In this document: positions 1 to 64,000 of the stretch, one piece after another
How the letters are laid out: the number at the start of each line of letters is the position of its first letter
Numbering within the stretch: the stretch's first letter is position 1
Source: Halosolutus amylolyticus
GTDB taxonomy: Archaea; Halobacteriota; Halobacteria; Halobacteriales; Natrialbaceae
Assembly (NCBI RefSeq): GCF_023566055.1
Contig: NZ_JALIQP010000006.1
Location: 1 to 64,000 of the forward strand
Direction of reading: 5' to 3'
Length of the DNA stretch: 64,000 nucleotides
Translations under genes and position numbers: made by a program
Notes under the pieces: model-generated
Told to the model about the DNA's origin: nothing
Database searches by the model: none
What the model saw: only the letters and a program-made list of their open reading frames with translations

Positions 1-37
1 TCCAATAGCAATGACCTCCGGCAGGATCAACCGGAAT
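1..37 (-). rRNA. rrs: 16S ribosomal RNA, 5' end only
   Basis: Read on the minus strand, this stretch carries the archaeal 16S 5' end ATTCCGGTTGATCCTGCCGG, followed by the expected GAGGTCATTGCTATTGGA. The mature end is placed at position 37 by comparison with known haloarchaeal 16S genes. The rest of the gene lies outside the window. It anchors a ribosomal RNA operon transcribed leftwards. Confidence 0.96.
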
Positions 38-228
38 GCTATATTACTCCCAGTCCAAGACTGGGAGGGTCTGTTGGCGGTGAATGTTCGTACACACTCA
101 CACAGTTGGGTCCACACGTTCGATGACGCGATCGCAGACCGATCGGGCGTCACCGAACTGTCGAGGCTAACATCAGATCCCATCTGTACGGAAGACCGCA
201 GGGGTGGGGTCCTCATCTTCTTCGGATT
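38..228 (-). other. pre-16S rRNA leader with a hairpin next to the mature end
   Basis: This is the transcribed spacer between the presumed rRNA start site and mature 16S. At 47-67 it contains a perfect 9-bp stem (CTCCCAGTC / GACTGGGAG) with a 3-nt loop, about 10 nt before the mature 5' end. The longer processing stem that pairs with the 16S 3' flank cannot be tested because that flank is outside the window. Confidence 0.6.
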
Positions 229-242
229 AATTGGTAGCCGCT

Positions 243-266
243 GGCCACTATTTAAGGCCTCCGAAG
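243..266 (-). promoter_or_regulatory. rRNA operon core promoter
   Basis: The minus strand reads TTCGGAGGCCTTAAATAG, a close match to the haloarchaeal rRNA promoter pattern of a TTCGA-like BRE followed by a TTAA-type TATA box. Transcription would start near 226-230. A second AT-rich site (CCAATTAATCC, near 227-237) might be another start. Haloarchaeal rrn operons usually have several promoters over 500-600 bp, so others may lie further upstream. Confidence 0.65.
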
Positions 267-917
267 TGGACCGTCAGAGATAGTGAGTACCAACCAAGAC
301 GGTAGTAGTCTCGAGAGCGAAAATACACGCGAGCTACCGTACGCTCGATCGACCCGACTGGTATGGCCCCGATTTGCCGCTTTCCTCCGGGAGGGGACAT
401 CTCGGCGTTGTTCACGTCGCTCGTAACCGTTTTGTCACTCGCGAGTTTGGTCGTTGCAAAAGCGGTCTAGATGCGATGTGAAGTAGACGACTCACAGCCC
501 AGGAAGTGAGCAACCAGGACGAGCCGGAAGGTCTCGAAGAGGTTCACCTCGCGCCCGATCCGATGGCTGGCGATCGATACCGCGACAGCAGTCGACCGAA
601 GCCGGATCGGTCCAGACAGTTGGTCTCGCGTGCGCCCGTCAGACGACATTTGCCGCGGGGATGACCGATACGGCCCCTGATAACGAACCGACAGCGGCCG
701 ACACACTCCAACGTGCTTTGGGTTCAGGATTATCTACCAGTAGCTGGTACGGAAAGATGGAGGGCGCACCCCTCACGATAGCTCCTGACCCCCACGAGGG
801 GCTATCCATATCACTTCGTTCTGGCCACGTTCCGAGGGCTGGCAGTCGAGACAATCACGATCGAGAGCGATCGCACGACGAGGCCTCGCTCGTGATCAGC
901 CGTCCCAGGTCGTTCCG
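267..917. other. intergenic region upstream of the rRNA operon
   Basis: About 650 bp lie between the rRNA core promoter and the 3' end of the beta-helix gene. Open frames exist on both strands, but none has a recognisable protein, a convincing promoter or typical acidic haloarchaeal composition. The region is probably upstream rRNA promoter territory. I see no tRNA or other RNA gene in it. Confidence 0.5.
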
Positions 918-2537
918 TCACCGATCGTCGCGAACGCCCACGGGGAAGTCGTTGTTCGAGAGCGATACGGAGCCGGAGTCGCTGATGATGCGCAGGGAGT
1001 GGTCCCCCTCGGCGGTCCCGGCGTAACAGTTCTCGATCCGGACGCCGTCGGCGCCATTGACGACGATCGGGACGTGGGTCGTCTGGAAGTCGCTCTCCCT
1101 GAGGAGGTACGTCTCGCCGCGGAGTTCGATCCCGCGGCGTTTGTCGGGCCCCGGCTGATCGACGGAGAGCCCAGTGAACCGACACTCGTTTCGCTCGCAG
1201 TAGATCGCGTGGCGAAGCCGGGTACCGGGCGCGTCACCGGTGATCCGGACGTCGTCCAGTTCGACTGCGCCGGCGTCCTGGCCGAGAATGCGGACCGCGT
1301 TGGCACTCCCGTCGACCTCGATGTCGACGTTCTCGATGCGGGTCTGGCCTGCCTCGGGGCCGATCTTGATGCCGTTGTTCGGGGCGTTACCGACGGTGAT
1401 CTCCGTGTTCGTGATCGCAGTGGCGTCGACGTCGTTCATGATCCTGATCGCGTCGCCGTTCGGCCGCGGAACGTCGACGGTGACGCCGTCGATCTCGAAC
1501 CGATCGCCGCCGTCGAGTCGAACCGGGTGCTGGCCGTCCGAACCGTGTGGGTCCGCGTCGACGACGGCGACCGCGTCCGTGATCGTCCCGTGGCGACCGC
1601 TGAGTCGGATTGAGGCGGTGCCACTGTTCTGGTACCATCCTCCCTCGACGTCGACTCGGCCGGTCTCGCTCGAGACGTACAACCCGTTGTCGGGGAAGCC
1701 GCCCAGACTGCAGTTCTTGAAGGCGAGCGTCCCGCGGTGGTGCTGGTTGACGTTGATGCCGGTCGCGCCGCGCCACATGTTCCCCGCGTTGGGCGTCTCG
1801 TCGACGTGGACGGCGCCGCTGGTCGCGTGGAAGCGGGAAACAACGCCCTCCCCGTCCGGATCGGTGACGTTGAACAGTCCCGGCCCCCAGGTTCCGCTGT
1901 CGTGGATACCGCGGACGGTGACGTTCCGAACGGTGAGGCCGTCCTTGACTTCGGCACTGACGACGCGAATGCCCGTGTCGTCGGCGGTCTGGTCGACGTC
2001 GAAGTTCTCGAACCGGAGGTCACGTCCGGGGTTGTCGCTGGTTCCCAGCCGGAACAGCCGATACTGTGGGCCGTCGAACTCGTGGTAGGTCGCCGGCACC
2101 AGCGTCGCGTTCTCACCGACGAATCCGACGTTCTCGAACCCGGTGAGTCGCAACTGTTCGTCCATGTAGTATTCCCCCGCCGGGAACTCGAGGAGCGTGT
2201 CGTCGCCGACGTGCTCTCGCAACACGGAGGTGATGGACTCGGTCCCGGTGGGATCCGCGCCAGCCTCTACCACGTCGACGACAGTCTCGTACTGGTCGTC
2301 CGACGGTTCGTCGGCGTGGTCGTCGGAGTCTTCGTCGCGCTGGTCGTCGATCGCCTCGTCCTGTCGATCGTCGGTCTCCTCGTCGGGCTGTGGCGCGGGA
2401 CACTGGTTGCCGGACTGATCGCCGCTCCCGTCTACGGTCCCGCTCCCGGCGATCGAAAGCGTTCCGAGTCCGACGAGACTGCCCGCCAGATACGATCGCC
2501 GCCCGATCCGCGACCCGTGTGAATCGTTCGAAGTCAC
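918..2537 (-). CDS. Tat-exported right-handed beta-helix (pectate-lyase-like) protein
   Basis: This is a 539-residue secreted protein that starts with GTG. The N-terminus has a twin-arginine signal (IGRRSYLAG near residues 12-19, then a hydrophobic stretch), so export folded through Tat is expected. A very acidic, low-complexity linker covers about residues 50-85. The remaining ~450 residues are the short repeating strands of a right-handed parallel beta-helix (runs such as GLTVRNVTVRGI and TRIENVDIEVDG), beginning with the D-x-G-A-D-P-T-G-like start of pectate-lyase-3 proteins. Such folds bind or cleave polysaccharides, but no catalytic residues can be assigned. A TATA-like element (GGATATACGT, about 2563-2572) precedes the start. 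It is transcribed toward the rRNA operon and stands alone. Confidence 0.85.
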   Translation of the reverse strand: MTSNDSHGSRIGRRSYLAGSLVGLGTLSIAGSGTVDGSGDQSGNQCPAPQPDEETDDRQDEAIDDQRDEDSDDHADEPSDDQYETVVDVVEAGADPTGTESITSVLREHVGDDTLLEFPAGEYYMDEQLRLTGFENVGFVGENATLVPATYHEFDGPQYRLFRLGTSDNPGRDLRFENFDVDQTADDTGIRVVSAEVKDGLTVRNVTVRGIHDSGTWGPGLFNVTDPDGEGVVSRFHATSGAVHVDETPNAGNMWRGATGINVNQHHRGTLAFKNCSLGGFPDNGLYVSSETGRVDVEGGWYQNSGTASIRLSGRHGTITDAVAVVDADPHGSDGQHPVRLDGGDRFEIDGVTVDVPRPNGDAIRIMNDVDATAITNTEITVGNAPNNGIKIGPEAGQTRIENVDIEVDGSANAVRILGQDAGAVELDDVRITGDAPGTRLRHAIYCERNECRFTGLSVDQPGPDKRRGIELRGETYLLRESDFQTTHVPIVVNGADGVRIENCYAGTAEGDHSLRIISDSGSVSLSNNDFPVGVRDDR

Positions 2538-2856
2538 GTCACCCCGTCGACAGTGCGGTGTCTTACGTATATCCGGGTTAATTCTGCTCGAAACAGTTGC
2601 ACTGGGCCGGAGTGCTACGCGCAGTGTCAGGTTGCCACACAGTCGTCGGAGAGTCCACCGGTCGAAGCGGACAGTGTCCGACAGACCGTCGCCACGGGGC
2701 CTGCCGAAACGAACTGTCGGTCGGAATCGATCGGGCCGTGTTCACGATCACAGCAGTGACGGAAGCATCCGCTCGTCCGAACGACGGTCTCGTAGATAGT
2801 ACAGAATCACGGACTTGTAGTAAAAATATTGGAAACATACGCGGCTGGGGGAGGCT

Positions 2857-2885
2857 CTTTTGTATTTCCGGAACGAGTTCGTTCC
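2857..2885 (+). promoter_or_regulatory. TATA box plus perfect palindrome at the start of the winged-helix gene
   Basis: A TATA-like CTTTTGTATT (2857-2866) lies about 24 nt before the ATG at 2886, which fits a leaderless mRNA. The 16 bases directly before the ATG form a perfect inverted repeat, GGAACGA-GT-TCGTTCC (2870-2885), covering the expected transcription start. This is a good autoregulatory operator candidate. The rest of the gap (2538-2856) holds only the upstream gene's promoter and nothing else I can support. Confidence 0.55.
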
Positions 2886-3233
2886 ATGGTCGTCTGTACA
2901 GTTGCCGAAGTGGCTGTGGCCGTCGCCGCGTTGGTCGACGAGGTTGCCGTGTACGCGTTGCAATCGACCGGCGTCCTCGGTCATCCGGTTCGTCGCCGAG
3001 TAGTGTCCGTGCTGATCGAGCACGATATCCTGCGCCGAGAGGAGGTGGCAGAGATGTTGGCGGACGACGAAACGATTGCACAGTCCGACCCGGATCGGAT
3101 CGAACTCATGCTCCACCACCAGCACCTGCCCCACCTCGACGAGGAACTGTTCGTCGAGTACGACCACCGCACCGGCGACGTCGTCCTCTGGAAGGACCCC
3201 GCCGTCGCGGCCGACCTGGTCGACTCCGCGTGA
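2886..3233 (+). CDS. small winged-helix protein, DUF7344-like
   Basis: This 115-residue soluble protein has the haloarchaeal pattern of a short helix region, HPVRRRVVSVLIEHD, LRREEVAEMLADDE, then H-x-HLPHLDEE and a beta-wing ending in GDVVLW. I recognise this as the DUF7344-type winged helix, a presumed DNA-binding module. An in-frame start at 2829 is possible. I prefer the ATG at 2886 because a TATA box and a perfect palindrome sit immediately before it and the residues upstream are not protein-like. No operon partner is obvious, and the Mrp-like gene begins 188 nt downstream. A role as local transcription factor is inference. Confidence 0.75.
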   Translation: MVVCTVAEVAVAVAALVDEVAVYALQSTGVLGHPVRRRVVSVLIEHDILRREEVAEMLADDETIAQSDPDRIELMLHHQHLPHLDEELFVEYDHRTGDVVLWKDPAVAADLVDSA

Positions 3234-3421
3234 CGACCCCCTGGAAGACGAGGCGCGTTCCTGGCTCGCCGGACCGTGACGCGGTAGCGGCGGCGCGAGG
3301 GCGACGTGCGACGCCAGCGGGTCCGCTCCGACCGATCGCTACCGATGGCACGGCTCGGCGGGGTTCCCAGGCCGTGGGAACGGCCGCCGGGTGAAATACG
3401 TGGGACGACGAACGGTCGCGT

Positions 3422-4726
3422 ATGGCAGGCGAGACGCCCCAGACCGACGACGAGATCCGGCGGGCAGTCGTCGATCGGATCCGCGAGGTCCAGCTTCCGG
3501 GCGGTGACCCGATCAGCGAGCAGTTGATCGAGGACGTCGCCGTCGAGGACGGGATCGTCACCGTCACGGTCGACTTCGGGCCGGTCGATCGGGAGATGGC
3601 CGATCGAGTCACCGATCAGCTTCGAGGTGCAGGGTTCGCGACGGAGGGCGTCGTCCACGTCCGGATCGAGGCCGCCGGCTCGGACGCTCCCGAAACCGGG
3701 CTCCCCGTCTCCGGCGTCGAATCGATCGTCGCCGTCGGGAGCGCGAAAGGCGGCGTCGGCAAGACGACCGTCACCGCCGCCCTCGCGCGAGCGCTCGCGG
3801 AGCGGGGCCTCGACGTCGGCGTCTTCGACGCGAACGTGTACGCGCCGGATCTGCCGGACCTGCTCGCGGCCGAGGGGCCGGTCCAGTCCTCGCCGACGGG
3901 GAACCCGATGCCGGTCGACGCGGACGGCATTCAGGTCGTCAGCCTCGAGTTGATCGCCGACGACGGGCCGGTCGCCTGGCGGGGAGCGATGGTTCACGAC
4001 GTCGTCACCGACCTGCTCGGGAACGCCGCCTGGGACGACCTGGACCTGTTGCTCGTCGACCTGCCGCCGGGGATCGGCGAGGCCGTCTACACGATCGTCC
4101 AGCAGGCACCGCTCGACGGCGGCCTGATGGTCAGTACGCCCACCGACGAAGGAGCGCGCGCGACCCGGCGAACCGAGGCGCTGTTCGACGCGCACGACGT
4201 CCCGACGATCGGCGTCGTTCCGAACATGGTCTCGGCCGAGTCCGACGACCCGAACCGAGCGCCGTACGACGACGACGGCCGATCCCTCGCGGACGAGGTG
4301 GCGGAGACAGTGTACGCGCCGATCGATCCCGTACCGTTCGATCCAGCGCTTCGCGAACCGACTGCGCGATCGTTCACCGAGCCGTCGACCCCTGGTGCGG
4401 TGGCGATCGATGCGCTTCGCGAGATCGTCGAATCGTTCCTCGACGAGGCGGGTGGGCCGGTGATTCCGGAGGACGCGATCGACCTCCGCGGTCTGCCGCC
4501 CGAGACCCGGCGACGGCAGGTCGTGGCCGAGTTCGGCCTGCCGGCGGTGGAGTCGGTGTCGATCGTGATGCGGGGCGATCCCGACGACCTCGTTTCGGTC
4601 GTCACCGAGCGGTTAGCGCGCGATGACCGGGCGATCGAACGGACGACGGTCGACGACCTCGGCTACGACGGCTGGCTCGTCGAACTCGAACCGACCCCGC
4701 GATCGGTGTCCGAACCGCCCGCGTAG
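3422..4726 (+). CDS. Mrp/ApbC-like P-loop protein with MIP18 and DUF2249-like domains, lacking the Fe-S CxxC
   Basis: A 434-residue three-part protein. Residues 1-85 match a MIP18/DUF59 domain. Residues 100-345 are a deviant Walker ATPase of the Mrp/ApbC/MinD class (GSAKGGVGKTT at 106-116, then a DLPPG switch). Residues ~357-425 start IDLRGLPPETRRRQ and resemble DUF2249. Mrp proteins carry and transfer Fe-S clusters, normally through a C-terminal CxxC. Here the equivalent segment (GVVPNMVSAES) has no cysteine, so it may act in assembly signalling rather than cluster transfer. It lies about 275 nt upstream of a molybdoenzyme rich in Fe-S clusters, which suggests help in maturing that enzyme. 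That link is inference. Confidence 0.85.
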   Translation: MAGETPQTDDEIRRAVVDRIREVQLPGGDPISEQLIEDVAVEDGIVTVTVDFGPVDREMADRVTDQLRGAGFATEGVVHVRIEAAGSDAPETGLPVSGVESIVAVGSAKGGVGKTTVTAALARALAERGLDVGVFDANVYAPDLPDLLAAEGPVQSSPTGNPMPVDADGIQVVSLELIADDGPVAWRGAMVHDVVTDLLGNAAWDDLDLLLVDLPPGIGEAVYTIVQQAPLDGGLMVSTPTDEGARATRRTEALFDAHDVPTIGVVPNMVSAESDDPNRAPYDDDGRSLADEVAETVYAPIDPVPFDPALREPTARSFTEPSTPGAVAIDALREIVESFLDEAGGPVIPEDAIDLRGLPPETRRRQVVAEFGLPAVESVSIVMRGDPDDLVSVVTERLARDDRAIERTTVDDLGYDGWLVELEPTPRSVSEPPA

Positions 4727-5000
4727 GACGGGATCGATTTGAATCTCTCGTGTGCACGCGTGTGGCCGCGCAGTTCGGGGGTCGATCGACGGCGTAATTT
4801 GAAGGCCCGACATTCTGCGGAAAATCACCGAATCGTCCCCAGATAGCGGGAACGGAGCGCTCGTTAGTTACGGTGAGCGGACACAGCATCGATTGTGATG
4901 GTACAGGGACAACTCGCTTCTGAACGACGCTGTCCGTACTGGTGGGCGACGGAGTCGCTCTCCGAGCAGCATCCGCAACCAGCACGTTCGAGGTGGGACA

Positions 5001-8000
5001 ATGAGTGACGAAGATGGACTCGATCTGACACGGCGCGAACTCGGCGCGGCGGCGGCGGGTATCGCTGGCGCGTCGGGACTGGGATACCTCGGGTACCATC
5101 GTCTCACTCGGGACGACGAGGACGGCGAAGACCCGATGAATCCACTCGAGGAGTATCCCAACGAGGAGTGGGACGAAAAGTACCGGGAAGTGTGGGATCG
5201 GGACGACTCCTACATCCTCACCTGCCAGCCGAACGACACGCACAACTGCTTGCTCGAGGCGTCGGTAAAGAACGGGCAAGTTACGCGTCTCGGGCCGAGC
5301 ATGAAGTACGGCGAGGCGACCGACCTCGAGGGGAATCAGGCGTCCCAGCGGTGGGATCCGCGCGTCTGTAACAAGGGGCTGGCGATGATCGAGCGCTACT
5401 ACGGCGAACGGCGCGTGAAGGCCCCGATGGTTCGTGAGGGCTTCATGCAGTGGGTCGAGGACGGCTTCCCGCGGGACGACGACGGCTCGATGCCCCAGGA
5501 GTACGCCAACCGTGGCGAGGACGACTGGATCGAGGTCGACCACGACGAGGCCTACGAGATCGCCGCGAAGACGATGGTCGAGACGGCGACCCACTACACC
5601 GGCGAGTCGGGCATGCAGTCCCTCCTCGATCAGGGCTACGACGAGCGAGTCGTCGAGCAGACCCAGGGTGCTGGAGTCCGATCGATGAAGTTCCGCGGCG
5701 GGATGCCGCTTCTCGGACTTATCAAACTGTTCGGCCAGTACCGCAACGCGAATTCGATGGCGTTGCTCGATCAGTACGTCCGGGACGTCGACGAGGACGA
5801 CGCGCTGGGCGCGGTCGGCCTGGACAACTACTCGTTCCATACGGACCTGCCGCCGGGCCACCCGATGGTGACCGGCCAGCAGACGGTCGACTTCGATCTC
5901 GCGAACGTCGAGTACGCCGACCACATCGTGCTGGCCGGGATGAACTGGATCACGACGAAGATGGCCGACTGTCACTGGTTGACCGAAGCCCGGCTGAAGG
6001 GGACGAAGGTCACGGGGGTCTTCACCGATTACAACGCGACCGCCTCGAAATGCGACGAGGTGGTGGTCGTCAGGCCGGCGACCGACACCGCGCTGTTCCT
6101 CGGCGCCGCCCGGGTCCTCATCGAGGAGGAACTCTACGACGAGGCGTTCGTCCGTGGCTACACCGATATGCCGCTCCTCGTCCGGATGGACGACGGGACG
6201 TTACTCCGCGCGGGCGACGCGTTCGACGGATACGAGGACGCCGACCTCGAGCGAACCCGGATCGTTTCCGACGACTCCGAGCGGCCGGGCACCGGCGACG
6301 TCGACGTCGCCGATCAGGTGATCACCGAAGACCTTCGCCGCGAGTGGGGCGACTTCGTCGTCCGCAACGAGGAGACCGGCGAGTTCGAACCGGTCACCAG
6401 GGAGGATATCGGCGACGGCTTCGAGGTCCCCGCCGCGCTCGAAGGGAGCTTCGAGATCGAACTCGAAAACGGCGAGTCCGTCGAAGTCCGACCCGTTTTC
6501 GACCTGATCCGGCAGCATCTCGTCGACACGTGGGACCTCGAATCGACCGCCGAGGTGACGGGGACCGCTCCCGAAGCGATCGAGAACCTCGCGTACGACA
6601 TGGCCGACGACCAGCAGACGCTGCTGGCCACCGGGATGGGGCCGAACCACTACACCAACCAGGACCAGAAGGACCGCGCCGCGTTCCTGCTCGCGTCGCT
6701 GACGAGCAACGTGGGCACCTTCGGCGGGAACATCGGCAGCTACGCGGGCAACTACCGGGCCGCGTACTTCAACGGCATCATGCAGTACGCGGCGGAGAGC
6801 CCGTTCGACATCGAACTCGATCCCGACGAGCACGCGACGATCGACAATCGATGGGAGGCCCAGTCGGCCCACTGGTACACGAACCTCGACAAGCCGCTGA
6901 AGGTCGAGGGCGAGTACTTCCAGGGCGATTCGCACATGCACACGCCCACGAAGTTCTTCTGGGTGTCGGGGTCGAACTCGATCCTCGGCAATGCGAAGGG
7001 ATCGTACAAGATCATCCAGAAGATGCTCCGCAACGGGAAGATCGAGGCCTTCTTCACCAACGAGTGGTGGTGGACGATGACCTGCGAGTACGCGGACGTC
7101 GTCTTCCCCGCGGACTCGTGGGCCGAACACAACGTCCACGACGTGACCGCCAGCGTGACCAACCCCTTCCTGATGGTCATGCCGGAGACGGGGATCGATC
7201 GGATCTACAACACCCGAAACGACGCCCAGCACTACGCCGGCGTCGCGGAGAAGCTCGCCGAGATCACCGGCGACGATCGCTTCGTCGACTACTGGGCGTT
7301 CATCGACGAGGACGAGTACCGGGCGAAGCCGTACCTCCAGCGGATCATCGACAACTCGAACATGGTCAAAGGGTACGACGTCGAGGACCTGCTCGAAGAC
7401 GCTCGCGAGGGGATCCCGGCGCTGATGATGTCCCGCACGTACCCGAAGTACGTCGGGGGTCGCCAGATCCAGGAGGACGAGCCCTGGTACACCAAGACCG
7501 GTCGAATGGAGTTCTTCCGCGAGGAACCGGAGTTCGCGAAGGCCGGAGAGAACCTCCCGTTGCACCGCGAACCGATGGATGCGACCCCCTACGAGCCCAA
7601 CGTCATCGTCTCCGGCGACGAGCACCCGCTGATCGATCCCGAGACACCGGGCGATCGCGGCTGGGACGAGACGGCCACCGTCGAGGACTCGAACGATCGC
7701 CAGGCGCGGAACGTGATCCGCTCGCCGGAGGAACTGACGAAGACGACACACCCGCTTCGCGATCGAAACGAGGGGTACGACTACATCTACATGACCCCGA
7801 AGTACCGCCACGGCGCACACACGTATTCGAACGCGCTCCCGAACATCGCCGTCTGGTGGGGTCCCTTCGGAGACATGGACCGGCACGACCAGCGCAAGCC
7901 CTACTTCGGTGAGGGCTACATCGAGATGAACCCCGAGGACGCCCGCGAGGAGGGACTCGAGGACGGCGACTACGTCTTCGTCGACGCCGACCCGCAGGAT

Positions 8001-8501
8001 CGGCCGTTCCCCGACTGGCAGGACAATCCCGACGACTACGAGGTCGCACGCGCGTTGATGCGCGTTCGCTACCAGCCGAGCCTCCCAACCGGCGTGACCC
8101 GCAGCTGGATGAATCTGAACCAGGCCTCACACAAGTCGATCGAGGGGCAGAAAGAACGCGACGACGGGATGGCCAAGGCTGAGGACACCGACTACGTGTC
8201 CCTGTACCGCGGCGGGGGCCACCAGAGCGCGACCAGTTCCTGGTTCCGGCCGACGATCCTGACCGATTCGATGCCCCGGAAGGATCTGCTCGGACAGAAC
8301 ATCGGCGAGGGGTTCGCACCGGACGTCCACTGTGCCAACGGCGCGCCCAAGGAAGCCTTCGTGAAAGTCGAGAAGGAGGGCGACGCCGGCGAGGACGGCG
8401 AGGGCAACTGGCGACCCGCGGAGAAAGGACTCCGACCCGGCTACGAAGACGATCGGATGGAACAGTACCTGAACGGCGGTTTCACGAGCGAGTCAGACTG
8501 A
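5001..8501 (+). CDS. molybdopterin oxidoreductase catalytic subunit, type II DMSO-reductase family, Tat-exported
   Basis: This 1166-residue alpha subunit binds bis-molybdopterin guanine dinucleotide. TRRELG (residues 10-15) followed by a hydrophobic stretch is a Tat signal, so the enzyme acts outside the membrane. The FS0 cluster region has Cys75, Cys83 and Cys123 with Asp79 or His81 in place of the usual middle cysteine. Asp282 in HTDLPPGHP aligns with the Mo-ligand Asp of NarG-type enzymes. Relatives reduce nitrate, (per)chlorate, selenate, DMSO or TMAO; the substrate cannot be read here. A DmsR-like regulator nearby and the absence of nitrate-reductase partners favour DMSO/TMAO, weakly. 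The beta subunit follows after 14 nt. No clear TATA box was found in the 274 bases upstream, which hold one 36-codon frame (4898-5008) overlapping this start. Confidence 0.92.
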   Translation: MSDEDGLDLTRRELGAAAAGIAGASGLGYLGYHRLTRDDEDGEDPMNPLEEYPNEEWDEKYREVWDRDDSYILTCQPNDTHNCLLEASVKNGQVTRLGPSMKYGEATDLEGNQASQRWDPRVCNKGLAMIERYYGERRVKAPMVREGFMQWVEDGFPRDDDGSMPQEYANRGEDDWIEVDHDEAYEIAAKTMVETATHYTGESGMQSLLDQGYDERVVEQTQGAGVRSMKFRGGMPLLGLIKLFGQYRNANSMALLDQYVRDVDEDDALGAVGLDNYSFHTDLPPGHPMVTGQQTVDFDLANVEYADHIVLAGMNWITTKMADCHWLTEARLKGTKVTGVFTDYNATASKCDEVVVVRPATDTALFLGAARVLIEEELYDEAFVRGYTDMPLLVRMDDGTLLRAGDAFDGYEDADLERTRIVSDDSERPGTGDVDVADQVITEDLRREWGDFVVRNEETGEFEPVTREDIGDGFEVPAALEGSFEIELENGESVEVRPVFDLIRQHLVDTWDLESTAEVTGTAPEAIENLAYDMADDQQTLLATGMGPNHYTNQDQKDRAAFLLASLTSNVGTFGGNIGSYAGNYRAAYFNGIMQYAAESPFDIELDPDEHATIDNRWEAQSAHWYTNLDKPLKVEGEYFQGDSHMHTPTKFFWVSGSNSILGNAKGSYKIIQKMLRNGKIEAFFTNEWWWTMTCEYADVVFPADSWAEHNVHDVTASVTNPFLMVMPETGIDRIYNTRNDAQHYAGVAEKLAEITGDDRFVDYWAFIDEDEYRAKPYLQRIIDNSNMVKGYDVEDLLEDAREGIPALMMSRTYPKYVGGRQIQEDEPWYTKTGRMEFFREEPEFAKAGENLPLHREPMDATPYEPNVIVSGDEHPLIDPETPGDRGWDETATVEDSNDRQARNVIRSPEELTKTTHPLRDRNEGYDYIYMTPKYRHGAHTYSNALPNIAVWWGPFGDMDRHDQRKPYFGEGYIEMNPEDAREEGLEDGDYVFVDADPQDRPFPDWQDNPDDYEVARALMRVRYQPSLPTGVTRSWMNLNQASHKSIEGQKERDDGMAKAEDTDYVSLYRGGGHQSATSSWFRPTILTDSMPRKDLLGQNIGEGFAPDVHCANGAPKEAFVKVEKEGDAGEDGEGNWRPAEKGLRPGYEDDRMEQYLNGGFTSESD

Positions 8502-8515
8502 CGAGGTGATCATCA

Positions 8516-9709
8516 ATGGCAGACGTCTACAACTGGCAGATCGGCCGCGAGATGGAGTACCCCTACCCGGAAGCGCGTCCGGAGAAACAGTGGGGGGCAG
8601 TGTTCGATCTCAACAAGTGCATCGCGTGCCAGACGTGTACGCTCTCGTGTAAGACGACGTGGACCCACAACGAGGGCCAGGAGCACATGTTCTGGAACAA
8701 CGTCGAGACCAAGCCCTACGGCTCGCACCCGATCGGCTGGGACGTCGAAATTCTGGAACGGCTCGGCGTCCACGAGTGGGGGTCCGACGGCGTCTACGAG
8801 GGCGACACGATCTTCGAAGCCCGCGACGTCGAGTGGGGGGAGATGGCAGTCAACGACGGCCCCGACGACAACCACGCGGAGGGGATCGAGGGCTACCGCC
8901 CCGACGACGAGGACTGGGCCTATCCGAACCTCGGCGAGGACGAACCCGCCGGGGAACGGATCGAGTCCGACACCCACATTCAGGAGGACCACCACCCGAT
9001 GTGGTTCTTCTACCTCCCGCGCGTCTGTAACCACTGTACGTTCGCGGCCTGTGCCGGCGGCTGTCCCGTCCAGGCAATCTACAAGCGCCAGGAGGACGGC
9101 ATCGTCCTGCTCGACGAGGATAGCTGTCAGTCCTTCCAGGAGTGCGTTCGGGCCTGTCCCTACGGGAAGTCCATCTACAACCCTGTCGAGATGAACTCCC
9201 AGAAGTGCGTCGGCTGCTACCCCAAGATCGAGCAGGGGAAAGTCCCCCAGTGCTTCGAGAACTGCCTGGGCAAGATCCGGATGCACGGCTGGGTCAACCG
9301 GCCCGAACAGGCGGATCCCTCGGCCCCGGTCGATTACCTCGTCCACGAGGCCGAGGTCGCGCTCCCGCTGTACCCACAGCTCGGTCTCGAGCCAAACGTC
9401 TACTACGTCCCGCCGATCAACGTCCCGACGGACTACCTGACGCAGATGTTCGGTCCGGGCGTCGAGCAGGCACAGGAGACCTATCGAAAGGCACGCCGCG
9501 GCGACGAGGAGTACCGCGAACTGCGCGGCCTGCTCCACCTGATGGGGTCGACCGAGTGGCGCATCGAGGAGTTCGACGTCACCGAAGAGGAGGCGATCGG
9601 CTACGACAAGGACGGGCGGACCGTCGCCCGCGTCCCGATGGAGGAACCGCAGTACGAACGCGACCGCTTCGACGACCAGCACGACGCCTACCGGCTGGAC
9701 ATCACGTAA
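8516..9709 (+). CDS. four-cluster iron-sulfur electron-transfer subunit (NarH/DmsB-like)
   Basis: This 397-residue beta subunit passes electrons to the catalytic subunit encoded just upstream. Four ferredoxin-like cysteine groups are visible: Cys35/38/41/45; Cys171/174/179/183; Cys204/210/214; and Cys231/234/246/250. The third group has Phe207 where a second cysteine would be, as in type II family beta subunits that bind a [3Fe-4S] cluster. It has no signal peptide, so it probably crosses the membrane with the Tat signal of the alpha subunit. No cytochrome b or DmsC/NrfD-type anchor gene follows, so the quinol-oxidising partner is unknown. The chaperone gene starts 25 nt downstream. Confidence 0.93.
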   Translation: MADVYNWQIGREMEYPYPEARPEKQWGAVFDLNKCIACQTCTLSCKTTWTHNEGQEHMFWNNVETKPYGSHPIGWDVEILERLGVHEWGSDGVYEGDTIFEARDVEWGEMAVNDGPDDNHAEGIEGYRPDDEDWAYPNLGEDEPAGERIESDTHIQEDHHPMWFFYLPRVCNHCTFAACAGGCPVQAIYKRQEDGIVLLDEDSCQSFQECVRACPYGKSIYNPVEMNSQKCVGCYPKIEQGKVPQCFENCLGKIRMHGWVNRPEQADPSAPVDYLVHEAEVALPLYPQLGLEPNVYYVPPINVPTDYLTQMFGPGVEQAQETYRKARRGDEEYRELRGLLHLMGSTEWRIEEFDVTEEEAIGYDKDGRTVARVPMEEPQYERDRFDDQHDAYRLDIT

Positions 9710-9734
9710 TCCCACCCACGTCGCGGACAGATCT

Positions 9735-10562
9735 ATGTCACAACCAGCACATCACGTCCACCGCGCGCGACTGTACAAACTCGCATCGCTGGCGTTCGAT
9801 CGGCCGACCGGCGATCTCCGAGAGGCGATGATCGCCGACGAGTTCGACGGTCAGTTGATCGAATCCGCCGCGATGTGTGGCGACGGAAACCTACGCGAAC
9901 ACGCCGAACGGGTCGCGGCCGAGAGCCCGGACGGGGCGGCGGAGATCGACGACCACTACTCGACGTACGCCGCGCTGTTCGGCTTCGAGCAGGGCGGCGA
10001 AATCAAGCAGTACGAGATCGAGTACAGGCCCGGAACGCTCGTGACGAGTACGGACACCCTCGCGGACATCGCGGGGTTCTACGGCGCGTTCGACCTCTCG
10101 CTCGAGGACGGCAACCGCGAGCGGGTCGACCACCTCTGCGTCGAACTCGAGTTCGTCTCTCATCTGGCACTGCAGACGGCCTACCTCGAGGAGAGCGGCG
10201 ACGAGACGGGCGTCGACGTCGTCACGAACGCCCAGGCGGACTTTCTCGAAGACCACCTCGGACGATGGCTCCCCCAGTTCCGCGATACCGTTCAGGCGGA
10301 GTCGGACGCGCCGTTCTACCACGCGCTCGCGGACCTGGTGGTGGCGCTCGTCGAAGCGGACGCCGACTGGTTCGACGTCGAACCGACCGTCTTCGAGGAG
10401 ACTCCGCCATCGCCACTCGAGGGCGTTACCGAGCCCGGTGACGAGTCCGACTTCCGATGTGGAACCTGCGGAACGACGCCGTCGTCGACCGACCGGCAAC
10501 AGCCAGGGACCGAGCAGTTCCCGATAGGAGATCGGGACGGGCCGGACCGCCGGCCACGGTGA
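9735..10562 (+). CDS. TorD/DmsD-family molybdoenzyme chaperone
   Basis: A 275-residue all-helical cytoplasmic chaperone. The family signature region YEIEYRPGT, followed by LADIAGFYGAFDL, lies in the middle (about residues 95-125). The C-terminal part carries FRCGTCG, a CxxC end common in haloarchaeal members, then a disordered tail. TorD/DmsD proteins bind the Tat signal of a molybdoenzyme and hold it until the cofactor is inserted. The adjacent alpha subunit with its Tat signal is the evident client. It is co-directional with the enzyme genes, 25 nt after the beta subunit. Confidence 0.88.
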   Translation: MSQPAHHVHRARLYKLASLAFDRPTGDLREAMIADEFDGQLIESAAMCGDGNLREHAERVAAESPDGAAEIDDHYSTYAALFGFEQGGEIKQYEIEYRPGTLVTSTDTLADIAGFYGAFDLSLEDGNRERVDHLCVELEFVSHLALQTAYLEESGDETGVDVVTNAQADFLEDHLGRWLPQFRDTVQAESDAPFYHALADLVVALVEADADWFDVEPTVFEETPPSPLEGVTEPGDESDFRCGTCGTTPSSTDRQQPGTEQFPIGDRDGPDRRPR

Positions 10563-10724
10563 TCCGCTTCGCCTCGCGTGTCCGTTCCGATCGCCGATCG
10601 ATCGGGGATTCGAACAGTCGAGTCGGAGGCACGAGACCCGGAACGCACCGGCCGACGCGGGCGAGGGTCGTCTCGCCCGTTCGATCGAGTCTTGTGTCCG
10701 CCTCACGAACTGCCGAATCAGTAT

Positions 10725-11258
10725 ATGACTCACAGGTCGTCGCTACGGGTCGTCTGTCTCGCCGGGCCGAGCGACTCCGGGAAGACCACGCTCGTCGAGG
10801 AACTCGTCCCGCGACTCGCCGCGGACGATCGCGTCGCGACCGTGAAATCGATCCACCACGACGTCGAGATCGACACGCCCGGCACGGACACGTACCGGCA
10901 TCGGACCGCCGGTGCCGAAACCGTCGTCGGTATCACCCCCGGATCGACGTTCGAAGTCAGTACCCGCGGGAAACGGGATCCGCCCGCAACGCCGGACGGG
11001 ACCGGCGTGTTCGAGAGCGACGGCCCCGAACTGCAGGCGCTCGCGAGCACCCTCGAGCGCCTCGCCCACCGCGGGTACGACGTCGTCCTCGTCGAGGGCT
11101 TCACGACGGCACCGCTGCCGACGATCGTCGTCGGCGATCGCGATCCATCCGAAATCGGCGGCGCCGTCGTGGGACGTGGAACGGACGATCTCGTGACGCT
11201 GATCCGAACGATCCGGAACCTCGACCCGATCGATCCGTCCTCGGATCGGAGCGGCTAG
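10725..11258 (+). CDS. mobB: molybdopterin-guanine dinucleotide biosynthesis protein MobB
   Basis: A 177-residue P-loop GTP-binding protein. LAGPSDSGKTTLVEELVPRL near the N-terminus is the Walker A, followed by VATVKSIHHD and a later VVLVEGFTTAPLP, both typical of MobB. It helps attach GMP to molybdopterin, making the bis-MGD cofactor the upstream oxidoreductase needs. An in-frame extension to 10578 exists, but the ATG at 10725 directly precedes the conserved beta-strand and the extension is arginine-rich and unlike a protein. It lies about 160 nt after the chaperone gene. Confidence 0.87.
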   Translation: MTHRSSLRVVCLAGPSDSGKTTLVEELVPRLAADDRVATVKSIHHDVEIDTPGTDTYRHRTAGAETVVGITPGSTFEVSTRGKRDPPATPDGTGVFESDGPELQALASTLERLAHRGYDVVLVEGFTTAPLPTIVVGDRDPSEIGGAVVGRGTDDLVTLIRTIRNLDPIDPSSDRSG

Positions 11259-11382
11259 TCGGCATCGGTCGGCGGCGACGTCCGCAACCGAGCGATCGGT
11301 CGAAACGGAATTCCGTTACGGCGAGGACACGAACTCGAGACGGGGCGACAAATCCGGAGTGGGGTAACCATTCGTGGTTATC

Positions 11383-11419
11383 TTCCTGGAATGCAGGAAT
11401 CGAAAGTAGTTATATTTGT
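11383..11419 (+). promoter_or_regulatory. promoter with inverted repeat upstream of the Mo/W-binding protein
   Basis: TAGTTATATTT (11408-11418) is a clear TATA box, about 27 nt before the ATG at 11441, which predicts a leaderless transcript. Just upstream, TTCCTG-GAATG-CAGGAA (11383-11399) is a perfect 6-bp inverted repeat in the position of a regulator or activator site. The binding protein is unknown; an oxyanion or Bat/DmsR-type regulator is a guess. Confidence 0.6.
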
Positions 11420-11440
11420 GTGCTCGTTCGAACTGCGAGT

Positions 11441-12385
11441 ATGAGCAGGGGTGCCGGCCCGACGACCCGTTACGACCGTCGGTCCGTACTGGCCACCGTC
11501 GGAAGCGCGGCAGTGGGGCTCGTCGGCGGCTGTCTCGGGAGCGACGACGATCGCGTCCGGGTGCTCGCCGCAGGGAGCCTCGCGGTCGTCCTCGAAGAAC
11601 ACGTGGGACCGGCCTTCCAGGCAGAGGCCGGGATCCGGTACGCGGGCGAGTACCACGGCTCGAACGCCCTCATGCGGATGATAGAGGAACGGACCAAACA
11701 TCCCGACGTCGTGATCAGTGCGGACGTCGACCTCCTCCGGGAGCGCCTCTATCCCGATCACGCCGACTGGGACGTCGAGTTCGCGACCAACGCCGTCGGT
11801 ATCGCCTACGATCCGTCGGCCGACGTCGGTGGCCGACTGGCCGACGGGGAGCCGTGGTACGAGGTGCTCGCGGACGCGGGGCCGGGCGAGGTCGCGATCA
11901 GCGACCCGGACCTGGACCCGCTGGGGTACCGCGCCGTGTTGCTCTTCGAACTGGCCGAACGCGAGCACGGTCTCGAGGGGTTCCGCGAGACGATGGTCGA
12001 TCGAGCCTATCGCGAACCGAACGAATCCGCGTTGCTCGCCGGCATCGAGGCCGGCGATCGGGCCTGTGCAGTCTGCTACCGGAACATGGCCAGCGACCAC
12101 GGCGTGCCGTTTCTCGGGTTACCGGACGCGTACAACTTCGCCAATCCGGCGTACGCCGATCGATACGAACGGGTGACCTACACGACTGCGGACGGCTACA
12201 CCGTATCCGGGTCGCCGGTCGTCTATAACGCGACGGTCCGGACCGGTGCAGACGAGGCGGACGCAGGTCGGTCGTTCGTGACGTTTCTGCTCGATCGGCC
12301 CGAATTGCTCGCCGAACACGGGCTCCGGGTCCCGGACGCGCTCCCGCGATGGAACGGCGATCCGCCGGAGGGACTCGACGGATGA
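11441..12385 (+). CDS. molybdate/tungstate ABC transporter substrate-binding lipoprotein (WtpA/ModA-like)
   Basis: A 314-residue exported solute-binding protein. The signal is a Tat lipobox type: YDRRSVLATV, then a hydrophobic stretch ending at GGC with Cys31 as the lipidation site. VLAAGSLAVVLEEHVGPAFQ, GSNALMR and DVVISADVDLL match the pattern of oxyanion-binding WtpA/ModA proteins. The start is fixed by the Tat motif and the TATA box. The stop overlaps the permease start (ATGA), so they are co-transcribed. Its place beside MobB and a molybdoenzyme supports molybdate or tungstate as ligand; which of the two cannot be decided here. Confidence 0.88.
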   Translation: MSRGAGPTTRYDRRSVLATVGSAAVGLVGGCLGSDDDRVRVLAAGSLAVVLEEHVGPAFQAEAGIRYAGEYHGSNALMRMIEERTKHPDVVISADVDLLRERLYPDHADWDVEFATNAVGIAYDPSADVGGRLADGEPWYEVLADAGPGEVAISDPDLDPLGYRAVLLFELAEREHGLEGFRETMVDRAYREPNESALLAGIEAGDRACAVCYRNMASDHGVPFLGLPDAYNFANPAYADRYERVTYTTADGYTVSGSPVVYNATVRTGADEADAGRSFVTFLLDRPELLAEHGLRVPDALPRWNGDPPEGLDG

Positions 12386-13269
12386 GCCGCCAGACACCGT
12401 CCGGCGACGGTTCCGGATCCGGCACGTCGCGCGTCCGCGAGGCTCCCAGCGCCGAGCGCGATCGCCGGAGCCGCCTCGGGGCCGCGATCGATCGCGTCAC
12501 GAGCCCCCGCGCCGTGCCAGTACTGCTCGGGACGGTCCTGCTCGCGTACTTCGTGGTCCCGTTCGTCGCCTTCTTCGGCCAGGTGGGATCGGTCGACGTC
12601 GTCGCGGGGCTGTCCGAACCGGCGACCCGGCAGGCGATCAGGACCTCGCTCGTGACCGCGCCGATCGCGACGGCCATCGCGACGGTCTTCGGCGTCCCGC
12701 TCGCCTACGTCCTCTCGCGGGGCTCTTTCCGGGGCAAACGGCTCGTCGAAGCCGCCGTCCTGCTGCCGCTCGTGGTCCCGCCGATCGTCGGCGGGGTCAT
12801 GTTGCTGACCGTTCTCGGTCGGTACACGCCGATCGGGGCCGCGGCCGCCGCGCTCGGGATACCCCTGACCGGGAGTCGGGCGGGCGTGATCCTCGCCCAG
12901 ACGTTCGTCGCCGCACCGTTTCTCGTGGTCACCGCGCGGGCCGGCTTCGACGGCGTCGACGAACGACTCGAGGAGGCGGCCCGGACGCTGGGCTACGGTC
13001 CGATCGAGACGGTGTGGCACGTCTCGCTCCCGCTCGCCCGGAACGCTATCGCCGCCGGAATCGTCCTGACGTTCGTCCGCGCCCTCGGGGAGTTCGGGGC
13101 GACGATGATGGTCGCGTACAACCCGCGGACGATGCCGACGCGGATCGAGGTGGTGCGGATCTCGAAGGGACTGGACGCGATCGTCCCGATCGCGCTGGCG
13201 TTGCTCGCGATCGCGGTGGTCGTCGTCGGTCTCGTCCAGTTCCGCCTCGGTGCGCCCAGGCGGTGGTGA
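12382..13269 (+). CDS. molybdate/tungstate ABC transporter permease (WtpB/ModB-like)
   Basis: A 295-residue integral membrane protein with about six transmembrane segments after a polar N-terminal tail of about 45 residues. The EAA loop, EEAARTLGYGPIETVWHVSLPLA, and the following ARNAI...RALGEFGATMM are typical of ModB/WtpB/TupB permeases. It overlaps the binding-protein gene by 4 nt. The expected ATP-binding subunit does not follow: the next gene is a regulator on the same strand after 133 nt, and no ABC ATPase occurs anywhere in the window. The transporter must therefore use an ATPase encoded elsewhere or be incomplete. Confidence 0.9.
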   Translation: MSRQTPSGDGSGSGTSRVREAPSAERDRRSRLGAAIDRVTSPRAVPVLLGTVLLAYFVVPFVAFFGQVGSVDVVAGLSEPATRQAIRTSLVTAPIATAIATVFGVPLAYVLSRGSFRGKRLVEAAVLLPLVVPPIVGGVMLLTVLGRYTPIGAAAAALGIPLTGSRAGVILAQTFVAAPFLVVTARAGFDGVDERLEEAARTLGYGPIETVWHVSLPLARNAIAAGIVLTFVRALGEFGATMMVAYNPRTMPTRIEVVRISKGLDAIVPIALALLAIAVVVVGLVQFRLGAPRRW

Positions 13270-13402
13270 GGCCGTGAGCTCCTCGTTCTGTCGTCCCTCG
13301 ACCGTCAAAATAGGTAATCGGTCGTGAAAGTTCCGTTCAGCCGTACTAATCCTTTTGGAATCGGGGTTATTGCGTTCCCTGTCCAACCCGTGTACGAGAC
13401 AC

Positions 13403-14071
13403 ATGACCTCAATCGCTGACATCGAGATTCCGGCCGACGGAACGGGCATGGGAGAGTTGTTCGAGACCATCCCATCGCTCACGTGCGAGATGGAACGTGT
13501 AATCGCGTCGAAGGGCCACGGCCTGTGGCTCGCCGGCGCATCGCAGTCGGAGATCGAGGACGGCCTCGACGAGGCGTCCGCGATCGGCGACTTCGGGCTG
13601 ATCAGCGAGGACGAGGATCGCTGGCTCTACGACATCGAGTTCGATCCCGAGACGCTCGACGTCTTCGAGGTCGTCCTCGAAGAGGGCGGCACAGTGCTGA
13701 GCGCCTCGGCCTCGAGCGGGACCTGGCTGCTGAGCATCCGCTTTACCGACCGAGAGAGCGTGAGTTCGCTCTACGATCGACTCGTCGATCAGGACGTCAC
13801 GCCGACGATCGTGCGCCTGTTCGACATGACCGAGGAGAGCCACTCCCAGTGTGGACTCACCACCCGCCAGTACGAGACGCTGGTCGCGGCGATCGACCAC
13901 GGCTACTTCGAGATCCCGCGCGAGGTCTCGATGCAGGAACTCTCGGAGGAACTCGACATCTCCCACCAGGCCCTCTCGGAGCGGCTCCGCCGGGCCTACC
14001 GGGCGCTCGTGACCTCCGAACTCAACGTCTCCGAGGAAGAAACGACAGCACCACCGATCCCGTCGAACTGA
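13403..14071 (+). CDS. Bat/DmsR-type HTH-10 transcriptional regulator
   Basis: A 222-residue regulator. The N-terminal part begins SIADIEIPADGTGMGELFE, the usual opening of the haloarchaeal bacterio-opsin-activator-like sensor domain. The C-terminal ~60 residues (LTTRQYETLVAAIDHGYFEIPR, then LSEELDISHQALSERLRRA) form the HTH-10 DNA-binding domain. DmsR, which controls DMSO respiration in Halobacterium, has this layout. Position after the molybdoenzyme and Mo-uptake genes suggests it regulates them; this is inferred from context. The ATG at 13403 is preferred over an in-frame start 48 nt upstream because the family begins here. Confidence 0.88.
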   Translation: MTSIADIEIPADGTGMGELFETIPSLTCEMERVIASKGHGLWLAGASQSEIEDGLDEASAIGDFGLISEDEDRWLYDIEFDPETLDVFEVVLEEGGTVLSASASSGTWLLSIRFTDRESVSSLYDRLVDQDVTPTIVRLFDMTEESHSQCGLTTRQYETLVAAIDHGYFEIPREVSMQELSEELDISHQALSERLRRAYRALVTSELNVSEEETTAPPIPSN

Positions 14072-14251
14072 TGGGCGCCCCGACCGTCACACGGAATCAC
14101 GTGTATACGAGCGGTCCGTCGTAATTCGCTATTTTGTCCGATCGTCGCCCCTCGACAGTCGCATCACCCCCGTACTGGACGGCCCGCTCACCCGCGGCCG
14201 GATCTGTCCCGAAAGACCACCATTATTACCGGTGCTCCCCACGCTCGTGAC

Positions 14252-15019
14252 ATGAACGTCGACAGCGACGACGGAGTGCTTCGGATTACGTTCGATCGCC
14301 CGGGCGTCCTCAACGCGCTCACGACCGAGACGGCGGCGACGCTCGCCGACACGATCGAGGACGCCTCGCCCGAGGAGTACCACGCGATCGTCGTGACCGG
14401 CGAGGGCGACGCGTTCAGCGCCGGCGGCGACATCGAGGCGATGGCGGAGGAACCCGCCCCGCCCATGGAGTCGTACGACGAGGTCACCGAGACCTTCGGC
14501 CGCGTGGTCGAGGCCATGCTCGAGTGCCCGGTCCCGATCGTCGCGAAGGTAAACGGCGACGCCGTCGGCGCCGGACTGGCGATCGTCGCCCTCTCGGATA
14601 TCGCCTACGCCGCCGCGGACGCCACCTTCTCCTGTGCGTTCGTTCGCGTCGGCCTCATCCCGGACACCGGCGGGACCTTCATGCTCCCCCACATCGTCGG
14701 CCTCCGGGCCGCGAAGAAACTCGCGTTCACCGGCGAATTCTTCGACGCCGATCGGGCGGCCGACCTCGACCTGATCAACGAGTCAGTCCCGGCCGACGAA
14801 CTCGACGAGCGGGTCGCCGACACCGTCGATCGACTCGGCCGTCGTCCCACGGACGTCATCGGGCTGATGAAACAGGCGATGCACGAGAACATGGCTCGTC
14901 ACTGGGACGAAGCGCTCGATTACGAGAACCTCTTGCAGGTCCAGGCGCGCAGTTCCGACTCCCACGAGGAGGGCGTCAGCGCCTTCCTCGAAGGCCGAGA
15001 TCCGGAGTTCAACGAGTGA
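14252..15019 (+). CDS. enoyl-CoA hydratase/isomerase family protein
   Basis: A 255-residue crotonase-fold enzyme. The oxyanion-hole segments are FSAGGDIEAM (about residues 55-64) and the GDAVGAGLAIVALSDIAYA helix region, followed by GLIPDTGGTFMLP. The usual acid-base glutamate of hydratases is not obvious in GLIPDTGG, where Asp replaces it, so isomerase or other crotonase chemistry is possible. A TATA-like CATTATTAC (about 14219-14228) lies about 28 nt before the ATG. It is a single gene with 140 nt to the next. Confidence 0.88.
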   Translation: MNVDSDDGVLRITFDRPGVLNALTTETAATLADTIEDASPEEYHAIVVTGEGDAFSAGGDIEAMAEEPAPPMESYDEVTETFGRVVEAMLECPVPIVAKVNGDAVGAGLAIVALSDIAYAAADATFSCAFVRVGLIPDTGGTFMLPHIVGLRAAKKLAFTGEFFDADRAADLDLINESVPADELDERVADTVDRLGRRPTDVIGLMKQAMHENMARHWDEALDYENLLQVQARSSDSHEEGVSAFLEGRDPEFNE

Positions 15020-15158
15020 GAGCGCCGAGATAAGTAGCGTAAGTCCCCGTTGAAAGACGATCGCACTGGCTAATGGCCGGTTACAGTGGCGACGGCTCCC
15101 GCCGCAGGCCACCGCAAGCACCACCATCTTGCACCTGTCTGGACACCGTCATACTGCA

Positions 15159-15818
15159 ATGTCCCCACAGTTTACCGACGACGACATCGGCAAGACCGTC
15201 GTCAACGAACACGGCGAGGACGTCGGCATCGTCGCCGACGTCGAACACGGCACGGCCCACGTCGAACCGGACCCGGGCATCACCGACACGATCAAGGCGA
15301 AACTCGGCTGGGGCGGGACCGACGACGACACGTACCCGCTCCAGGAGGAGGCGGTCGCATCCGTCACGCGCGACGAGGTGCGCCTCGAGAGCGACATGGC
15401 CGGTACTGGCAGTTCTGACACCGGTATGACCGGCGACACCGGTACTACCGGAGCCGGATCGACAGGCGTCGCCGGCACGGACACCGGAACGGGTCGCGAT
15501 CGAGGAACTGACACCGATCGTGACGACGATCTGATCGGTGACGACGATAACAGCACGATGCGCGACGACGATGATGGTCTGATCGGCGATGACGATGACA
15601 GCATGATGCGCGACGACAACGATCGCGACATGATCGGCGGCGAGGACCCGGGAGAACCGCGCGGACGCGATCGAGGGTCGGACGACGACGAACTGATCGG
15701 CGACGACGATGACGATCTCATCGGCGACGACGACGATGACGGCATAATGAGCGACGACGACGACCTGATCGGTGACGACGACGATGACGACCTCGTCGGC
15801 GATGACGACAGGCACTAA
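15159..15818 (+). CDS. PRC-barrel protein with an acidic LIGDDD-repeat tail
   Basis: A 219-residue cytoplasmic protein. Residues 1-75 form a PRC-barrel-like domain (FTDDDIGKTVVNEHGEDVGIVADVEHGTAHVEPDPG). A Gly/Thr/Ser linker follows at about 85-125. The tail (about 125-219) is almost pure Asp with seven versions of the motif D-(L/M)-(I/V)-G-(D/G), mostly LIGDDD. PRC barrels serve in RNA processing and as surface-interaction modules. The tail may bind cations or keep the protein soluble in high salt; that is inference. The start at 15159 is chosen because the PRC domain begins there. Confidence 0.8.
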   Translation: MSPQFTDDDIGKTVVNEHGEDVGIVADVEHGTAHVEPDPGITDTIKAKLGWGGTDDDTYPLQEEAVASVTRDEVRLESDMAGTGSSDTGMTGDTGTTGAGSTGVAGTDTGTGRDRGTDTDRDDDLIGDDDNSTMRDDDDGLIGDDDDSMMRDDNDRDMIGGEDPGEPRGRDRGSDDDELIGDDDDDLIGDDDDDGIMSDDDDLIGDDDDDDLVGDDDRH

Positions 15819-16022
15819 TATCGACACCGGTTCCTCGAGCGCCGCTCGCCAACTCGTCGGATTGCCCGCTGAGACCGCCTTTTTCGACTCCGCCGCGATC
15901 GACTCCTGACCGGCGGGGCGACAGGCGGGTTCGCGACCCGGGACTCCGTAACGGCCGTCCTCGGACGCGACGAGAAGAGGCTCCGATCGTCCGTGCGTCT
16001 CGTTCCGTCGTGACGCACGTGC

Positions 16023-17015
16023 TTATCGTTCGTCCAGCGGCTCCTGATCGGTGCCTTCCCGGGGTCGATCGGCCCGGGCCAAGACGTCCCCGGCACTCGG
16101 TTCGTCGCGTTCGCGATCCGGTTCCGATTCGGGCCGTCGTTCGGCAGTCCGTCCACCGCTTTCCTGCGGGCCCCGTGCGATCGGCCGGTGGCGCCGTTCC
16201 TGGGCGCGCTCACGCCGATCGGTGTCGATCCGCTGTGAGGGCCGGTCGCGCGGACTGCCTCGATCCGACGGAGACCGTGACGACTCTCGGCGCCGAGTCG
16301 ACTGTCCGGACTCGTAGCCCCGGTCGTACTGTTCCTGGTATCGTCCTTCCGGCGGAACGTCGGTTCCTCGCTGATCCCCTTCGTGCGGCCGAGACTGAGT
16401 CTGGGTCGGCGACTCCGTCGGCTGTGGCTGCGGTTCAGGGTGACCGCCTGTCGCTGTCTGCTGGGGCGGATGCCGACCGGCGGACTCCCCGCCGTACGAC
16501 GTTCCCTGTGGGATCCACTCGCCGGTTTGTGGATACTGGTTCGCCGGTGGCTGAGTGCTGCCACCCATATCCTGACGCGGTCGGCGTTGCGGTTCCGGCT
16601 GCTGACCGCCGGAATGCTGTCGGTCCGGCCGGCCGGTCGGCTGCTGACCGCCCATCTGGCCACTTGGTTGCGGTTGCCCCATCCGCCGGCCCTGCCCCGA
16701 TCCCGGCTGGGTCGCGGCGGACACGCCCGTCTCGATCGCCCGTTCCATCTCCGGCACGACCGCCTCGAGACCCTGAAGGTAGCTCTCCATCGTCGACTCC
16801 GTGAACCGCTGTCCCGGGAGCCCCTGCAGCATCGACGCCGTCAGTTCGACGCCCTGTCGCTGGGCCGTCTCCTGCCACTTCATCGCACTCAGCGCCATCC
16901 GCGCCACGTTGCGCTGGAGATCGATCGCCTGCTCCATGGCCTCCTGCCCTTGTGTCATCGTCGTCTGCTGAATCTGTGCGGTCGGATCGGACTGTGATTG
17001 CTGGTAGTCTCTCAT
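16023..17015 (-). CDS. protein with phasin-like helical head and disordered Q/P/R-rich tail
   Basis: A 330-residue protein. Residues about 15-100 are amphipathic helix with heptad-like spacing (AMEQAIDLQRNVARMALSAM, then LTASMLQGLPGQ), similar in character to phasins or other granule-coating proteins. The remaining 230 residues are low complexity, rich in Gln, Pro, Gly, Arg and Asp, and likely disordered. An arginine-rich tail is unusual beside the acidic neighbours. The ATG at 17015 is preferred over a start 57 nt upstream because it is followed by typical MRDYQQ sequence. The function is unknown; PHA-granule or polymer association is only a suggestion, and no PHA gene is nearby. Confidence 0.7.
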   Translation of the reverse strand: MRDYQQSQSDPTAQIQQTTMTQGQEAMEQAIDLQRNVARMALSAMKWQETAQRQGVELTASMLQGLPGQRFTESTMESYLQGLEAVVPEMERAIETGVSAATQPGSGQGRRMGQPQPSGQMGGQQPTGRPDRQHSGGQQPEPQRRPRQDMGGSTQPPANQYPQTGEWIPQGTSYGGESAGRHPPQQTATGGHPEPQPQPTESPTQTQSRPHEGDQRGTDVPPEGRYQEQYDRGYESGQSTRRRESSRSPSDRGSPRDRPSQRIDTDRRERAQERRHRPIARGPQESGGRTAERRPESEPDRERDEPSAGDVLARADRPREGTDQEPLDER

Positions 17016-17236
17016 CGGTCTCACTCGAGGAGGCGGCTCCTCGCTCGTCACGGTCGGCGCGAGAAAGAACAATAAAGGCCTCCGTCGGTTCCAGCGGCAA
17101 GCACGAATCCAGCCGGTGAAACGACCCGATCGATCGGCCCGACGCGGGTGCGACGGAAGCGACGCGTCGCTCCCGGAAATCTGACGCGCAATCGCGGTAT
17201 ACCGGGACGTAACCGGCGCTTGGGAACCGGTCTGAA

Positions 17237-18082
17237 TCAGGTATCGGAGCCGGATTCGGGCTCGCCGTGGGTTACGCCCTCACGTTCCTCCGCCTGCCGC
17301 CGTCGAAGCGCCGCCCGCGCGTTGCTCGCGTCGTAGCCGAAGAAGACGTCCGTCCCGTACGCCTCGGCGACCTCGGTGGCGTGGATCAGGTTGTCCACGT
17401 CGACGTCGACCGCGTAGAGTTCGACGTCGAACGGCGTCTCGAGCGCGCTCTCGAACCCTCGCGCGATCGTCTCCAGCCAGTAGGTCGTCTCGTAGGCCAT
17501 GTCGTAGAGGGGAACGACGAACTCGTCGACGTACTCCTCGAGCGCCGCGAGGTCGATGCCGGCGCGCTCGTAGAGGTGGCCGGGGTAGGGGTCCGGATAG
17601 AGCGTCATGTACACCGTTCCGGGGATGCGATCGGCCGCGTCTGCGACGAACTCGGTGATGACGCTCGCGCGCCACTCGAACCGATCGTCGTACTCGCTGT
17701 TCTCGAAGGACTGTTCACAGACGCCACAGCGACAGTACTCCGCCCGCGGGAACCCGATGTCGTCGAGGCGGACGTCCTCGTTCGCCGCGACGCAGTCGTC
17801 GATGATCTCGAACAGTCCCTCGCGGTAGTCCTCGCGGGACGGGCAGATGTACGCCCAGTCGAAGTACTGCCGATCGCGCGTGGCCGGCCGGCCCATGTCG
17901 TCGACCGCGACGAGCGACGGGTCGGCGTCCGCGGCGGCGTTGTCGCCGAAACAGGAGACCATGTTCACGCCGTTCTCGATCGGGTCTGCGGACCGGCCGG
18001 TGACGTCTTTGACCTCGTAGAACCCGCGATCGAACTCCGGCCACAGTACTTCTTCCGCGTTCCGCGTGACGACGCCGTACAT
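17237..18082 (-). CDS. TIM-barrel glycoside-hydrolase-like protein
   Basis: A 281-residue soluble protein. The order FDWAYICPSREDYREGLFEI, then VRLDDIGFPRAEYCRCGVC, then YMTLYPDPYPGHLYERAGID and VPLYDMAYETTYW resembles putative GHL-type TIM-barrel glycosidases, in which a D-x-I-x-F/Y-P strand is followed by a CxCxxC site that may bind metal. There is no signal peptide. The start at 18082 is preferred because the residues before it are not conserved-looking. It lies downstream of a 36-residue membrane protein gene on the same strand. Substrate and activity are unknown. Confidence 0.7.
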   Translation of the reverse strand: MYGVVTRNAEEVLWPEFDRGFYEVKDVTGRSADPIENGVNMVSCFGDNAAADADPSLVAVDDMGRPATRDRQYFDWAYICPSREDYREGLFEIIDDCVAANEDVRLDDIGFPRAEYCRCGVCEQSFENSEYDDRFEWRASVITEFVADAADRIPGTVYMTLYPDPYPGHLYERAGIDLAALEEYVDEFVVPLYDMAYETTYWLETIARGFESALETPFDVELYAVDVDVDNLIHATEVAEAYGTDVFFGYDASNARAALRRRQAEEREGVTHGEPESGSDT

Positions 18083-18204
18083 ACCGTGGCGGTACGGCGC
18101 CGCGCGGGAAAGCCGTTCGGAATCGAACGGTTCCTGGTGGTTCGCTGTCCGGAGATGTACCGCAGTGCGCTGGCGAACCCCCACTACACCTCCTCGACGG
18201 TACC

Positions 18205-18315
18205 CTATTCAACCGGGTTGTACTCGACGTCGACCTCTGAGGAGCCGCCGGCGACGACTTTGTAGAGGACGGCGATGACGAACAGGGCGATCAGGATCTT
18301 GAATGTCCGGGACAT
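18205..18315 (-). CDS. small single-pass membrane protein (36 residues)
   Basis: The reading frame encodes MSRTFKILIALFVIAVLY, then KVVAGGSSEVDVEYNPVE: one N-terminal transmembrane helix with a positive N-terminal edge and a short acidic tail. Composition and length fit small haloarchaeal membrane proteins. AT-rich sequence upstream (around 18330-18345) could hold a promoter. It lies between pyrI and the TIM-barrel gene, all on the minus strand, and could be part of either transcript. Longer in-frame starts upstream give non-protein-like sequence. The function is unknown. Confidence 0.6.
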   Translation of the reverse strand: MSRTFKILIALFVIAVLYKVVAGGSSEVDVEYNPVE

Positions 18316-18389
18316 GTGCACGTAGATAGTTGGGCGGCGAACACTTAGAGATTCTGGATACTCCCTCGCGGACGAACGCGCCTGACCGG

Positions 18390-18878
18390 TCAGGTATCGA
18401 TCAGCGACGCGATATCCTCCCGGACGATCGTCTCGCAGTAGGTACACCTGACGCCGTCGTCGAGCACCTCGAACCGGGAGGTAACCGGTTCGCCGGCGGT
18501 GGTGATACAGCCCGGGTTCGGACAGGAGAGGACGCCAGTGACGACGTCCGGCCGTTCGACGCGATGTTTCTCGATCACCTCGTAGTCGCGGACGATGTTG
18601 ATCGTCGCGTCCGGCGCGATCAACGAGAGGACGTCGACCTCGTCCTGGCTCAACTCCCGCCCCTCGACCTTGACGATGTCCTTGCGCGCGAGTCGATCGG
18701 AGGGGACGTTCATCCCGACCGACACCTCCTCGCCCTCGCTCCCGTCGATGCCGAGGATCGCGAGGACGTTCAGGGCCTGGCCACCTCGGACGTGATCGAT
18801 GACGGTCCCGTTGCGGATCTTGCTGACCCGAAGTTCGTGGTCGTCGGCGTCGTCGTGGTGGTCGTGGTCGTCACTCAT
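18390..18878 (-). CDS. pyrI: aspartate carbamoyltransferase regulatory subunit
   Basis: A 162-residue regulatory chain of ATCase, which binds nucleotide effectors and joins the catalytic trimers. After a His/Asp-rich N-terminus, [21 protein letters not shown] is the allosteric-domain start. The C-terminal zinc site is CPNPGC plus CTYC. The gene follows pyrB with an 8-nt overlap, the usual archaeal pyrB-pyrI order. The ATG at 18878 has a purine-rich ribosome-binding stretch at a suitable distance inside the end of pyrB; an ATG 6 nt upstream is the alternative. Confidence 0.95.
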
Positions 18879-19800
18879 CGCCATCACCCCCCTCGCGCAA
18901 CAGGAGATCGAGCAGCGCCATCCGGACCGGGACGCCGTTGTGCGCCTGCTCGAAGTAGGCCGCGTGGTCGGTCTCGTCGACTTCCGGAGCGATCTCGTCG
19001 ACGCGAGGAAGCGGGTGCATCACCGTCAGGTCGTCGCTCGCGGCCTCGAGCGTGTCCACGTCGATCTGATACTCGCCGGCCACCTGCTGGTACTCGTTCT
19101 CGTCGGGGAACCGCTCGCGCTGGATCCGGGTGACGTAGAGCACGTCCAGCGACGGGAGCACCTCGTCGATCGCCTCGTGTTCGCGGACCTGGGCGCCCTC
19201 CTGCTGATGGAGGTCGTAGACGACTTCCCGGGGAAGTTGCAGGCTCTCCGGGCTGATGAAGTGCTGGCGCGCGTCGAAGTTCGACAGCGCGTACGCGAGC
19301 GAGTGGACGGTTCGTCCGTACTTCAGGTCGCCCATGATGCCGATCGTCAGGTCGTCCAGTCCCGCGTTCTCCCGGATCGTGTACAGATCCAGCATCGTCT
19401 GGGTCGGGTGGTGACCGGCCCCGTCGCCGGCGTTGAGCAAGGGGACGTCGACGAACTCGCTGGCCATCGCCGGCGCACCCTGCTTGGGGTGGCGCAGGAC
19501 GAGCGCGTCGGTGTACCCCTCGATGACCCGCACCGTGTCGGCGAGCGTTTCCCCCTTCTTGACGCTCGAGGACTCCACCGAACCCATGTCGACCACGTCG
19601 CCGCCGAGGCGTTTCATCGCGGTCTCGAAGCTCATCTTCGTCCGCGTGCTGGGCTCGAAAAAGAGCAACCCGAGCAGTTTGTCCGCGTGGCGGTCGGCGA
19701 CGGCCGACGGATCGGCGTCGATCTCGGCCGCGTAGTCGAGGACCCGCTCGATGTCCGCCCGCGAGAGTTGTTTGCTCGTGATGAGGTGATCGTGGCGCAT
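18871..19800 (-). CDS. pyrB: aspartate carbamoyltransferase catalytic subunit
   Basis: A 309-residue enzyme that joins carbamoyl phosphate and aspartate in the first committed step of pyrimidine synthesis. Key motifs are [16 protein letters not shown] (carbamoyl-phosphate loop), [21 protein letters not shown] and the late [10 protein letters not shown]. The length matches the family. An in-frame GTG at 19845 exists, but ATG 19800 gives the family start and leaves a leader of about 35 nt after the TATA box at 19857-19868. It overlaps pyrI at its 3' end, so both subunits come from one mRNA. Confidence 0.96.
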
Positions 19801-19856
19801 TCGTTCGTGTACGCTCCTGCCGCCCCCTTCAATCTCTCCATTCACGATCGGCGCCC

Positions 19857-19868
19857 GTGGATTTATAA
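19857..19868 (-). promoter_or_regulatory. TATA box for pyrBI
   Basis: The minus strand reads CACTTATAAATCC, a strong haloarchaeal TATA box. Transcription would start near 19836, giving pyrB a short leader that contains an AGGAG-like ribosome-binding stretch. Confidence 0.6.
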
Positions 19869-20014
19869 GTGAAGGCGGGCCAAATCACCGGTAGACGGCG
19901 AACGGAGGACGAACGGGTTCGGATCGTCGACCGGTCCGGAGCGCCGTCGGCGGGTTGACAACCGAACACAAGGCAAAGAGTTATACAGACACTACAGCAA
20001 TTGGTCACAATCGT

Positions 20015-20641
20015 ATGGTGGGTCGGCTGGAAACGGGAATCGACGTGCTGGATCGGAAGCTCGACGGGGGTCTCCCACCGGGCTGCATCGTCGCCTACAC
20101 TGCCAACGCGGACAGCCAGTCGGAGCTGCTCCTCTACGAGCTGACCGCCGCCCGCGGCACACTGTATCTCACGACCGAGCGGTCGGACGACGCCGTCCGG
20201 CACGCTATCGAGACCTCGCCGTCGGAGGTCGGCAGTCCGACGGTCAGACACGTCACCAGCGACTCGCCGCTCGAGGAGGCGACGCGACTCATCAGCGCGC
20301 TCCCGGACGGCGCGAACCTCATCATCGACACGATGGACGTGCTCGAACGAACCGACACCGACGAGTACGTCGCCTTTCTCAACGATCTCAAAACCCAGAT
20401 GCTCGAGACCAACAGCATCGCGGTGTTACACTGCCTGAAAGGCGACGCCGAGCCCGACAACCGGGCACGGACCCACCACGCCGCCGACGCCGTCTTCGAC
20501 CTGCGGACCGAAATCTCCGGCACCGAACTCGAGAACCACCTCACGGTTCCCAAGTTCCGCGGCGGCGATCAGCCGGTCGAGGCGATCAAACTCGAACTGG
20601 TCGAGGAAGTGGCGATCGACACGAGCCGCGACATCGCGTGA
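20015..20641 (+). CDS. KaiC/RadA-like RecA-fold protein with degenerate Walker A
   Basis: A 208-residue RecA-superfamily protein. It starts MVGRLETGIDVLDRKLDGG, the standard KaiC-like opening, and keeps a Walker B-like LIIDTMDVLE. The P-loop is replaced by PPGCIVAYTANADSQSE, without GxGK(T/S), so ATP hydrolysis is unlikely. Haloarchaea have several such RAD55/HTR-like proteins of unclear role. ATG 20015 lies about 30 nt after a TATA box (AGTTATACAG, about 19979-19988); an in-frame start 60 nt upstream would lie before the predicted transcript. It is a single gene. Confidence 0.8.
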   Translation: MVGRLETGIDVLDRKLDGGLPPGCIVAYTANADSQSELLLYELTAARGTLYLTTERSDDAVRHAIETSPSEVGSPTVRHVTSDSPLEEATRLISALPDGANLIIDTMDVLERTDTDEYVAFLNDLKTQMLETNSIAVLHCLKGDAEPDNRARTHHAADAVFDLRTEISGTELENHLTVPKFRGGDQPVEAIKLELVEEVAIDTSRDIA

Positions 20642-21033
20642 CCCGCGCTCAGTTCGGCTCTCGACCTCCTGCTCCGGCGTCGTAGACGGCGTCACTGCGG
20701 CTGTCCGTTCCGTGATCGTCGACGTTCGCAGGATATACGAGACGAGCACCGCGGGCGGGGTAAATAGTTGTCGCGTGTCCGCAAACGGCGCGATACCGCC
20801 GATCGAGAGCGCGAGATACCCGCACCGAACGCGATCGAAGCCCGGCGATCGCGACCCGGTTGCCGTCGAGCAGGAGCCACCGTTCGAGCCTGTAGGGGTA
20901 CGGACTCCGAGGATGGGGTCGTTGCCTCGTCGCTCGTCGAATCGCCCGTCGTGATCTCGCGGGCCGTACGGTCTCCCGAGCGAAAAATCCGAGCCGCACA
21001 CGTTCGTGGTCGAGTCGACGAGCGCAGGCGACG
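20642..21033. other. gene-free interval of 392 bp between convergent genes
   Basis: This lies between the 3' ends of the KaiC-like gene and the FKBP gene. Open frames are present on both strands but are Arg/Ser-rich, lack recognisable domains and have no convincing promoter. I see no hairpin repeat or RNA gene here. Confidence 0.5.
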
Positions 21034-21999
21034 CTACTCTTCCGCGCCTTCGAGTTCCTCGACGATCTCGTCGGCGTCGACGTCGGCGTCCTCGAGAGCC
21101 TCCTCGATGTCGCCGCCGCCCATGCCGCCCATACCGCCCATCATGCCGCCCATACCCATGCCGCCCATGCCGTCGATGACCTCCTGGACGATGACGCGAT
21201 CGACGCCGACCTTGTCGATGACGTCCTGGCCGATCTGCTGTTTGCCCATCATCCACTGCTGGTTCATCGTCATCTGGGGCGTGGCCTCGAGGTAGAGCGT
21301 CTCCTTCTCGACGGTTTCGGTCTCGAACTCGGGTTCGGCGTCCTCCTCTTCGTCCTCGTCGGGTTCGACGGGAACCTCCTCCTCGACCTCGTCCGTCTCG
21401 ATCCAGAGGTCGGGTTCGAAGCCGAGGTACATCTCGAACAGGCCGGCGGCCTGCTGTTCGCGGTCGTCGACTGCGTCGACGATCGTGTACTCGTACTCGA
21501 CGTCCTCGCCTGCCAGCGGGTGGTTGAAGTCGACGCGCGCACGGCCGCCGATGATCGTGCTGATGTAGCCCTGCTGGCCGTCGACGGTCACGTTCGCGCC
21601 GGGGTAGCGATCGTCCTCGTCGATCTTCTCGGCGCTGACGGTCTGGACGTCGTCGGGATCGTACTCGCCGAAGGCGTCCACGGCGTCGATCGTCACGGTG
21701 CCGGAGTCGCCGGCCTCGCTTCCGACGACGGCGTCTTCGACGTCTTCGAAGATGTGGCCCTCACCCAGAACGATGGTTCGGGGTTTGAACTCCTGGCCCT
21801 GGTCGTCGACGCCCTCTTCTTCGGCCACCTCGGGGTCGGTCGTGTCGACCAGCTGGTCGCCGTCCGCGGTGTAGGCGGTGTACTCGATCTCGACGAAGTC
21901 GCCCTCCTGGAGCCCCGCGGCGTCCTCGGTGGCGTCTTCTTCGTCCGTTGCAGCGTCATCGGCCTGCTCCTCGAGCTCGGCCTCCTGATCCTCGGTCAT
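21034..21999 (-). CDS. FKBP/SlyD-type peptidyl-prolyl cis-trans isomerase
   Basis: A 321-residue haloarchaeal FKBP. After an acidic N-terminus, residues ~30-185 hold the FKBP fold with the inserted IF chaperone flap: GDFVEIEYTAYTADGDQLVDTT, IVLGEGHIFEDVEDAVVGSEAGD, then DFNHPLAGEDVEYEYTI. A charged linker and a C-terminal domain follow, ending in a Met/Gly-rich stretch (GGMGMGGMMGGMGGMGGG) before an acidic tail. It speeds proline isomerisation and probably has chaperone activity in the cytoplasm. The start at 21999 lies about 26 nt from a TATA box, so it is leaderless. It is divergent from the CYTH gene. Confidence 0.93.
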   Translation of the reverse strand: MTEDQEAELEEQADDAATDEEDATEDAAGLQEGDFVEIEYTAYTADGDQLVDTTDPEVAEEEGVDDQGQEFKPRTIVLGEGHIFEDVEDAVVGSEAGDSGTVTIDAVDAFGEYDPDDVQTVSAEKIDEDDRYPGANVTVDGQQGYISTIIGGRARVDFNHPLAGEDVEYEYTIVDAVDDREQQAAGLFEMYLGFEPDLWIETDEVEEEVPVEPDEDEEEDAEPEFETETVEKETLYLEATPQMTMNQQWMMGKQQIGQDVIDKVGVDRVIVQEVIDGMGGMGMGGMMGGMGGMGGGDIEEALEDADVDADEIVEELEGAEE

Positions 22000-22019
22000 A
22001 CGTTGTACGTCCCGCCGTC

Positions 22020-22066
22020 TACATTTAAGGAACACGTTTTCCCCCGGGAACGACCGATACTTACGA
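22020..22066. promoter_or_regulatory. divergent promoters of the FKBP and CYTH genes
   Basis: On the minus strand CCTTAAATG (22022-22030) lies about 26 nt before the FKBP start. On the plus strand ATACTTACG (about 22056-22064) lies about 27 nt before the CYTH start. Both arrangements predict leaderless mRNAs, back to back within 88 bp. Confidence 0.55.
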
Positions 22067-22087
22067 TCGGTGCCCGTGGAACCGGGT

Positions 22088-22630
22088 ATGTACGAGGTGG
22101 AAGTGAAGGTGCCGGCCGATCTCGAGCGCGTGCGGGCCAGACTCGACGAGATCGGGGCGACGCCGACGGGGGCCGTCGTGCAGGAAGACACCTACTACGA
22201 CGCGCCCCATCGATCGTTCCCGGAGACCGACGAGGCGCTGCGGATCCGCGAGGAGCGGCCCGGCGACGGCCCGAACGAGACCCGCGTCACCTACAAGGGA
22301 CCCCTCGTCGACGACGAGTCCAAGACTCGCGAGGAGGTCGAGACGGCGATCGGGAACGGCGGGAAAATGGACGCGGTGCTCTCGAACCTCGGCTTCGAGC
22401 CGGCCGCGACCGTCCGGAAGGAGCGCGAGCGATTCGCGCTCGAGGAGTACACGATCACGCTGGACGCGGTGGACGAGGTGGGAGAGTACGTCGAAGTCGA
22501 GACGGAGGTCGAACACGAAGACGAACTCGAGTCGGCCCGCGAGGGGGCCTACGAAATCCTCGAACGGCTGGATCTCGATCCCGACGACCAGCTTCGAACC
22601 TCGTACCTGGGACTCCTGCTCGAGGGCTGA
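22088..22630 (+). CDS. CYTH-domain protein (class IV adenylate cyclase/triphosphatase-like)
   Basis: A 180-residue soluble protein. The N-terminal YEVEVKV strand supplies the E-x-E metal-binding motif of the CYTH (triphosphate tunnel) fold. Later strands carry QEDTYYDAP, ALRIREE and TRVTYKGP, and the glutamate-rich YVEVETEVEH closes the tunnel. Members hydrolyse inorganic triphosphate or thiamine triphosphate, or make cAMP; archaeal members are mostly triphosphatases or unassigned. The ATG at 22088 places the ExE motif at the N-terminus as expected. MAT begins 90 nt downstream with its own TATA box; MAT releases triphosphate, so the neighbour could be meaningful. Confidence 0.88.
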   Translation: MYEVEVKVPADLERVRARLDEIGATPTGAVVQEDTYYDAPHRSFPETDEALRIREERPGDGPNETRVTYKGPLVDDESKTREEVETAIGNGGKMDAVLSNLGFEPAATVRKERERFALEEYTITLDAVDEVGEYVEVETEVEHEDELESAREGAYEILERLDLDPDDQLRTSYLGLLLEG

Positions 22631-22719
22631 TCCGCCGCCGTGGCGCATAACCCTCACGTATTTTCGGCGCGCAGGTGCTTTCCGCAAGTTATAGAACGGC
22701 GACGGGTCTACGACCACCA

Positions 22720-23925
22720 ATGAGCGAGCGGAACATCCGGGTCGAACCGATCGACCGGCAGGCAGTAGAGGACCAGGAGGTCGAAATCGTCGAGCGAAAG
22801 GGGATCGGACACCCCGACTCCATCTGTGACGGGGTCGCCGAGAGCGTCGCCAGGGCGCTCGCGAGCGAGTATCTCGACCGCGTCGGCGAAGTGCTACACT
22901 TCAACACCGACGAGACCCAACTCGTCGCGGGGGAGGCCGCGCCCGCGTTCGGCGGCGGCGAGGTCGTCGACCCGATCTACCTGCTGATCGTCGGCCGCGC
23001 CACCAAACACTACGAGGGCCAGACGATCCCGACCGAGACCATCGCGCTCCGGGCCGCTCGCCAGTATCTCGAGGAGACGATTCCGCAACTCGAGGTCGGC
23101 GAGGACATCGTCGTCGACGTCAAACTCGGCGAGGGGAGCGGCGATCTGCAGGAGGTTTTCGGCGAGGACGAGGTAAGCGTCCCGATGGCCAACGACACGA
23201 GTTTCGGTGTCGGCCACGCGCCGCTAACCGAGACCGAGCGGATCGTCCTCGAGGCAGAACGGCGACTCAACGGCGAGTTCGCCGAGGAGAACCCCTATCT
23301 CGGCCCGGACGTGAAACTCATGGGCAAACGCGAGGGCGATCGGATCGACGTCACGGTCGCCGCGGCGATGGTCGACGAGTACGTCGCCGACCTCGACGCG
23401 TACGTCGACGCCGTCGAATCCGTCCGGGAGTTCGTCGCCGACGTCGCGACCGAACACACCGATCGCGAGGTCGAGGTCCACGTCAACACGGCGGACGACT
23501 ACGAGGAGGGGTCGATCTACCTCACCGTCACCGGCACCTCCGCCGAACAGGGTGACGACGGCTCCGTCGGCCGAGGTAACCGGGCGAACGGACTCATCAC
23601 GCCCAACCGATCGATGTCGATGGAAGCCACCAGCGGCAAGAATCCCGTGAATCACATCGGGAAGATCTACAACCTCCTCTCGACTCAGATCGCCGAGGAA
23701 GTCGTCGCGGAGGTCGACGGCATCCGCGACCTCCGCGTCCGCCTGCTCTCCCAGATCGGCCGCCCGATCGACCAGCCACACGTCGCCGACGTCCACGTCG
23801 TCACCGACGACGGCGTCGCCCTCTCGGACGTCGAGAGCGAGATCGAGGCGATCGTCGATCGCGAACTGGCCGACGTCACGGGGATCACACGCCGCGTGAT
23901 CGACGGCGAACTCACGACGTTCTGA
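22720..23925 (+). CDS. mat: archaeal-type S-adenosylmethionine synthetase (MAT)
   Basis: A 401-residue enzyme that makes S-adenosylmethionine from methionine and ATP, in the archaeal family (distinct from bacterial MetK). Motifs include [61 protein letters not shown] and [18 protein letters not shown] 22720 follows a TATA box (AAGTTATAGAAC, about 22686-22697). The stop codon TGA (23923-23925) lies inside the first bases of an 88-bp palindromic element. Confidence 0.96.
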
Positions 23926-24009
23926 TCCGGATTGCTGTACCGATGTACCGGCGCAACCGCCGCCCGGATCGCGGTTGCGCCGGAACTGACGTACAGTAAA
24001 CCGTATGAG
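23922..24009 (+). repeat. 88-bp palindromic element, copy 1, at the MAT stop codon
   Basis: The central 13-bp arms CCGGCGCAACCGC and GCGGTTGCGCCGG surround a 10-nt loop, and outer arms also pair imperfectly (GGATTGCTGTA near 23929 with TACAGTAAACC near 23992). The element begins CTGAT, whose TGA is the MAT stop codon. An 88-bp copy with 5 differences occurs at 43013-43100, likewise placed at the vapC stop. It could act as a terminator or mRNA 3' stabiliser, or be a REP-like mobile repeat. Confidence 0.85.
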
Positions 24010-24054
24010 CGATCGAGCCGAGGTCCGGTCGGCCCGACGCATCGGCTCCTGTCC

Positions 24055-24138
24055 TATAGTAGCCACTGAAAGTCAATGCACACCTGATCGCGGGACAGCT
24101 TTGCGATCAGTGTGTAACTCGTTTCAGTGGCTACAATA
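24055..24138 (+). mobile_element. MITE-like hairpin element, copy 1
   Basis: An 84-bp palindromic element. The terminal inverted repeats read GTAGCCACTGAAA and TTTCAGTGGCTAC, and inner arms CTGATCGC / GCGATCAG allow one long hairpin. It shares 79 of 84 positions with the copy at 49750-49833 and is related to a diverged inverted copy at 39987-40069. It has no coding capacity, so it probably moved with a transposase encoded elsewhere. Confidence 0.8.
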
Positions 24139-24231
24139 ACGATCGACCGACGCAAGCCGTCAGCACTCGGCCGCTTGCCACGTAATGCTACAGACTCAAC
24201 GAGATAGGAGTGGTAGCGAAACCGATGATCG

Positions 24232-24561
24232 ATGATCAACGACATGCTCACTATCATCGCGAACGACTATCGTCGCTGCACGTTGATCGCTCTCCTGGAC
24301 CGGGCCTCCCGGACGGAAGAGACCACTCGCCTTCCGGACGACGTCGCTATCGGCGGGACGAGCCCCGGCGCTCGACTCGTCGAATTACGTCACTGCCACC
24401 TCCCTATGCTGGCCGAGAGCGACCTGATCGAGTGGGATCGAGAGCACAACGAAATCGCAGCGGGGGACAGATTCGCCGACGTCGAACCGTTGCTCGAACT
24501 GTTTCTCGACCATCGCGAGGGGTTGCCCGACGAGTGGACCGTCGTTCCACCGCTCGAATAA
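24232..24561 (+). CDS. small winged-helix protein, DUF7344-like
   Basis: A 109-residue soluble protein. The pattern of an N-terminal RR..L.ALLDRA helix, then VELRHCHLPMLAESDLIEWDREHNEI (recognition helix and wing), matches the haloarchaeal DUF7344-type winged helix also seen at 2886-3233. It is probably a DNA-binding regulator. It stands about 95 nt after the MITE and 135 nt before the MFS transporter, co-directional with it, and could control that gene; this is inference. Confidence 0.72.
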   Translation: MINDMLTIIANDYRRCTLIALLDRASRTEETTRLPDDVAIGGTSPGARLVELRHCHLPMLAESDLIEWDREHNEIAAGDRFADVEPLLELFLDHREGLPDEWTVVPPLE

Positions 24562-24696
24562 TCGGGCGCTGACCCGTCGGCTTCGAGACGACGATCGGAC
24601 CCGTTCGCTCACCGGATTCGACAGAGCCATTAGGGTGCTCGCTGTGCTAGTCGAGTAGCGAGTTACGAATCGAAATATCCTCGAGAGCGATCGCCA

Positions 24697-25926
24697 GTGT
24701 CACGTCCCTCCGCCAGTTCGAACCGGACCGTCCTCGCCGTCGTCGCCAGCACCTTCTTCGTCGGCTTCGGGGGCGGCGTGATCTTCCCGATCCTCCCGAA
24801 TCTGGGCGAGGTACTGGGCATCTCGGCGTTCATGGTCGGACTCATCCTGAGCGCGAACCGCTTTACGCGGCTGGTGAGCAACGCGCCGGCGGGGGCGCTC
24901 GTCGATCGGGTCGGCACCCGGAAACCGTTCATCGCGGGGCTGGCGATCGAAGGCGTCGCGACGTTCGGTTACGTGGTCGCGATTCTCTCCTCGGTTCCCG
25001 AGGTCTGGTTCATGATCGCCCGGATCCTCTGGGGGCTGGGAAGCGCGCTCGTCTTCGCGACGGCCTACACGATCACCGCCGACGTGAGCGAGGCTGACTC
25101 GCGGGGGACGAGCATGGGCATCGTCCGGGCGGGGATCACGTTCGGCTTCCCCGCCGGTCTCGTCCTCGGCGGCGTCGTCAGCGACCTCTGGGGGAACGCC
25201 GAAGCGTTCGTCCTCGCGGCCGCGTTCGCGGGCCTCGCCAGCGTCGTCGCGTACCTGATCGTCCCGGAGACCCACGTCGAGGGCGAACAGGAGTCGGTCA
25301 AGCCCTGGGACGTCGAACGCAGCGTCCCGGCGCTGACGATCGGACTGGTCAACTTCGGACTCTACTTCGCCTATATCGGGGTCCTGTTCTCGACGCTCGT
25401 CCTCCTGCTGGGCGAGCGAGGGATCACGATATTCGGCCTCGACGCCCAGGGATCGTCAGGCATGCTGATGGCGGTGACGGTGCTCGCCGGCGCGGTGTTC
25501 ACCCTCGGCGGGGGTGTCCTGAGCGATTCGGTCGGCGCGCGCGTCCCCGTGATGCTCGGCTTCCTGGTGACCGCCTGTTTCGGGTTCGCGGTGCTCGCCG
25601 TCGGGTCGCGGTTCGAAACCCTCGTGATCGCCTGCGTCCTGATCGGCGCCGGCCAGGGCGGGGTCGGCGGCCCGCTGACGGCCCTGCTCGCCGACCTCAC
25701 GCCCGAGGATCGGATGGGACGGGCGATGGGGACGAACAACGTCCTCGGCGACGTCGGCGGAGGCCTCGGGCCGCTGGTCTCCCTGCCGTTCGCCGAGGCG
25801 TTCTCGTTCGAGGTGCTGTACGGGTTGAGCGCGATCGTCCCGCTCGCGGCTGGAGGAGTTCTCCTGTTGGGCATCTACAGTCACACTGGACGACTGAGTC
25901 CAACGGTAGAGGAATCTGCAACCTGA
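24697..25926 (+). CDS. MFS transporter (drug/metabolite efflux type)
   Basis: A 409-residue, 12-helix major facilitator. TM2-3 carries the MFS signature region NRFTRLVSNAPAGALVDRVGTRK, and the second half repeats it (GGGVLSDSVGARVPVMLG). The layout resembles DHA1-type exporters. The substrate is unknown. It starts with GTG at 24697, about 24 nt after AAATATCC (24674-24681). The small winged-helix gene lies directly upstream. Confidence 0.88.
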   Translation: MSRPSASSNRTVLAVVASTFFVGFGGGVIFPILPNLGEVLGISAFMVGLILSANRFTRLVSNAPAGALVDRVGTRKPFIAGLAIEGVATFGYVVAILSSVPEVWFMIARILWGLGSALVFATAYTITADVSEADSRGTSMGIVRAGITFGFPAGLVLGGVVSDLWGNAEAFVLAAAFAGLASVVAYLIVPETHVEGEQESVKPWDVERSVPALTIGLVNFGLYFAYIGVLFSTLVLLLGERGITIFGLDAQGSSGMLMAVTVLAGAVFTLGGGVLSDSVGARVPVMLGFLVTACFGFAVLAVGSRFETLVIACVLIGAGQGGVGGPLTALLADLTPEDRMGRAMGTNNVLGDVGGGLGPLVSLPFAEAFSFEVLYGLSAIVPLAAGGVLLLGIYSHTGRLSPTVEESAT

Positions 25927-26016
25927 GTCTTCGATCGCCTCACCTGCCGTCCACCGCCCGATCGCTGGGCCTCGTCCGACAACAACGCCTTTGACGAAAC
26001 GACGTGAGGTGACGGT

Positions 26017-26901
26017 ATGGACGTCCACACTGCGCTGCGAGGGATCACCTGTCCACTGGTGACGCCGTTCGACGACGGCGCGATCGACGAGGCGGCGCTG
26101 GCCGACCTCCTCGACCACCTCGAGACGGGTGGGATCGACGCCGTCTTCCCCTGCGGGACGACCGGCGAGTTCCCGAGTCTCACCCCCGCGGAACGGCTCG
26201 ACGTGATCGAACGAACGGTCGAACGCGCCGACGTCCCCGTCGTCGCGGGTGCCGAAGCGACCAGCGTCGCCGAGACGATCGACGCGGTCGAGAACGCCGC
26301 CTCGGTCGGTGCCGACGCCGCCGCGATCGTCGCGCCCTACTTCACGACGGCGAACGACCCGGCAGGGAACCGGCGGTTCTTCGAGGCCGTCCTCGACGCG
26401 GCCTCGATCCCCGTTCTGCTGTACAACATCCCGCAGTGTACGGGCCAGCGGATCGACCCCAAGACGGTCGCGGCCGTCGCGGACCACGAGCAGGCGCTGG
26501 GCATCAAGGACTCGAGCGGCGACCTCGCGTACTTCCTGTCCGTGCTGGAGCGCACGCCCGAGGACTTCCTGTGTCTGCAGGGGTTCGACGCGCTTCTGGT
26601 CCCGTCGCTCCGGATGGGCGCCGACGGCGGCATCAACGCGCTCTCCCAGGTCGTTCCGGCGGTCTTCCGCGAGGTCGCCGACGATCCCGGGGCCGATCGC
26701 GCCCGGGAACTGCAGGCCGAGGCCATCGCCCCGCTGTTCGAGGCGTGTACGACCCACGACTTCGCTCCGGCGACGAAGGCCACACTCGTCGAACGGGGGG
26801 TCATCCCCGCCGACGACGTCCGGCCGCCGCTGGTCCCCGTCGACGACTCCGATCCGATCGCCAGGGCGGTCGATCGGGCGCTGGCGGTCGCCGATCGGTG
26901 A
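26017..26901 (+). CDS. DapA/N-acetylneuraminate-lyase family aldolase
   Basis: A 294-residue class I aldolase of the DHDPS/NAL/KDG-aldolase family. GTTGE (about residues 47-51) binds the pyruvate carboxylate, Tyr136 (LLYNIP) is the proton relay, and Lys164 (GIKDSSGD) forms the Schiff base. It could be 4-hydroxy-tetrahydrodipicolinate synthase, a 2-keto-3-deoxysugar aldolase or a related lyase. No lysine-pathway or sugar-acid gene is adjacent, so I leave the substrate open. The length is normal. Confidence 0.87.
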   Translation: MDVHTALRGITCPLVTPFDDGAIDEAALADLLDHLETGGIDAVFPCGTTGEFPSLTPAERLDVIERTVERADVPVVAGAEATSVAETIDAVENAASVGADAAAIVAPYFTTANDPAGNRRFFEAVLDAASIPVLLYNIPQCTGQRIDPKTVAAVADHEQALGIKDSSGDLAYFLSVLERTPEDFLCLQGFDALLVPSLRMGADGGINALSQVVPAVFREVADDPGADRARELQAEAIAPLFEACTTHDFAPATKATLVERGVIPADDVRPPLVPVDDSDPIARAVDRALAVADR

Positions 26902-27011
26902 CCGGGTGAGAGCGGTGTGTGGCGGCGAGCGATTGGCGCTACACGACTGACGGCACCCGTTCGGCGGGCCCCTCGTAACCCCCTTATACCCCCACTCGTC
27001 TAGTCCACCGC

Positions 27012-28190
27012 ATGCACCCGCCGGGAGCCGACACGGTCCTCGTCCGTCACGGCGACGTCAGCACCAAGAGCAACACCGTCAAGCGGTACATGGAGGGCCT
27101 GCTCGTCGAGAACCTCGAAGCCATGCTCTCGGCTCGATCGGTCCCCGGCACGGTCGAGAATCGCTGGAGCCGACCCCTGATCCACGCTACCGAGGAGACC
27201 GTCGAGGCCGCGACGGCGGCCGCCACGGACACCTTCGGCGTCGTTTCAGCGAGTCCCGCGCGGACGGTCGGGACCGGGAAAGAAGAAATTCTCGACGTCC
27301 TCGTAGAGACCGCTCGTGCGTGCTACGACGGGGGAACGTTCGCCGTCGACGCCCGCCGGGCGAACAAACGACTCCCCTACGACAGCGAGGACCTGGCTCG
27401 TGAGGGCGGCACCGCGATCTGGGACGCCGTCGCGGACGAGTTCGAACCGGAAGTCGACCTCGACGATCCCGACCTCACGTTCGGCGTCGAGGTCCGCGAA
27501 GACGTCGCGTTCGTCTACCTCGAGATGCGATCCGGGCCCGGCGGATTACCTCTCGGCGCCCAGGAGCAGACGATTGCGATGATCAGCGGCGGGATCGACT
27601 CGCCGGTCGCCGCCTACGAGATGATGAAACGCGGCAGTCCGATCGTCCCCGTCTACGTCGATCTCGGCCCCTACGGCGGGATCGACCACGAGGCGCGGGC
27701 GATGGAAACCGTCCGGACCCTCTCGCGGTACGCGCCGAACTTCGACATGTCGGTGTACGAGATTCCGGGCGGCGAGACGGTCGGCCTGCTGGTCCGGGAG
27801 ATGGAACAGGGTCGCATGCTCTCCCTGCGGCGCTTTTTCTACCAGGCCGCGGAGCACCTCGCCGAGCGCGTCGACGCCCACGGCATCGTGACCGGCGAGG
27901 CCGCGGGCCAGAAGTCGAGCCAGACCGTCCAGAATCTCGCGATCACGAGTCGTGCCACCGATCTGCCGATCCACCGCCCGCTGCTGACGTGGGACAAGGC
28001 GGACATCGTCGAGAAGGCCCGCGAGATCGGTACGTTCACCGATTCGACGATCGACGCCGGCTGTAACCGGGTGGCACCCGATCGCGTCGAGACGAACGCG
28101 CGTCTCGAACCGCTGCTCGAATCCGAACCCGACGACCTGTTCGATCGGGCGGCAGACGCCGCTCGGAACGCGGAACTGGTCGAACCGTGA
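27012..28190 (+). CDS. thiI: tRNA 4-thiouridine synthase ThiI
   Basis: A 392-residue enzyme that adenylates U8 in tRNA and inserts sulfur. It begins VLVRHGDVSTKSNTVKRYME, the N-terminal ferredoxin-like domain, followed by a THUMP domain (to about residue 175). The PP-loop MISGGIDSPVAAYEMMKRG lies near 195-213. DKADIVEKAREIGT and the late DAGCNRVAP follow. As in other archaea there is no rhodanese domain, so sulfur comes by another route. A TATA-like TTATAC (about 26982-26990) precedes the ATG by about 25 nt. The DUF5804-like gene follows on the same strand. Confidence 0.94.
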   Translation: MHPPGADTVLVRHGDVSTKSNTVKRYMEGLLVENLEAMLSARSVPGTVENRWSRPLIHATEETVEAATAAATDTFGVVSASPARTVGTGKEEILDVLVETARACYDGGTFAVDARRANKRLPYDSEDLAREGGTAIWDAVADEFEPEVDLDDPDLTFGVEVREDVAFVYLEMRSGPGGLPLGAQEQTIAMISGGIDSPVAAYEMMKRGSPIVPVYVDLGPYGGIDHEARAMETVRTLSRYAPNFDMSVYEIPGGETVGLLVREMEQGRMLSLRRFFYQAAEHLAERVDAHGIVTGEAAGQKSSQTVQNLAITSRATDLPIHRPLLTWDKADIVEKAREIGTFTDSTIDAGCNRVAPDRVETNARLEPLLESEPDDLFDRAADAARNAELVEP

Positions 28191-28284
28191 CGAGGACGTT
28201 CTCTCTCGGTATACACGCGCCGCCGATCGGTCCACCCGTCGAAAGCCGAAACCGACATTACACAGACGCACCCACCACTGACCA

Positions 28285-28896
28285 GTGACGCGCGTCTGTC
28301 TCATCGGGACCGCCGACGTGAACCTCCAGTACGAGCTTCTTTCCCGGGAAACCGCCCGTGAGGCACTCGCGACCTACGACCTGGAACGGCCGTTCGAGAA
28401 CTCGCTCGCGCTCCGGACGGTCAGCGTCGGGGCCGCCGTCTCGTTGCTGAACGACCTCAACTGGTACCTGACCCGTTTCGTCGACGAGGCCCTTGTCCAG
28501 GAACCGAGCGTCAGCGACGAGGAGTGGCTCTCGCGCCCGCTGGCCCGACAGCTCAGGAACGGCGACGTCGAGGCGACCGAGACCGGGGAGTTCTGCAAGA
28601 TCTACGGGCTCGAACGCGTCGGTCCTGAAGCCAGCGATCCGGACGGAGGCGATCCGGCAGAATCGGATGCGAGCGGTGTCGATTCAGCGGGAACCAACGA
28701 GTCGACGGCGACCGACGACGAGACCGACGCGGACGCGAGCACCGACGACGATCGATCGGCACTCGGAACGACCAGCTACCGGCTCGTCGAACCCCTGTAC
28801 GTCCGACGGACGGACGGGGAGCTCCCGGGGTACGACCTCCGGGACGTCGAGGAGACGCTCGTCGTTCGACTGACCGAAGCCGAATACTCGCCCTGA
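28285..28896 (+). CDS. haloarchaeal conserved protein, DUF5804-like
   Basis: A 203-residue soluble protein that starts with GTG. The N-terminal ~120 residues (TRVCLIGTADVNLQYELLSR, FENSLALRTVSVGAAVSLL, TETGEFCKIYGLE) look like a family I associate with DUF5804. An acidic Ser/Asp/Thr insertion covers about 125-160. A C-terminal beta-rich block ends LVVRLTEAEYSP. No catalytic motif is visible. It follows thiI by 94 nt and may share its transcript. The function is unknown. Confidence 0.7.
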   Translation: MTRVCLIGTADVNLQYELLSRETAREALATYDLERPFENSLALRTVSVGAAVSLLNDLNWYLTRFVDEALVQEPSVSDEEWLSRPLARQLRNGDVEATETGEFCKIYGLERVGPEASDPDGGDPAESDASGVDSAGTNESTATDDETDADASTDDDRSALGTTSYRLVEPLYVRRTDGELPGYDLRDVEETLVVRLTEAEYSP

Positions 28897-28928
28897 GCGG
28901 GGCGGAGAGCCGGATCGATCGGATCGGA

Positions 28929-29687
28929 CTACGTCGCGGAGTCGCCGTCGGATCCGTTCTCGCTGTCCGATCCGTCGTCGCCGTCGCTACCGGACTCCGA
29001 TACCGAGCGGGATTCCGAGGCCGTCCCTTCGTCGCTGTCGAATCCCATTCCGAACCCGTGTTCGGTCCCGTCCTGATCGACGATCGTGGCGGAGAGTTCG
29101 GACAGCTCGTCGCCGGTCGGGGTCGCCCGGACGAGCTGTCCGACCGCCGTCAGCTGCTGTGCACAGGCCTCGTCCGGGCCGGATTCGTCGCTCACCCTCG
29201 CGGTGACGTCGATCGACTCCTCGCCGACGGTGACCTCGTCGATGACCAGTTCGTGGCAGAGATCGGGCGCGCTGGCCTCCAGCGACACCAGCACCGACTC
29301 TTCGAACGACGTCTCGTCGACGAAGTCGGAGACCGCCTCGTCGTCGCTCGGGGTCCGGTCGGCGAGCCACTCCTCGACGTCGTCCCGGTCGAAGTGGATC
29401 TCGACGTCCGGCTCGTCCGGCATCTCGGGGTACGTCAGCGACTGCGTCTCGTACCGTTCTGATTCGGCGTCGCTGTCGCCGTTCTCGCCGTCCTCGCCGT
29501 CGCCGTCCTTCTCTTCGTCGGTCTCGTTCTCACCAGTGTCCGGATCGTCAGTGTCGTCGGTGTCGTCGCCGGAATCGGACGCTGGGCCCTCGTCCGCGAT
29601 ACAGCCCGCGGTGAGCGCGAACAGGGCGGTCGTCGCACCGAGTACCGATCGGCGTGAGCGGCCGGATCGATCGGAGGGTCGTGTCAT
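28929..29687 (-). CDS. Tat-exported lipoprotein of unknown function
   Basis: A 252-residue exported protein. RSRRSVLGATTALFALTAGC is a twin-arginine signal with a lipobox, Cys28 being the likely lipid site. A long Asp/Glu/Thr linker follows to about residue 75, then a compact domain of ~130 residues with two cysteines (DLCHELVIDEV and DEACAQQL) that could form a disulfide, then an acidic Ser/Asp/Gly tail. No family is recognised. It converges with the upstream plus-strand gene and has its own promoter region toward 29700-29720. Confidence 0.75.
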   Translation of the reverse strand: MTRPSDRSGRSRRSVLGATTALFALTAGCIADEGPASDSGDDTDDTDDPDTGENETDEEKDGDGEDGENGDSDAESERYETQSLTYPEMPDEPDVEIHFDRDDVEEWLADRTPSDDEAVSDFVDETSFEESVLVSLEASAPDLCHELVIDEVTVGEESIDVTARVSDESGPDEACAQQLTAVGQLVRATPTGDELSELSATIVDQDGTEHGFGMGFDSDEGTASESRSVSESGSDGDDGSDSENGSDGDSAT

Positions 29688-29845
29688 CGTATCCTGACGT
29701 ACACAGTACTTGGTAAAAGGGATTGCTCAAGGTAAAAGAACGATTTCGGGTGCCGAACGCGATCGAGCCACCGCCCGGTGGGCGGGGACGCGACGATCGG
29801 ACGGGAGCACGCCCGTGTTCGACGAGCAGTCGAGTGCGGACACAC

Positions 29846-30826
29846 TCACTCGACGTCGAAGAGGCCGGTCGAGAGGTAGCGCTCGCCGCTATCCCAGAAG
29901 ACGGTGACGACCAGCGGGCAGTCCTCGGTCGACTGGCCGCCGTCCGGTTCGGGCGTCGCCCGGTTCTCGAACACGTCCGGCACGTCCGGGCAGTCCTGCG
30001 TCGGATCCGCGATCTCGTCGGCGACGCGCTGGGAGACGAGACTCGTCGCGCCGCTGGACTGGCCGACGAGGACCCCCTCTTTTCGAGCGAGACGGCGACA
30101 CTCGTCCTCCGCGTCCTCGAGCCGTACCGTCTCGACGCGATCGATCAGGTCCCGATCGAGGTTCTCGCTGACGAAGCCGGGCCCCATCCCCTGGAAGTCG
30201 TCGTTCCCGGACTCGCCCGTCGAAAGGACGGCGTTTCGTTCCGGTTCGACGGCGACGATGTCCATCTCGGGGAACTCCTCGCGGAGCCGTTTCCCGGTCC
30301 CGGAGATCGTCCCGCCGGTGCCGACGCCGGCCACGAAGGCGTCTATCTCTCGATCGCCGACCTGTTCGACGATCTCCTCGCCGGTCGTGCGGTAGTGGGC
30401 CCTCGGGTTGGCGGGGTTCTCGAACTGGCCGAGCTGGACCGCCCCCTCGGCTTCGAGTTCGTCGGCCCGGGCACGGGCGTCGTCCATCTCGCCCTCGACG
30501 AGTTCGAGTTCGGCGCCGTAGGCGGCCATGACCCGTCGGCGCTCCTCGGACTTCGAGGCCGGCATGACGATCGTGAGGTCGTATCCGCGGGCGGCGGCGA
30601 CCAGCGCGAGCCCGATGCCGGTGTTCCCGCTCGTCGGTTCGACCAGCCAGTCGCCCGGCTCGATCAGCCCCTCCCGCTCGGCCGCCCGGACCATCTCGAG
30701 GGCGGGCCGGTCCTTCGCCGAGCCACCGGGGTTGAAGGACTCGACCTTGGCGGCGACGGTCACCCCCTCCGGCGAATCGACCTGGACGAGCGGCGAGCCG
30801 ATCGTCTCCAGGATGCTTCCCTTCAT
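29846..30826 (-). CDS. cysK: cysteine synthase (O-acetylserine sulfhydrylase family)
   Basis: A 326-residue PLP fold-type II enzyme that makes cysteine from an activated serine and sulfide. Lys38 in NPGGSAKDRPA carries the PLP; EPTSGNTGIGLALVAA is the substrate loop and GVGTGGTISGTGKRL the phosphate-binding loop. The C-terminus has extra residues (DNA 29846-30000) with two cysteines, beyond the usual ~300-residue length. It could be a CBS-like serine-using enzyme, but no CBS domain is present. It is transcribed leftwards and stands alone. Confidence 0.92.
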   Translation of the reverse strand: MKGSILETIGSPLVQVDSPEGVTVAAKVESFNPGGSAKDRPALEMVRAAEREGLIEPGDWLVEPTSGNTGIGLALVAAARGYDLTIVMPASKSEERRRVMAAYGAELELVEGEMDDARARADELEAEGAVQLGQFENPANPRAHYRTTGEEIVEQVGDREIDAFVAGVGTGGTISGTGKRLREEFPEMDIVAVEPERNAVLSTGESGNDDFQGMGPGFVSENLDRDLIDRVETVRLEDAEDECRRLARKEGVLVGQSSGATSLVSQRVADEIADPTQDCPDVPDVFENRATPEPDGGQSTEDCPLVVTVFWDSGERYLSTGLFDVE

Positions 30827-30919
30827 TGGCCCGCCGTAGGGTATCGAGACGTAAACCCGTAGTGGACCGAGGCAGGTCGTGCCGGTGTGTTGGCTCGCGG
30901 CGGCGTCAGGGGCCGGCGA

Positions 30920-31978
30920 TCACTGCGTCGGAACCGCCGGCGTCACCCGCTCCGCGGCGTCGATCCGCTCCTCGGCGTACTCCTCGGCGGCCGCGAGCAC
31001 CGTCGTGTCCCGGTCCTCGGCCCGCTCGATCATCTCCCGGAGCCGATCGCCGATCGCTTCGGCCTCCTCGTAGGCCTCCTCGCGGCCCCCGCCGAGGTGT
31101 TCCTTGGCGACGGTGATGAGCCCGCCGGCGTTGATCACGTAGTCGGGGGCGTATCGAATCCCCCGCTCGCGAAGCGCCTCGGCGTGGCGGCGCTCGGCGA
31201 GGACGTTGTTCGCCCCGCCGGCGACGACGTCGCACTCGAGGCGGGGAATCGTTTCGTCGTTGACGACGCCGCCGATCGCACAGGGCGCGAAGACGTCGCA
31301 GGGCTGATCGTAGACGGCGTCCGGGTCGACGACGTCGACGTCGTGATCCGCCGCGAACGACTCGACAGCGGCCTCGTCGACGTCGGAGACGGTCACCGAG
31401 GCGTCCCGCGCGAGCAGTTCCTCGGCCAGCGATCGGCCGACCTTCCCCAGCCCCTGGACGACGACGTCGAGTCCCGCGACGGAGTCCGATCCGTAGACGG
31501 ACTCGACGCAGGCGCGAATCCCGTGGAAGACGCCGTGGGCCGTGATCGGCGACGGATCGCCGAGGCCCTCGCTCGTCCCGACGACGTGGTCGGTCTCGCG
31601 CGCGACGACGTCCATGTCCTCGACGCCGGTGTTGACGTCGACGGACGTGATGTAGCGCCCGCCCAGGCAGTCGACGGCCCGTCCGTACGCCTCGAACAGC
31701 GCCTCGGACTCGAGTTCCGCCGGATCGCCGAGGATGACGGCCTTGCCGCCGCCGAGCGGGAGGTCCGCGGCCGCCGCCTTGTACGTCATCGCCCGCGAGA
31801 GCCGGAGGACGTCCGTCAGCGCGTCCGCTTCCGTCTCGTAGTCCAGCATTCGCGTGCCGCCGAGGCTCGGTCCCAGCGTCGTGTCGTGAATCGCGACGAT
31901 CGCCTGCAGGCCGGTTTCGGGGTCCGTGAAGTACGATACCTGTTCGTGGTCGCCGTCCTCCATCGAGGGGAATACCAT
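30920..31978 (-). CDS. leucine/valine-dehydrogenase family amino-acid dehydrogenase
   Basis: A 352-residue oxidative deaminase of the Glu/Leu/Phe/Val dehydrogenase family. LGPSLGGTRM, AMTYKAAAADLPLGGGKA (catalytic lysines 67 and 79) and the Rossmann VVQGLGKVGRSLAEELL are present. GGANNVLAE and the terminal YVINAGGLITVA complete the pattern. The short length and the LGPSLGGTRM opening fit leucine dehydrogenase better than glutamate dehydrogenase. Substrate specificity is inferred only. An alternative start is 15 nt downstream. AT-rich sequence upstream (31980-32000) probably holds the promoter. Confidence 0.88.
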   Translation of the reverse strand: MVFPSMEDGDHEQVSYFTDPETGLQAIVAIHDTTLGPSLGGTRMLDYETEADALTDVLRLSRAMTYKAAAADLPLGGGKAVILGDPAELESEALFEAYGRAVDCLGGRYITSVDVNTGVEDMDVVARETDHVVGTSEGLGDPSPITAHGVFHGIRACVESVYGSDSVAGLDVVVQGLGKVGRSLAEELLARDASVTVSDVDEAAVESFAADHDVDVVDPDAVYDQPCDVFAPCAIGGVVNDETIPRLECDVVAGGANNVLAERRHAEALRERGIRYAPDYVINAGGLITVAKEHLGGGREEAYEEAEAIGDRLREMIERAEDRDTTVLAAAEEYAEERIDAAERVTPAVPTQ

Positions 31979-32089
31979 ACCATATAGTCCTTTTGTTTAG
32001 CGTAAAAATTGTACCGCTCCATCCTGCCCCCGGAGGACCCGCCTCCTCGCTCCGGAACGATTTTTGGTTCCGCCGACTGACCTGTCGCC

Positions 32090-32419
32090 ATGGACGGGAT
32101 CGTCTTCTTCCGGACGGAGCGCCACGACGACGTGGTCGGGTTCTACCGCGACCTCGGCGCGACCGTCTGGCGCGAGCAGCCGGACTGTACCATCCTCGAA
32201 GCGGGGACCTTCCGGTTCGGGTTCTGCGATCGAGAGATCGCCGACACCGAGGGAATCGTCACGTTCGTCTTCGACGATCGGGCCGGCGTCGACGACGCGT
32301 ACGGCCGACTGGCCGATCGGGCGGACGACGAGCCGCGGTTCAACGAGACGTACGACATCTACCAGTTTTTCGCAACGGATCCCGAGGGCCGGACCGTCGA
32401 GTTTCAGACGTTCGAGTGA
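32090..32419 (+). CDS. VOC/glyoxalase-fold protein
   Basis: A 109-residue single-module vicinal-oxygen-chelate protein. FFRTERHDDVVGFYRDLGATVW is the first beta-alpha unit, and DIYQFFATDPEGRTVEFQTFE the usual final strand with the metal-site glutamate. The lone module would dimerise to form an active site. Members include glyoxalase, fosfomycin resistance and dioxygenase enzymes, and the reaction cannot be inferred. It precedes the thioredoxin-like gene by 45 nt on the same strand. Confidence 0.85.
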   Translation: MDGIVFFRTERHDDVVGFYRDLGATVWREQPDCTILEAGTFRFGFCDREIADTEGIVTFVFDDRAGVDDAYGRLADRADDEPRFNETYDIYQFFATDPEGRTVEFQTFE

Positions 32420-32464
32420 CCGCTGACCACGGTCGTTAAGCCTCCGGCCGCGTAACCCGCGGGT

Positions 32465-32851
32465 ATGAGTCTCGAAACCATGCGGCCGAATCCGACGTGG
32501 GACGCCGCCTCGTACGAAGACACCGTCGACACGCTCGCTGCCCACCGCGACGAACTGACCTACAAAGTCTGGGGCGGCGACTGGTGCAAGGACTGTCGCG
32601 CACTCCTGCCCGACTTCGCGGCCGCTCTCGAGGCGGCCGAGATTCCCGACGATCGAATCGAGGAAATCGCCGTCGACCAGGACAAGCAGGGACCGGGCGT
32701 CGACGAGTACGGGATCGAGTACATCCCGACGATCGTGGTCGAGACCGACGAGGGAGAGGAAGTCATCCGCTTCGTCGAGGAAGAGACGGTCCCGCCCGCC
32801 GTCTGGCTGGCCCAGGAACTCGAGGCGGAACTCGAAGCCGAAACGGCCTGA
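32465..32851 (+). CDS. thioredoxin-like protein
   Basis: A 128-residue cytoplasmic thioredoxin-fold protein. The active site is WCKDC (about residues 38-42), with a cis-proline in YIPTIVV. The CKDC dipeptide differs from the CGPC of standard thioredoxin, so reduction potential and partners probably differ. It lies just upstream of, and convergent with, a thioredoxin-domain DUF255 protein. Confidence 0.88.
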   Translation: MSLETMRPNPTWDAASYEDTVDTLAAHRDELTYKVWGGDWCKDCRALLPDFAAALEAAEIPDDRIEEIAVDQDKQGPGVDEYGIEYIPTIVVETDEGEEVIRFVEEETVPPAVWLAQELEAELEAETA

Positions 32852-32872
32852 AAACCCCCCGGACGGACTCGC

Positions 32873-35047
32873 TCAGAACGGAACGTCTTCTTCCGGTTCC
32901 GATCCGTCGTCTGACCCACTCGCCCGCTCGCTCACCCACTCGATCGCGTCGTCGACGTCGGTGGTCGGCGGCGAACACGTCCGATCGCGGCAGACGTACA
33001 GCGTCGGCTCCCCGTCGCGCGCCTCGCGACCGGCCCAGATCGCCGGCGCGTCCGAGAGGCCGAGTCGATCGAGCCACGATTCGAGGCCGTCGTCGGTCGG
33101 CGGCCGCGGGGCGAACAGCCGATCCGGCAGGTACCGCTCGGCGAAGCGATCGTTCCACTCGTCCGGCACCTCGTCGGCGGCGATCGTGATCTCCAGCGCC
33201 CCCGACTCGAGCCGATCGGCGGCGAGACAGAGTGTGGCGTGCTGGAGCGGATCGGATTCCAGTCGGCCGGCGTGGGTCTCGAGCACGCCCGACGCGATCG
33301 ATTCGAAGTCCTCCTCGGCGAACGAATCTAGCGCGAGCAGCGTCTCGACGGCCACGCCCGCGGCCGAGGGCGTCGACTGGTCGCCCAGTTCCTGGGGCCG
33401 GGTGACCAGCGACTCGCCGCTTTCCGGCGTGAAGTACAGCGTCCCGCGATCGGCGTCCCAGAACTCGTCCTCGATCACCCGCGCGAGGTCGAGCGCGAAC
33501 GCGAGGTGGTCGACCTCGCCGGTGACCTCGTAACAGTGCAACGCGCCGCGCGCGATGAACGCGTAGTCCTCGAGGTAGCCGTCGATCGCGACGTCGTCGT
33601 CCTTGAAGCGGCGCGAGAGCCGCATCTCCTCGTCGTCCCAGAGCTGATCGCGGACGAATTCGAGGGCGTCGACGGCCATGGTGGCGTAGTCGTCCTCGCG
33701 GAGTACGAACGCGGCCTCCGCGCAGGTCGAGATCATGAGGCCGTTCCAGCCCGCGAGCACCTTCTCGTCGCGGTTCGGCCGGGGACGGTCCTCTCGCGCC
33801 TCGAAGACGGCCTCCCGCGCGGATTCGAGTCGTTCCGCGACCTCGCTCTCGTCGAGGTCGTGCTCGGACGCGACGGCGTCGATCGACGCCGCGACGTTCG
33901 GCTGGTTCTGCCCCTCGAAATTGCCCGATTCCGAGATGTCGTAGCGCGCACAGAACAGGTCGGCGTCGGTTTCGTCGTCGAGGATCTCGCGGATCTCGTC
34001 GGGCCTCCAGACGTAGAAGGCACCCTCCTCGCGCTCGCCCGCTTCGGTGGGGCTCTGGGCGTCGAGCGTGCTGAAGAAGCCGCCCTCCTCGTGCGTGAGT
34101 TCCCGATCGACGAATTCGAGCGTCTCGCGGGTGACCTCGGCGTAGCGCTCCTCGTCAGTTAGCTGGTAGCCGGCGAGCATCGCCCGCGGGATCTCCGCGT
34201 TGTCGTACAGCATCTTCTCGAAGTGTGGTACCGTCCAGTCCCGATCGACGCAGTAGCGGTGGAACCCGCCGCCGACGTGGTCGTAGAGACCCCCGTCGGC
34301 CATCGCGTCCAGCGTCTCCTCCAGCACCGCGCGGTACTCGTCGCGACCGGTCCGATCGTACGCCCGGGCGAGCACCCGAAGCCGCGCGGGCTGGGGGAAC
34401 TTGGGGCCGCCGGAGCCGAATCCACCGTACTCCCGATCGGCGCTCCGGAGGGCCGCGTCGGCGGCCGTCTCCAGGACCTCGCTCGAGGGCGGCTCCGCTG
34501 CCCCGACCGACTCGGGGGTCTCCTCGAGTCGATCGCGCGCGGCCTCGGTCCACTGGTCGGCCCGGTTCTCCATCTCCGCGCGATCGTCCGGGTCGCTCCA
34601 GGAGTCGCTGATCCGATCGACGAGGTCGAGAAAGCCCGGCTGGCCGCGCTTCGCTTCCTTCGGGAAGTAGGTCCCGACGTAGAACGGCTTCCCTTCGGGG
34701 GTGAGCCACGCCGAGAGGGGCCAGCCGCCGCCACCGGAGACGAGCTGACAGACCGTCATGTAGATCGAGTCGACGTCCGGGCGCTCCTCCCGATCGACCT
34801 TGATCGGGACGAAGTTCTCGTTGAGTACCTCGGCGACGTCCTCGTCGGCAAAGCTCTCCTCCTCCATGACGTGACACCAGTGACACGCCGAGTAGCCGAT
34901 CGAAAGGAAGATCGGGACGTCGTGCTCGCGAGCGGTTTCCAGGGCCTGTTCGTCCCACGGCTGCCAGTTGACGGGGTTGTCCGCGTGCTGGCGCAGGTAC
35001 GGGCTCTCCTCCTCGTCGAGCCGATTGCGCTCGGTGGGCCGGGTCAT
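32873..35047 (-). CDS. thioredoxin-domain protein of the YyaL/SSP411 (DUF255) family
   Basis: A 724-residue protein. The N-terminal DUF255 thioredoxin-like domain begins ESPYLRQHADNPVNWQPW and has the CxxC site in SIGYSACHWCHVM (about residues 49-61), then GGGGWPLSAWLTPEGKPF. The C-terminal ~550 residues form an alpha/alpha-barrel like those of glycosyl-processing enzymes (KMLYDNAEIPRAML, DEKVLAGWNGLMIS). The family is widespread with no settled function; a redox-linked sugar or N-glycan role has been proposed from the fold. The length is normal. Confidence 0.92.
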   Translation of the reverse strand: MTRPTERNRLDEEESPYLRQHADNPVNWQPWDEQALETAREHDVPIFLSIGYSACHWCHVMEEESFADEDVAEVLNENFVPIKVDREERPDVDSIYMTVCQLVSGGGGWPLSAWLTPEGKPFYVGTYFPKEAKRGQPGFLDLVDRISDSWSDPDDRAEMENRADQWTEAARDRLEETPESVGAAEPPSSEVLETAADAALRSADREYGGFGSGGPKFPQPARLRVLARAYDRTGRDEYRAVLEETLDAMADGGLYDHVGGGFHRYCVDRDWTVPHFEKMLYDNAEIPRAMLAGYQLTDEERYAEVTRETLEFVDRELTHEEGGFFSTLDAQSPTEAGEREEGAFYVWRPDEIREILDDETDADLFCARYDISESGNFEGQNQPNVAASIDAVASEHDLDESEVAERLESAREAVFEAREDRPRPNRDEKVLAGWNGLMISTCAEAAFVLREDDYATMAVDALEFVRDQLWDDEEMRLSRRFKDDDVAIDGYLEDYAFIARGALHCYEVTGEVDHLAFALDLARVIEDEFWDADRGTLYFTPESGESLVTRPQELGDQSTPSAAGVAVETLLALDSFAEEDFESIASGVLETHAGRLESDPLQHATLCLAADRLESGALEITIAADEVPDEWNDRFAERYLPDRLFAPRPPTDDGLESWLDRLGLSDAPAIWAGREARDGEPTLYVCRDRTCSPPTTDVDDAIEWVSERASGSDDGSEPEEDVPF

Positions 35048-35221
35048 ACGGACCTCTACGGAGAGCGGCGGGAAAAGACCGGCGCGTGGTCCGTCAGTTG
35101 TCGTGAGCGAAGCCGTGAGCGACGCGGACGGTGCGACACGATCGCACGGATCGCGGACCGAGCGACAAAAAAGACGATGAGACGATGTCGACGGTTTCCG
35201 GCGAACGATCGGGTAACCCGA

Positions 35222-37957
35222 TCAGGCCGCTTCTTCCTGGAGCAGGCGGCGGAGCACGAGGTGCAGGACGCCGCCGTTCTCGACGTACTCGACCGCCGCG
35301 GGCGTGCCGACCTGTGCGGTCACGTCGAACTCCGTTGTCTCGCCGTCCTCGTCCTCGGCGATCACGGTGAGTTCGGCGTTGGGCTCGAGTCCGTCGTCGA
35401 GGCCGCGGATCTCGAAGTACTCGCTCCCGTCGAGGCCGAGTTGCTCCCAGCCGTCGCCGTCCTCGAACTGGAGCGGCAGGACGCCCATGCCGATCAGGTT
35501 GTCCCGGTAGATGCGCTCGTAGCTCTCGGCGATCGTCGCGCGGATGCCGAGCAGGTCGGTGCCCTTGGCCGCCCAGTCGCGGCTGGACCCGGTCCCGAAC
35601 TCCTCGCCGGCCATGACGACCAGCGGGGTGTCCTCGTCGCGGTACCGCTCGCTGGCCTCGAAGACGGTGGTCTCCTCGTCCGTCGGGTGGTGGATGGTGT
35701 AGCCGCCCTCTTTGCCGTCTAACAGCTGGTTCTCGATGCGGACGTTCGCGAAGGTGCCGCGCATCATGACCTCGTGGTTCCCGCGGCGGGAGCCGTACGT
35801 GTTGAACTCGTACGGTTCGACGCCGCGCTCTTTGAGCCACTGCCCGGCGGGCAGGTCCTCGCCGAACGGCCCGGCGGGACTGATGTGGTCGGTCGTGACG
35901 GTGTCACCGAGCGTGAGCAGACAGCGGGCGTCCGCGATGTCCTCCACGCCGGGTTCCTCGAGCGGGAAGTCCTGGAAGAACGGCGGTTCGCGGATGTAGG
36001 TGGACTCGTCGTCCCAGTCGTAGACGTCACCGGTGGGTGCGGCGAGGGCTTCCCAGCGATCGTCGCCCTCGAAGACGCTCGCATACTTCTCCTCGAACAT
36101 CTCGGGGGAGACGCTGTCGTGGATGGTTTCGCGCACCTCCTCCGGGTCCGGCCAGACGTCCTCCAGGTAGACCGGTTCGCCCTCGTCGTTGGTGCCGATC
36201 GGTTCCTCCTCGAGGTCGATGTCCATCCGGCCCGCGAGGCCGTAGGCGACGACCAGCGGCGGGCTTGCGAGGTAGTTCGCGCGGATCTTGGGGTGGATGC
36301 GCGCCTCGAAGTTGCGGTTGCCCGAGAGGACGCTCGTCGTCCACAGGTCGTGTTCGTCGATGGCGGCCTCGATCGGTTCGGGGAGCGGGCCCGCGTTGCC
36401 GATACAGGTGGTACAGCCGTAGCCGACGACGTGGTAGCCCAGTTCCTCCAGGTCGTCGAGCAGGTCTGCCTGCTCTAAGTACTCCGTGACGACCTTGCTG
36501 CCGGGCGCGAGGCTGGTCTTGACGTACTCGGGAACCTCGAGACCCTGCTCGGCGGCGTTACGTGCGAGCAGTCCCGCGGCGACCATCACCGACGGGTTCG
36601 AGGTGTTGGTACAGGAGGTGATCGCGCTGACGAGGACGTCGCCGTGGCCGATCTCGACCTCGGTGCCGTCCTCCAGTTCCACGGGAACCTTCTCGTCGAG
36701 GTCGGGCGAGGTCTCCGTGACCAGTCCGCCGTCGCCGGTGGCGGCCCCGCCGTCGATGACGCCCTCTTCCTCGAGCAGCGTCGGGAAGTGCTCGTCGAGG
36801 TCGCCCATCGGAATACGGGCGTGAGGCTTCTTGTGGCCCGCGAGGCTGGGCTCGACGTCGCCGAGATCGAACTCGACGACCTCGGTGAACTCGGGATCGT
36901 GCTCGCCGAACAGGCCCTGTGCCTCGAGGTACTCGCGAACCAGTTCGATGTGGTCCTCGTCGCGGCCGGTGAGTTCGAGGTAGTCCAGCGTCTTCTCGTC
37001 GACCGGGAACATGCTGATCGTCGATCCCTGTTCGGGCGCCATGTTCGCGATCGTCGCCCGATCGGCGACCGAGAGCTGCGAGACGCCGGGGCCGTAGAAC
37101 TCGACGAACTTGTCGACGACGCCGACCTGGCGGAGTTTCTCGGTGATGTGGAGCACGAGGTCGGTCGCGGTCGCGCCCTCCGGCAGTTCGCCGGTGAGTT
37201 CGACGCCGACGACCTCGGGCAGGGTCATCGTGATCGGCTGGCCGAGCAACGCGGCCTCGGCCTCGATGCCGCCGACCCCCCAGCCGACGACGCCGATGCC
37301 GCCGATCATCGGGGTGTGGCTGTCGGTGCCGACGAGCGTGTCGGGCAGGAGCCACTGCTCGCCGTCCTCCTCGCGTGCGTGGACGACGCGCCCGAGGTGT
37401 TCCAGGTTGACCTGGTGAACGATCCCGGTTCCCGGCGGGACCACGTTGAAGTCCTCGAAGGCCTGTTCGGCCCACTTGATCGCGCGGTAGCGCTCCTCGT
37501 TGCGCTCGTACTCGAGTTCGACGTTCTTCTCGTAGGCGTCCTCGCTCCCGAAGTAGTCGACCTGGACGCTGTGGTCGATCACGAGGTCGCAGGGGACCTC
37601 GGGTTCGACGCTGGTCGGATCGACGCCCTTGCGATCGGCGGCCGAGCGAAGCGCCGCGAGGTCGACGACCGCGGGGACGCCCGTCAGGTCCTGCAGGACG
37701 ACCCGCGAGGGCTGGAACGGGACCTCCGCGTCGGGAACGTCGGGTTCCCACGACGCCGCGTTCCGGACGTCCGCTTCGGTCACTCGTTCGCCGTCCACGT
37801 TCCGGAGCACCGATTCGAGCAGCACTCGAATGCTCACGGGTAGTTTCTCGAGGTCACAGAGCCCCTGTTCCTCGAGAACCGTGAGATCGGCCATCTTGTA
37901 CGTCTCGCCGTCGTGTTCGAACTCCCGGATGGCGTCCGAAACGTCGTCAGTTGCCAT
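35222..37957 (-). CDS. acnA: aconitate hydratase (AcnA/IRP1 type)
   Basis: A 911-residue enzyme that converts citrate to isocitrate in the TCA cycle. The [4Fe-4S] ligands lie in SCTNTSNPSVM and GYGCTTCIGNAGPLPEP. Other active-site segments are GTDSHTPMIGGIGVVGWGVGG and AGEEFGTGSSRDWAAKG in the C-terminal swivel domain. The domain order 1-2-3-linker-4 matches AcnA rather than AcnB. A TATA box (GTGTATAAGG, about 38008-38017 on the minus strand) precedes a leader of about 30 nt. It stands alone. Confidence 0.96.
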   Translation of the reverse strand: MATDDVSDAIREFEHDGETYKMADLTVLEEQGLCDLEKLPVSIRVLLESVLRNVDGERVTEADVRNAASWEPDVPDAEVPFQPSRVVLQDLTGVPAVVDLAALRSAADRKGVDPTSVEPEVPCDLVIDHSVQVDYFGSEDAYEKNVELEYERNEERYRAIKWAEQAFEDFNVVPPGTGIVHQVNLEHLGRVVHAREEDGEQWLLPDTLVGTDSHTPMIGGIGVVGWGVGGIEAEAALLGQPITMTLPEVVGVELTGELPEGATATDLVLHITEKLRQVGVVDKFVEFYGPGVSQLSVADRATIANMAPEQGSTISMFPVDEKTLDYLELTGRDEDHIELVREYLEAQGLFGEHDPEFTEVVEFDLGDVEPSLAGHKKPHARIPMGDLDEHFPTLLEEEGVIDGGAATGDGGLVTETSPDLDEKVPVELEDGTEVEIGHGDVLVSAITSCTNTSNPSVMVAAGLLARNAAEQGLEVPEYVKTSLAPGSKVVTEYLEQADLLDDLEELGYHVVGYGCTTCIGNAGPLPEPIEAAIDEHDLWTTSVLSGNRNFEARIHPKIRANYLASPPLVVAYGLAGRMDIDLEEEPIGTNDEGEPVYLEDVWPDPEEVRETIHDSVSPEMFEEKYASVFEGDDRWEALAAPTGDVYDWDDESTYIREPPFFQDFPLEEPGVEDIADARCLLTLGDTVTTDHISPAGPFGEDLPAGQWLKERGVEPYEFNTYGSRRGNHEVMMRGTFANVRIENQLLDGKEGGYTIHHPTDEETTVFEASERYRDEDTPLVVMAGEEFGTGSSRDWAAKGTDLLGIRATIAESYERIYRDNLIGMGVLPLQFEDGDGWEQLGLDGSEYFEIRGLDDGLEPNAELTVIAEDEDGETTEFDVTAQVGTPAAVEYVENGGVLHLVLRRLLQEEAA

Positions 37958-38220
37958 ACGAGACCTTGTAAGTCACCACATTTGAATCCCCCGAGAATCT
38001 TCTGTAGACTCCTTATACACCCCGTATTTGTCGGAATGTGATGTAGTACCACGGGCGGGGTCGGGAGGATCTCCAAATCGGACGGCACGACGACCGGGAG
38101 TCGCAGTCGATCGCCCGAGACGATCGTCGAACTGCTCGGAGATCGGTTGTCGTGGCTCGGCGTTCGGTTGTGCACAAAAAACGGGAAACGGCCGAAACAG
38201 CGCGAGAACGGAGTGGTCCG

Positions 38221-38853
38221 TCAGTTGCCGCCGCCGTCGTCGCCGCCGTTGCCTGCGCCGCCGTCGCCGCCGTTTCCGCCGCCGTCACCGCCGTTTCCGC
38301 CGCCGTCGCCGCCGTTGCCGCCGTTGCCGTCATCGGCAGCGGCGCCGTTTTCTTCTTCTTCCTCTTCCATGTCGCCGTCTTCTTCGTCGCCGTTGCCGTT
38401 ATCGTCGCCGTTGCCGGTCGCACCGGGGGTAACCTCGATCAGGTCCAGTGCGGAGTCACGGAACTGACCGTCCTCACCCATCGTCGCGCTGTCGCCCATG
38501 CTGAGCGTGCCGTTCTCTTCCAGGACGAAGCCCCACGTCGGGGCGTCCACGCCCAGGTCGTAGCTGATGATGTACGCGTCCCAGTCGTCGGGATCGTCGA
38601 ACACGTCGTCTTCCGACCCGGATTCCGCGATCAGGTCCTCTTTCGTTTGCGTGTTCAGCGCCGAGACGACCGTGAAGTCCTGGCCAGGCAGGTAGTCGTC
38701 ACCGTACACGAGCACCTCGTCGGCGTCTTCCTGGGCGGACGCGGTTCCCGCCGTCGCGCCGGCACCGAGTGCCAGCGCCGTCGTGGCGAGCGCTCCCTTC
38801 TTCATGAACGAGCGTCTCGAGTCGTCGAATAGTCCGCTATTGTCTTCTGTCAT
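38221..38853 (-). CDS. Tat-exported protein, tandem paralog A (Gly/Asp-rich tail)
   Basis: A 210-residue exported protein, the first of three tandem paralogs. DSRRSFMKKGALATTALALG is a twin-arginine signal with an AxA-type cleavage site (TASAQ). The ~95-residue core contains YGDDYLPGQDFTVVSALNTQ, DLIAESGSEDDVFDDPDDWD, YIISYDLGVDAPTWGFVL and GDSATMGEDGQFRDSALDLIEV, patterns shared with paralogs B and C. Unlike them it has a C-terminal extension of ~75 residues: an acidic stretch, then NGGDGGGNGG-type repeats. The family is unrecognised; the acidic residues might bind calcium. It has the shared promoter and 5' hairpin leader. Confidence 0.82.
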   Translation of the reverse strand: MTEDNSGLFDDSRRSFMKKGALATTALALGAGATAGTASAQEDADEVLVYGDDYLPGQDFTVVSALNTQTKEDLIAESGSEDDVFDDPDDWDAYIISYDLGVDAPTWGFVLEENGTLSMGDSATMGEDGQFRDSALDLIEVTPGATGNGDDNGNGDEEDGDMEEEEEENGAAADDGNGGNGGDGGGNGGDGGGNGGDGGAGNGGDDGGGN

Positions 38854-38949
38854 GTCTCTCACCTAAGTCCCCTCTTCGGGGTAGACGTTTCTTGACCCAA
38901 TTTTCGCATAAGTCAGCCCCATTGTTTCACCGTCTAAGACGAACTGAAA
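38854..38949 (-). promoter_or_regulatory. conserved promoter and 5' hairpin leader of paralog A
   Basis: On the minus strand a TATA-like CTTATGCGAA (38905-38914) predicts a start near 38883. The mRNA would open with a CCCC-GAAGA-GGGG hairpin (38869-38881), then AGGTGAGAG as ribosome-binding site just before the ATG. The same layout occurs at 39875-39975 and 40978-41080, and similarity continues ~35 bp above the TATA box. Confidence 0.7.
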
Positions 38950-39448
38950 TCACAAATACGCCCCCTATGGAGCCCATACAGCCGAATATCGATACTTTAC
39001 GTCGTCGCGAGATCCGAATGTCAACAATGGTTGTTTATTGATCGAAACGGGGTTCGGAACGTGCGATTCAGTCCGTTACTGTTCCTGATATGTAGGCCTC
39101 GCGCGAGTGCCGTCCCGGTCATCCCGGTTCGGTCTCGTCGATAGCCGATTGCGGCCCCTGAGTCGGTTTATCGTGTGATTTTGAGGCGATAGGGACGGAG
39201 TACGGAACCCCTCATATAGCAAAACAAATGCTTTCCTCGGACTATCACCAGGAAAGTCAACACCGAAAACCGATCACAGCCCGTGATTATCACCGGTTCT
39301 GACGAGGCCTCGGACCGAATCGCTCGAGCAGTTGCGACCGCCGGCGCGTCGGCGGCGCTCGGGCGCGACGAAGGGACACTCCTGTCGATACGGGCGACCG
39401 TCGCGCAACTGGGGCGTAAAAAAAGCTTCGCCCGGATTCAGTCCGGGA
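38950..39448. other. gene-free spacer between paralogs A and B
   Basis: About 500 bp without a supportable gene. The part from about 39207 to 39448 is visibly related to 40307-40545, the spacer downstream of paralog C: shared blocks include TGCTTTCCTCG, TCGAGCAGT and CGCGCAACTGGG. It is therefore part of a duplicated unit that covers non-coding flank as well as gene. The distal part (38950-39206) is AT-richer and shows nothing I recognise. Confidence 0.55.
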
Positions 39449-39874
39449 TCACAACTCGACCTCGACCAGCCCCAGTCGGGACCGACGGAACGCTCCATTT
39501 TCACCCAACGTCTCGCTATCGCCGGCGCTGAGGTCAGCGTCCTCCGTAAACAGGATCCCCCACGACGGGGCTTCCACGCCCAGATCGAAATTGACGATGA
39601 ACGCGTCCCAGTCGTCGGGGTCGTCGAACACGTCGTCTCCCGCCCCGGAGTCCTCGATCAGGTCCTCGAGCGTTCTCGTTTCCAACTCTGAGACGACGTC
39701 GAAGTCGACGTCGGGCCGGTAGTCCGCTTCGAGCACGATCACGTCCTCGTCGTCCTGGGCGGCGGCGGTCCCTGCCGTCGCGGCTGCGCCGAGCGCGACT
39801 CCCGTCGTTGCGAGCGCCCCCTTTTTTACCACTGAGTGTCTCGCGCCTGGTTGTCCATTGGTTTCTTTTGACAT
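39449..39874 (-). CDS. Tat-type exported protein, tandem paralog B
   Basis: A 141-residue paralog of the genes at 38221 and 40546. The signal ARHSVVKKGALATTGVALG has RH in place of the twin arginines, which should weaken or change Tat recognition; cleavage after TAAAQ is likely. The core keeps YRPDVDFDVVSELETRTLEDL, DSGAGDDVFDDPDDWD, NFDLGVEAPSWGILF and ends GLVEVEL without the long tail of paralog A. The start at 39874 has the AGGTGAGAG ribosome-binding site. No function is known. Confidence 0.78.
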   Translation of the reverse strand: MSKETNGQPGARHSVVKKGALATTGVALGAAATAGTAAAQDDEDVIVLEADYRPDVDFDVVSELETRTLEDLIEDSGAGDDVFDDPDDWDAFIVNFDLGVEAPSWGILFTEDADLSAGDSETLGENGAFRRSRLGLVEVEL

Positions 39875-39975
39875 GTCTCTCACCTGCATCCCCTATTCGG
39901 GGTAGACATTTCTTGACCTAATTTCGCATAAGTGAGCCCCATTGTTTCAGCAACCAAGACGACCTGTACTCGAAG
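39875..39975 (-). promoter_or_regulatory. conserved promoter and 5' hairpin leader of paralog B
   Basis: Same organisation as for paralog A: TATA-like CTTATGCGAA on the minus strand (about 39925-39935), a CCCC-GAATA-GGGG hairpin at 39890-39902 at the predicted mRNA 5' end, and an AGGTGAGAG ribosome-binding site. The loop differs from paralog A by one base while both stem arms are unchanged. Confidence 0.68.
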
Positions 39976-39986
39976 AACCACCCTAT

Positions 39987-40069
39987 TATAGTGACCACTA
40001 ACAGCGTTTCCACATCGATCGCACGAGGTCTGTACGATCGAGTGTGCACTGACTTTCAGTGGCTACTAC
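39987..40069 (-). mobile_element. MITE-like hairpin element, diverged copy 3 (inverted)
   Basis: Read on the minus strand it matches the copies at 24055 and 49750, with its best-kept end GTAGTAGCCACTGAAAGTCA (minus strand, near 40045-40066) followed by GTGCACACTCGATCG. The opposite end is more decayed, so the terminal repeats are no longer perfect. It lies directly upstream of the paralog B promoter. Confidence 0.65.
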
Positions 40070-40545
40070 AGGGCCCGGATGGCACGTGTTCGCCGATCGA
40101 CAACCCGACGATCGCTGACCGATGCCGAGGACCGCGTATCGATCGGAATACCCCTCAGATAGTGCTCTGCACCCGTTGAACGAGTTTGTCAGCGGGGGTC
40201 GTATCGGTGAGGCGTTCCGACGACGCTGGAGAGGGCGCGATTCCGGCGGAGTGCTGGCCCACGGGGATGTATTGCCCCGGCAACGACGCGGTTAGAACCT
40301 CCAGAAAGTGAAACACCTGCTTTCCTCGATCGTTCTCTCGGGAACTCGACGCGGGAAACGTATCACGTCCCGTGATCGTTCCCAGTCTCGGACGGCGGTC
40401 CTCTGCGGACCCGTTCGAGCAGTCGCGATCGTCGACACATCGGGCGTCGGTCGGGACAGCGCGAAGGGAGCAGTACTGTCGGTACGGGCAATTGTCGCGC
40501 AACTGGGACGTGAAAAGAAAAACTCCGATCGGGTTCAGTTCGGGG
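40070..40545. other. gene-free spacer between paralogs B and C
   Basis: About 475 bp. The segment 40307-40545 mirrors 39207-39448 downstream of paralog B and so belongs to the duplicated unit. The remainder, next to the decayed MITE, shows no gene, RNA or clear promoter. Confidence 0.5.
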
Positions 40546-40977
40546 TCACAGTTCGACCTCGATCACGTTCAGTTGGGCGTCACGGAAATCTCCGTCGTCG
40601 CCCATCGTCTCGCTGTCGCCAGGATCGAGGTCGACGTCCTCGGTAAACAGAACGCCCCACATCGGGGCGTCCCCGTCGTTGTCGGAACTGATGACGTACG
40701 CGTCCCAGTCGTCGGGATCGTCGAAGAGGTCGCCACCGGCGTCGTCGATCAGATCTTCTTTCGTTGCGGTCTCCAGCGACGAGATGACCTCGAAGCCGAC
40801 GTCGGGCCGATAGTCGTCTCCTAACACGACTACCAGGTCATCATCGTCATCGTCGTCCTGGGCAGCGGCGGTCGCCGCCGTCGCGCCTGCGCCGAGAGCG
40901 ATTCCCGTCGCAGCGAGCGTTTCTTTCGTTCCGATCGAGCGACTCGCGTCCGATTGCCCGTTGGTTTCTTTTGACAT
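40546..40977 (-). CDS. exported protein, tandem paralog C with altered signal
   Basis: A 143-residue paralog of the two preceding genes. Its N-terminus reads ASRSIGTKETLAATGIALG, with the twin arginines lost, so Tat export is doubtful although the hydrophobic stretch and TAAAQ site remain. The core is well kept: GDDYRPDVGFEVISSLETA, DDAGGDLFDDPDDWDAYVIS, then GVLFTEDVDLDPGDSETMGDDGDF and NVIEVEL. It is closer to B than to A. It may be a decaying or re-targeted copy. The start at 40977 has the shared ribosome-binding site. Confidence 0.75.
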   Translation of the reverse strand: MSKETNGQSDASRSIGTKETLAATGIALGAGATAATAAAQDDDDDDDLVVVLGDDYRPDVGFEVISSLETATKEDLIDDAGGDLFDDPDDWDAYVISSDNDGDAPMWGVLFTEDVDLDPGDSETMGDDGDFRDAQLNVIEVEL

Positions 40978-41080
40978 GTCTCTCACCTGTACCCCCTCTT
41001 CGGGGTGGACGTTCCTTACTGCAATTTCGTATAAGTCGGCCCGATCGTTTCACCGACCAAGACGAACTGTACCCGAAGAA
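40978..41080 (-). promoter_or_regulatory. conserved promoter and 5' hairpin leader of paralog C
   Basis: The TATA-like CTTATACGAA on the minus strand (about 41027-41037), the CCCC-GAAGA-GGGG hairpin at 40993-41005 and the AGGTGAGAG ribosome-binding site repeat the layout of paralogs A and B. Beyond it, 41081-41362 holds nothing I can assign. Confidence 0.68.
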
Positions 41081-41362
41081 CGCCCCATTAGGACCCCGGC
41101 CGCACGGGTTCTGGCGTCGTCGATTCGCCGATCGATCGGGAACGAACGGAACTCGCTCGACGCCGGCCACGATCGGGGACGGTCGCAGTCGGGTTCCGTC
41201 GGCACGGGCGCCACGAAAACGAGTGATTGTGTGGTCGGAGACTGGTCACGACACCGGCCCGCTGACGGTGTGGACGTCTAGCGATCGGTTCGCGATACCA
41301 CCGCCGATCCCGGATCTGGGACGAGATCGACCCGGATCGGCGGCCGACACCGATCGAAGCGG

Positions 41363-41914
41363 TCACTCGCGACGGACGTACTCGACGAACGCGAACCCGT
41401 CGTGGTCGTCGCGCGTGACCTCCCGAAACGACTCCGGGTCCCACTCCGGGAATCGCGTGTCGCCGTCGGGCGCGTCGTGAACCTCGGTGACGATCAGCCG
41501 ATCGATCGCGGGCAGGAACTGCTCGTACACCGACGCGCCGCCGGCGACGAACGCCCGATCGGTGCCGTCGTGGCGCTCGCGGGCCGCGGTTTCGGCCGCC
41601 TCGATCGCGCTCTCGAGGTCGGACGCCACGACGGCGTTCTCGGGCGTTTCGAGGTCCCGACTCGTCAGGACGATCGTCGTCCGGCCGGGGAGCGGTTCGC
41701 CGAGGGCCTCGACGATCCCCTCGTAGGTGACCCGCCCCATGATGACGGGATGGTCCATCGTCGTCTCCTTGAAGTGCTCGAGATCCGCGGGGATGTGCCA
41801 CGGCATCTCGCCGTCCCTGCCAATGACGCCGTTTGCCGCGACGGCGGCGATCGCGACGAGTTCGAGGTCGGTCTCGCGAACGGCCGCCGGGAGGGACTCG
41901 CGAGAGGCCGTCAT
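41363..41914 (-). CDS. hdrA: dihydrofolate reductase
   Basis: A 183-residue enzyme that reduces dihydrofolate with NADPH. AIAAVAANGVIGRDGEMPWHIP is the N-terminal substrate loop, and DLEHFKETTMDHPVIMGRVTYEGI the next conserved block. TIVLTSR and VAGGASVYEQFLP complete the fold. It overlaps the thymidylate synthase gene by 4 nt (ATGA), so it is translated with it and regenerates the folate that ThyA oxidises. The symbol follows haloarchaeal use (hdrA); hdrB-type paralogs exist in some species. Confidence 0.93.
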   Translation of the reverse strand: MTASRESLPAAVRETDLELVAIAAVAANGVIGRDGEMPWHIPADLEHFKETTMDHPVIMGRVTYEGIVEALGEPLPGRTTIVLTSRDLETPENAVVASDLESAIEAAETAARERHDGTDRAFVAGGASVYEQFLPAIDRLIVTEVHDAPDGDTRFPEWDPESFREVTRDDHDGFAFVEYVRRE

Positions 41915-42927
41915 TCGGCCACCGAGAACGCGATCCCCTCGTGGGAGTCGTACTCGCGCAACTGGACGTCCTCGTAGCTGAGGTCGTCGATCGACGTCGC
42001 CGCGAGGTCGAGGGTCGGTCGATCGAGCGGTTCCCGCGACAGCTGTTCGAGCAGACCGGGGACGTGATCGAGGCGCTCGTCGCCCTCGGCCTCCGGCGGC
42101 GCTTCGGACTCGAGCCACCCCTTGACGTCCAGGTACTCCTCGCGATCGTCGACGTCGGCGAGTCGGGACTGGAGTTCGTCGAGGTGCTCGCCGTACCACT
42201 CGCCCCGATCGCCACGACCGCAGTAGACATGGGCGTCGACGACGGTGTGTGCGAAGGTTCCGGGCTCGTAGCCGGTCTGCTGGGCGACGACGTTCGTCAG
42301 GAGCGCGTAGGCGGCGATGTTGAACGGGATTCCCAGCGCCGTATCGCCGGACCGCTGCGTGAGGTGGCAGTTCAGCCGATCGCCCTGAACGTTGAAGACG
42401 AACGAGTAGTGACAGGGCGGAAGCGTCGAGACGGCCGCGTTGGCGGGGTGCCACGCGTTCACGACGAGCCGTCGCGAGTTCGGACTGTCCGAGAGCGTGT
42501 CGATCACGTACTGTAACTGGTCGAACGTGCGGCGGCCGTCGTCCTCGACGGTGACCCACCGGTGGGCGTCGTCCGGCCAGGACTCGCCGTCGAGTTGCGC
42601 GTCGTCCTCCGGAACCGGGTACCGCCGCCAGAAGCGGCCGTAGGCGGTGTCGAGCCGCCCCTCCTCGTCGGCCCACGCGTCCCAGATCTTCGTCTTCTCG
42701 CGGAGATCGCGGATGTGTTCCTCGCCGGAGAGATACCAGCAGACCTCGTGAAGCATCGAGTTCCACCGGTAGCCGTCCATCTCCTTCGTCGTGAGCAGGG
42801 GATACCCCTTCCCGAGGTTAACCTCGTAGTGCTCGCTGAACGAGGCAATCGTGTCGACGCCGGTCCGGTTGGGCTTGTAGGTGCCCCCGGAGAGTACCGA
42901 ATCGACGAGATCGAGGTACTGGTGCAT
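41911..42927 (-). CDS. thyA: thymidylate synthase
   Basis: A 338-residue ThyA-type enzyme that methylates dUMP with methylene-tetrahydrofolate. It opens YLDLVDSVLSGGTYKPNRTG, followed by the LTTKEM block. The catalytic cysteine is in ALPPCH-equivalent STLPPCHYSFVF, and RSGDTALGIPFNIAAYALL is the dUMP-binding segment. A ~60-residue acidic insertion (DVDDREEYLDVKGWLESEAP) precedes the C-terminus. DHFR follows with a 4-nt overlap, making a thymidine-synthesis operon. An 88-bp palindromic element lies 85 nt upstream but belongs to the neighbouring vapC end. Confidence 0.95.
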   Translation of the reverse strand: MHQYLDLVDSVLSGGTYKPNRTGVDTIASFSEHYEVNLGKGYPLLTTKEMDGYRWNSMLHEVCWYLSGEEHIRDLREKTKIWDAWADEEGRLDTAYGRFWRRYPVPEDDAQLDGESWPDDAHRWVTVEDDGRRTFDQLQYVIDTLSDSPNSRRLVVNAWHPANAAVSTLPPCHYSFVFNVQGDRLNCHLTQRSGDTALGIPFNIAAYALLTNVVAQQTGYEPGTFAHTVVDAHVYCGRGDRGEWYGEHLDELQSRLADVDDREEYLDVKGWLESEAPPEAEGDERLDHVPGLLEQLSREPLDRPTLDLAATSIDDLSYEDVQLREYDSHEGIAFSVAE

Positions 42928-43012
42928 TGTCGCCCCGTTTAGCGCGCTGGTTCTTTAGCGTTGACTTCTGGGACCTCTTGCAGAACCGACCCGTTTTCCG
43001 AAGTGGCCCCGT

Positions 43013-43100
43013 CTCATACGGTTTACTGTACGTCATTTCCGGCGCAACCGCGATCCGGGCGGCGGTTGCGCCGGTAAATCGTTACAGCGATCCGTATCAG
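43013..43100 (-). repeat. 88-bp palindromic element, copy 2, at the vapC stop codon
   Basis: Read on the minus strand it matches 83 of 88 bases of the element at 23922-24009, including the identical 13-bp core arms and loop. It again begins CTGAT, with TGA as the stop codon of the upstream gene, here vapC. The orientation relative to the host gene is therefore the same in both cases. Confidence 0.85.
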
Positions 43101-43489
43101 TACGATTCGATATCGATCTCGTCGATTCGTTCGAAGTGTTCGACGTTTCTCGTGAGGACCGATTCCTCGTGGACGAGCGCCGTCGCACCGATGATCGTAT
43201 CACCGATCCCGATCGCCTGTCCTTCCGCAGCCAGGCGGCCATCGATTCGTCCGGCTTTCTTCATCACTGCGCCGTCGGCAGGATACGTCGGCTTCGTTTC
43301 GAGGACGGCTTCGATGTGTCGCCGCCGCTCGCTCGGCGTCTCCACTCGTTCGAGGCTGTGATAGAGTTCGAACTGGGAGACGGCCGACACCCGAAGCGGG
43401 ACGTGTTGCTCTTCGAGGGCAGCGATCTTTCGCTTCGCTCGATCGGAATCCTGCATCAGGTCGATAAGAACGTCCGTATCGACGATCAC
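43097..43489 (-). CDS. vapC: VapC-type PIN-domain ribonuclease toxin
   Basis: A 130-residue PIN-domain protein. Acidic active-site positions are visible: Asp in IVDTDVLIDL (residues 4-9), Glu41 in SQFELYHSL and Asp97 in GIGDTIIGATAL, followed by the late VLTRNVEHFERI. VapC toxins cut tRNA, rRNA or mRNA. The GTG start overlaps the antitoxin stop (GTGA), and this coupled start is preferred over longer in-frame extensions rich in arginine. The stop codon forms the edge of an 88-bp palindromic element. Confidence 0.9.
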   Translation of the reverse strand: MIVDTDVLIDLMQDSDRAKRKIAALEEQHVPLRVSAVSQFELYHSLERVETPSERRRHIEAVLETKPTYPADGAVMKKAGRIDGRLAAEGQAIGIGDTIIGATALVHEESVLTRNVEHFERIDEIDIESY

Positions 43490-43731
43490 GAGTCCATTCG
43501 GTCGACGCGTCGGTCGAGTTCGTCTCGCGATCGATCGTTCCGCTCGCGAATCGCTTCGCGCAACTCCTCGGCTTCGGCATCGGAGAGGAGTCCCGCGAGA
43601 TCGAGCAGTGACCGCTCGCCGGCGATTCGCTCGACGGTGTCGGAGAACGACTCTCCAGCCTGTTTGCGGCTTTTGAGCCGCTGGTACGCGTCCTCGGTAA
43701 GCCGAACGTTTCGGTACTCGGTATCGCCCAT
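43486..43731 (-). CDS. vapB: VapB-type antitoxin
   Basis: An 81-residue antitoxin. The N-terminal EYRNVRLTEDAYQRLKSRKQ is a ribbon-helix-helix-like DNA-binding segment, then GESFSDTVERIAGERSLLDL, and a charged C-terminal helix for toxin binding. It overlaps vapC by 4 nt. ATG 43731 lies inside a perfect 18-bp palindrome and about 26 nt after a TATA box, so the mRNA should be leaderless and self-repressed. Confidence 0.87.
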   Translation of the reverse strand: MGDTEYRNVRLTEDAYQRLKSRKQAGESFSDTVERIAGERSLLDLAGLLSDAEAEELREAIRERNDRSRDELDRRVDRMDS

Positions 43732-43762
43732 GCACACATATGTGTGCAGACTTCGCTTAAGT
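43731..43762 (-). promoter_or_regulatory. vapBC promoter with a perfect 18-bp palindromic operator
   Basis: TGCACACATATGTGTGCA (43731-43748) is a perfect palindrome whose proximal end includes the A of the vapB ATG. The TATA-like CACTTAAGCG lies at about 43752-43761 on the minus strand. A VapB dimer bound here would block transcription start. purD is divergent from about 43908. Confidence 0.75.
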
Positions 43763-43907
43763 GTTGGGGCGGACGTCACAAGCCGGCTCTCTCCGAACGG
43801 TGTGCCGAGCCGCCATCGTCGTATGCGATCGGTTTCTCCCACGATCGTGTATATTTCCGCTGTCGGAAAGAGCAACGCTTACAGGTTCGTGCGTTCCGAT
43901 GTCGACC

Positions 43908-45200
43908 ATGCGAGAACACGTTCTGCTGATCGGTGGCGGCGGCCGCGAGCACGCTATCGCTCGTGCGCTCGAGGACAGCGAAGCGGAGCTCTACGCCTGC
44001 GCCGGGAACCGCAACCCCGGCATCGCCCGGATCGCGACCGGGTTCGAAACGCTCGACACGACCGACCCCGAGGCGGTCGTCGAATACGCGGAGAAAGTCG
44101 ACGCGACGATCGCCGTCGTCGGTCCCGAGGCGCCGCTCGCGGCCGGCGTTGCGGACGCGCTCGAGGCCGCGGGGATCTACCCCTTCGGACCGAAGGAAGC
44201 CGACGCCCGCATCGAGACGGACAAGGCCTTCCAGCGTCGGTTCATGGAAGAGAACGACGTTCCGGGCTGTCCGGACTTCGAGACGTTCGACGACGTGGAG
44301 GCCGCCTGTGACTTTATCGACGAGTACGACGGCGACCTCGCGATCAAACCCGCCGGACTCACCGGCGGCAAGGGCGTAAAGGTCATCGGCGATCAGGTCA
44401 CCACCGAGGAGGGCAAGGCGTACGTTCGCGACTCGAACTACGATCGGATCGTCCTCGAAGAGCGCCTGATCGGCGAGGAGTTCACCGTCCAGGCGGTCGT
44501 CGCCAACGGCGAGTTCGAGACCGCGCCCGCGGTCCAGGACCACAAGCGCGCCTACGAGGGCGACGAGGGGCCGAACACCGGCGGTATGGGCAGTTACTCC
44601 GACGCGACGACCGCCCTGCCGTTCATGACCGAGGACGACTACGACGCGGCCGTCGAGATCATCGAGGCGACCGTCGATGCGCTCGAGGATTACCGTGGTA
44701 TCCTCTACGGCCAGTTCATGCTGACGAGCGAGGGACCGAAGGTCGTCGAGTTCAACGCCCGCTTCGGCGACCCCGAGGCGATGAACACCCTGCCGGTCCT
44801 CGAAACGGACTTCCTCGACGTCCTGACGGCCGCACGCGACGGCGAAGCGCCGCCCGAACTCGACTTCGCCGACCAGGCGACGGTCTGCAAGTACGCCGTG
44901 CCCGAGGGCTACCCGACAGACCCCGAGGCGGGTGCGAAGGTACAGGTCGACGAGGAGAGCGCCGGAGACGCACTGCTCTACTACGCCAGCGTGGACGAAC
45001 GCGAGGACGGCATCTACACGACGACCTCCCGATCGTTCGCCCTGGTCGGCGTCGCCGACTCGATCGCCGAGGCCGAGGACCTGGCCGAAGACGCGCTCGC
45101 GGTCGCCGGCGAGGAGGGACTGCACGTCCGCCACGACATCGGCAAACCGGACCTCGTCCAGCAGCGGATCGATCACGTGAACGAACTCCGAGGAGAGTGA
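43908..45200 (+). CDS. purD: phosphoribosylamine-glycine ligase
   Basis: A 430-residue ATP-grasp enzyme of purine synthesis that joins glycine to phosphoribosylamine. VLLIGGGGREHAIARAL is the N-terminal dinucleotide-like fold, and IKPAGLTGGKGVKVIGD and EERLIGEEFTVQAVV belong to the ATP-grasp domain. DHKRAYEGDEGPNTGGMGSY and FNARFGDPEAMNTLP are PurD hallmarks. The ATG at 43908 puts the fold at residue 5; an ATG at 43899 is the alternative. TATA-like CTTACA (about 43878-43883) fits the later start. purM lies 9 kb away, so the pathway is not clustered. Confidence 0.94.
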   Translation: MREHVLLIGGGGREHAIARALEDSEAELYACAGNRNPGIARIATGFETLDTTDPEAVVEYAEKVDATIAVVGPEAPLAAGVADALEAAGIYPFGPKEADARIETDKAFQRRFMEENDVPGCPDFETFDDVEAACDFIDEYDGDLAIKPAGLTGGKGVKVIGDQVTTEEGKAYVRDSNYDRIVLEERLIGEEFTVQAVVANGEFETAPAVQDHKRAYEGDEGPNTGGMGSYSDATTALPFMTEDDYDAAVEIIEATVDALEDYRGILYGQFMLTSEGPKVVEFNARFGDPEAMNTLPVLETDFLDVLTAARDGEAPPELDFADQATVCKYAVPEGYPTDPEAGAKVQVDEESAGDALLYYASVDEREDGIYTTTSRSFALVGVADSIAEAEDLAEDALAVAGEEGLHVRHDIGKPDLVQQRIDHVNELRGE

Positions 45201-45212
45201 CGACGTCCGCGG

Positions 45213-45656
45213 TTAGCCGTCCGTTCCGGACTCGTCGTCTCCCACGCCACCCGTCGCGTCGTCGCCAGTGGCGCTCGTCGACTCGTCGTCGCCCACACTC
45301 CCCGTCACGTCGTCTGCGATCCCCTCGGTCACCGCGTCGGTTTGCTCGGTCACCGACGACGCCAGATCGTCCATCTGCACGTCCGAGACCAGTCGTTCCG
45401 CGTCGATCGCTTCGTCCAGCGTCCGGGGATCGGCCACCGCTCCCAGTCCGTCCGCCTCGATCGCGTTCTTGATCGTCGCGGCGTCGATCGCCGCGTCGAT
45501 CGATTCGTCGTCGGACTCGCCCATCGAGCGCAGGGCGCGCCGCACCGCGACGTACCCCGCCAGCGCGATCCCGCCGGAGGCGATCGCGCCGGGGATTCCG
45601 TACCGTTTGTAGCCGAACGTAACCGCTTTCTTGCCGACCGTGAATGCGCCGATCAT
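45213..45656 (-). CDS. haloarchaeal conserved protein with an N-terminal membrane segment
   Basis: A 147-residue protein. It starts MIGAFTVGKKAVTFGYKRYG, then a hydrophobic IPGAIASGGIALAGYVAV segment that can span the membrane. The remaining ~100 residues are acidic, with an alanine/aspartate-rich helix region (DAAIDAATIKNAIEADGL) and a disordered Asp/Ser/Gly/Thr tail. No family function is known to me. It converges with purD (12 nt between stops), and its upstream region is shared with the divergent antiporter gene. Confidence 0.72.
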   Translation of the reverse strand: MIGAFTVGKKAVTFGYKRYGIPGAIASGGIALAGYVAVRRALRSMGESDDESIDAAIDAATIKNAIEADGLGAVADPRTLDEAIDAERLVSDVQMDDLASSVTEQTDAVTEGIADDVTGSVGDDESTSATGDDATGGVGDDESGTDG

Positions 45657-45875
45657 TGGATCGGTGGTTCGCCCGAGCGCGGGAAGAGACTGCGGCTTTC
45701 GTGGTGAGGGTCGCGGCGAGTTCGGCGGTCGATCGTTTCGATCGCTCCCTGACTGTGTGCCGGCGAGAAGGGTCATCGAGGGCTGTACCTCCGTGGAACG
45801 AAGTAGCTGAAGGTGGTAGCGGCCGTCCCGGACCGGGGAGCGAGCGCACACGATCCGGTTCCGGTGAGGAACTCG

Positions 45876-48143
45876 ATGGAGATTATCGACCCGCTCGGCC
45901 ACCACGAACTGTTCCTCGTCATCGCACAGCTTGCGGTGTTGCTGTTCGTCGCGCGGACGCTGGGGGAACTGTTTCGCTCGATCGGCCAGCCGGCGGTCGT
46001 CGGCGAACTCCTCGCGGGCGTCGTCCTCGGTCCCTCGGTGCTCGGCCTCGTCGCACCGGGACTCTACGAGTCCCTGTTCGTCGTTAGCGAGGCGCAGTTT
46101 CACCTGCTCGAGGCAATCTCGTGGCTCGGGCTGATCATGCTGTTGATCGTCACCGGACTCGAGACCGACATCGATCTCATCATAAGCAAGGGTCGAACGG
46201 CGATCGTCCTCTCGCTCGGCGGAATCCTCGTCCCGTTCGCGTCTGGCTTCGCGCTCGGGTGGTTCCTTCCCGCGGCGTTCATCGCCGCCCCCGAACAGCG
46301 AATCGTCTTCAGCCTGTTTATCGCGACGGCGATGAGCATCTCCGCGATCCCCGTCATCGCGAAGGTGCTCATCGAACTCGACGTCATCCGCCGCGACATC
46401 GGCCAGTTGATCCTCGCGGCGGGCATGGTCGACGACACGATCGGCTGGATCCTGCTGGCCACGGTCGCCGGACTCGCTCGAACCGGCGTCTTCGACGTCG
46501 GCTCGGCCGCGGCGACGATCGTCTCGGTGCTCGTCTTTCTCGCGCTCGCGTTCACGGTCGGGCGACGGCTCACGACGGACCTCCTCCGCTGGGTCGACAA
46601 CGCGGTCGGAAGCGACACCGCGTTGCTCTCGACGGTGATGGTGCTCGCACTCGCTGCGGGGGCGATCACCCAGTACATGGGGCTCGAGGCGATTCTCGGG
46701 GCGTTCGTCGTCGGCGTGCTCGTCGGCCAGGTCAAGCGGTTCGACTACGACCTCCGGCACACGTTCGAGGTGGTCACGCTCTCGATCTTCGCTCCGATCT
46801 TCTTCGCGATCGCGGGACTCCGAATGGACGTCGCCGGGCTGGTAGATCCGACGGTTTTCGGCATTTTCCTCGTCGTCCTCGTGGTCGCCTGTTTCGGGAA
46901 GTTCGCCGGCATCATGGGAGTGGCACCGCTCGCCGGCCTCTCCCGGTGGGAGGGGATCACGATCGGCGGTGGGATGAACGCGCGGGGGGCGATGGAGATC
47001 ATCGTCGCGACGATCGGCCTCGGGGCCGGCATCCTGACGACCGAGATGTACAGCATCATCGTCGCGATCGCGATCGTGACGTCGCTGATGGCGCCCGCGA
47101 TCATGCGCTGGTCGATCCCGAAGATCGAGGTGAGCGAGGACGAGCGCGAGCGGATGGAACGGGAGGCGTACCTCAAACAGAGCTTCGTCGAGAACCTCAC
47201 GCGGATCCTGTTGCCGACCCGCGGCGGAGCCGATACCCGGTACGCGGCCCGACTGCTCGCGCCGCTGGTCCGCGATCGAGACGTCGAACTGGACCTGCTG
47301 TGCGTGAGCGAACCGGCCGACGCCGATCGCGACACGACCCGCGGGCTCCTCGGTCGGATCCGGAACGGCCGGTTCGTGCGCCGATGGCGCGGCCGACGCG
47401 AGTCGAGCCCACCCGTCGTTTCGGGCGAGGCCGATCAGGTCTTCACGTCGGTCGAACGGCACCTGGATCTCACGGAGCGAGCGCCCAGACGCATCACTCG
47501 CAAACGCGACGGGAACGTCGCCGAGACGATCCTCGGGGAGGTCGACGTCGGGTACGATCTGGTCGTGCTCGGGGAGACCGGCGCCGGCCGGACCCCCGAG
47601 GAGCCCCTGTTTAGCGACACCGTCGATCGGGTCGTCCAGGAGGCACCGACCCCAGCGATGATCGTCAGCACCCCGCGGACCTGGCGTTCGGAGCCGTCGG
47701 ACGAGTGGATCGACGAGCCGATCGATCGGATCCTGCTCCCGACGGTCGGGACGGAGTCCAGTCACTTCGCCGCCGAACTCGCCTGTACCATCGCGGCCCG
47801 GGAGAACGCCCTCGTCGAAATCGTCCACGTGGTCGACGCGCCGCCGTTCGACGACCGGTTCGCCGGCGATCCCGACCTCTCCCAGCAGCGCCGGATCGGC
47901 GAACAGATCGTCGAGCGGGAGGCGGCACTCGGCAGGCGGCTCGGAGCAAAGGTGCTGACGACGGTGATGACCGCGGAACGACCCGAAGCGAAACTCGTCG
48001 AGCGCGCCGATCGAACCGGGGCCGACGTGATCGTCATGGGATCGTACGTGCGCCCGATTTCGCAGCGGGCGTATCTCGGGCGACGCGTCGAGCACGTCAT
48101 CCGGAACGCGTCGTGTCCGGTGGCGGTGCTCACCTCGATATAG
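45876..48143 (+). CDS. CPA2-type cation:proton antiporter with two universal-stress domains
   Basis: A 755-residue membrane protein. Residues 1-410 form a CPA2 Na+(K+)/H+ antiporter with about 12 helices, including FRSIGQPAVVGELLAGVVLGP, the VDDTIGW motif of the exchange core, and GMNARGAMEIIVATIGL. Residues ~430-590 and ~600-755 are two universal-stress-protein domains; the second ends VIVMGSYVRPISQRAYLGR, then a pattern close to the ATP-binding GxxG. The domains may sense nucleotides and gate transport, as in KefC/USP fusions. The start is chosen at ATG 45876, before the first helix. Confidence 0.9.
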   Translation: MEIIDPLGHHELFLVIAQLAVLLFVARTLGELFRSIGQPAVVGELLAGVVLGPSVLGLVAPGLYESLFVVSEAQFHLLEAISWLGLIMLLIVTGLETDIDLIISKGRTAIVLSLGGILVPFASGFALGWFLPAAFIAAPEQRIVFSLFIATAMSISAIPVIAKVLIELDVIRRDIGQLILAAGMVDDTIGWILLATVAGLARTGVFDVGSAAATIVSVLVFLALAFTVGRRLTTDLLRWVDNAVGSDTALLSTVMVLALAAGAITQYMGLEAILGAFVVGVLVGQVKRFDYDLRHTFEVVTLSIFAPIFFAIAGLRMDVAGLVDPTVFGIFLVVLVVACFGKFAGIMGVAPLAGLSRWEGITIGGGMNARGAMEIIVATIGLGAGILTTEMYSIIVAIAIVTSLMAPAIMRWSIPKIEVSEDERERMEREAYLKQSFVENLTRILLPTRGGADTRYAARLLAPLVRDRDVELDLLCVSEPADADRDTTRGLLGRIRNGRFVRRWRGRRESSPPVVSGEADQVFTSVERHLDLTERAPRRITRKRDGNVAETILGEVDVGYDLVVLGETGAGRTPEEPLFSDTVDRVVQEAPTPAMIVSTPRTWRSEPSDEWIDEPIDRILLPTVGTESSHFAAELACTIAARENALVEIVHVVDAPPFDDRFAGDPDLSQQRRIGEQIVEREAALGRRLGAKVLTTVMTAERPEAKLVERADRTGADVIVMGSYVRPISQRAYLGRRVEHVIRNASCPVAVLTSI

Positions 48144-48185
48144 GCGCACGCAGGCGGACCCGGCGAGCGGACTGGAAGCCGATCG

Positions 48186-49526
48186 TCAGACGTCGGCGGC
48201 AGCGTCGTCGATCGCCTCGAAGAGCAGTCTGGCACCCAGTTCGATCTCGCGCTCGGTGACGTCGAGCGGCGGGAGCAGGCGCAAGGTCTTGTGGCCACAG
48301 CCGAGCGTGAGCAGGCCGCGCCGGAGCGCGGCTTCGACGACGGCTTCCCGGCGCTCTTTCGTGTCGAACTCGACGGCGAGCATCAGGCCGCGCCCCCGCA
48401 CGTCGACGATACCCTCGGGGTCGGTCTCCTCGAGGATGGCCCGGAGCTGTTCGCCTCGCTCGCGGACGTTCGCGAGGAGGTTTTGCTCATGAATGGCGTC
48501 GATCGTCAGCACGCCCTGCATCGCGGCGATGAAATCGCCAGCACCCCACGTCGAGGAGAGCCGGCCGGTCTCCTCGGGGAAGACGTCCGATCTGGAGATG
48601 GTCGCGCCGACGCGCAGTCCCTTCGCGCTGGTGATGACGTCCGGCGTGAGATCGAGGTGGTCGACGGCCCAGAGTTCGCCGGTGCGGCCGAGTCCCGACT
48701 GGATCTCGTCGGCGACGACGTTGACGTCGTATCGCTCGCGGATCGCCTCGAGGTCGCTCGCGAACTCCGGGTGTGGAACTCGGTAGCCGCCCTCGCCCTG
48801 GAGCGGTTCGAGGATGACGTACGCGAGTTCGTCGGGGTCGATCACGCCCCGTTCGGGGTCGAGTTTGTCCGCGAGAACGTTGCCGCCGGGACCGTCGGTT
48901 CGCCAGCGCGTCTCGTAGTCCTCCTGGGAGGCGGGGTACGGGACGCTGATCACGCCAGGCACCTCGGGGTAGCCGGTGCGGTGGACGGCCTTTGATCGGT
49001 TGAGCGAGAGCGCGCCGAGCGTGCGGCCGTGGAAGGCCCCCTCGAACGTGACCGCGCGGTGGCCGCCCGACGCGTAGCAGATCTTGATGGCGTTCTCGAC
49101 GGCCTCGGCTCCGGAGTTCGAGAGGAACACGCGGTCCATGTCGTAGTGGTCGGTCATCGCGACCAGCCGGTCCATCAGCTGGGTCGGGCCGGGGAAGTCC
49201 GCGTCGTCGGGTGCACCGCCGCCGCTGACGTAGAAGTCCTGGCCGGCGATCTTCAGCGGATCGACGAGGTCGAACTCCCGGAGCCGATCGCGAACTGCCG
49301 GGTTGTTGTATCCGAGCGGGGCGGCCGCGACGTGACTCGTGAAGTCAAGCAGAACGTTGCCGTCGACGTCGGTGCAGAAGGGGCCGATCGCCTCGGCCTG
49401 CGAATCCCAGACGAACTCGTAGACGTAGGTACTCGGGGCGGCGAACTGGTGGTGATAGTCGACCCACCGTTTCGCACCGTCGCCCGGAATCGTCTCGACC
49501 TGCGGCTCGACCGTGTCGCGGTCCAT
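48186..49526 (-). CDS. class III aminotransferase (GABA/ornithine type)
   Basis: A 446-residue PLP enzyme. FLSNSGAEAVENAIKIC and FEGAFHGRTLGALSL are the substrate-side motifs, VVADEIQSGLGRTGELWAVDH the cofactor-ring motif, and ITSAKGLRVGATI contains the PLP lysine. GABA, ornithine or lysine aminotransferase activity is possible; the sequence does not separate them. TATA-like TTTTACACAC (about 49549-49558 on the minus strand) lies ~27 nt before the ATG. It is convergent with the antiporter. Confidence 0.9.
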   Translation of the reverse strand: MDRDTVEPQVETIPGDGAKRWVDYHHQFAAPSTYVYEFVWDSQAEAIGPFCTDVDGNVLLDFTSHVAAAPLGYNNPAVRDRLREFDLVDPLKIAGQDFYVSGGGAPDDADFPGPTQLMDRLVAMTDHYDMDRVFLSNSGAEAVENAIKICYASGGHRAVTFEGAFHGRTLGALSLNRSKAVHRTGYPEVPGVISVPYPASQEDYETRWRTDGPGGNVLADKLDPERGVIDPDELAYVILEPLQGEGGYRVPHPEFASDLEAIRERYDVNVVADEIQSGLGRTGELWAVDHLDLTPDVITSAKGLRVGATISRSDVFPEETGRLSSTWGAGDFIAAMQGVLTIDAIHEQNLLANVRERGEQLRAILEETDPEGIVDVRGRGLMLAVEFDTKERREAVVEAALRRGLLTLGCGHKTLRLLPPLDVTEREIELGARLLFEAIDDAAADV

Positions 49527-49877
49527 AGCACCGATTGGTGTGCCAGTGTGTAAAATTAATCGATGTATTTCATCGAACGGGCGAGATACACTCGTATCTG
49601 TCCGATTCCGTCACAATCTATTACACGATTGGTATGGAACCATCATCGACGATCGAACGTGGGCGTTCCCCTCGGGCCGGCGCCGACGGACCGAACGGTC
49701 TCCCGAGCGAAACTGCCGTACCGATCCACGGGGGACAGCCGAGACGGAGTATAGTAGCAACTGAAAGTCAATGCACACCTGATCGCAGGACGGCTTTGCG
49801 ATCAGTGTGTAACTCGTTTCAGTTGCTACTATATCGTGCCGATCCAGAACGGTGGGGAGGAGGCCGCGATCGCGCGT
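49527..49877. other. spacer between the aminotransferase and DUF4010 genes
   Basis: It carries the aminotransferase promoter, the MITE at 49750-49833, and a small palindrome AGATAC-ACTC-GTATCT (49587-49602) about 60 nt upstream of the aminotransferase start that could be a regulator site. There is no gene. Confidence 0.5.
49750..49833 (+). mobile_element. MITE-like hairpin element, copy 2
   Basis: An 84-bp element with perfect 17-bp terminal inverted repeats, TATAGTAGCAACTGAAA and TTTCAGTTGCTACTATA. It also has inner CTGATCGC / GCGATCAG arms. It differs at 5 of 84 bases from the copy at 24055-24138, and two of those differences change both halves of a terminal base pair. It is non-coding, and the transposase is not in the window. 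Confidence 0.82.
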
Positions 49878-51170
49878 CTAGAGCGCGATGATGACCGACG
49901 CCAGCGCGCCGCCGACCAGCAACATCGCGCTGTAGGCCGCGACCTGGTTGCGAAAGCCGTGGTTCGTCGAGGTCGCGGCGAGCATCGCTTTCACGACGAT
50001 GCTCGAGACCGTCGCCAGCAAGATCGCGAGCGTCGCCTCGGCCGGACCGAGCTGGCCGCCACGGTAGAGGACGACGGCCGACGTCGTCGCGCCGGCGCTG
50101 GAGACGAATCCGCTCGCGACGGCCGTCGCGTAGAAGCCGAGCGTCCCGAACCACGTCTCGGCAAGCGACCCGAACACGAGGACGACGAGGAAGACGGCTC
50201 CGAACGCCAGCGCGTTCTTCATCGAGAACGGGCTCTCGAGTTCCATCGGGCCGGATTCGCCCCAGTCCGCGGTCACCGCGGCGACGCCGAACGCGATCAG
50301 GATCACCGCTCCGAGCGGGACGATCGCCTCGACGAGCACCGGGGTGGCCCCGCCCATCGTGAACCCGACGGCGATCGCGAGGTTTCGCGTCGCCATCGCG
50401 GCGTTGGCGAGCAAGATCGCGGCGACAGCGTAGGAGGACGCCTCGGGGCGCTGGTTGACGTGGTCGAGCATCGTGCCCACGACCGCGGTCGACGACGCGA
50501 GGCCGCCGAAAAAGCCCGTGACGGCGATGCCCCGGCCGCCGTAGGTCGAGACGATCGCGTAGTTGACGATCCCGATCCCGGCGACGGCGACGACCATCAG
50601 CCAGATTACCTGTGGTTCGAGCGGGATGGTAATCGGCCCGACGGGGAGGTCGTACTCGGCCGGCAACAGCGGGTAGATGACGAACGCCAGGATGGCGAAC
50701 TCGGTCGTCGATCGCATCTCCTCGCGGGAGAGCCCCCACGCGAACTCGTGGAGTTCCCGCTTCAACACGAGCAACAGCGACGAGAGGACGGCGACGGTCA
50801 CGCCCTCCAGGATGAAGCCGGCGGCCACGAGCGCGCCGACGCCGTAGGCGACGAGCATCGAGACCGAGGTCGTCAGCGAGAGACCGGCACCCTCGTCGCC
50901 GAGCAACCCCTGGACGGCGAGCAACACCCCCTGAACGATCACGAGCAGGCCGCCGAGCATCAGCAGTCCCTGCCCGACGGCCGTTTCGATCGCGAGGATG
51001 GTGAAGACGGCGGCGAGCAGGCTGATCAGCGAGAAGGTCCGGATGCCCGCCGACTTCTGGGACCACTCGCGCTCGAGTCCGAGGAACATCCCCAGCGCGC
51101 CGGCGAGGGCGATACGGACGACAGCCTCGTCGAGGGGCGCATCGACGACCTGCAGCGGTACCCCGTTCAC
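49878..51170 (-). CDS. MgtC/DUF4010-family membrane protein
   Basis: A 430-residue integral membrane protein with about 12 helices. The N-terminal ~130 residues (RIALAGALGMFLGLEREWSQ, then AGIRTFSLISLLAAVFTIL) match the MgtC/SapB fold, and the remainder matches DUF4010 (GGLASSTAVVGTML, then repeated GFVSSAGATTSA). The role is unknown, perhaps ion or metabolite transport. I place the start at GTG 51170 because a TATA box (TTTATAGG, about 51193-51200) lies ~27 nt upstream; an in-frame TTG at 51218 is less likely. A 19-bp tandem duplication lies just upstream. Confidence 0.85.
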   Translation of the reverse strand: MNGVPLQVVDAPLDEAVVRIALAGALGMFLGLEREWSQKSAGIRTFSLISLLAAVFTILAIETAVGQGLLMLGGLLVIVQGVLLAVQGLLGDEGAGLSLTTSVSMLVAYGVGALVAAGFILEGVTVAVLSSLLLVLKRELHEFAWGLSREEMRSTTEFAILAFVIYPLLPAEYDLPVGPITIPLEPQVIWLMVVAVAGIGIVNYAIVSTYGGRGIAVTGFFGGLASSTAVVGTMLDHVNQRPEASSYAVAAILLANAAMATRNLAIAVGFTMGGATPVLVEAIVPLGAVILIAFGVAAVTADWGESGPMELESPFSMKNALAFGAVFLVVLVFGSLAETWFGTLGFYATAVASGFVSSAGATTSAVVLYRGGQLGPAEATLAILLATVSSIVVKAMLAATSTNHGFRNQVAAYSAMLLVGGALASVIIAL

Positions 51171-51197
51171 TGCCGATAATTTCTCCCGAGTACCTAT

Positions 51198-51235
51198 AAA
51201 CGACGTGCTGGCTATCAAACGACGTGCTGGCTATC
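51198..51235. repeat. perfect 19-bp tandem duplication
   Basis: AAACGACGTGCTGGCTATC occurs twice with no spacer at 51198-51216 and 51217-51235. It lies immediately upstream of the DUF4010 gene's TATA box, overlapping its edge, so it may be a recent slippage duplication in a promoter. Confidence 0.85.
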
Positions 51236-51292
51236 GGCGACGCAAAAGCGGAGAGAGCGGTCAGTAGGGAGAGAGACGATTGGGCCGTCCGA

Positions 51293-52762
51293 TCAGAGGA
51301 TGATGCTCTTCTTGCGCATCATCTCGTGGATCGAGGCGTCGAGGCCCTCGCGGCCGATGCCCGAATCCTTGTTCCCGCCGAAAGGAATGTCGCCGAGGCC
51401 GTGGCTCGGCGCACCGTTGATGCGGACCGCGCCGGCGTCGATCCGGTCGGCCATCTCCATGGCCCGATCGTAGTCGCTCGTGAAGACGGCGGCGTCGAGC
51501 GCGAGGTCGGAGCCGTTGGCGATCTCGACGGCTTCCTCGTCGTCCTCGAACGTCGTGACGGCGGCGACGGGGCCGAACTGCTCTTCGTCGACGATGCGGG
51601 CGTCCTGCGGGACGTTCGCCAGCAGCGTCGGTTCGAAGAACTGGTCGCCGAGTTCGTCCGGGACGCCTTCGGGAGCGCGGCGTTCGCCGCCGCGGACGAG
51701 GTCGGCGCCCTTCTCGACGGCGTCGTCGACGAGTTCCTGGACCCACTCGGCCTGGTCCTCGCTGATGAGCGGGCCGAAGGCGGTGTTCTCGTCGAAGAGG
51801 TCGCCGGCCTCCCAGGCGTCCATCTGGGTGTCGATCTGGTCGACGAGGTCGTCGTGGACGGACTCGTTGGCGACCACGCGCGAGACGGCCGAACAGCGCT
51901 GGCCGGCGTACTTCAGCGACCCCTTGACGCAGTTGCCCGCGACGTCGGTCAGGTCGGCGTCGTCGAAGACGACCGCCGGCGCGTTCCCCCCGAGTTCCAT
52001 GTGGAGGTTGACCATGCCGCTCTCGCGAGCGACGTGCTTGCCGGCGCCGGAGGACCCGGTCATCGCGATCGCGTTGACCCGATCGTCCCCCGAGAGGACG
52101 TCGCCGATCTCGCTGGCCTCGCCGGGGACGAAGTTGAACGCGCCGTCGGGAATTCCGTCGACGTCGTCGATGACGTCAGCGAGGATCGCCGACGAAACGG
52201 GCGTTTTACTCGCGGGTTTGAGCAGGACGCTGTTGCCGGCGGCGAGTGCAGGGGCAACCTGTAATGCCGTCGTCGCCAGCGGGTAGTTGTACGGCGTGAT
52301 ACAGAGCACTGCACCGATCGGTTCGTGTTTGACGATGGCGTTCCAGCCCTCGTGGCCGCTCGTCGAGCCCTCGCGGAACTCGCCCTTGCTGACGATGTTC
52401 CGGGCTTCCTCGGCCGCGCGATCGAACCGTTCGGCCGCGCTGGCGACCTCGCCGCGGGCCGAAGAGATCGGCTTGCCGGCCTCCCGGACGATGACCTCGG
52501 CGAGTTCCTCCTCGCGCTCGCGCAGGCCCTCGGCGATCGACTCACACCACGTCGCGCGTTCGACGACGGTGGTCTCCCGCAGTTCGGGTTTGATTTCGTG
52601 GGCTGCTGCGAGGGCAGTCCGTGCCTCGGTCGGCCCCGCAGCCGCGATCTGTGCGAAGGTGCCGCCGTCGGCGAGGTCCGTGACCGACAGGGTGTCGTCG
52701 GTCTCGATCCACTCGCCGTCGACGTAGATCCGCTCTCTCCGCTGTGCCACTCTCGTTGCCAT
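51293..52762 (-). CDS. aldehyde dehydrogenase, possibly GapN-like
   Basis: A 489-residue NAD(P)-dependent ALDH. The catalytic Cys is in YAGQRCSAVSR and the general-base Glu in MELGGNAPAVVF; GAVLCITPYNYPLATTALQVAPA is the cofactor loop. The C-terminal FGGNKDSGIGREGLDASIHEM resembles non-phosphorylating glyceraldehyde-3-phosphate or lactaldehyde dehydrogenases, but substrate specificity is uncertain. A TATA-like AAATATTTTTAG (about 52784-52795) and a GGGAGAT ribosome-binding site precede ATG 52762. It is divergent from dpsA. Confidence 0.88.
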   Translation of the reverse strand: MATRVAQRRERIYVDGEWIETDDTLSVTDLADGGTFAQIAAAGPTEARTALAAAHEIKPELRETTVVERATWCESIAEGLREREEELAEVIVREAGKPISSARGEVASAAERFDRAAEEARNIVSKGEFREGSTSGHEGWNAIVKHEPIGAVLCITPYNYPLATTALQVAPALAAGNSVLLKPASKTPVSSAILADVIDDVDGIPDGAFNFVPGEASEIGDVLSGDDRVNAIAMTGSSGAGKHVARESGMVNLHMELGGNAPAVVFDDADLTDVAGNCVKGSLKYAGQRCSAVSRVVANESVHDDLVDQIDTQMDAWEAGDLFDENTAFGPLISEDQAEWVQELVDDAVEKGADLVRGGERRAPEGVPDELGDQFFEPTLLANVPQDARIVDEEQFGPVAAVTTFEDDEEAVEIANGSDLALDAAVFTSDYDRAMEMADRIDAGAVRINGAPSHGLGDIPFGGNKDSGIGREGLDASIHEMMRKKSIIL

Positions 52763-52891
52763 ATCTCCCTCTTGAACGCCCACACTAAAAATATTTACTC
52801 ACGCTCGAAAAAACTCGGACCGCGATGACGTTCGGGAAAACGTTGGTGTATGTCGATACCGAGAACATGCAGGCACGATATCGGAAGTAAT

Positions 52892-52936
52892 TTTTTAGCC
52901 TCACCAAAAATTGTTTTGTCATGGATAACGTTTAAG
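52892..52936 (+). promoter_or_regulatory. dpsA promoter with a degenerate iron-box-like repeat
   Basis: CGTTTAAG (52929-52936) is the TATA box, about 30 nt before ATG 52964. Upstream, TTTTTAGCCTCACCAAAAA (52892-52910) is a near-palindrome resembling the haloarchaeal DtxR-family TTAGGnnnnCCTAA box, with two mismatches. Iron-dependent control of dpsA is plausible but not shown. Confidence 0.45.
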
Positions 52937-52963
52937 GGGATTGCGCGAGTACTACCGAATACG

Positions 52964-53509
52964 ATGAGCACCCAGAAGACCGTCCGTCAATCGGCCGATG
53001 CCGTCGAGGAGAACAGCCTCCGGCTCGACCAGGACAAAGCCGAGCAGATCGTCGACGCGCTGAACACCGAACTGGCGAACGCGTACGTCCTGTACCACCA
53101 GCTCAAGAAACACCACTGGGTCGTCGAGGGTGCGGAGTTCCTGCCGCTCCACGAGTTCTTCGAAGAGGCCTACGAGAACGTCGAGGAAGCGGCCGACGAA
53201 ATCGCCGAACGCACCCAGGCGCTCGGCGGCGTGCCCGTCTCCGGCCCCGCGAACCAGGAGAAGCGAGCAACCGTCGAGTTCGAGGGTGAGGACGTCTACG
53301 ACATCCGGACGATGATGGAGAACGACCTCGAAATGTACGGCGACATCATCGAGTCGATGCGCGATACGATCGAACTCGCCGACAACCTCGGGGACTACGC
53401 GACGGCCGAACTCATGCGCGAGATCCTCGTGACGACCGAGGAGGACGGCCACCACTTCGAACACTACCTCGAGGACGACACGCTGGTGCTCGAAGAGGCG
53501 ACGAAGTAA
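52964..53509 (+). CDS. dpsA: DNA-protecting ferritin-like protein DpsA
   Basis: A 181-residue Dps protein that forms a dodecamer, oxidises ferrous iron with peroxide and stores it. The ferroxidase residues lie in KKHHWVVEGAEFLPLHEFFE (two histidines) and the next helix ENVEEAADEIAERTQALGG. In haloarchaea DpsA responds to iron and oxidative stress. ATG 52964 is preferred over an in-frame start 114 nt upstream because the TATA box at 52929 sits between them. The small iron-box gene follows on the opposite strand. Confidence 0.95.
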   Translation: MSTQKTVRQSADAVEENSLRLDQDKAEQIVDALNTELANAYVLYHQLKKHHWVVEGAEFLPLHEFFEEAYENVEEAADEIAERTQALGGVPVSGPANQEKRATVEFEGEDVYDIRTMMENDLEMYGDIIESMRDTIELADNLGDYATAELMREILVTTEEDGHHFEHYLEDDTLVLEEATK

Positions 53510-53618
53510 GGAGACACTCGTCGCGCCGGACGTCGACGATCGGCCGTTCGCCGACTCCGACGATCGATTCTTTCGGACCAATCGCTACCGACAGTCGCGA
53601 GTACGTCGTGACTGCAGA

Positions 53619-53786
53619 TCAGGGTTCGAGGTCGACAGTCAGATCGGTCGCGATCCAGCCGTCGGTGTTGTCTCGCTCGGTAAAGACGATCTTGCCGGGG
53701 CGGGTCTCGTGACAGCTCACGACCGCCGCCGGCTCCTCGATATTCTCGTCGAGGTCGGCATCCTGCCTGCGGGCGGGTACGTCCAT
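53619..53786 (-). CDS. 55-residue haloarchaeal protein, DUF7331-like, under an iron box
   Basis: The minus-strand frame encodes a 55-residue protein starting MDVPARRQDADLDENIEEP. It continues AAVVSCHETRPGKIVFTERD and ends GWIATDLTVDLEP. The closing pattern of a strand, then GWIxTDLTVDL, recalls the small haloarchaeal DUF7331 family. There is one cysteine. It may be a small cytosolic factor of iron stress. Its promoter carries a canonical iron box and it lies between dpsA and purM, so it is likely made when iron is scarce. That role is inference. Confidence 0.75.
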   Translation of the reverse strand: MDVPARRQDADLDENIEEPAAVVSCHETRPGKIVFTERDNTDGWIATDLTVDLEP

Positions 53787-53795
53787 CACGTGGAG

Positions 53796-53835
53796 TTAGG
53801 CGAGCCTAAAACTATAAGGGTTTTGGTCGACCTAA
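53796..53835 (-). promoter_or_regulatory. two DtxR/SirR-type iron boxes flanking a TATA box
   Basis: TTAGGCGAGCCTAA (53796-53809) is a perfect match to the TTAGGnnnnCCTAA iron-box pattern, placed just downstream of a TATA box (CCTTATAG on the minus strand, 53812-53819). A second site, TTTGGTCGACCTAA (53822-53835), with one mismatch, lies upstream of the TATA box. This is the layout expected for repression by an iron-loaded DtxR-family protein such as Idr or SirR. Confidence 0.78.
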
Positions 53836-53892
53836 GAGTTCGGAACCGATCGGAGCCATCCGTCGCGCGGCGCCGTCCGTCGCGTCGATCGG

Positions 53893-54888
53893 TCAGGACA
53901 GCGAGAGTCCGCGGATCTCGACGCTGTCGCCGTTTTCGACGTGACCGATAATCTGCCCGTCGGTCTCGGCGACGAGCGCGTCGGCCTCCGACTCGGGGAC
54001 GGCGACGACGAAGCCGGTGCCCATGTTGAACGTCCGGTGCATCTCCTCGTCCGTCACCGACCCCTCCTGCTGGACGAACTCGAAGACCGGCTGGGCGGGC
54101 AGTGGGTCGTCGATGGCGTACGTTCGATCGCCCATCCGGAGCAGGTTCGTCCAGCCGCCGCCGGTGACGTGGGCCGCGGCACGGACGTCGTGTTCGTGCA
54201 TCGGTTCGAGCAGGTCCGTATAGATGCGGGTCGGGCGCAGGAGCTCCTCACCGATCGTGCGTTCGTCGTCGAACGGGAACGGGTCGGTATAGTCGTGATC
54301 GCGGGTGACCGCTTCGCGGGCCAGCGTGAGCCCGTTCGAGTGGATCCCGTTCGAGGGGAAGCCGACGAGGACGTCGCCGACCGCGGCCTCGCCCTCCAGC
54401 ACGTCGTCTTTCGCGGCGAGTCCGGCGCAGGTGCCCGCGAGGTCGAAGCCCGTCACGACCTCGGGCATCACCGCCGTCTCGCCGCCGAGCATCGTCAGGT
54501 CGGCCTCCTCGAGGCCGACCGCCAGCCCCTCGCCGACCTGGTTCGTCAGCTCCTCGTCCGGTTCGTCGATCGCGAGGTAGTCGACGAACGCGACGGGCTC
54601 GACCCCCGCGGCGACGAGGTCGTTGACGTTCATCGCGATGCAGTCGATCCCGATCGTCGAGAAGTCCGCGATCGCTTCCGCGACCAGCAGTTTCGTGCCG
54701 ACGCCGTCGGTCGCGAGCGCGAGGTATCGATCGCCGATGTCGAGCAGGCCGGCGTACTCGGTCGTCAGGTCGCTGCCGAACGCCGACAGTAGCGCCGCCG
54801 TCGCGTCCTCGCTGGCCTCGATGTCCACGCCGGTGTCGGCGTAGGTGAGTCGCTCCCGCTCGCTCCCCTCGTCCGCTGGATCGGTCAT
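53893..54888 (-). CDS. purM: phosphoribosylformylglycinamidine cyclo-ligase
   Basis: A 331-residue AIR synthetase, the fifth step of purine synthesis. LTYADTGVDIEASEDATAAL is the N-terminal start, followed by LATDGVGTKLLVAEAI, IDCIAMNVNDLVAAGVEP and MLGGETAVMPEVV. GFPSNGIHSNGLTLAR and HVTGGGWTNLLRM are the C-terminal motifs. The start at 54888 gives the usual N-terminus. It is not clustered with purD. Confidence 0.95.
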   Translation of the reverse strand: MTDPADEGSERERLTYADTGVDIEASEDATAALLSAFGSDLTTEYAGLLDIGDRYLALATDGVGTKLLVAEAIADFSTIGIDCIAMNVNDLVAAGVEPVAFVDYLAIDEPDEELTNQVGEGLAVGLEEADLTMLGGETAVMPEVVTGFDLAGTCAGLAAKDDVLEGEAAVGDVLVGFPSNGIHSNGLTLAREAVTRDHDYTDPFPFDDERTIGEELLRPTRIYTDLLEPMHEHDVRAAAHVTGGGWTNLLRMGDRTYAIDDPLPAQPVFEFVQQEGSVTDEEMHRTFNMGTGFVVAVPESEADALVAETDGQIIGHVENGDSVEIRGLSLS

Positions 54889-54969
54889 GGATGAACGACC
54901 TCGTGGCGTGAGCAAAAGGTCACCGGTTAGCGCCGGTGCCCGTGGACGCCCCGACGCCGGACCCGATCG

Positions 54970-55620
54970 TCAGAAGAAGCCGAACAGGACGTAGAATCCC
55001 ACGAGCAGGACCAGGCTCACCGCGAAGACGACGGCGAAGACCGGTTTGCTCCACTGCAGCACCGACTTCCCGTCGAGCGGTCCGAACGGGATCATGTTGA
55101 ACGCGGCCAAGAAGAGGTTGATGAGGACGCCGAGGTGACCGATCGTTCCGAGGAACCCGACGATCCCGGGCTGGCCGCTGAAGAGCATCAGCGGGAAGAA
55201 CATGAGCGCGAGCAGGTGGTTCGTCACCGGCCCGGCGAGCGCGATGTGGCCGTTCTCCCGGTTCGTGATCCGTCCCCTGTGGTAGACTGCACCGGGCGCG
55301 GCGAAGAGGAAGCCGATCAGGGCGCTCATGATCGCCAGAAAGAGCATCTGGTAGTCCGCCCGGAACTCCGCGATCTGGCCGTACTCGATCGCGACGACCT
55401 TGTGGGCGAGTTCGTGCAGGAGGAAGGCGATCCCGACGGTGACGAAGCTCAGGCCGATCGTGAGCAGGAAGTCGCCGATCGTCGCGCCGCCGAGGTGAAC
55501 TGGCGCGAGCAACAGCGCGAAGGCGACGCTCAACGAGATCCAGGCCAGCGCGAGGTCGAACAGTTCCTTGTGGCTGAACGTGAGTTCGGCGTCCGGCTTC
55601 CGACGACTTCGGTAGCTCAC
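54970..55620 (-). CDS. M50 (site-2) membrane zinc metalloprotease
   Basis: A 216-residue intramembrane protease with about six helices. The zinc-binding HELAH is in AFLLHELAHKVVAIEYGQ (about residues 65-82) and the second zinc ligand in NMIPFGPLDGKSV. The GTG start at 55620 overlaps the stop of the TraB gene by 4 nt (GTGA), so both are co-translated. Such proteases cut transmembrane anchors of signalling factors or trim membrane proteins. Confidence 0.9.
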   Translation of the reverse strand: MSYRSRRKPDAELTFSHKELFDLALAWISLSVAFALLLAPVHLGGATIGDFLLTIGLSFVTVGIAFLLHELAHKVVAIEYGQIAEFRADYQMLFLAIMSALIGFLFAAPGAVYHRGRITNRENGHIALAGPVTNHLLALMFFPLMLFSGQPGIVGFLGTIGHLGVLINLFLAAFNMIPFGPLDGKSVLQWSKPVFAVVFAVSLVLLVGFYVLFGFF

Positions 55621-57392
55621 GTGAAAAGCCCCCACAGGAGTTCGAGCGTGTTGCGGGCACCCTGGAGCAGTTCGTCGAACAGGGCGTCGACGCCGCCGAT
55701 CTCGCCCCCTGCCAGCCACGGGAGGACGACGATCGGGAACAGGACCGTCGCGATCATGCTCCCGACGTTCGTGAGCGCGACGATCATGATCAACCGGAAG
55801 AGGGGCACGTCGAACATGTCCTCGAGCGCGTCGGCCATCGGGCGTTCCGTGTCGCCGACGATGTCGTTGAGCGTCTGGATGTCCCGCACGTTCACCGGCC
55901 GGTACTTGAGTTCGACGTAGCCCGCGAACCAGCCGGGTGCCAGCAGCGGGTTGATGCTGGTCAGCCAGGCGACGCTTCCGCCGACGCCGGCGCTGGTCCA
56001 GCGGGCCCCGGCCAGTCGGGCCAGCGTGAACGCGAAGATTCCGTTGAACAGGAACCACGCGAGGAAGATCTGGAGGAGGAACGTGTTCTGGACGCCCGCC
56101 ATGATCAGCAGGAAGAAGAAGCCGACGAAGCCGAGCATTACCAGGTAGCCGACGATCTTCAGCGGCGAGAACCGCCGTCCCGACGCGGTTCCGGTCAGCG
56201 ACTCCATCGGCGGGAGTTCGTCGGGATTGAGAAGGTAGTGTTCGATGCCGGCCTTGTGTCCCGCCCCGACGACGGCGACGACCTCGTACCCCTGTTCCCG
56301 GAGCTGGTGGAGCTTGTGTGCGATGTAGGCGTCGCGTTCGTCGATCAGTGCGTTCGCACCCCGGGGGCTGAACCGGCGAAACTCCTCCATCATCGCCGCG
56401 ACGACGTCGCCGTCGGTCATCTCCTCGATGTCGATCTCGTCGATGTCCTCGACGTCCCCGCCGAGCGCGTCGAAGACGAATCCGAGCACCGCACCGATCG
56501 CGACCCCGACGCCGAGTCCGGCCAGCGCGCCGATCGTGCCCCGGATCGCGTACTCGCCGGCCCCTTCGACGGTCGACGCCGAGAACGGCCCGACGAAGGT
56601 GTTCGTCGCGACCAGCGTGAGACAGCCGGCGACGCCGATCGCGACGCCGCCCAGGAGCCGCATCGAGAAGCCGCTGAGGAGACCGCCGGTGTAGCTCTGG
56701 GCCGACTCCAGCGAGGGCAAAAAGACCAGTCCGAGTAACAGTCCGCCGACGACGCCGATCCCCGTCGCACCGACGAACTGCAACGTGGTGGGGTCGCTTA
56801 CCCCGAGGGTCAAGAGGTCGCCGAATCCGAGCGCCGGCCCGAGAAACGCAGCGAAAACGAGTCCGACGAACAGTCCGCCGACGGCACCGACGGCCAGCCC
56901 GATCGTCCGCGGATCGGTGATCCCCAGCGCGAGGCCGCCGACCATCTTCAGCTTCTCGACGAACGACAGGCGACTCCAGAACCGCTGGATCGTCACCTGG
57001 ATGTCCCGATCGACCAGTGCGACGCCGTGACCGTTGCGCTCGGCGGCCTCGATCGCCGCCCGCATGTCCGCACCGGGTTCGATGTCGAACCGTTCGCCGA
57101 GTCGGGACTGGACGTACGACAGCATCCAGTAGGCCAGGAACTGGAAGACGGTGTTCCCCGAGAGGAGATCTTTGGCTTCGACGTCGTCCGGGGTCCCGCC
57201 CTGCATCTGTCGATACCGACCCTCGTCGAGTTCGACGGCGACGACGTCCGGGTCCTCCCGATCGACCGTCTCGTGAACGTCGTCGACGCTCGCTTGCGAG
57301 ACGTGTGCCGTCCCGAGGACGTGGACGGATCCGCGTCCGTCGGCCGGCGGCTCGGGGGGTTCCGGCACGTCGGCGTCGCCTGCATCGCTCAT
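55617..57392 (-). CDS. TraB/PrgY-family membrane protein
   Basis: A 591-residue protein. The N-terminal ~230 residues form the TraB/GumN-like domain: VHVLGTAHVSQASVDDVHETV, VVAVELDEGRY and ERNGHGVALVDRDIQVTIQRF. Then come a polytopic membrane region with glycine-rich helices and a cytoplasmic EEFRRFSPRGANALIDERD block. VAVVGAGHKAGIEHYL and further helices follow to the end. TraB relatives are putative membrane proteases or inhibitors. It is translationally coupled to the M50 protease, hinting at a joint membrane-proteolysis function. Start ATG 57392. Confidence 0.86.
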   Translation of the reverse strand: MSDAGDADVPEPPEPPADGRGSVHVLGTAHVSQASVDDVHETVDREDPDVVAVELDEGRYRQMQGGTPDDVEAKDLLSGNTVFQFLAYWMLSYVQSRLGERFDIEPGADMRAAIEAAERNGHGVALVDRDIQVTIQRFWSRLSFVEKLKMVGGLALGITDPRTIGLAVGAVGGLFVGLVFAAFLGPALGFGDLLTLGVSDPTTLQFVGATGIGVVGGLLLGLVFLPSLESAQSYTGGLLSGFSMRLLGGVAIGVAGCLTLVATNTFVGPFSASTVEGAGEYAIRGTIGALAGLGVGVAIGAVLGFVFDALGGDVEDIDEIDIEEMTDGDVVAAMMEEFRRFSPRGANALIDERDAYIAHKLHQLREQGYEVVAVVGAGHKAGIEHYLLNPDELPPMESLTGTASGRRFSPLKIVGYLVMLGFVGFFFLLIMAGVQNTFLLQIFLAWFLFNGIFAFTLARLAGARWTSAGVGGSVAWLTSINPLLAPGWFAGYVELKYRPVNVRDIQTLNDIVGDTERPMADALEDMFDVPLFRLIMIVALTNVGSMIATVLFPIVVLPWLAGGEIGGVDALFDELLQGARNTLELLWGLFT

Positions 57393-57495
57393 TACCGGGT
57401 CAACTCGGCGACGACTTTTACCAGTATCGGACCCGCGCGACCCGGGGAAGCCACCGACAGCAAGACTGATCAGCGTCGTCCCGGAACGTCCGGCG

Positions 57496-57942
57496 ATGAC
57501 CGATCTCATGGAGACGCTGATCGAGAACCGGGAGATGGTGCAGCCGAACCACGCGAACAACCTCGAGGTCACCCACGGCGGAAACGTCATGAAGTGGATG
57601 GACGAGGTCGGCGCGATGTCGGCGATGCGGTTCTCGGGGGAGACCTGCGTCACCGCACGGGTCAACCGGATGAACTTCGAGCGGCCGATCCCGGTCGGCG
57701 ACACCGCGTTCATCACGGCCTACGTCTACGAGGCGGGAACCTCCAGCGTGAAGGTCCGCCTGATCACCGAACGGGAGGACCTGCGAACGCGAGAGCGCGA
57801 GAAGACCACCGAATCCTACTTCGTCTACGTCGCGATCGACGACGACAACATGCCGACGACGGTTCCCGAACTGACGGTCAGCACCGAGGAGGGAGAGCGC
57901 CTCCGAGAGGAGGCGATCGAGGGCGAGAACGGCGACCTGTAG
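57496..57942 (+). CDS. hotdog-fold acyl-CoA thioesterase
   Basis: A 148-residue acyl-CoA hydrolase of the YciA/BACH-like type. MVQPNHANNLEVTHGGNVMKWMDEVGAMSA contains the N-H-x-N and GG..M.W.D signature, and VNRMNFERPIPVGD the substrate side. It breaks acyl-CoA thioesters in the cytoplasm. It is divergent from the TraB-M50 pair. Confidence 0.9.
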   Translation: MTDLMETLIENREMVQPNHANNLEVTHGGNVMKWMDEVGAMSAMRFSGETCVTARVNRMNFERPIPVGDTAFITAYVYEAGTSSVKVRLITEREDLRTREREKTTESYFVYVAIDDDNMPTTVPELTVSTEEGERLREEAIEGENGDL

Positions 57943-57977
57943 CTGGAGTCCGTGGAGGCGGCCCGATCGCGACCGGT

Positions 57978-59045
57978 TCACTCGAACCGGACGGTCTCCA
58001 CCCCGGGGTCGATCCGGACGCGACCGCCGATCGGGATCGGGGTCGTCGGCCACGTGTGTCCGAAGTCCAGGTTCGAGACCACGGGTGCGTCGGGGTTGTA
58101 CTCGGCGACCACGTCCTCGATCACTGCCCGCTGGTCGGCTCGATACTGTTCTCGGCGGTCCGCCGGCCTGGACTCGAGGTGGGACTGCGCCGCCGGACGA
58201 CCGACGAGCACCCCGTCGAACCGTTCGAGGAGGCCCCGTTCGCCGAGCGCCCGGAATACACCCGCGACCCAGGCGGGGTCCGGGAGTTCCTCCGAGGTCT
58301 CGATCGCGAGGATCGTGCCGTCGAGGGCCGACTCGGTCGGCAGATACTGGTCCGCGATGAACTGCTGGTCGAGGACCTCGAGACACCCACCCCAGACCCG
58401 GCCCTCGACGGGCGTCTCGCCGCCGGCCCACTTCCAGCCCGGATTCGGCTCCGTCTCGCGGGGCTCGTCTAGCGAGTCGAGGTCCGCCCAGTCGCCCGAT
58501 TCGTCGGTGAACTCGTCCGCGGGGCGAAGCTCGCCGAACGAGTCCTCGAAGAACGCCCGTTCGGTGTATTCGACGGTGTGCTCGAAGAGGCCGCCCTCCA
58601 TCGAGAGTTCGGCCATCACCGACGGACCGTAGTACGAGACGATCCCGAGGTTCCACAGGTACGACGCGAGGTGCGTGTTGTCGCTGTAGCCGTAGAACCG
58701 CGTGGGGTTCGCCCGGAGCACGTCGGGATCGAGGTGGTCGAGGACCCGGACCTGGTCGTTGCCGCCGATGACGGCGATCACGCCGCTGATCTCGGGGTCC
58801 TCGAACGCGTCCATCACGTCCCTGGCGCGTTCTTCCGGGTGGTCGTAGAGGTAGTCGTCGTCCCTCTCGGTCGTCGGATACTCCACTGGTTCGAGGTCGA
58901 ATACGTTCCGGAGCCGATCGAGACCCTGCTCGTAGACGCGGGGAAACTCGGTCGACGGGTTCCTCGACGGGGCAACGACCGCGATCCGATCGCCCCGCTC
59001 CAGCGCCGGTGGCGTGACGAATTCGCGTTCTCCGTGTCCGGACAT
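57978..59045 (-). CDS. S66-family peptidase (LD-carboxypeptidase/MccF-like)
   Basis: A 355-residue serine peptidase. The nucleophile is the Ser of GYSDNTHLASYLWNLG, and Glu in LAIETSEELPDP and His in SNLDFGHTWPTTPIPIG form the rest of the triad. N-terminal GDRIAVVAPSRNPSTEFP and AVIGGNDQVRVLDHLD also fit. Archaea have no murein, so an MccF-like role that hydrolyses toxic peptidyl-nucleotide adducts, or peptide recycling, is more likely. The start is taken at 59045; a palindrome and TATA box lie upstream. Confidence 0.87.
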   Translation of the reverse strand: MSGHGEREFVTPPALERGDRIAVVAPSRNPSTEFPRVYEQGLDRLRNVFDLEPVEYPTTERDDDYLYDHPEERARDVMDAFEDPEISGVIAVIGGNDQVRVLDHLDPDVLRANPTRFYGYSDNTHLASYLWNLGIVSYYGPSVMAELSMEGGLFEHTVEYTERAFFEDSFGELRPADEFTDESGDWADLDSLDEPRETEPNPGWKWAGGETPVEGRVWGGCLEVLDQQFIADQYLPTESALDGTILAIETSEELPDPAWVAGVFRALGERGLLERFDGVLVGRPAAQSHLESRPADRREQYRADQRAVIEDVVAEYNPDAPVVSNLDFGHTWPTTPIPIGGRVRIDPGVETVRFE

Positions 59046-59069
59046 ACCGTTTCGTTTCGGCGATCGTCT

Positions 59070-59104
59070 CAAATAGTTGATTGTGGTATGATACCATCAA
59101 TCAA
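59070..59104 (-). promoter_or_regulatory. TATA box and palindrome upstream of the S66 peptidase
   Basis: On the minus strand AACTATTTGAG (59070-59079) is a TATA-like box about 28 nt before the ATG at 59045. Directly upstream, 59077-59104 holds a near-perfect palindrome centred on TGGTAT-C-ATACCA (59084-59096), with outer arms TTGATTG and CAATCAA. It could be an operator, or the terminator of the EamA gene whose stop is 15 nt away. Confidence 0.5.
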
Positions 59105-59118
59105 TCGGAGCGTGCTGG

Positions 59119-60033
59119 TTACGGACGGCCGACGAACGCGGTGAATCCGACCGCGTCGACGATCACCTGGCGCTTGAGCAGGGCAAAGCCCAGCGCGACC
59201 AGCCCGAAGCCGCCGATCGTCAGGGCCGTGATCGACTCGCCGAGGACGAACACGCCCACGACCGTCGCGACGACCGGGATGAGATACGCGACGAGCGCCG
59301 CCTCGAACGCGCCGTGTTCGTCGAGAATCGTGAAGTAGATCAGGTAGGCGATCGCGGTCGAGAAGATCCCGAGGTAGAGCACCGTGGCGACCGCCGTCGG
59401 TGCCGTCGCCTGGACCGCCGGGATTTCGCCGGCACCCAGGCTGACGGCGTGCAGGAGGAGCGCACCGACGACCATCGACCACCCCGTCAGGGACACTCGA
59501 TCGATCGTCGGTCCGGCGCGCTGGATCACCACGCCGCCGAGGGCGACACTGACGACCTGCAGGACGACGAGCAGGCGGGCCGCGGTGTCGCCGGCGAGCA
59601 GGTCGGTCGGATCCGGCCTGACGACGAGCCCGATCCCGAGAAAGCCGATCGCAACGCCGACGGCGCCGATCGGCGAGAGTCGCTCGTCCAGCAAGAAGAG
59701 TGCCCACAGCGCGGTGAAGATGGGAACCAGCGCCTGGATGATCGCCGCGACGCCGCTCGGAACAGTCTGCTGGCCGACGAAGAGGAGGCCGTTGCCACCG
59801 ATGAGGAAGAGGCCGCCGCCGACGATCGCCGCCGCGTTGTGCCGGCCCCGCGGCCACCAGTCGTCGACGCGGATCGCGGCGTAGCCGAGCAACAGGACCG
59901 CGGCGACGTCGTAGCGGATCGCCGCGAACAGGAGCGGCGGCAGGTACTCGAGACCGACCGCGATCGCCGGAAAAGACAGCCCCCAGAGGACGGCGAGCAG
60001 GAGGAAGAGCGACACGTCGACGAGTCGGGTCAC
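59119..60033 (-). CDS. EamA/DMT-family transporter
   Basis: A ~304-residue protein with ten helices in two homologous EamA halves. AVLWGLSFPAIAVGLEYLPP opens the first half, and LGGVVIQRAGPTIDRVSLTGW the second. Such carriers export or take up metabolites; the substrate is unknown. The start is uncertain: GTG 60033 begins just before the first helix, while an in-frame GTG at 60105 adds 24 polar residues. Neither has a clear ribosome-binding site or TATA box. Confidence 0.85.
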   Translation of the reverse strand: MTRLVDVSLFLLLAVLWGLSFPAIAVGLEYLPPLLFAAIRYDVAAVLLLGYAAIRVDDWWPRGRHNAAAIVGGGLFLIGGNGLLFVGQQTVPSGVAAIIQALVPIFTALWALFLLDERLSPIGAVGVAIGFLGIGLVVRPDPTDLLAGDTAARLLVVLQVVSVALGGVVIQRAGPTIDRVSLTGWSMVVGALLLHAVSLGAGEIPAVQATAPTAVATVLYLGIFSTAIAYLIYFTILDEHGAFEAALVAYLIPVVATVVGVFVLGESITALTIGGFGLVALGFALLKRQVIVDAVGFTAFVGRP

Positions 60034-60122
60034 GCAATCGAGTTTCGTCGACCGGCGCAAAGGGCTGGCGGTTCCGGCGATCCGATCGGATACCGCTGTC
60101 GACACCAGCGCGGGCGCGCCGG

Positions 60123-60734
60123 CTACAGATCCACCGCGGGCGTGGTGAACGACCCCTCGTCGGTGTCCGGATCGTACTCGTCGATCGCGGTTCGGACGAG
60201 CCTGAACACGCCGTTCTTGCTCCAGCGGGCGGTGTTGATCTGGAGGTCGTAGAACCCGCGATCGGTAACGTCGATGTCGTAGTACGCCTGATACCGCCCG
60301 GCTTCGCTGACCTCACGGACCCGCATCTCCGCCTCCGTCTCGACCCGGTCGCTGATCCGCTCCAGACGAACGGCCTCGGGTGCGTCGAGCCAGATCCGCA
60401 GGTCCGCCCGATCACCCGCGAGCCAGCCCGCGAGTCGCGATTCGAGGATGAACGGCTTGTTGCTCGCGCCCCACTGTTCGGCGATCGACTGGAGGCGACC
60501 GTCCAGCGCCCGATCGATCTCGTCGGACGAGTCCGCCTGTGCCGTCAACTGGTTGAGGCTGACGCCGCGATCGTCGGCGAGTTCGCGGAAGATGTCGCCC
60601 CCGGAGACGTACGGACAGCCCATCGCGTCCGAGAGGCGCTCGCACAGCGTCGTGGCACCACAGCCCGGTGGCCCGGAGACGGTGACGAAGAGGTTGGTAT
60701 CGATCTCCGCGGTCGAAGCGCCGTTCGTGGACAT
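60123..60734 (-). CDS. cytidylate-kinase-like protein without the Walker A lysine
   Basis: A 203-residue NMP-kinase-like protein. The P-loop reads GPPGCGATTL, with Ala (codon GCC) at the lysine position of GxxGxGK(S/T). Otherwise it follows the archaeal Cmk pattern: CPYVSGGDIFRELADDRGVS, ALDGRLQSIAEQWG, LESRLAGWLAGDRADLRIWLDAP and FYDLQINTARW. Without the lysine, catalysis should be weak or changed. A binding or regulatory role, or an unusual kinase, are alternatives. ATG 60734. Confidence 0.84.
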   Translation of the reverse strand: MSTNGASTAEIDTNLFVTVSGPPGCGATTLCERLSDAMGCPYVSGGDIFRELADDRGVSLNQLTAQADSSDEIDRALDGRLQSIAEQWGASNKPFILESRLAGWLAGDRADLRIWLDAPEAVRLERISDRVETEAEMRVREVSEAGRYQAYYDIDVTDRGFYDLQINTARWSKNGVFRLVRTAIDEYDPDTDEGSFTTPAVDL

Positions 60735-60807
60735 AGGCCCCGTTTCTCTCGAAGGGTGAAAAGAGGATGGGGCACGCGTCTTCCCGCCGCCACTGCGAAC
60801 GCGCCGA

Positions 60808-61587
60808 TCAGAGTAGCCGGTCGACGTCGGCCAGCGACTCGAGCACGTAGTCGGGTTCGACGGACGACTCGTCGATCGTAGCCCGATCCGTCACGCCGGT
60901 CAGGACGACGGCCGTCGTCATGCCGGCCCGGTTCCCAAGCGCGATGTCGGTGTCGAGCCGATCGCCGACGACGAGGGTTCGTTCGGGGTCGGCGTCGAGC
61001 CGGTTCATCGCCGCGGCGGCGGCGATCGTGGAGGGTTTCCCGAGAATCGCGTCAGGTTCTCGCCCGGCGACGGCCTCCATCGCGGCGAGGATCGCCCCCG
61101 ACCCGGGAATCGATCCGTCCTCGACCGGGATGGTCGCGTCCGGGTCGGTCCCGTAGAACGGCACGTCGCCGTCGAGCGCCCGCAGGGCCTCCCAGAGCGT
61201 GTCGAACGAGAAGTCCGTGTCGAACGAGCCGACGACGACCTCGGCCGCGTCGGGATCCGCGGTGAGTTCGACCGCCGCCTCCTCGAGGATCGCCGCGAGC
61301 CGATCGCTCCCGACGAGGTAGACCCGGTCGCCGGGATGGGTGGTCGCGAGGTACTCCGCGGCGACGGTCGCGGACGTGAGGACTGACCCGGGGTCGACGT
61401 CGATTCCGTGGGGCTCGAGTTTCTCGCCGTACTGGTCGCTGCCGCGGGTCGGGTTGTTCGAGAAGAGGAGTCTGGCACAGCCCGCGTCGTCCAGCGCGTG
61501 CAACCCGTCGGTAACGTCCGGAACGAGTTCCTCGCCCCGGACGATCGTGCCGTCGACGTCGAGAATCGCCGCCTCGTACGCAGTCAT
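60808..61587 (-). CDS. HAD-superfamily hydrolase, NagD-like (HAD-IIA)
   Basis: A 259-residue phosphatase. The nucleophile motif is AILDVDGTIVRGEELVP, and motif III is LGKPSTIAA with the lysine. GDRLDTDIALGNRAGMTTAVVLTG is motif IV. LFSNNPTRGSDQYGEKLEPHGI marks the NagD-type cap group. Substrates may be sugar phosphates, nucleotides or 4-nitrophenyl-phosphate-like compounds. ATG 61587 is used; two residues upstream is an in-frame GTG. Confidence 0.9.
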   Translation of the reverse strand: MTAYEAAILDVDGTIVRGEELVPDVTDGLHALDDAGCARLLFSNNPTRGSDQYGEKLEPHGIDVDPGSVLTSATVAAEYLATTHPGDRVYLVGSDRLAAILEEAAVELTADPDAAEVVVGSFDTDFSFDTLWEALRALDGDVPFYGTDPDATIPVEDGSIPGSGAILAAMEAVAGREPDAILGKPSTIAAAAAMNRLDADPERTLVVGDRLDTDIALGNRAGMTTAVVLTGVTDRATIDESSVEPDYVLESLADVDRLL

Positions 61588-61648
61588 CGCCACCGGCTAC
61601 GGCTGGGCGCGGATTGAGTGTTTGGATGGCCGGCCTCCGGTGGACGGC

Positions 61649-62053
61649 TCACTCGCGACGCTCGAGCGATAGGTCGGCGGTCTCGATTCCCGCCGCTTCA
61701 GCCCGCTCGTTCGATTCGAGCAGCCGATCGAGTCGCGCCTCGAACTCGTCCTCGGAGAGATCGCCCGCGGCGTACCGCTCCTGGAGTCGCGTTACGGGAT
61801 CTCGACTGGAGCGGACCGAACTGTCGGCTTCGGTGACTGCCGTCTCGCGGTCCTGGTCCTCGCTCCCGGTGCCGGTTCGCGTCGTGAGATACCAGACGAG
61901 AACGACGCTGAGAACCATGAGAACCGTAAACGCGAGCGCGTACAGCGGCCCGGCGAACAGCAACGCCGCGATGATCAGGACGTCCGCCAGGACGAACTTG
62001 ATCGCGAAGATCTCCGTGAGGCTGTAATCCCGGCCACCCGACTCACTGCCCAT
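61649..62053 (-). CDS. membrane protein with C-terminal SHOCT domain
   Basis: A 134-residue protein. Two hydrophobic segments (FVLADVLIIAALLFAGPLYA and the following LMVLSVVLVWYL) anchor it in the membrane. After a polar linker, VTRLQERYAAGDLSEDEFEARLDRLL is a SHOCT domain, a short module that binds nucleic acid or oligomerises. Haloarchaea have many such proteins, with unknown functions. Confidence 0.85.
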   Translation of the reverse strand: MGSESGGRDYSLTEIFAIKFVLADVLIIAALLFAGPLYALAFTVLMVLSVVLVWYLTTRTGTGSEDQDRETAVTEADSSVRSSRDPVTRLQERYAAGDLSEDEFEARLDRLLESNERAEAAGIETADLSLERRE

Positions 62054-62226
62054 ACGTGTATTCAGCGCGTCGACAGGAATAACTGTAGGGGAACCCCGGC
62101 AAATCGATCACCGTGTGGCGGTCGGCGTGCACCGATCGGCGTGCCCCGACAGCCGTACGTCGATCGAGTCGGCGACCGTCGAACGCGGTGGGAATTCTTA
62201 TCCCGCGACCCGCTCTACCACGGGGT

Positions 62227-62697
62227 ATGGGACTCGAGGTCGAAGCCCCCGCGCCGCCGGAACTGGAGTTCGTCGATCCGAACGAGTACGACGACGCGAC
62301 GATCAGCGCCGACGGGACCGACGAGATCGATTACCGCCGGGAGGAACTCCAGGAGTTCCTCGAGGAGGGCGCCTGGGAGGAAGCGTTCGACGAGTGGGTG
62401 GCGGACACCGATCTCGAGGAGCGGGAGTACGAGATCGCCCGCGACCTCGACCTCTTCGCGGAGTTCGACTTCTTCTGGGACGACTTCGCCGATCGGGTCG
62501 GCTACCACGCCCCGGGTATTCCCGAGGACTGGCAGGCCCGCGAGTACCACCCGGAACTGGACACGTGGGGCACGGTCTCCGCGATCAACGCCGAACTCAC
62601 CGAGTTCGGCCAGATCGTCTCCGTCGTCCTCAAGGAAGAGTACATCACCTGGGAAGCCGAGTACGAACCGCCGGAGGACCTGCCGGACTTCGACTGA
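62227..62697 (+). CDS. acidic haloarchaeal conserved protein
   Basis: A 156-residue soluble, strongly acidic protein. It starts MGLEVEAPAPPELEFVDPN, continues through REELQEFLEEGAWEEAFDEW, FAEFDFFWDDFADRVGYH and ITWEAEYEPPEDLPDFD. Aromatic and acidic residues dominate, with no visible catalytic or binding motif. The start at ATG 62227 follows the haloarchaeal pattern and has AT-rich sequence ~25 nt upstream (ATTCTTATCC, about 62195-62204). I do not recognise a family. Confidence 0.72.
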   Translation: MGLEVEAPAPPELEFVDPNEYDDATISADGTDEIDYRREELQEFLEEGAWEEAFDEWVADTDLEEREYEIARDLDLFAEFDFFWDDFADRVGYHAPGIPEDWQAREYHPELDTWGTVSAINAELTEFGQIVSVVLKEEYITWEAEYEPPEDLPDFD

Positions 62698-62721
62698 TCG
62701 CGGCGCGACGCCGCCGTCGCA

Positions 62722-62862
62722 CTATTCGCGCGGGACGGCGATATTTTGCAGTTGCACCTCGCAACGCGGGCAGGTTCTCGGCGTGGCCGACGTCGATCGG
62801 TACGTGCAGGTCGGACATTCGAAGGTCGGTCGACCGGCTGTGAATGGGTCCGTGTATCCCAT
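62722..62862 (-). CDS. small rubrerythrin-like zinc-ribbon protein (46 residues)
   Basis: This 46-residue protein has two CxxC knuckles, ECPTCTYR and TCPRCEVQ, separated by 12 residues, then QLQNIAVPRE. This pattern is shared by small haloarchaeal rubrerythrin-like zinc-ribbon proteins, which may bind Zn or Fe. A TATA-like CGCTTATGC lies about 28 nt before the ATG at 62862, so the mRNA should be leaderless. The reading frame can be extended upstream but the ATG used gives the family start. Confidence 0.8.
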   Translation of the reverse strand: MGYTDPFTAGRPTFECPTCTYRSTSATPRTCPRCEVQLQNIAVPRE

Positions 62863-62972
62863 AGTGGAGGGAGAACCGTTCCCGAGCATAAGCGTTGCCC
62901 CAACGCGGTAGTCGACCGTCCAAAAATAGAACGTAGAGGTAGTTACAGAATCGTAATTGGACGATAGTCCAA

Positions 62973-63536
62973 TTACTCTTCCTTCCTGACCGCCACGATC
63001 GCGAACGTCTCCGGTCGGTCCATCGCAGTCTCGATCTCGAAGCCGGCCGTCTCGAGCTGGTCGACGACGTCGTCGGGGCCGAACCGTTCGTCGAGCGGCG
63101 GTCCGCTCTCCTCGGTGCCGGTCGCAGACCAGTCGACAGTGACGAGTCGACCGCCCGGGCGAAGCACCCGCGCGAGTTCCTCGAACGCCTCGTCCGAGGC
63201 GTACTCGTGGTGGGTCATGTTCGAGTACGCGGCGTCGAGGTGGTCGTTCGCGAACGGCAGCGAGGAGACCTCGGTCGTGACGAATTCGACGTTCTCCGGC
63301 GCGCCTTTCTCCCGGTAGCGATCGTGCATCGCCGACTGGACGTCGACGGCGTAGATCGTCTCGACGAACGGCGCGACGTCGTCGGTGTAGAACCCGGTTC
63401 CCGACCCGAGGTCCGCGACGACGTCGTCCTCGGTCGTCGCGAGCATCGCCACGAGTTCCTCGCGCGAGCAGTACCGGTACCGGGACGGGTCCTCGAGCGC
63501 GTCGGCGCGTTCGATCGGGAAGGTATGAAAGCCCAT
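62973..63536 (-). CDS. class I SAM-dependent methyltransferase
   Basis: A 187-residue methyltransferase. VADLGSGTGFYTDDVAPFV is motif I, TIYAVDVQSAMHDRYR the acidic strand, and AAYSNMTHHEYA with the following RVLRPGGRLVTVDW the later motifs. The substrate is unknown. ATG 63536. Confidence 0.88.
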   Translation of the reverse strand: MGFHTFPIERADALEDPSRYRYCSREELVAMLATTEDDVVADLGSGTGFYTDDVAPFVETIYAVDVQSAMHDRYREKGAPENVEFVTTEVSSLPFANDHLDAAYSNMTHHEYASDEAFEELARVLRPGGRLVTVDWSATGTEESGPPLDERFGPDDVVDQLETAGFEIETAMDRPETFAIVAVRKEE

Positions 63537-63624
63537 TGCCGGCGCTTGGGGACGAGGATACTTCCACCTTTCTCGACGGCTCTACGTCGGATCGCGTACG
63601 GTCGCGGTTCTCGCCGTCACACAC

Positions 63625-63796
63625 GCGGTTCTCGGCCTTCGCCTCCGAACCGCGCAATCGTTGGATCGCGGTTCTCGGCCTTCGCCTCCGAACCGCGCAA
63701 TCGTTGGATCGCGGTTCTCGGCCTTCGCCTCCGAACCGCGCAATCGTTGGATCGCGGTTCTCGGCCTTCGCCTCCGAACCGCGCAATCGCTGGATT
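63625..63796. repeat. 43-bp tandem repeat, four copies
   Basis: Copies start at 63625, 63668, 63711 and 63754, with no spacers and little variation (the last changes one base near its end). Each unit carries a 7-bp inverted repeat, GCGGTTC and GAACCGC, around a 15-nt loop. The period is not a multiple of three, so it is not a coding repeat. It lies between the divergent methyltransferase and MFS genes. A partial related sequence is visible at 63603-63613. Confidence 0.9.
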
Positions 63797-63833
63797 CTCG
63801 GCTGCGCGTTCCCTGACACCGAGACGAACGTCC

Positions 63834-64000
63834 ATGGCGGTTCCCGAGTCGGTCCGGCGGTACGCCCACCTCGACGTCCTGGTCCTGACCGCGTCGATCT
63901 GGTTTCTCGCGAAGTTCGTCCGGTACGCCTTCCCGCCGCTGTTCGGTCCCTTCCAGGACAGCTACGGCGTCTCGAACGCGACGCTCGGGACTGCCTTTAC
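63834..64000 (+). CDS. MFS transporter, truncated by the window end
   Basis: Only the first ~55 residues are in view: MAVPESVRRYAHLDVLVLTA, a hydrophobic helix, then FPPLFGPFQDSYGVSNATLG. The first helix followed by an amphipathic loop is typical of the major facilitator superfamily. ATG 63834 is chosen as the only start after the tandem repeat. The substrate is unknown. Confidence 0.68.
   Translation, partial: MAVPESVRRYAHLDVLVLTASIWFLAKFVRYAFPPLFGPFQDSYGVSNATLGTAF

Follow-up and report, generated by a model that had tools for sequence, protein, structure and literature searches.

A conserved promoter and predicted 5'-terminal hairpin leader precede the genes of an uncharacterised haloarchaeal protein family

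The window analysed here comprises the first 64,000 nucleotides of contig NZ_JALIQP010000006.1 of Halosolutus amylolyticus. Three paralogous genes lie in a head-to-tail tandem on its minus strand, in the order 3, 2, 1, and are flanked by folA/thyA and acnA. The genes and associated features are as follows.

38221-38853, minus strand: paralog 1, 210 aa, with a Tat signal (SRRSFMKK; TIGR01409 above cut-off), a cleavage-like ASAQ, the core domain and a 67-residue acidic/Gly-rich tail
38224-38424, minus strand: C-terminal tail of paralog 1, 45% G and 30% D+E, lacking K/R and consisting nearly entirely of G, D, E and N
39449-39874, minus strand: paralog 2, 141 aa, core domain with a signal-like N-terminus without RR (ARHSVVKK), tail absent
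40546-40977, minus strand: paralog 3, 143 aa, core domain with a signal-like N-terminus without RR (ASRSIGTKE), tail absent
39418-39446, minus strand: inverted repeat CCCGGACTGAATCCGGG followed by a T run, 3' of paralog 2 (by eye; absent from the terminator-scan listing)

As originally predicted, the three tandem proteins share a core, an acidic domain of ~95 residues in which the motif FDDPDDWDA is invariant; the identities of paralogs 2 and 3 to paralog 1 are 59% and 56%, respectively. A search of the whole genome (4.59 Mb) found no further copy of the family in its remainder. The CCCGGACTGAATCCGGG repeat with its T run is likely a terminator, which suggests that the genes are transcribed separately. 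Paralogs 2 and 3 also resemble each other in their 3' flanks (39449-39340 and 40546-40440, minus strand), which are 77% identical across 110 nt (GTTGCGCGAC...); by this similarity the flanks read as the leftover of a duplicated unit that included the 3' end. Two adjacent ORFs on the minus strand at 43097-43875 of the window resemble, by eye, a VapB-like antitoxin and a PIN-domain VapC-like toxin.

The original prediction regarded all three proteins as exported and the product as secreted. This description is well supported for paralog 1, whose N-terminus scored 17.2 bits against the TIGR01409 profile of NCBIfam (cut-off 16.7), and is not supported for paralogs 2 and 3, in which NCBIfam found no Tat profile match and the twin-arginine is absent. 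The latter two retain a signal-like stretch and an AxA site. Judged by these motifs, a clear export signal is present in paralog 1 only, and paralogs 2 and 3 appear to have lost the twin-arginine. RR is intact in the ortholog of paralog 2 from the same genus (ARRSVSKG), and the loss in paralog 2 may therefore be recent. The tail of paralog 1 is likely disordered, given its composition.

The same division was observed across the family. With a tail defined as 20 or more residues and with corrected labels, 44 members have RR and a tail, 9 RR without a tail, 8 a tail without RR, and 32 neither. Intact RR is thus associated with an acidic or Gly-rich tail (44 of 53 RR members are tailed and 32 of 40 non-RR members are tail-less; Fisher p ~1e-9, ignoring kinship). 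On a tree built from few columns, where the labels of L005_1498 and L019_1360 were set too strictly, the "no RR" label must have changed at least 7 times and the "no signal" label at least 4 times given the starred branches, suggesting that export signals were probably lost several times in the family. Among the tail-less copies, RR or the entire signal would have disappeared repeatedly, leaving the family with an exported form and with cytosolic ones, where loss of export is read from loss of the motif. At several loci (L017:1040-1369, L020:1043-1366, L022:1046-1378, L078:1953-2282 and similar), a copy that consists of the core and has no signal starts at the stop of a tailed Tat gene, and in some genera the final tail codons, GGA GGT GAC TGA, double as an SD for the downstream signal-less copy. 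From this arrangement, the exported and cytosolic forms look translationally coupled at those loci.

The view that the core belongs to no recognised family was upheld by the searches. The core domain gave no Pfam or NCBIfam match above curated cut-offs, and the SH3-like hints from Pfam were all below cut-off (SH3_3 with a best E of 0.0012 in 2 of 20 members; SH3_16 with 12.2 bits against 25.8). A family-profile search of the sequences of solved structures returned nothing below E 0.14, and the PHROGs search gave E above 0.01 only. No relatives were found in the viral contigs and phages searched, and hence no viral origin is suggested. The predicted structure of the core, taken from two AlphaFold models of different subfamilies (pLDDT 85 and 89), is a small beta-barrel with one helix and without a convincing match. 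Foldseek (model 1 against PDB and BFVD, model 2 against PDB) gave no E below 0.001, the best being no better than 0.5, and the best matches by VIA (Z 4.7-4.9) were for the most part nucleic-acid-binding and ribosomal proteins of OB-like or SH3-like type. At these values (Z at most 4.9, Foldseek E of 0.5 or more), the weak matches were taken as a common arrangement only. The models thus resemble OB-fold and SH3-like small beta-barrels in being small barrels with a helix, but differ from them in these scores and in the absence of an above-cut-off sequence match. The most likely role of the protein is that of a small module for binding, which would act outside the cell in its tailed, Tat-exported form and inside it in its tail-less form.

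The core was also sought in other haloarchaea. Of the 292 genomes sampled from the class, 48 have members, and all 48 belong to two families, Natrialbaceae and Haladaptataceae (assigned via named loci). Many genomes carry the exported form only, and many pair exported and non-exported forms. The locus is syntenic in many Natrialbaceae, where thyA and folA are followed by one to several copies and by acnA or a thioredoxin-domain protein. The order thyA, folA, one to three family genes, acnA and/or a thioredoxin-domain protein was observed in the window (32873-42927) and at L034, L035, L036, L040 and L086.

Each of the three genes is preceded by the same set of elements, all located on the minus strand.

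38902-38929, minus strand: promoter block TGAAACAATGGGGCTGACTTATGCGAAA, paralog 1 (genome pattern search)
38869-38881, minus strand: predicted 5'-terminal hairpin CCCC-GAAGA-GGGG, paralog 1 (pattern search, folding; conserved across genera)
38856-38864, minus strand: SD-like AGGTGAGAG, 2 nt before the ATG of paralog 1 (sequence, pattern search)
39922-39949, minus strand: promoter block TGAAACAATGGGGCTCACTTATGCGAAA, paralog 2 (genome pattern search)
39890-39902, minus strand: predicted 5'-terminal hairpin CCCC-GAATA-GGGG, paralog 2 (pattern search, folding)
39877-39885, minus strand: SD-like AGGTGAGAG, paralog 2 (sequence, pattern search)
41025-41052, minus strand: promoter block TGAAACGATCGGGCCGACTTATACGAAA, paralog 3 (genome pattern search)
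40991-41006, minus strand: predicted 5'-terminal hairpin ACCCC-GAAGAG-GGGGT, paralog 3 (pattern search, folding)
40980-40988, minus strand: SD-like AGGTGAGAG, paralog 3 (sequence, pattern search)

The TATA position, CCCC/GGGG hairpin and SD that the three genes had been said to share were found before all of them, in the order TGAAAC-A/G-AT-C/G-G, CTTAT, ~30 nt, CCCC-loop-GGGG hairpin, SD and ATG. The promoter consists of GAAACGATCG, the TATA-like CTTAT (38908-38912, 39928-39932 and 41031-41035 for paralogs 1, 2 and 3, respectively) and a CAAG-containing stretch reaching the predicted start site; its upstream block is a single conserved GAAAC[AG][AG]T[CG]G stretch ~16 nt before CTTAT. The promoter pattern has exactly three matches in the genome, each before one of the three paralogs, and the same holds for the pattern of hairpin plus SD. 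Among 61 related genomes, 11 of the 14 exact promoter matches are at family genes, and 3 are elsewhere, versus 1 for the reversed control. With these counts, and with no additional site in the 4.59-Mb genome even at 3 mismatches, the idea that the promoter serves a wider regulon was dropped.

The TATA centre of haloarchaeal promoters lies ~27 nt before the transcription start, so that transcription would begin at the stem or immediately ahead of it. The earlier predicted transcript ends (38883, 39904 and 41007) are 1-2 nt before the hairpin and fit a start ~30 nt past CTTAT. For many haloarchaeal genes, the mRNA is believed to lack a leader. That most genes of the window are leaderless, as the original prediction had assumed, was not firmly borne out by rough gene calls: 10 of 38 starts are leaderless-like, 9 are SD-like (three of them the paralogs) and 19 are neither. 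The three hairpins of the window have folding energies of -7.6 to -9.4 kcal/mol (z -1.4 to -1.9), and a single one is unremarkable; the significance derives from conservation. In the window leaders the SD lies outside the stem, and SD masking is therefore not direct there. An Rfam search gave no match to the leader at the gathering score and one chance match elsewhere.

A comparison of the leaders with the surrounding DNA, on which the original prediction had been made to depend, came out in its favour. The promoter and leader (-85 to -1) are 82-86% identical among the three copies, the adjoining upstream 85 nt 65-69% and the DNA beyond 12-62%, relative to a baseline of 49 ± 13% (maximum 72%) for random 85-mers. 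The drop from 82-86% to 65-69% indicates that the likeness of the leaders is more than an even similarity left by duplication.

For comparison across genera, the start and the upstream DNA were extracted for members collected in whole genomes and named contigs. Relatives from at least 16 genera (genus groups), mostly Natrialbaceae, carry the promoter-hairpin-SD arrangement in front of the gene, single-copy relatives included. The distance from TATA to the inner stem is 33.8 ± 0.65 nt (range 32-35, n=56), and that from the stem to ATG is 24.3 ± 2.65 nt (range 18-28); the position of the stem is set relative to the TATA element, not the start codon. The three inner G-C pairs are invariant, and the outer three vary as CG, GC, UA, AU, GU and UG. 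The covariation score of the stem was 0.213, compared with 0.089 ± 0.018 for shuffled and 0.025-0.162 for slid alignments, where the alignment was fitted to the hairpin (arms picked by pairing) and relatedness inflates the shuffle test. Loop length ranges from 3 to 7 nt. The stems are only 4-8 bp and singly within chance (median shuffle p 0.17). In leaders L018, L020 and L022, stems of 6-8 bp abut or overlap the SD. A clear hairpin is absent from the Haladaptatus copies and some others (L011, L013, L015 and L026).

Within this genome, the promoter-hairpin module occurs with the family only; it is conserved and positioned by TATA, and its stem covaries. The suggestion that a hairpin leader present in three copies has been kept on purpose is thereby strongly supported: it is family-private in the genome, occurs in at least 16 genera, is locked to TATA and has covarying outer pairs. 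We lean slightly towards the interpretation that the family travels with its own expression module and that the hairpin acts in RNA. The private promoter would give an mRNA whose first nucleotides fold into a short hairpin, followed by the SD and the start codon. The hairpin would most likely block attack on the 5' end of the transcript, set the reading of the nearby SD, or both, and the resulting output would be high but adjustable. The tailed RR copy would be exported folded by Tat, cut after AxA, and act extracellularly as a binding module, a small acidic beta-barrel carrying a flexible tail. The copies without RR and tail would stay in the cytosol, doing a matching job.

The strongest competitor, which we consider possible and clearly less probable, is that the inverted repeat at +1 serves as an operator in the DNA: a dedicated regulator would bind the CCCC/GGGG palindrome, the promoter blocks or both, and folding of the RNA would be incidental. 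The promoter blocks upstream of and around TATA are conserved along with the repeat, the inner CCC/GGG bases are invariant, and the repeat stands at a fixed distance from TATA, as expected of an operator; archaeal repressors commonly bind at or downstream of TATA (PMC6085418). However, a loop of 3-7 nt shifts the spacing of the half-sites and the outer pairs are compensatory, features that suit a hairpin better than a fixed protein site and thus favour an RNA hairpin over a DNA operator. Moreover, the block stands before no other gene in the genome and a regulon is not seen. It is improbable, as a combined scheme, that the module was co-inherited with the family across many genera, that the family split repeatedly into exported-tailed and cytosolic forms, and that the cytosolic small-barrel paralogs sense or regulate the shared leader or promoter by autoregulation. 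More doubtful still is a halocin-like system in which the exported tailed Tat effector hits competitors and the RR-less cytosolic paralogs give immunity-like protection to the producer: many genomes do pair an exported with a non-exported form, in some cases with apparent translational coupling, but many genomes carry only the exported form, there is no curated-family match, and the locus is syntenic between thyA/folA and acnA, not mobile. That the shared leaders merely reflect recent tandem duplication without a conserved role is very unlikely and already contradicted: paralogs 2 and 3 do share their 3' flank and the units did duplicate, yet the order of elements recurs in 16 genera and before single-copy relatives, and the stem covaries. 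From its conservation across genera, near-fixed TATA distance and stem covariation, the predicted structure is best described as a hairpin leader conserved at the 5' terminus rather than as a remnant left by recent duplication.

Translation of the hp transcript of Haloferax volcanii is set by a 5'-UTR stem-loop and changes in the opposite direction when the stem-loop is made stronger or weaker (Brenneis and Soppa 2009, PMC2636863). A 5'-UTR stem-loop is likewise predicted in all three leaders of the window, conserved and covarying. Both have one short leader stem-loop of similar energy (-7.4 kcal/mol for hp), and no sequence or gene relationship is claimed; unlike that of hp, the stem-loop of the family leader sits at the predicted end of the transcript, is specific to the family and has been conserved between genera, whereas function is shown for hp only. 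UTR structures in haloarchaea may also stabilise mRNA (PMC4390858). The promoter resembles gvp promoters with the GvpE activating sequence in having a conserved element upstream of TATA, one gene set and a short 5'-UTR, but the GvpE element spans 20 nt, comprises two 8-nt parts and adjoins the BRE (PMC4390858), while the block here starts ~16 nt before CTTAT. Paralog 1 is like Tat-exported haloarchaeal proteins in its RR signal, low-hydrophobicity stretch and AxA site, in contrast to paralogs 2 and 3 and most tail-less relatives, which lack RR or the whole signal.

To our knowledge, cis-acting RNA elements of archaeal mRNAs are little catalogued. A search of the published literature found no description of the protein family or its leader. 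The family is uncharacterised, and its conserved leader adds to a known type of regulation rather than defining a new type. The hairpin series across at least 16 genera provides natural compensatory variants for testing whether archaeal 5'-end hairpins protect or tune mRNAs, and the exported/cytosolic split offers an example of duplicated genes that have probably lost Tat export repeatedly. The largest array seen, at L085 (G018), has four tandem copies, each with a promoter-hairpin leader, at ~2415, 3488, 4846 and 5586.
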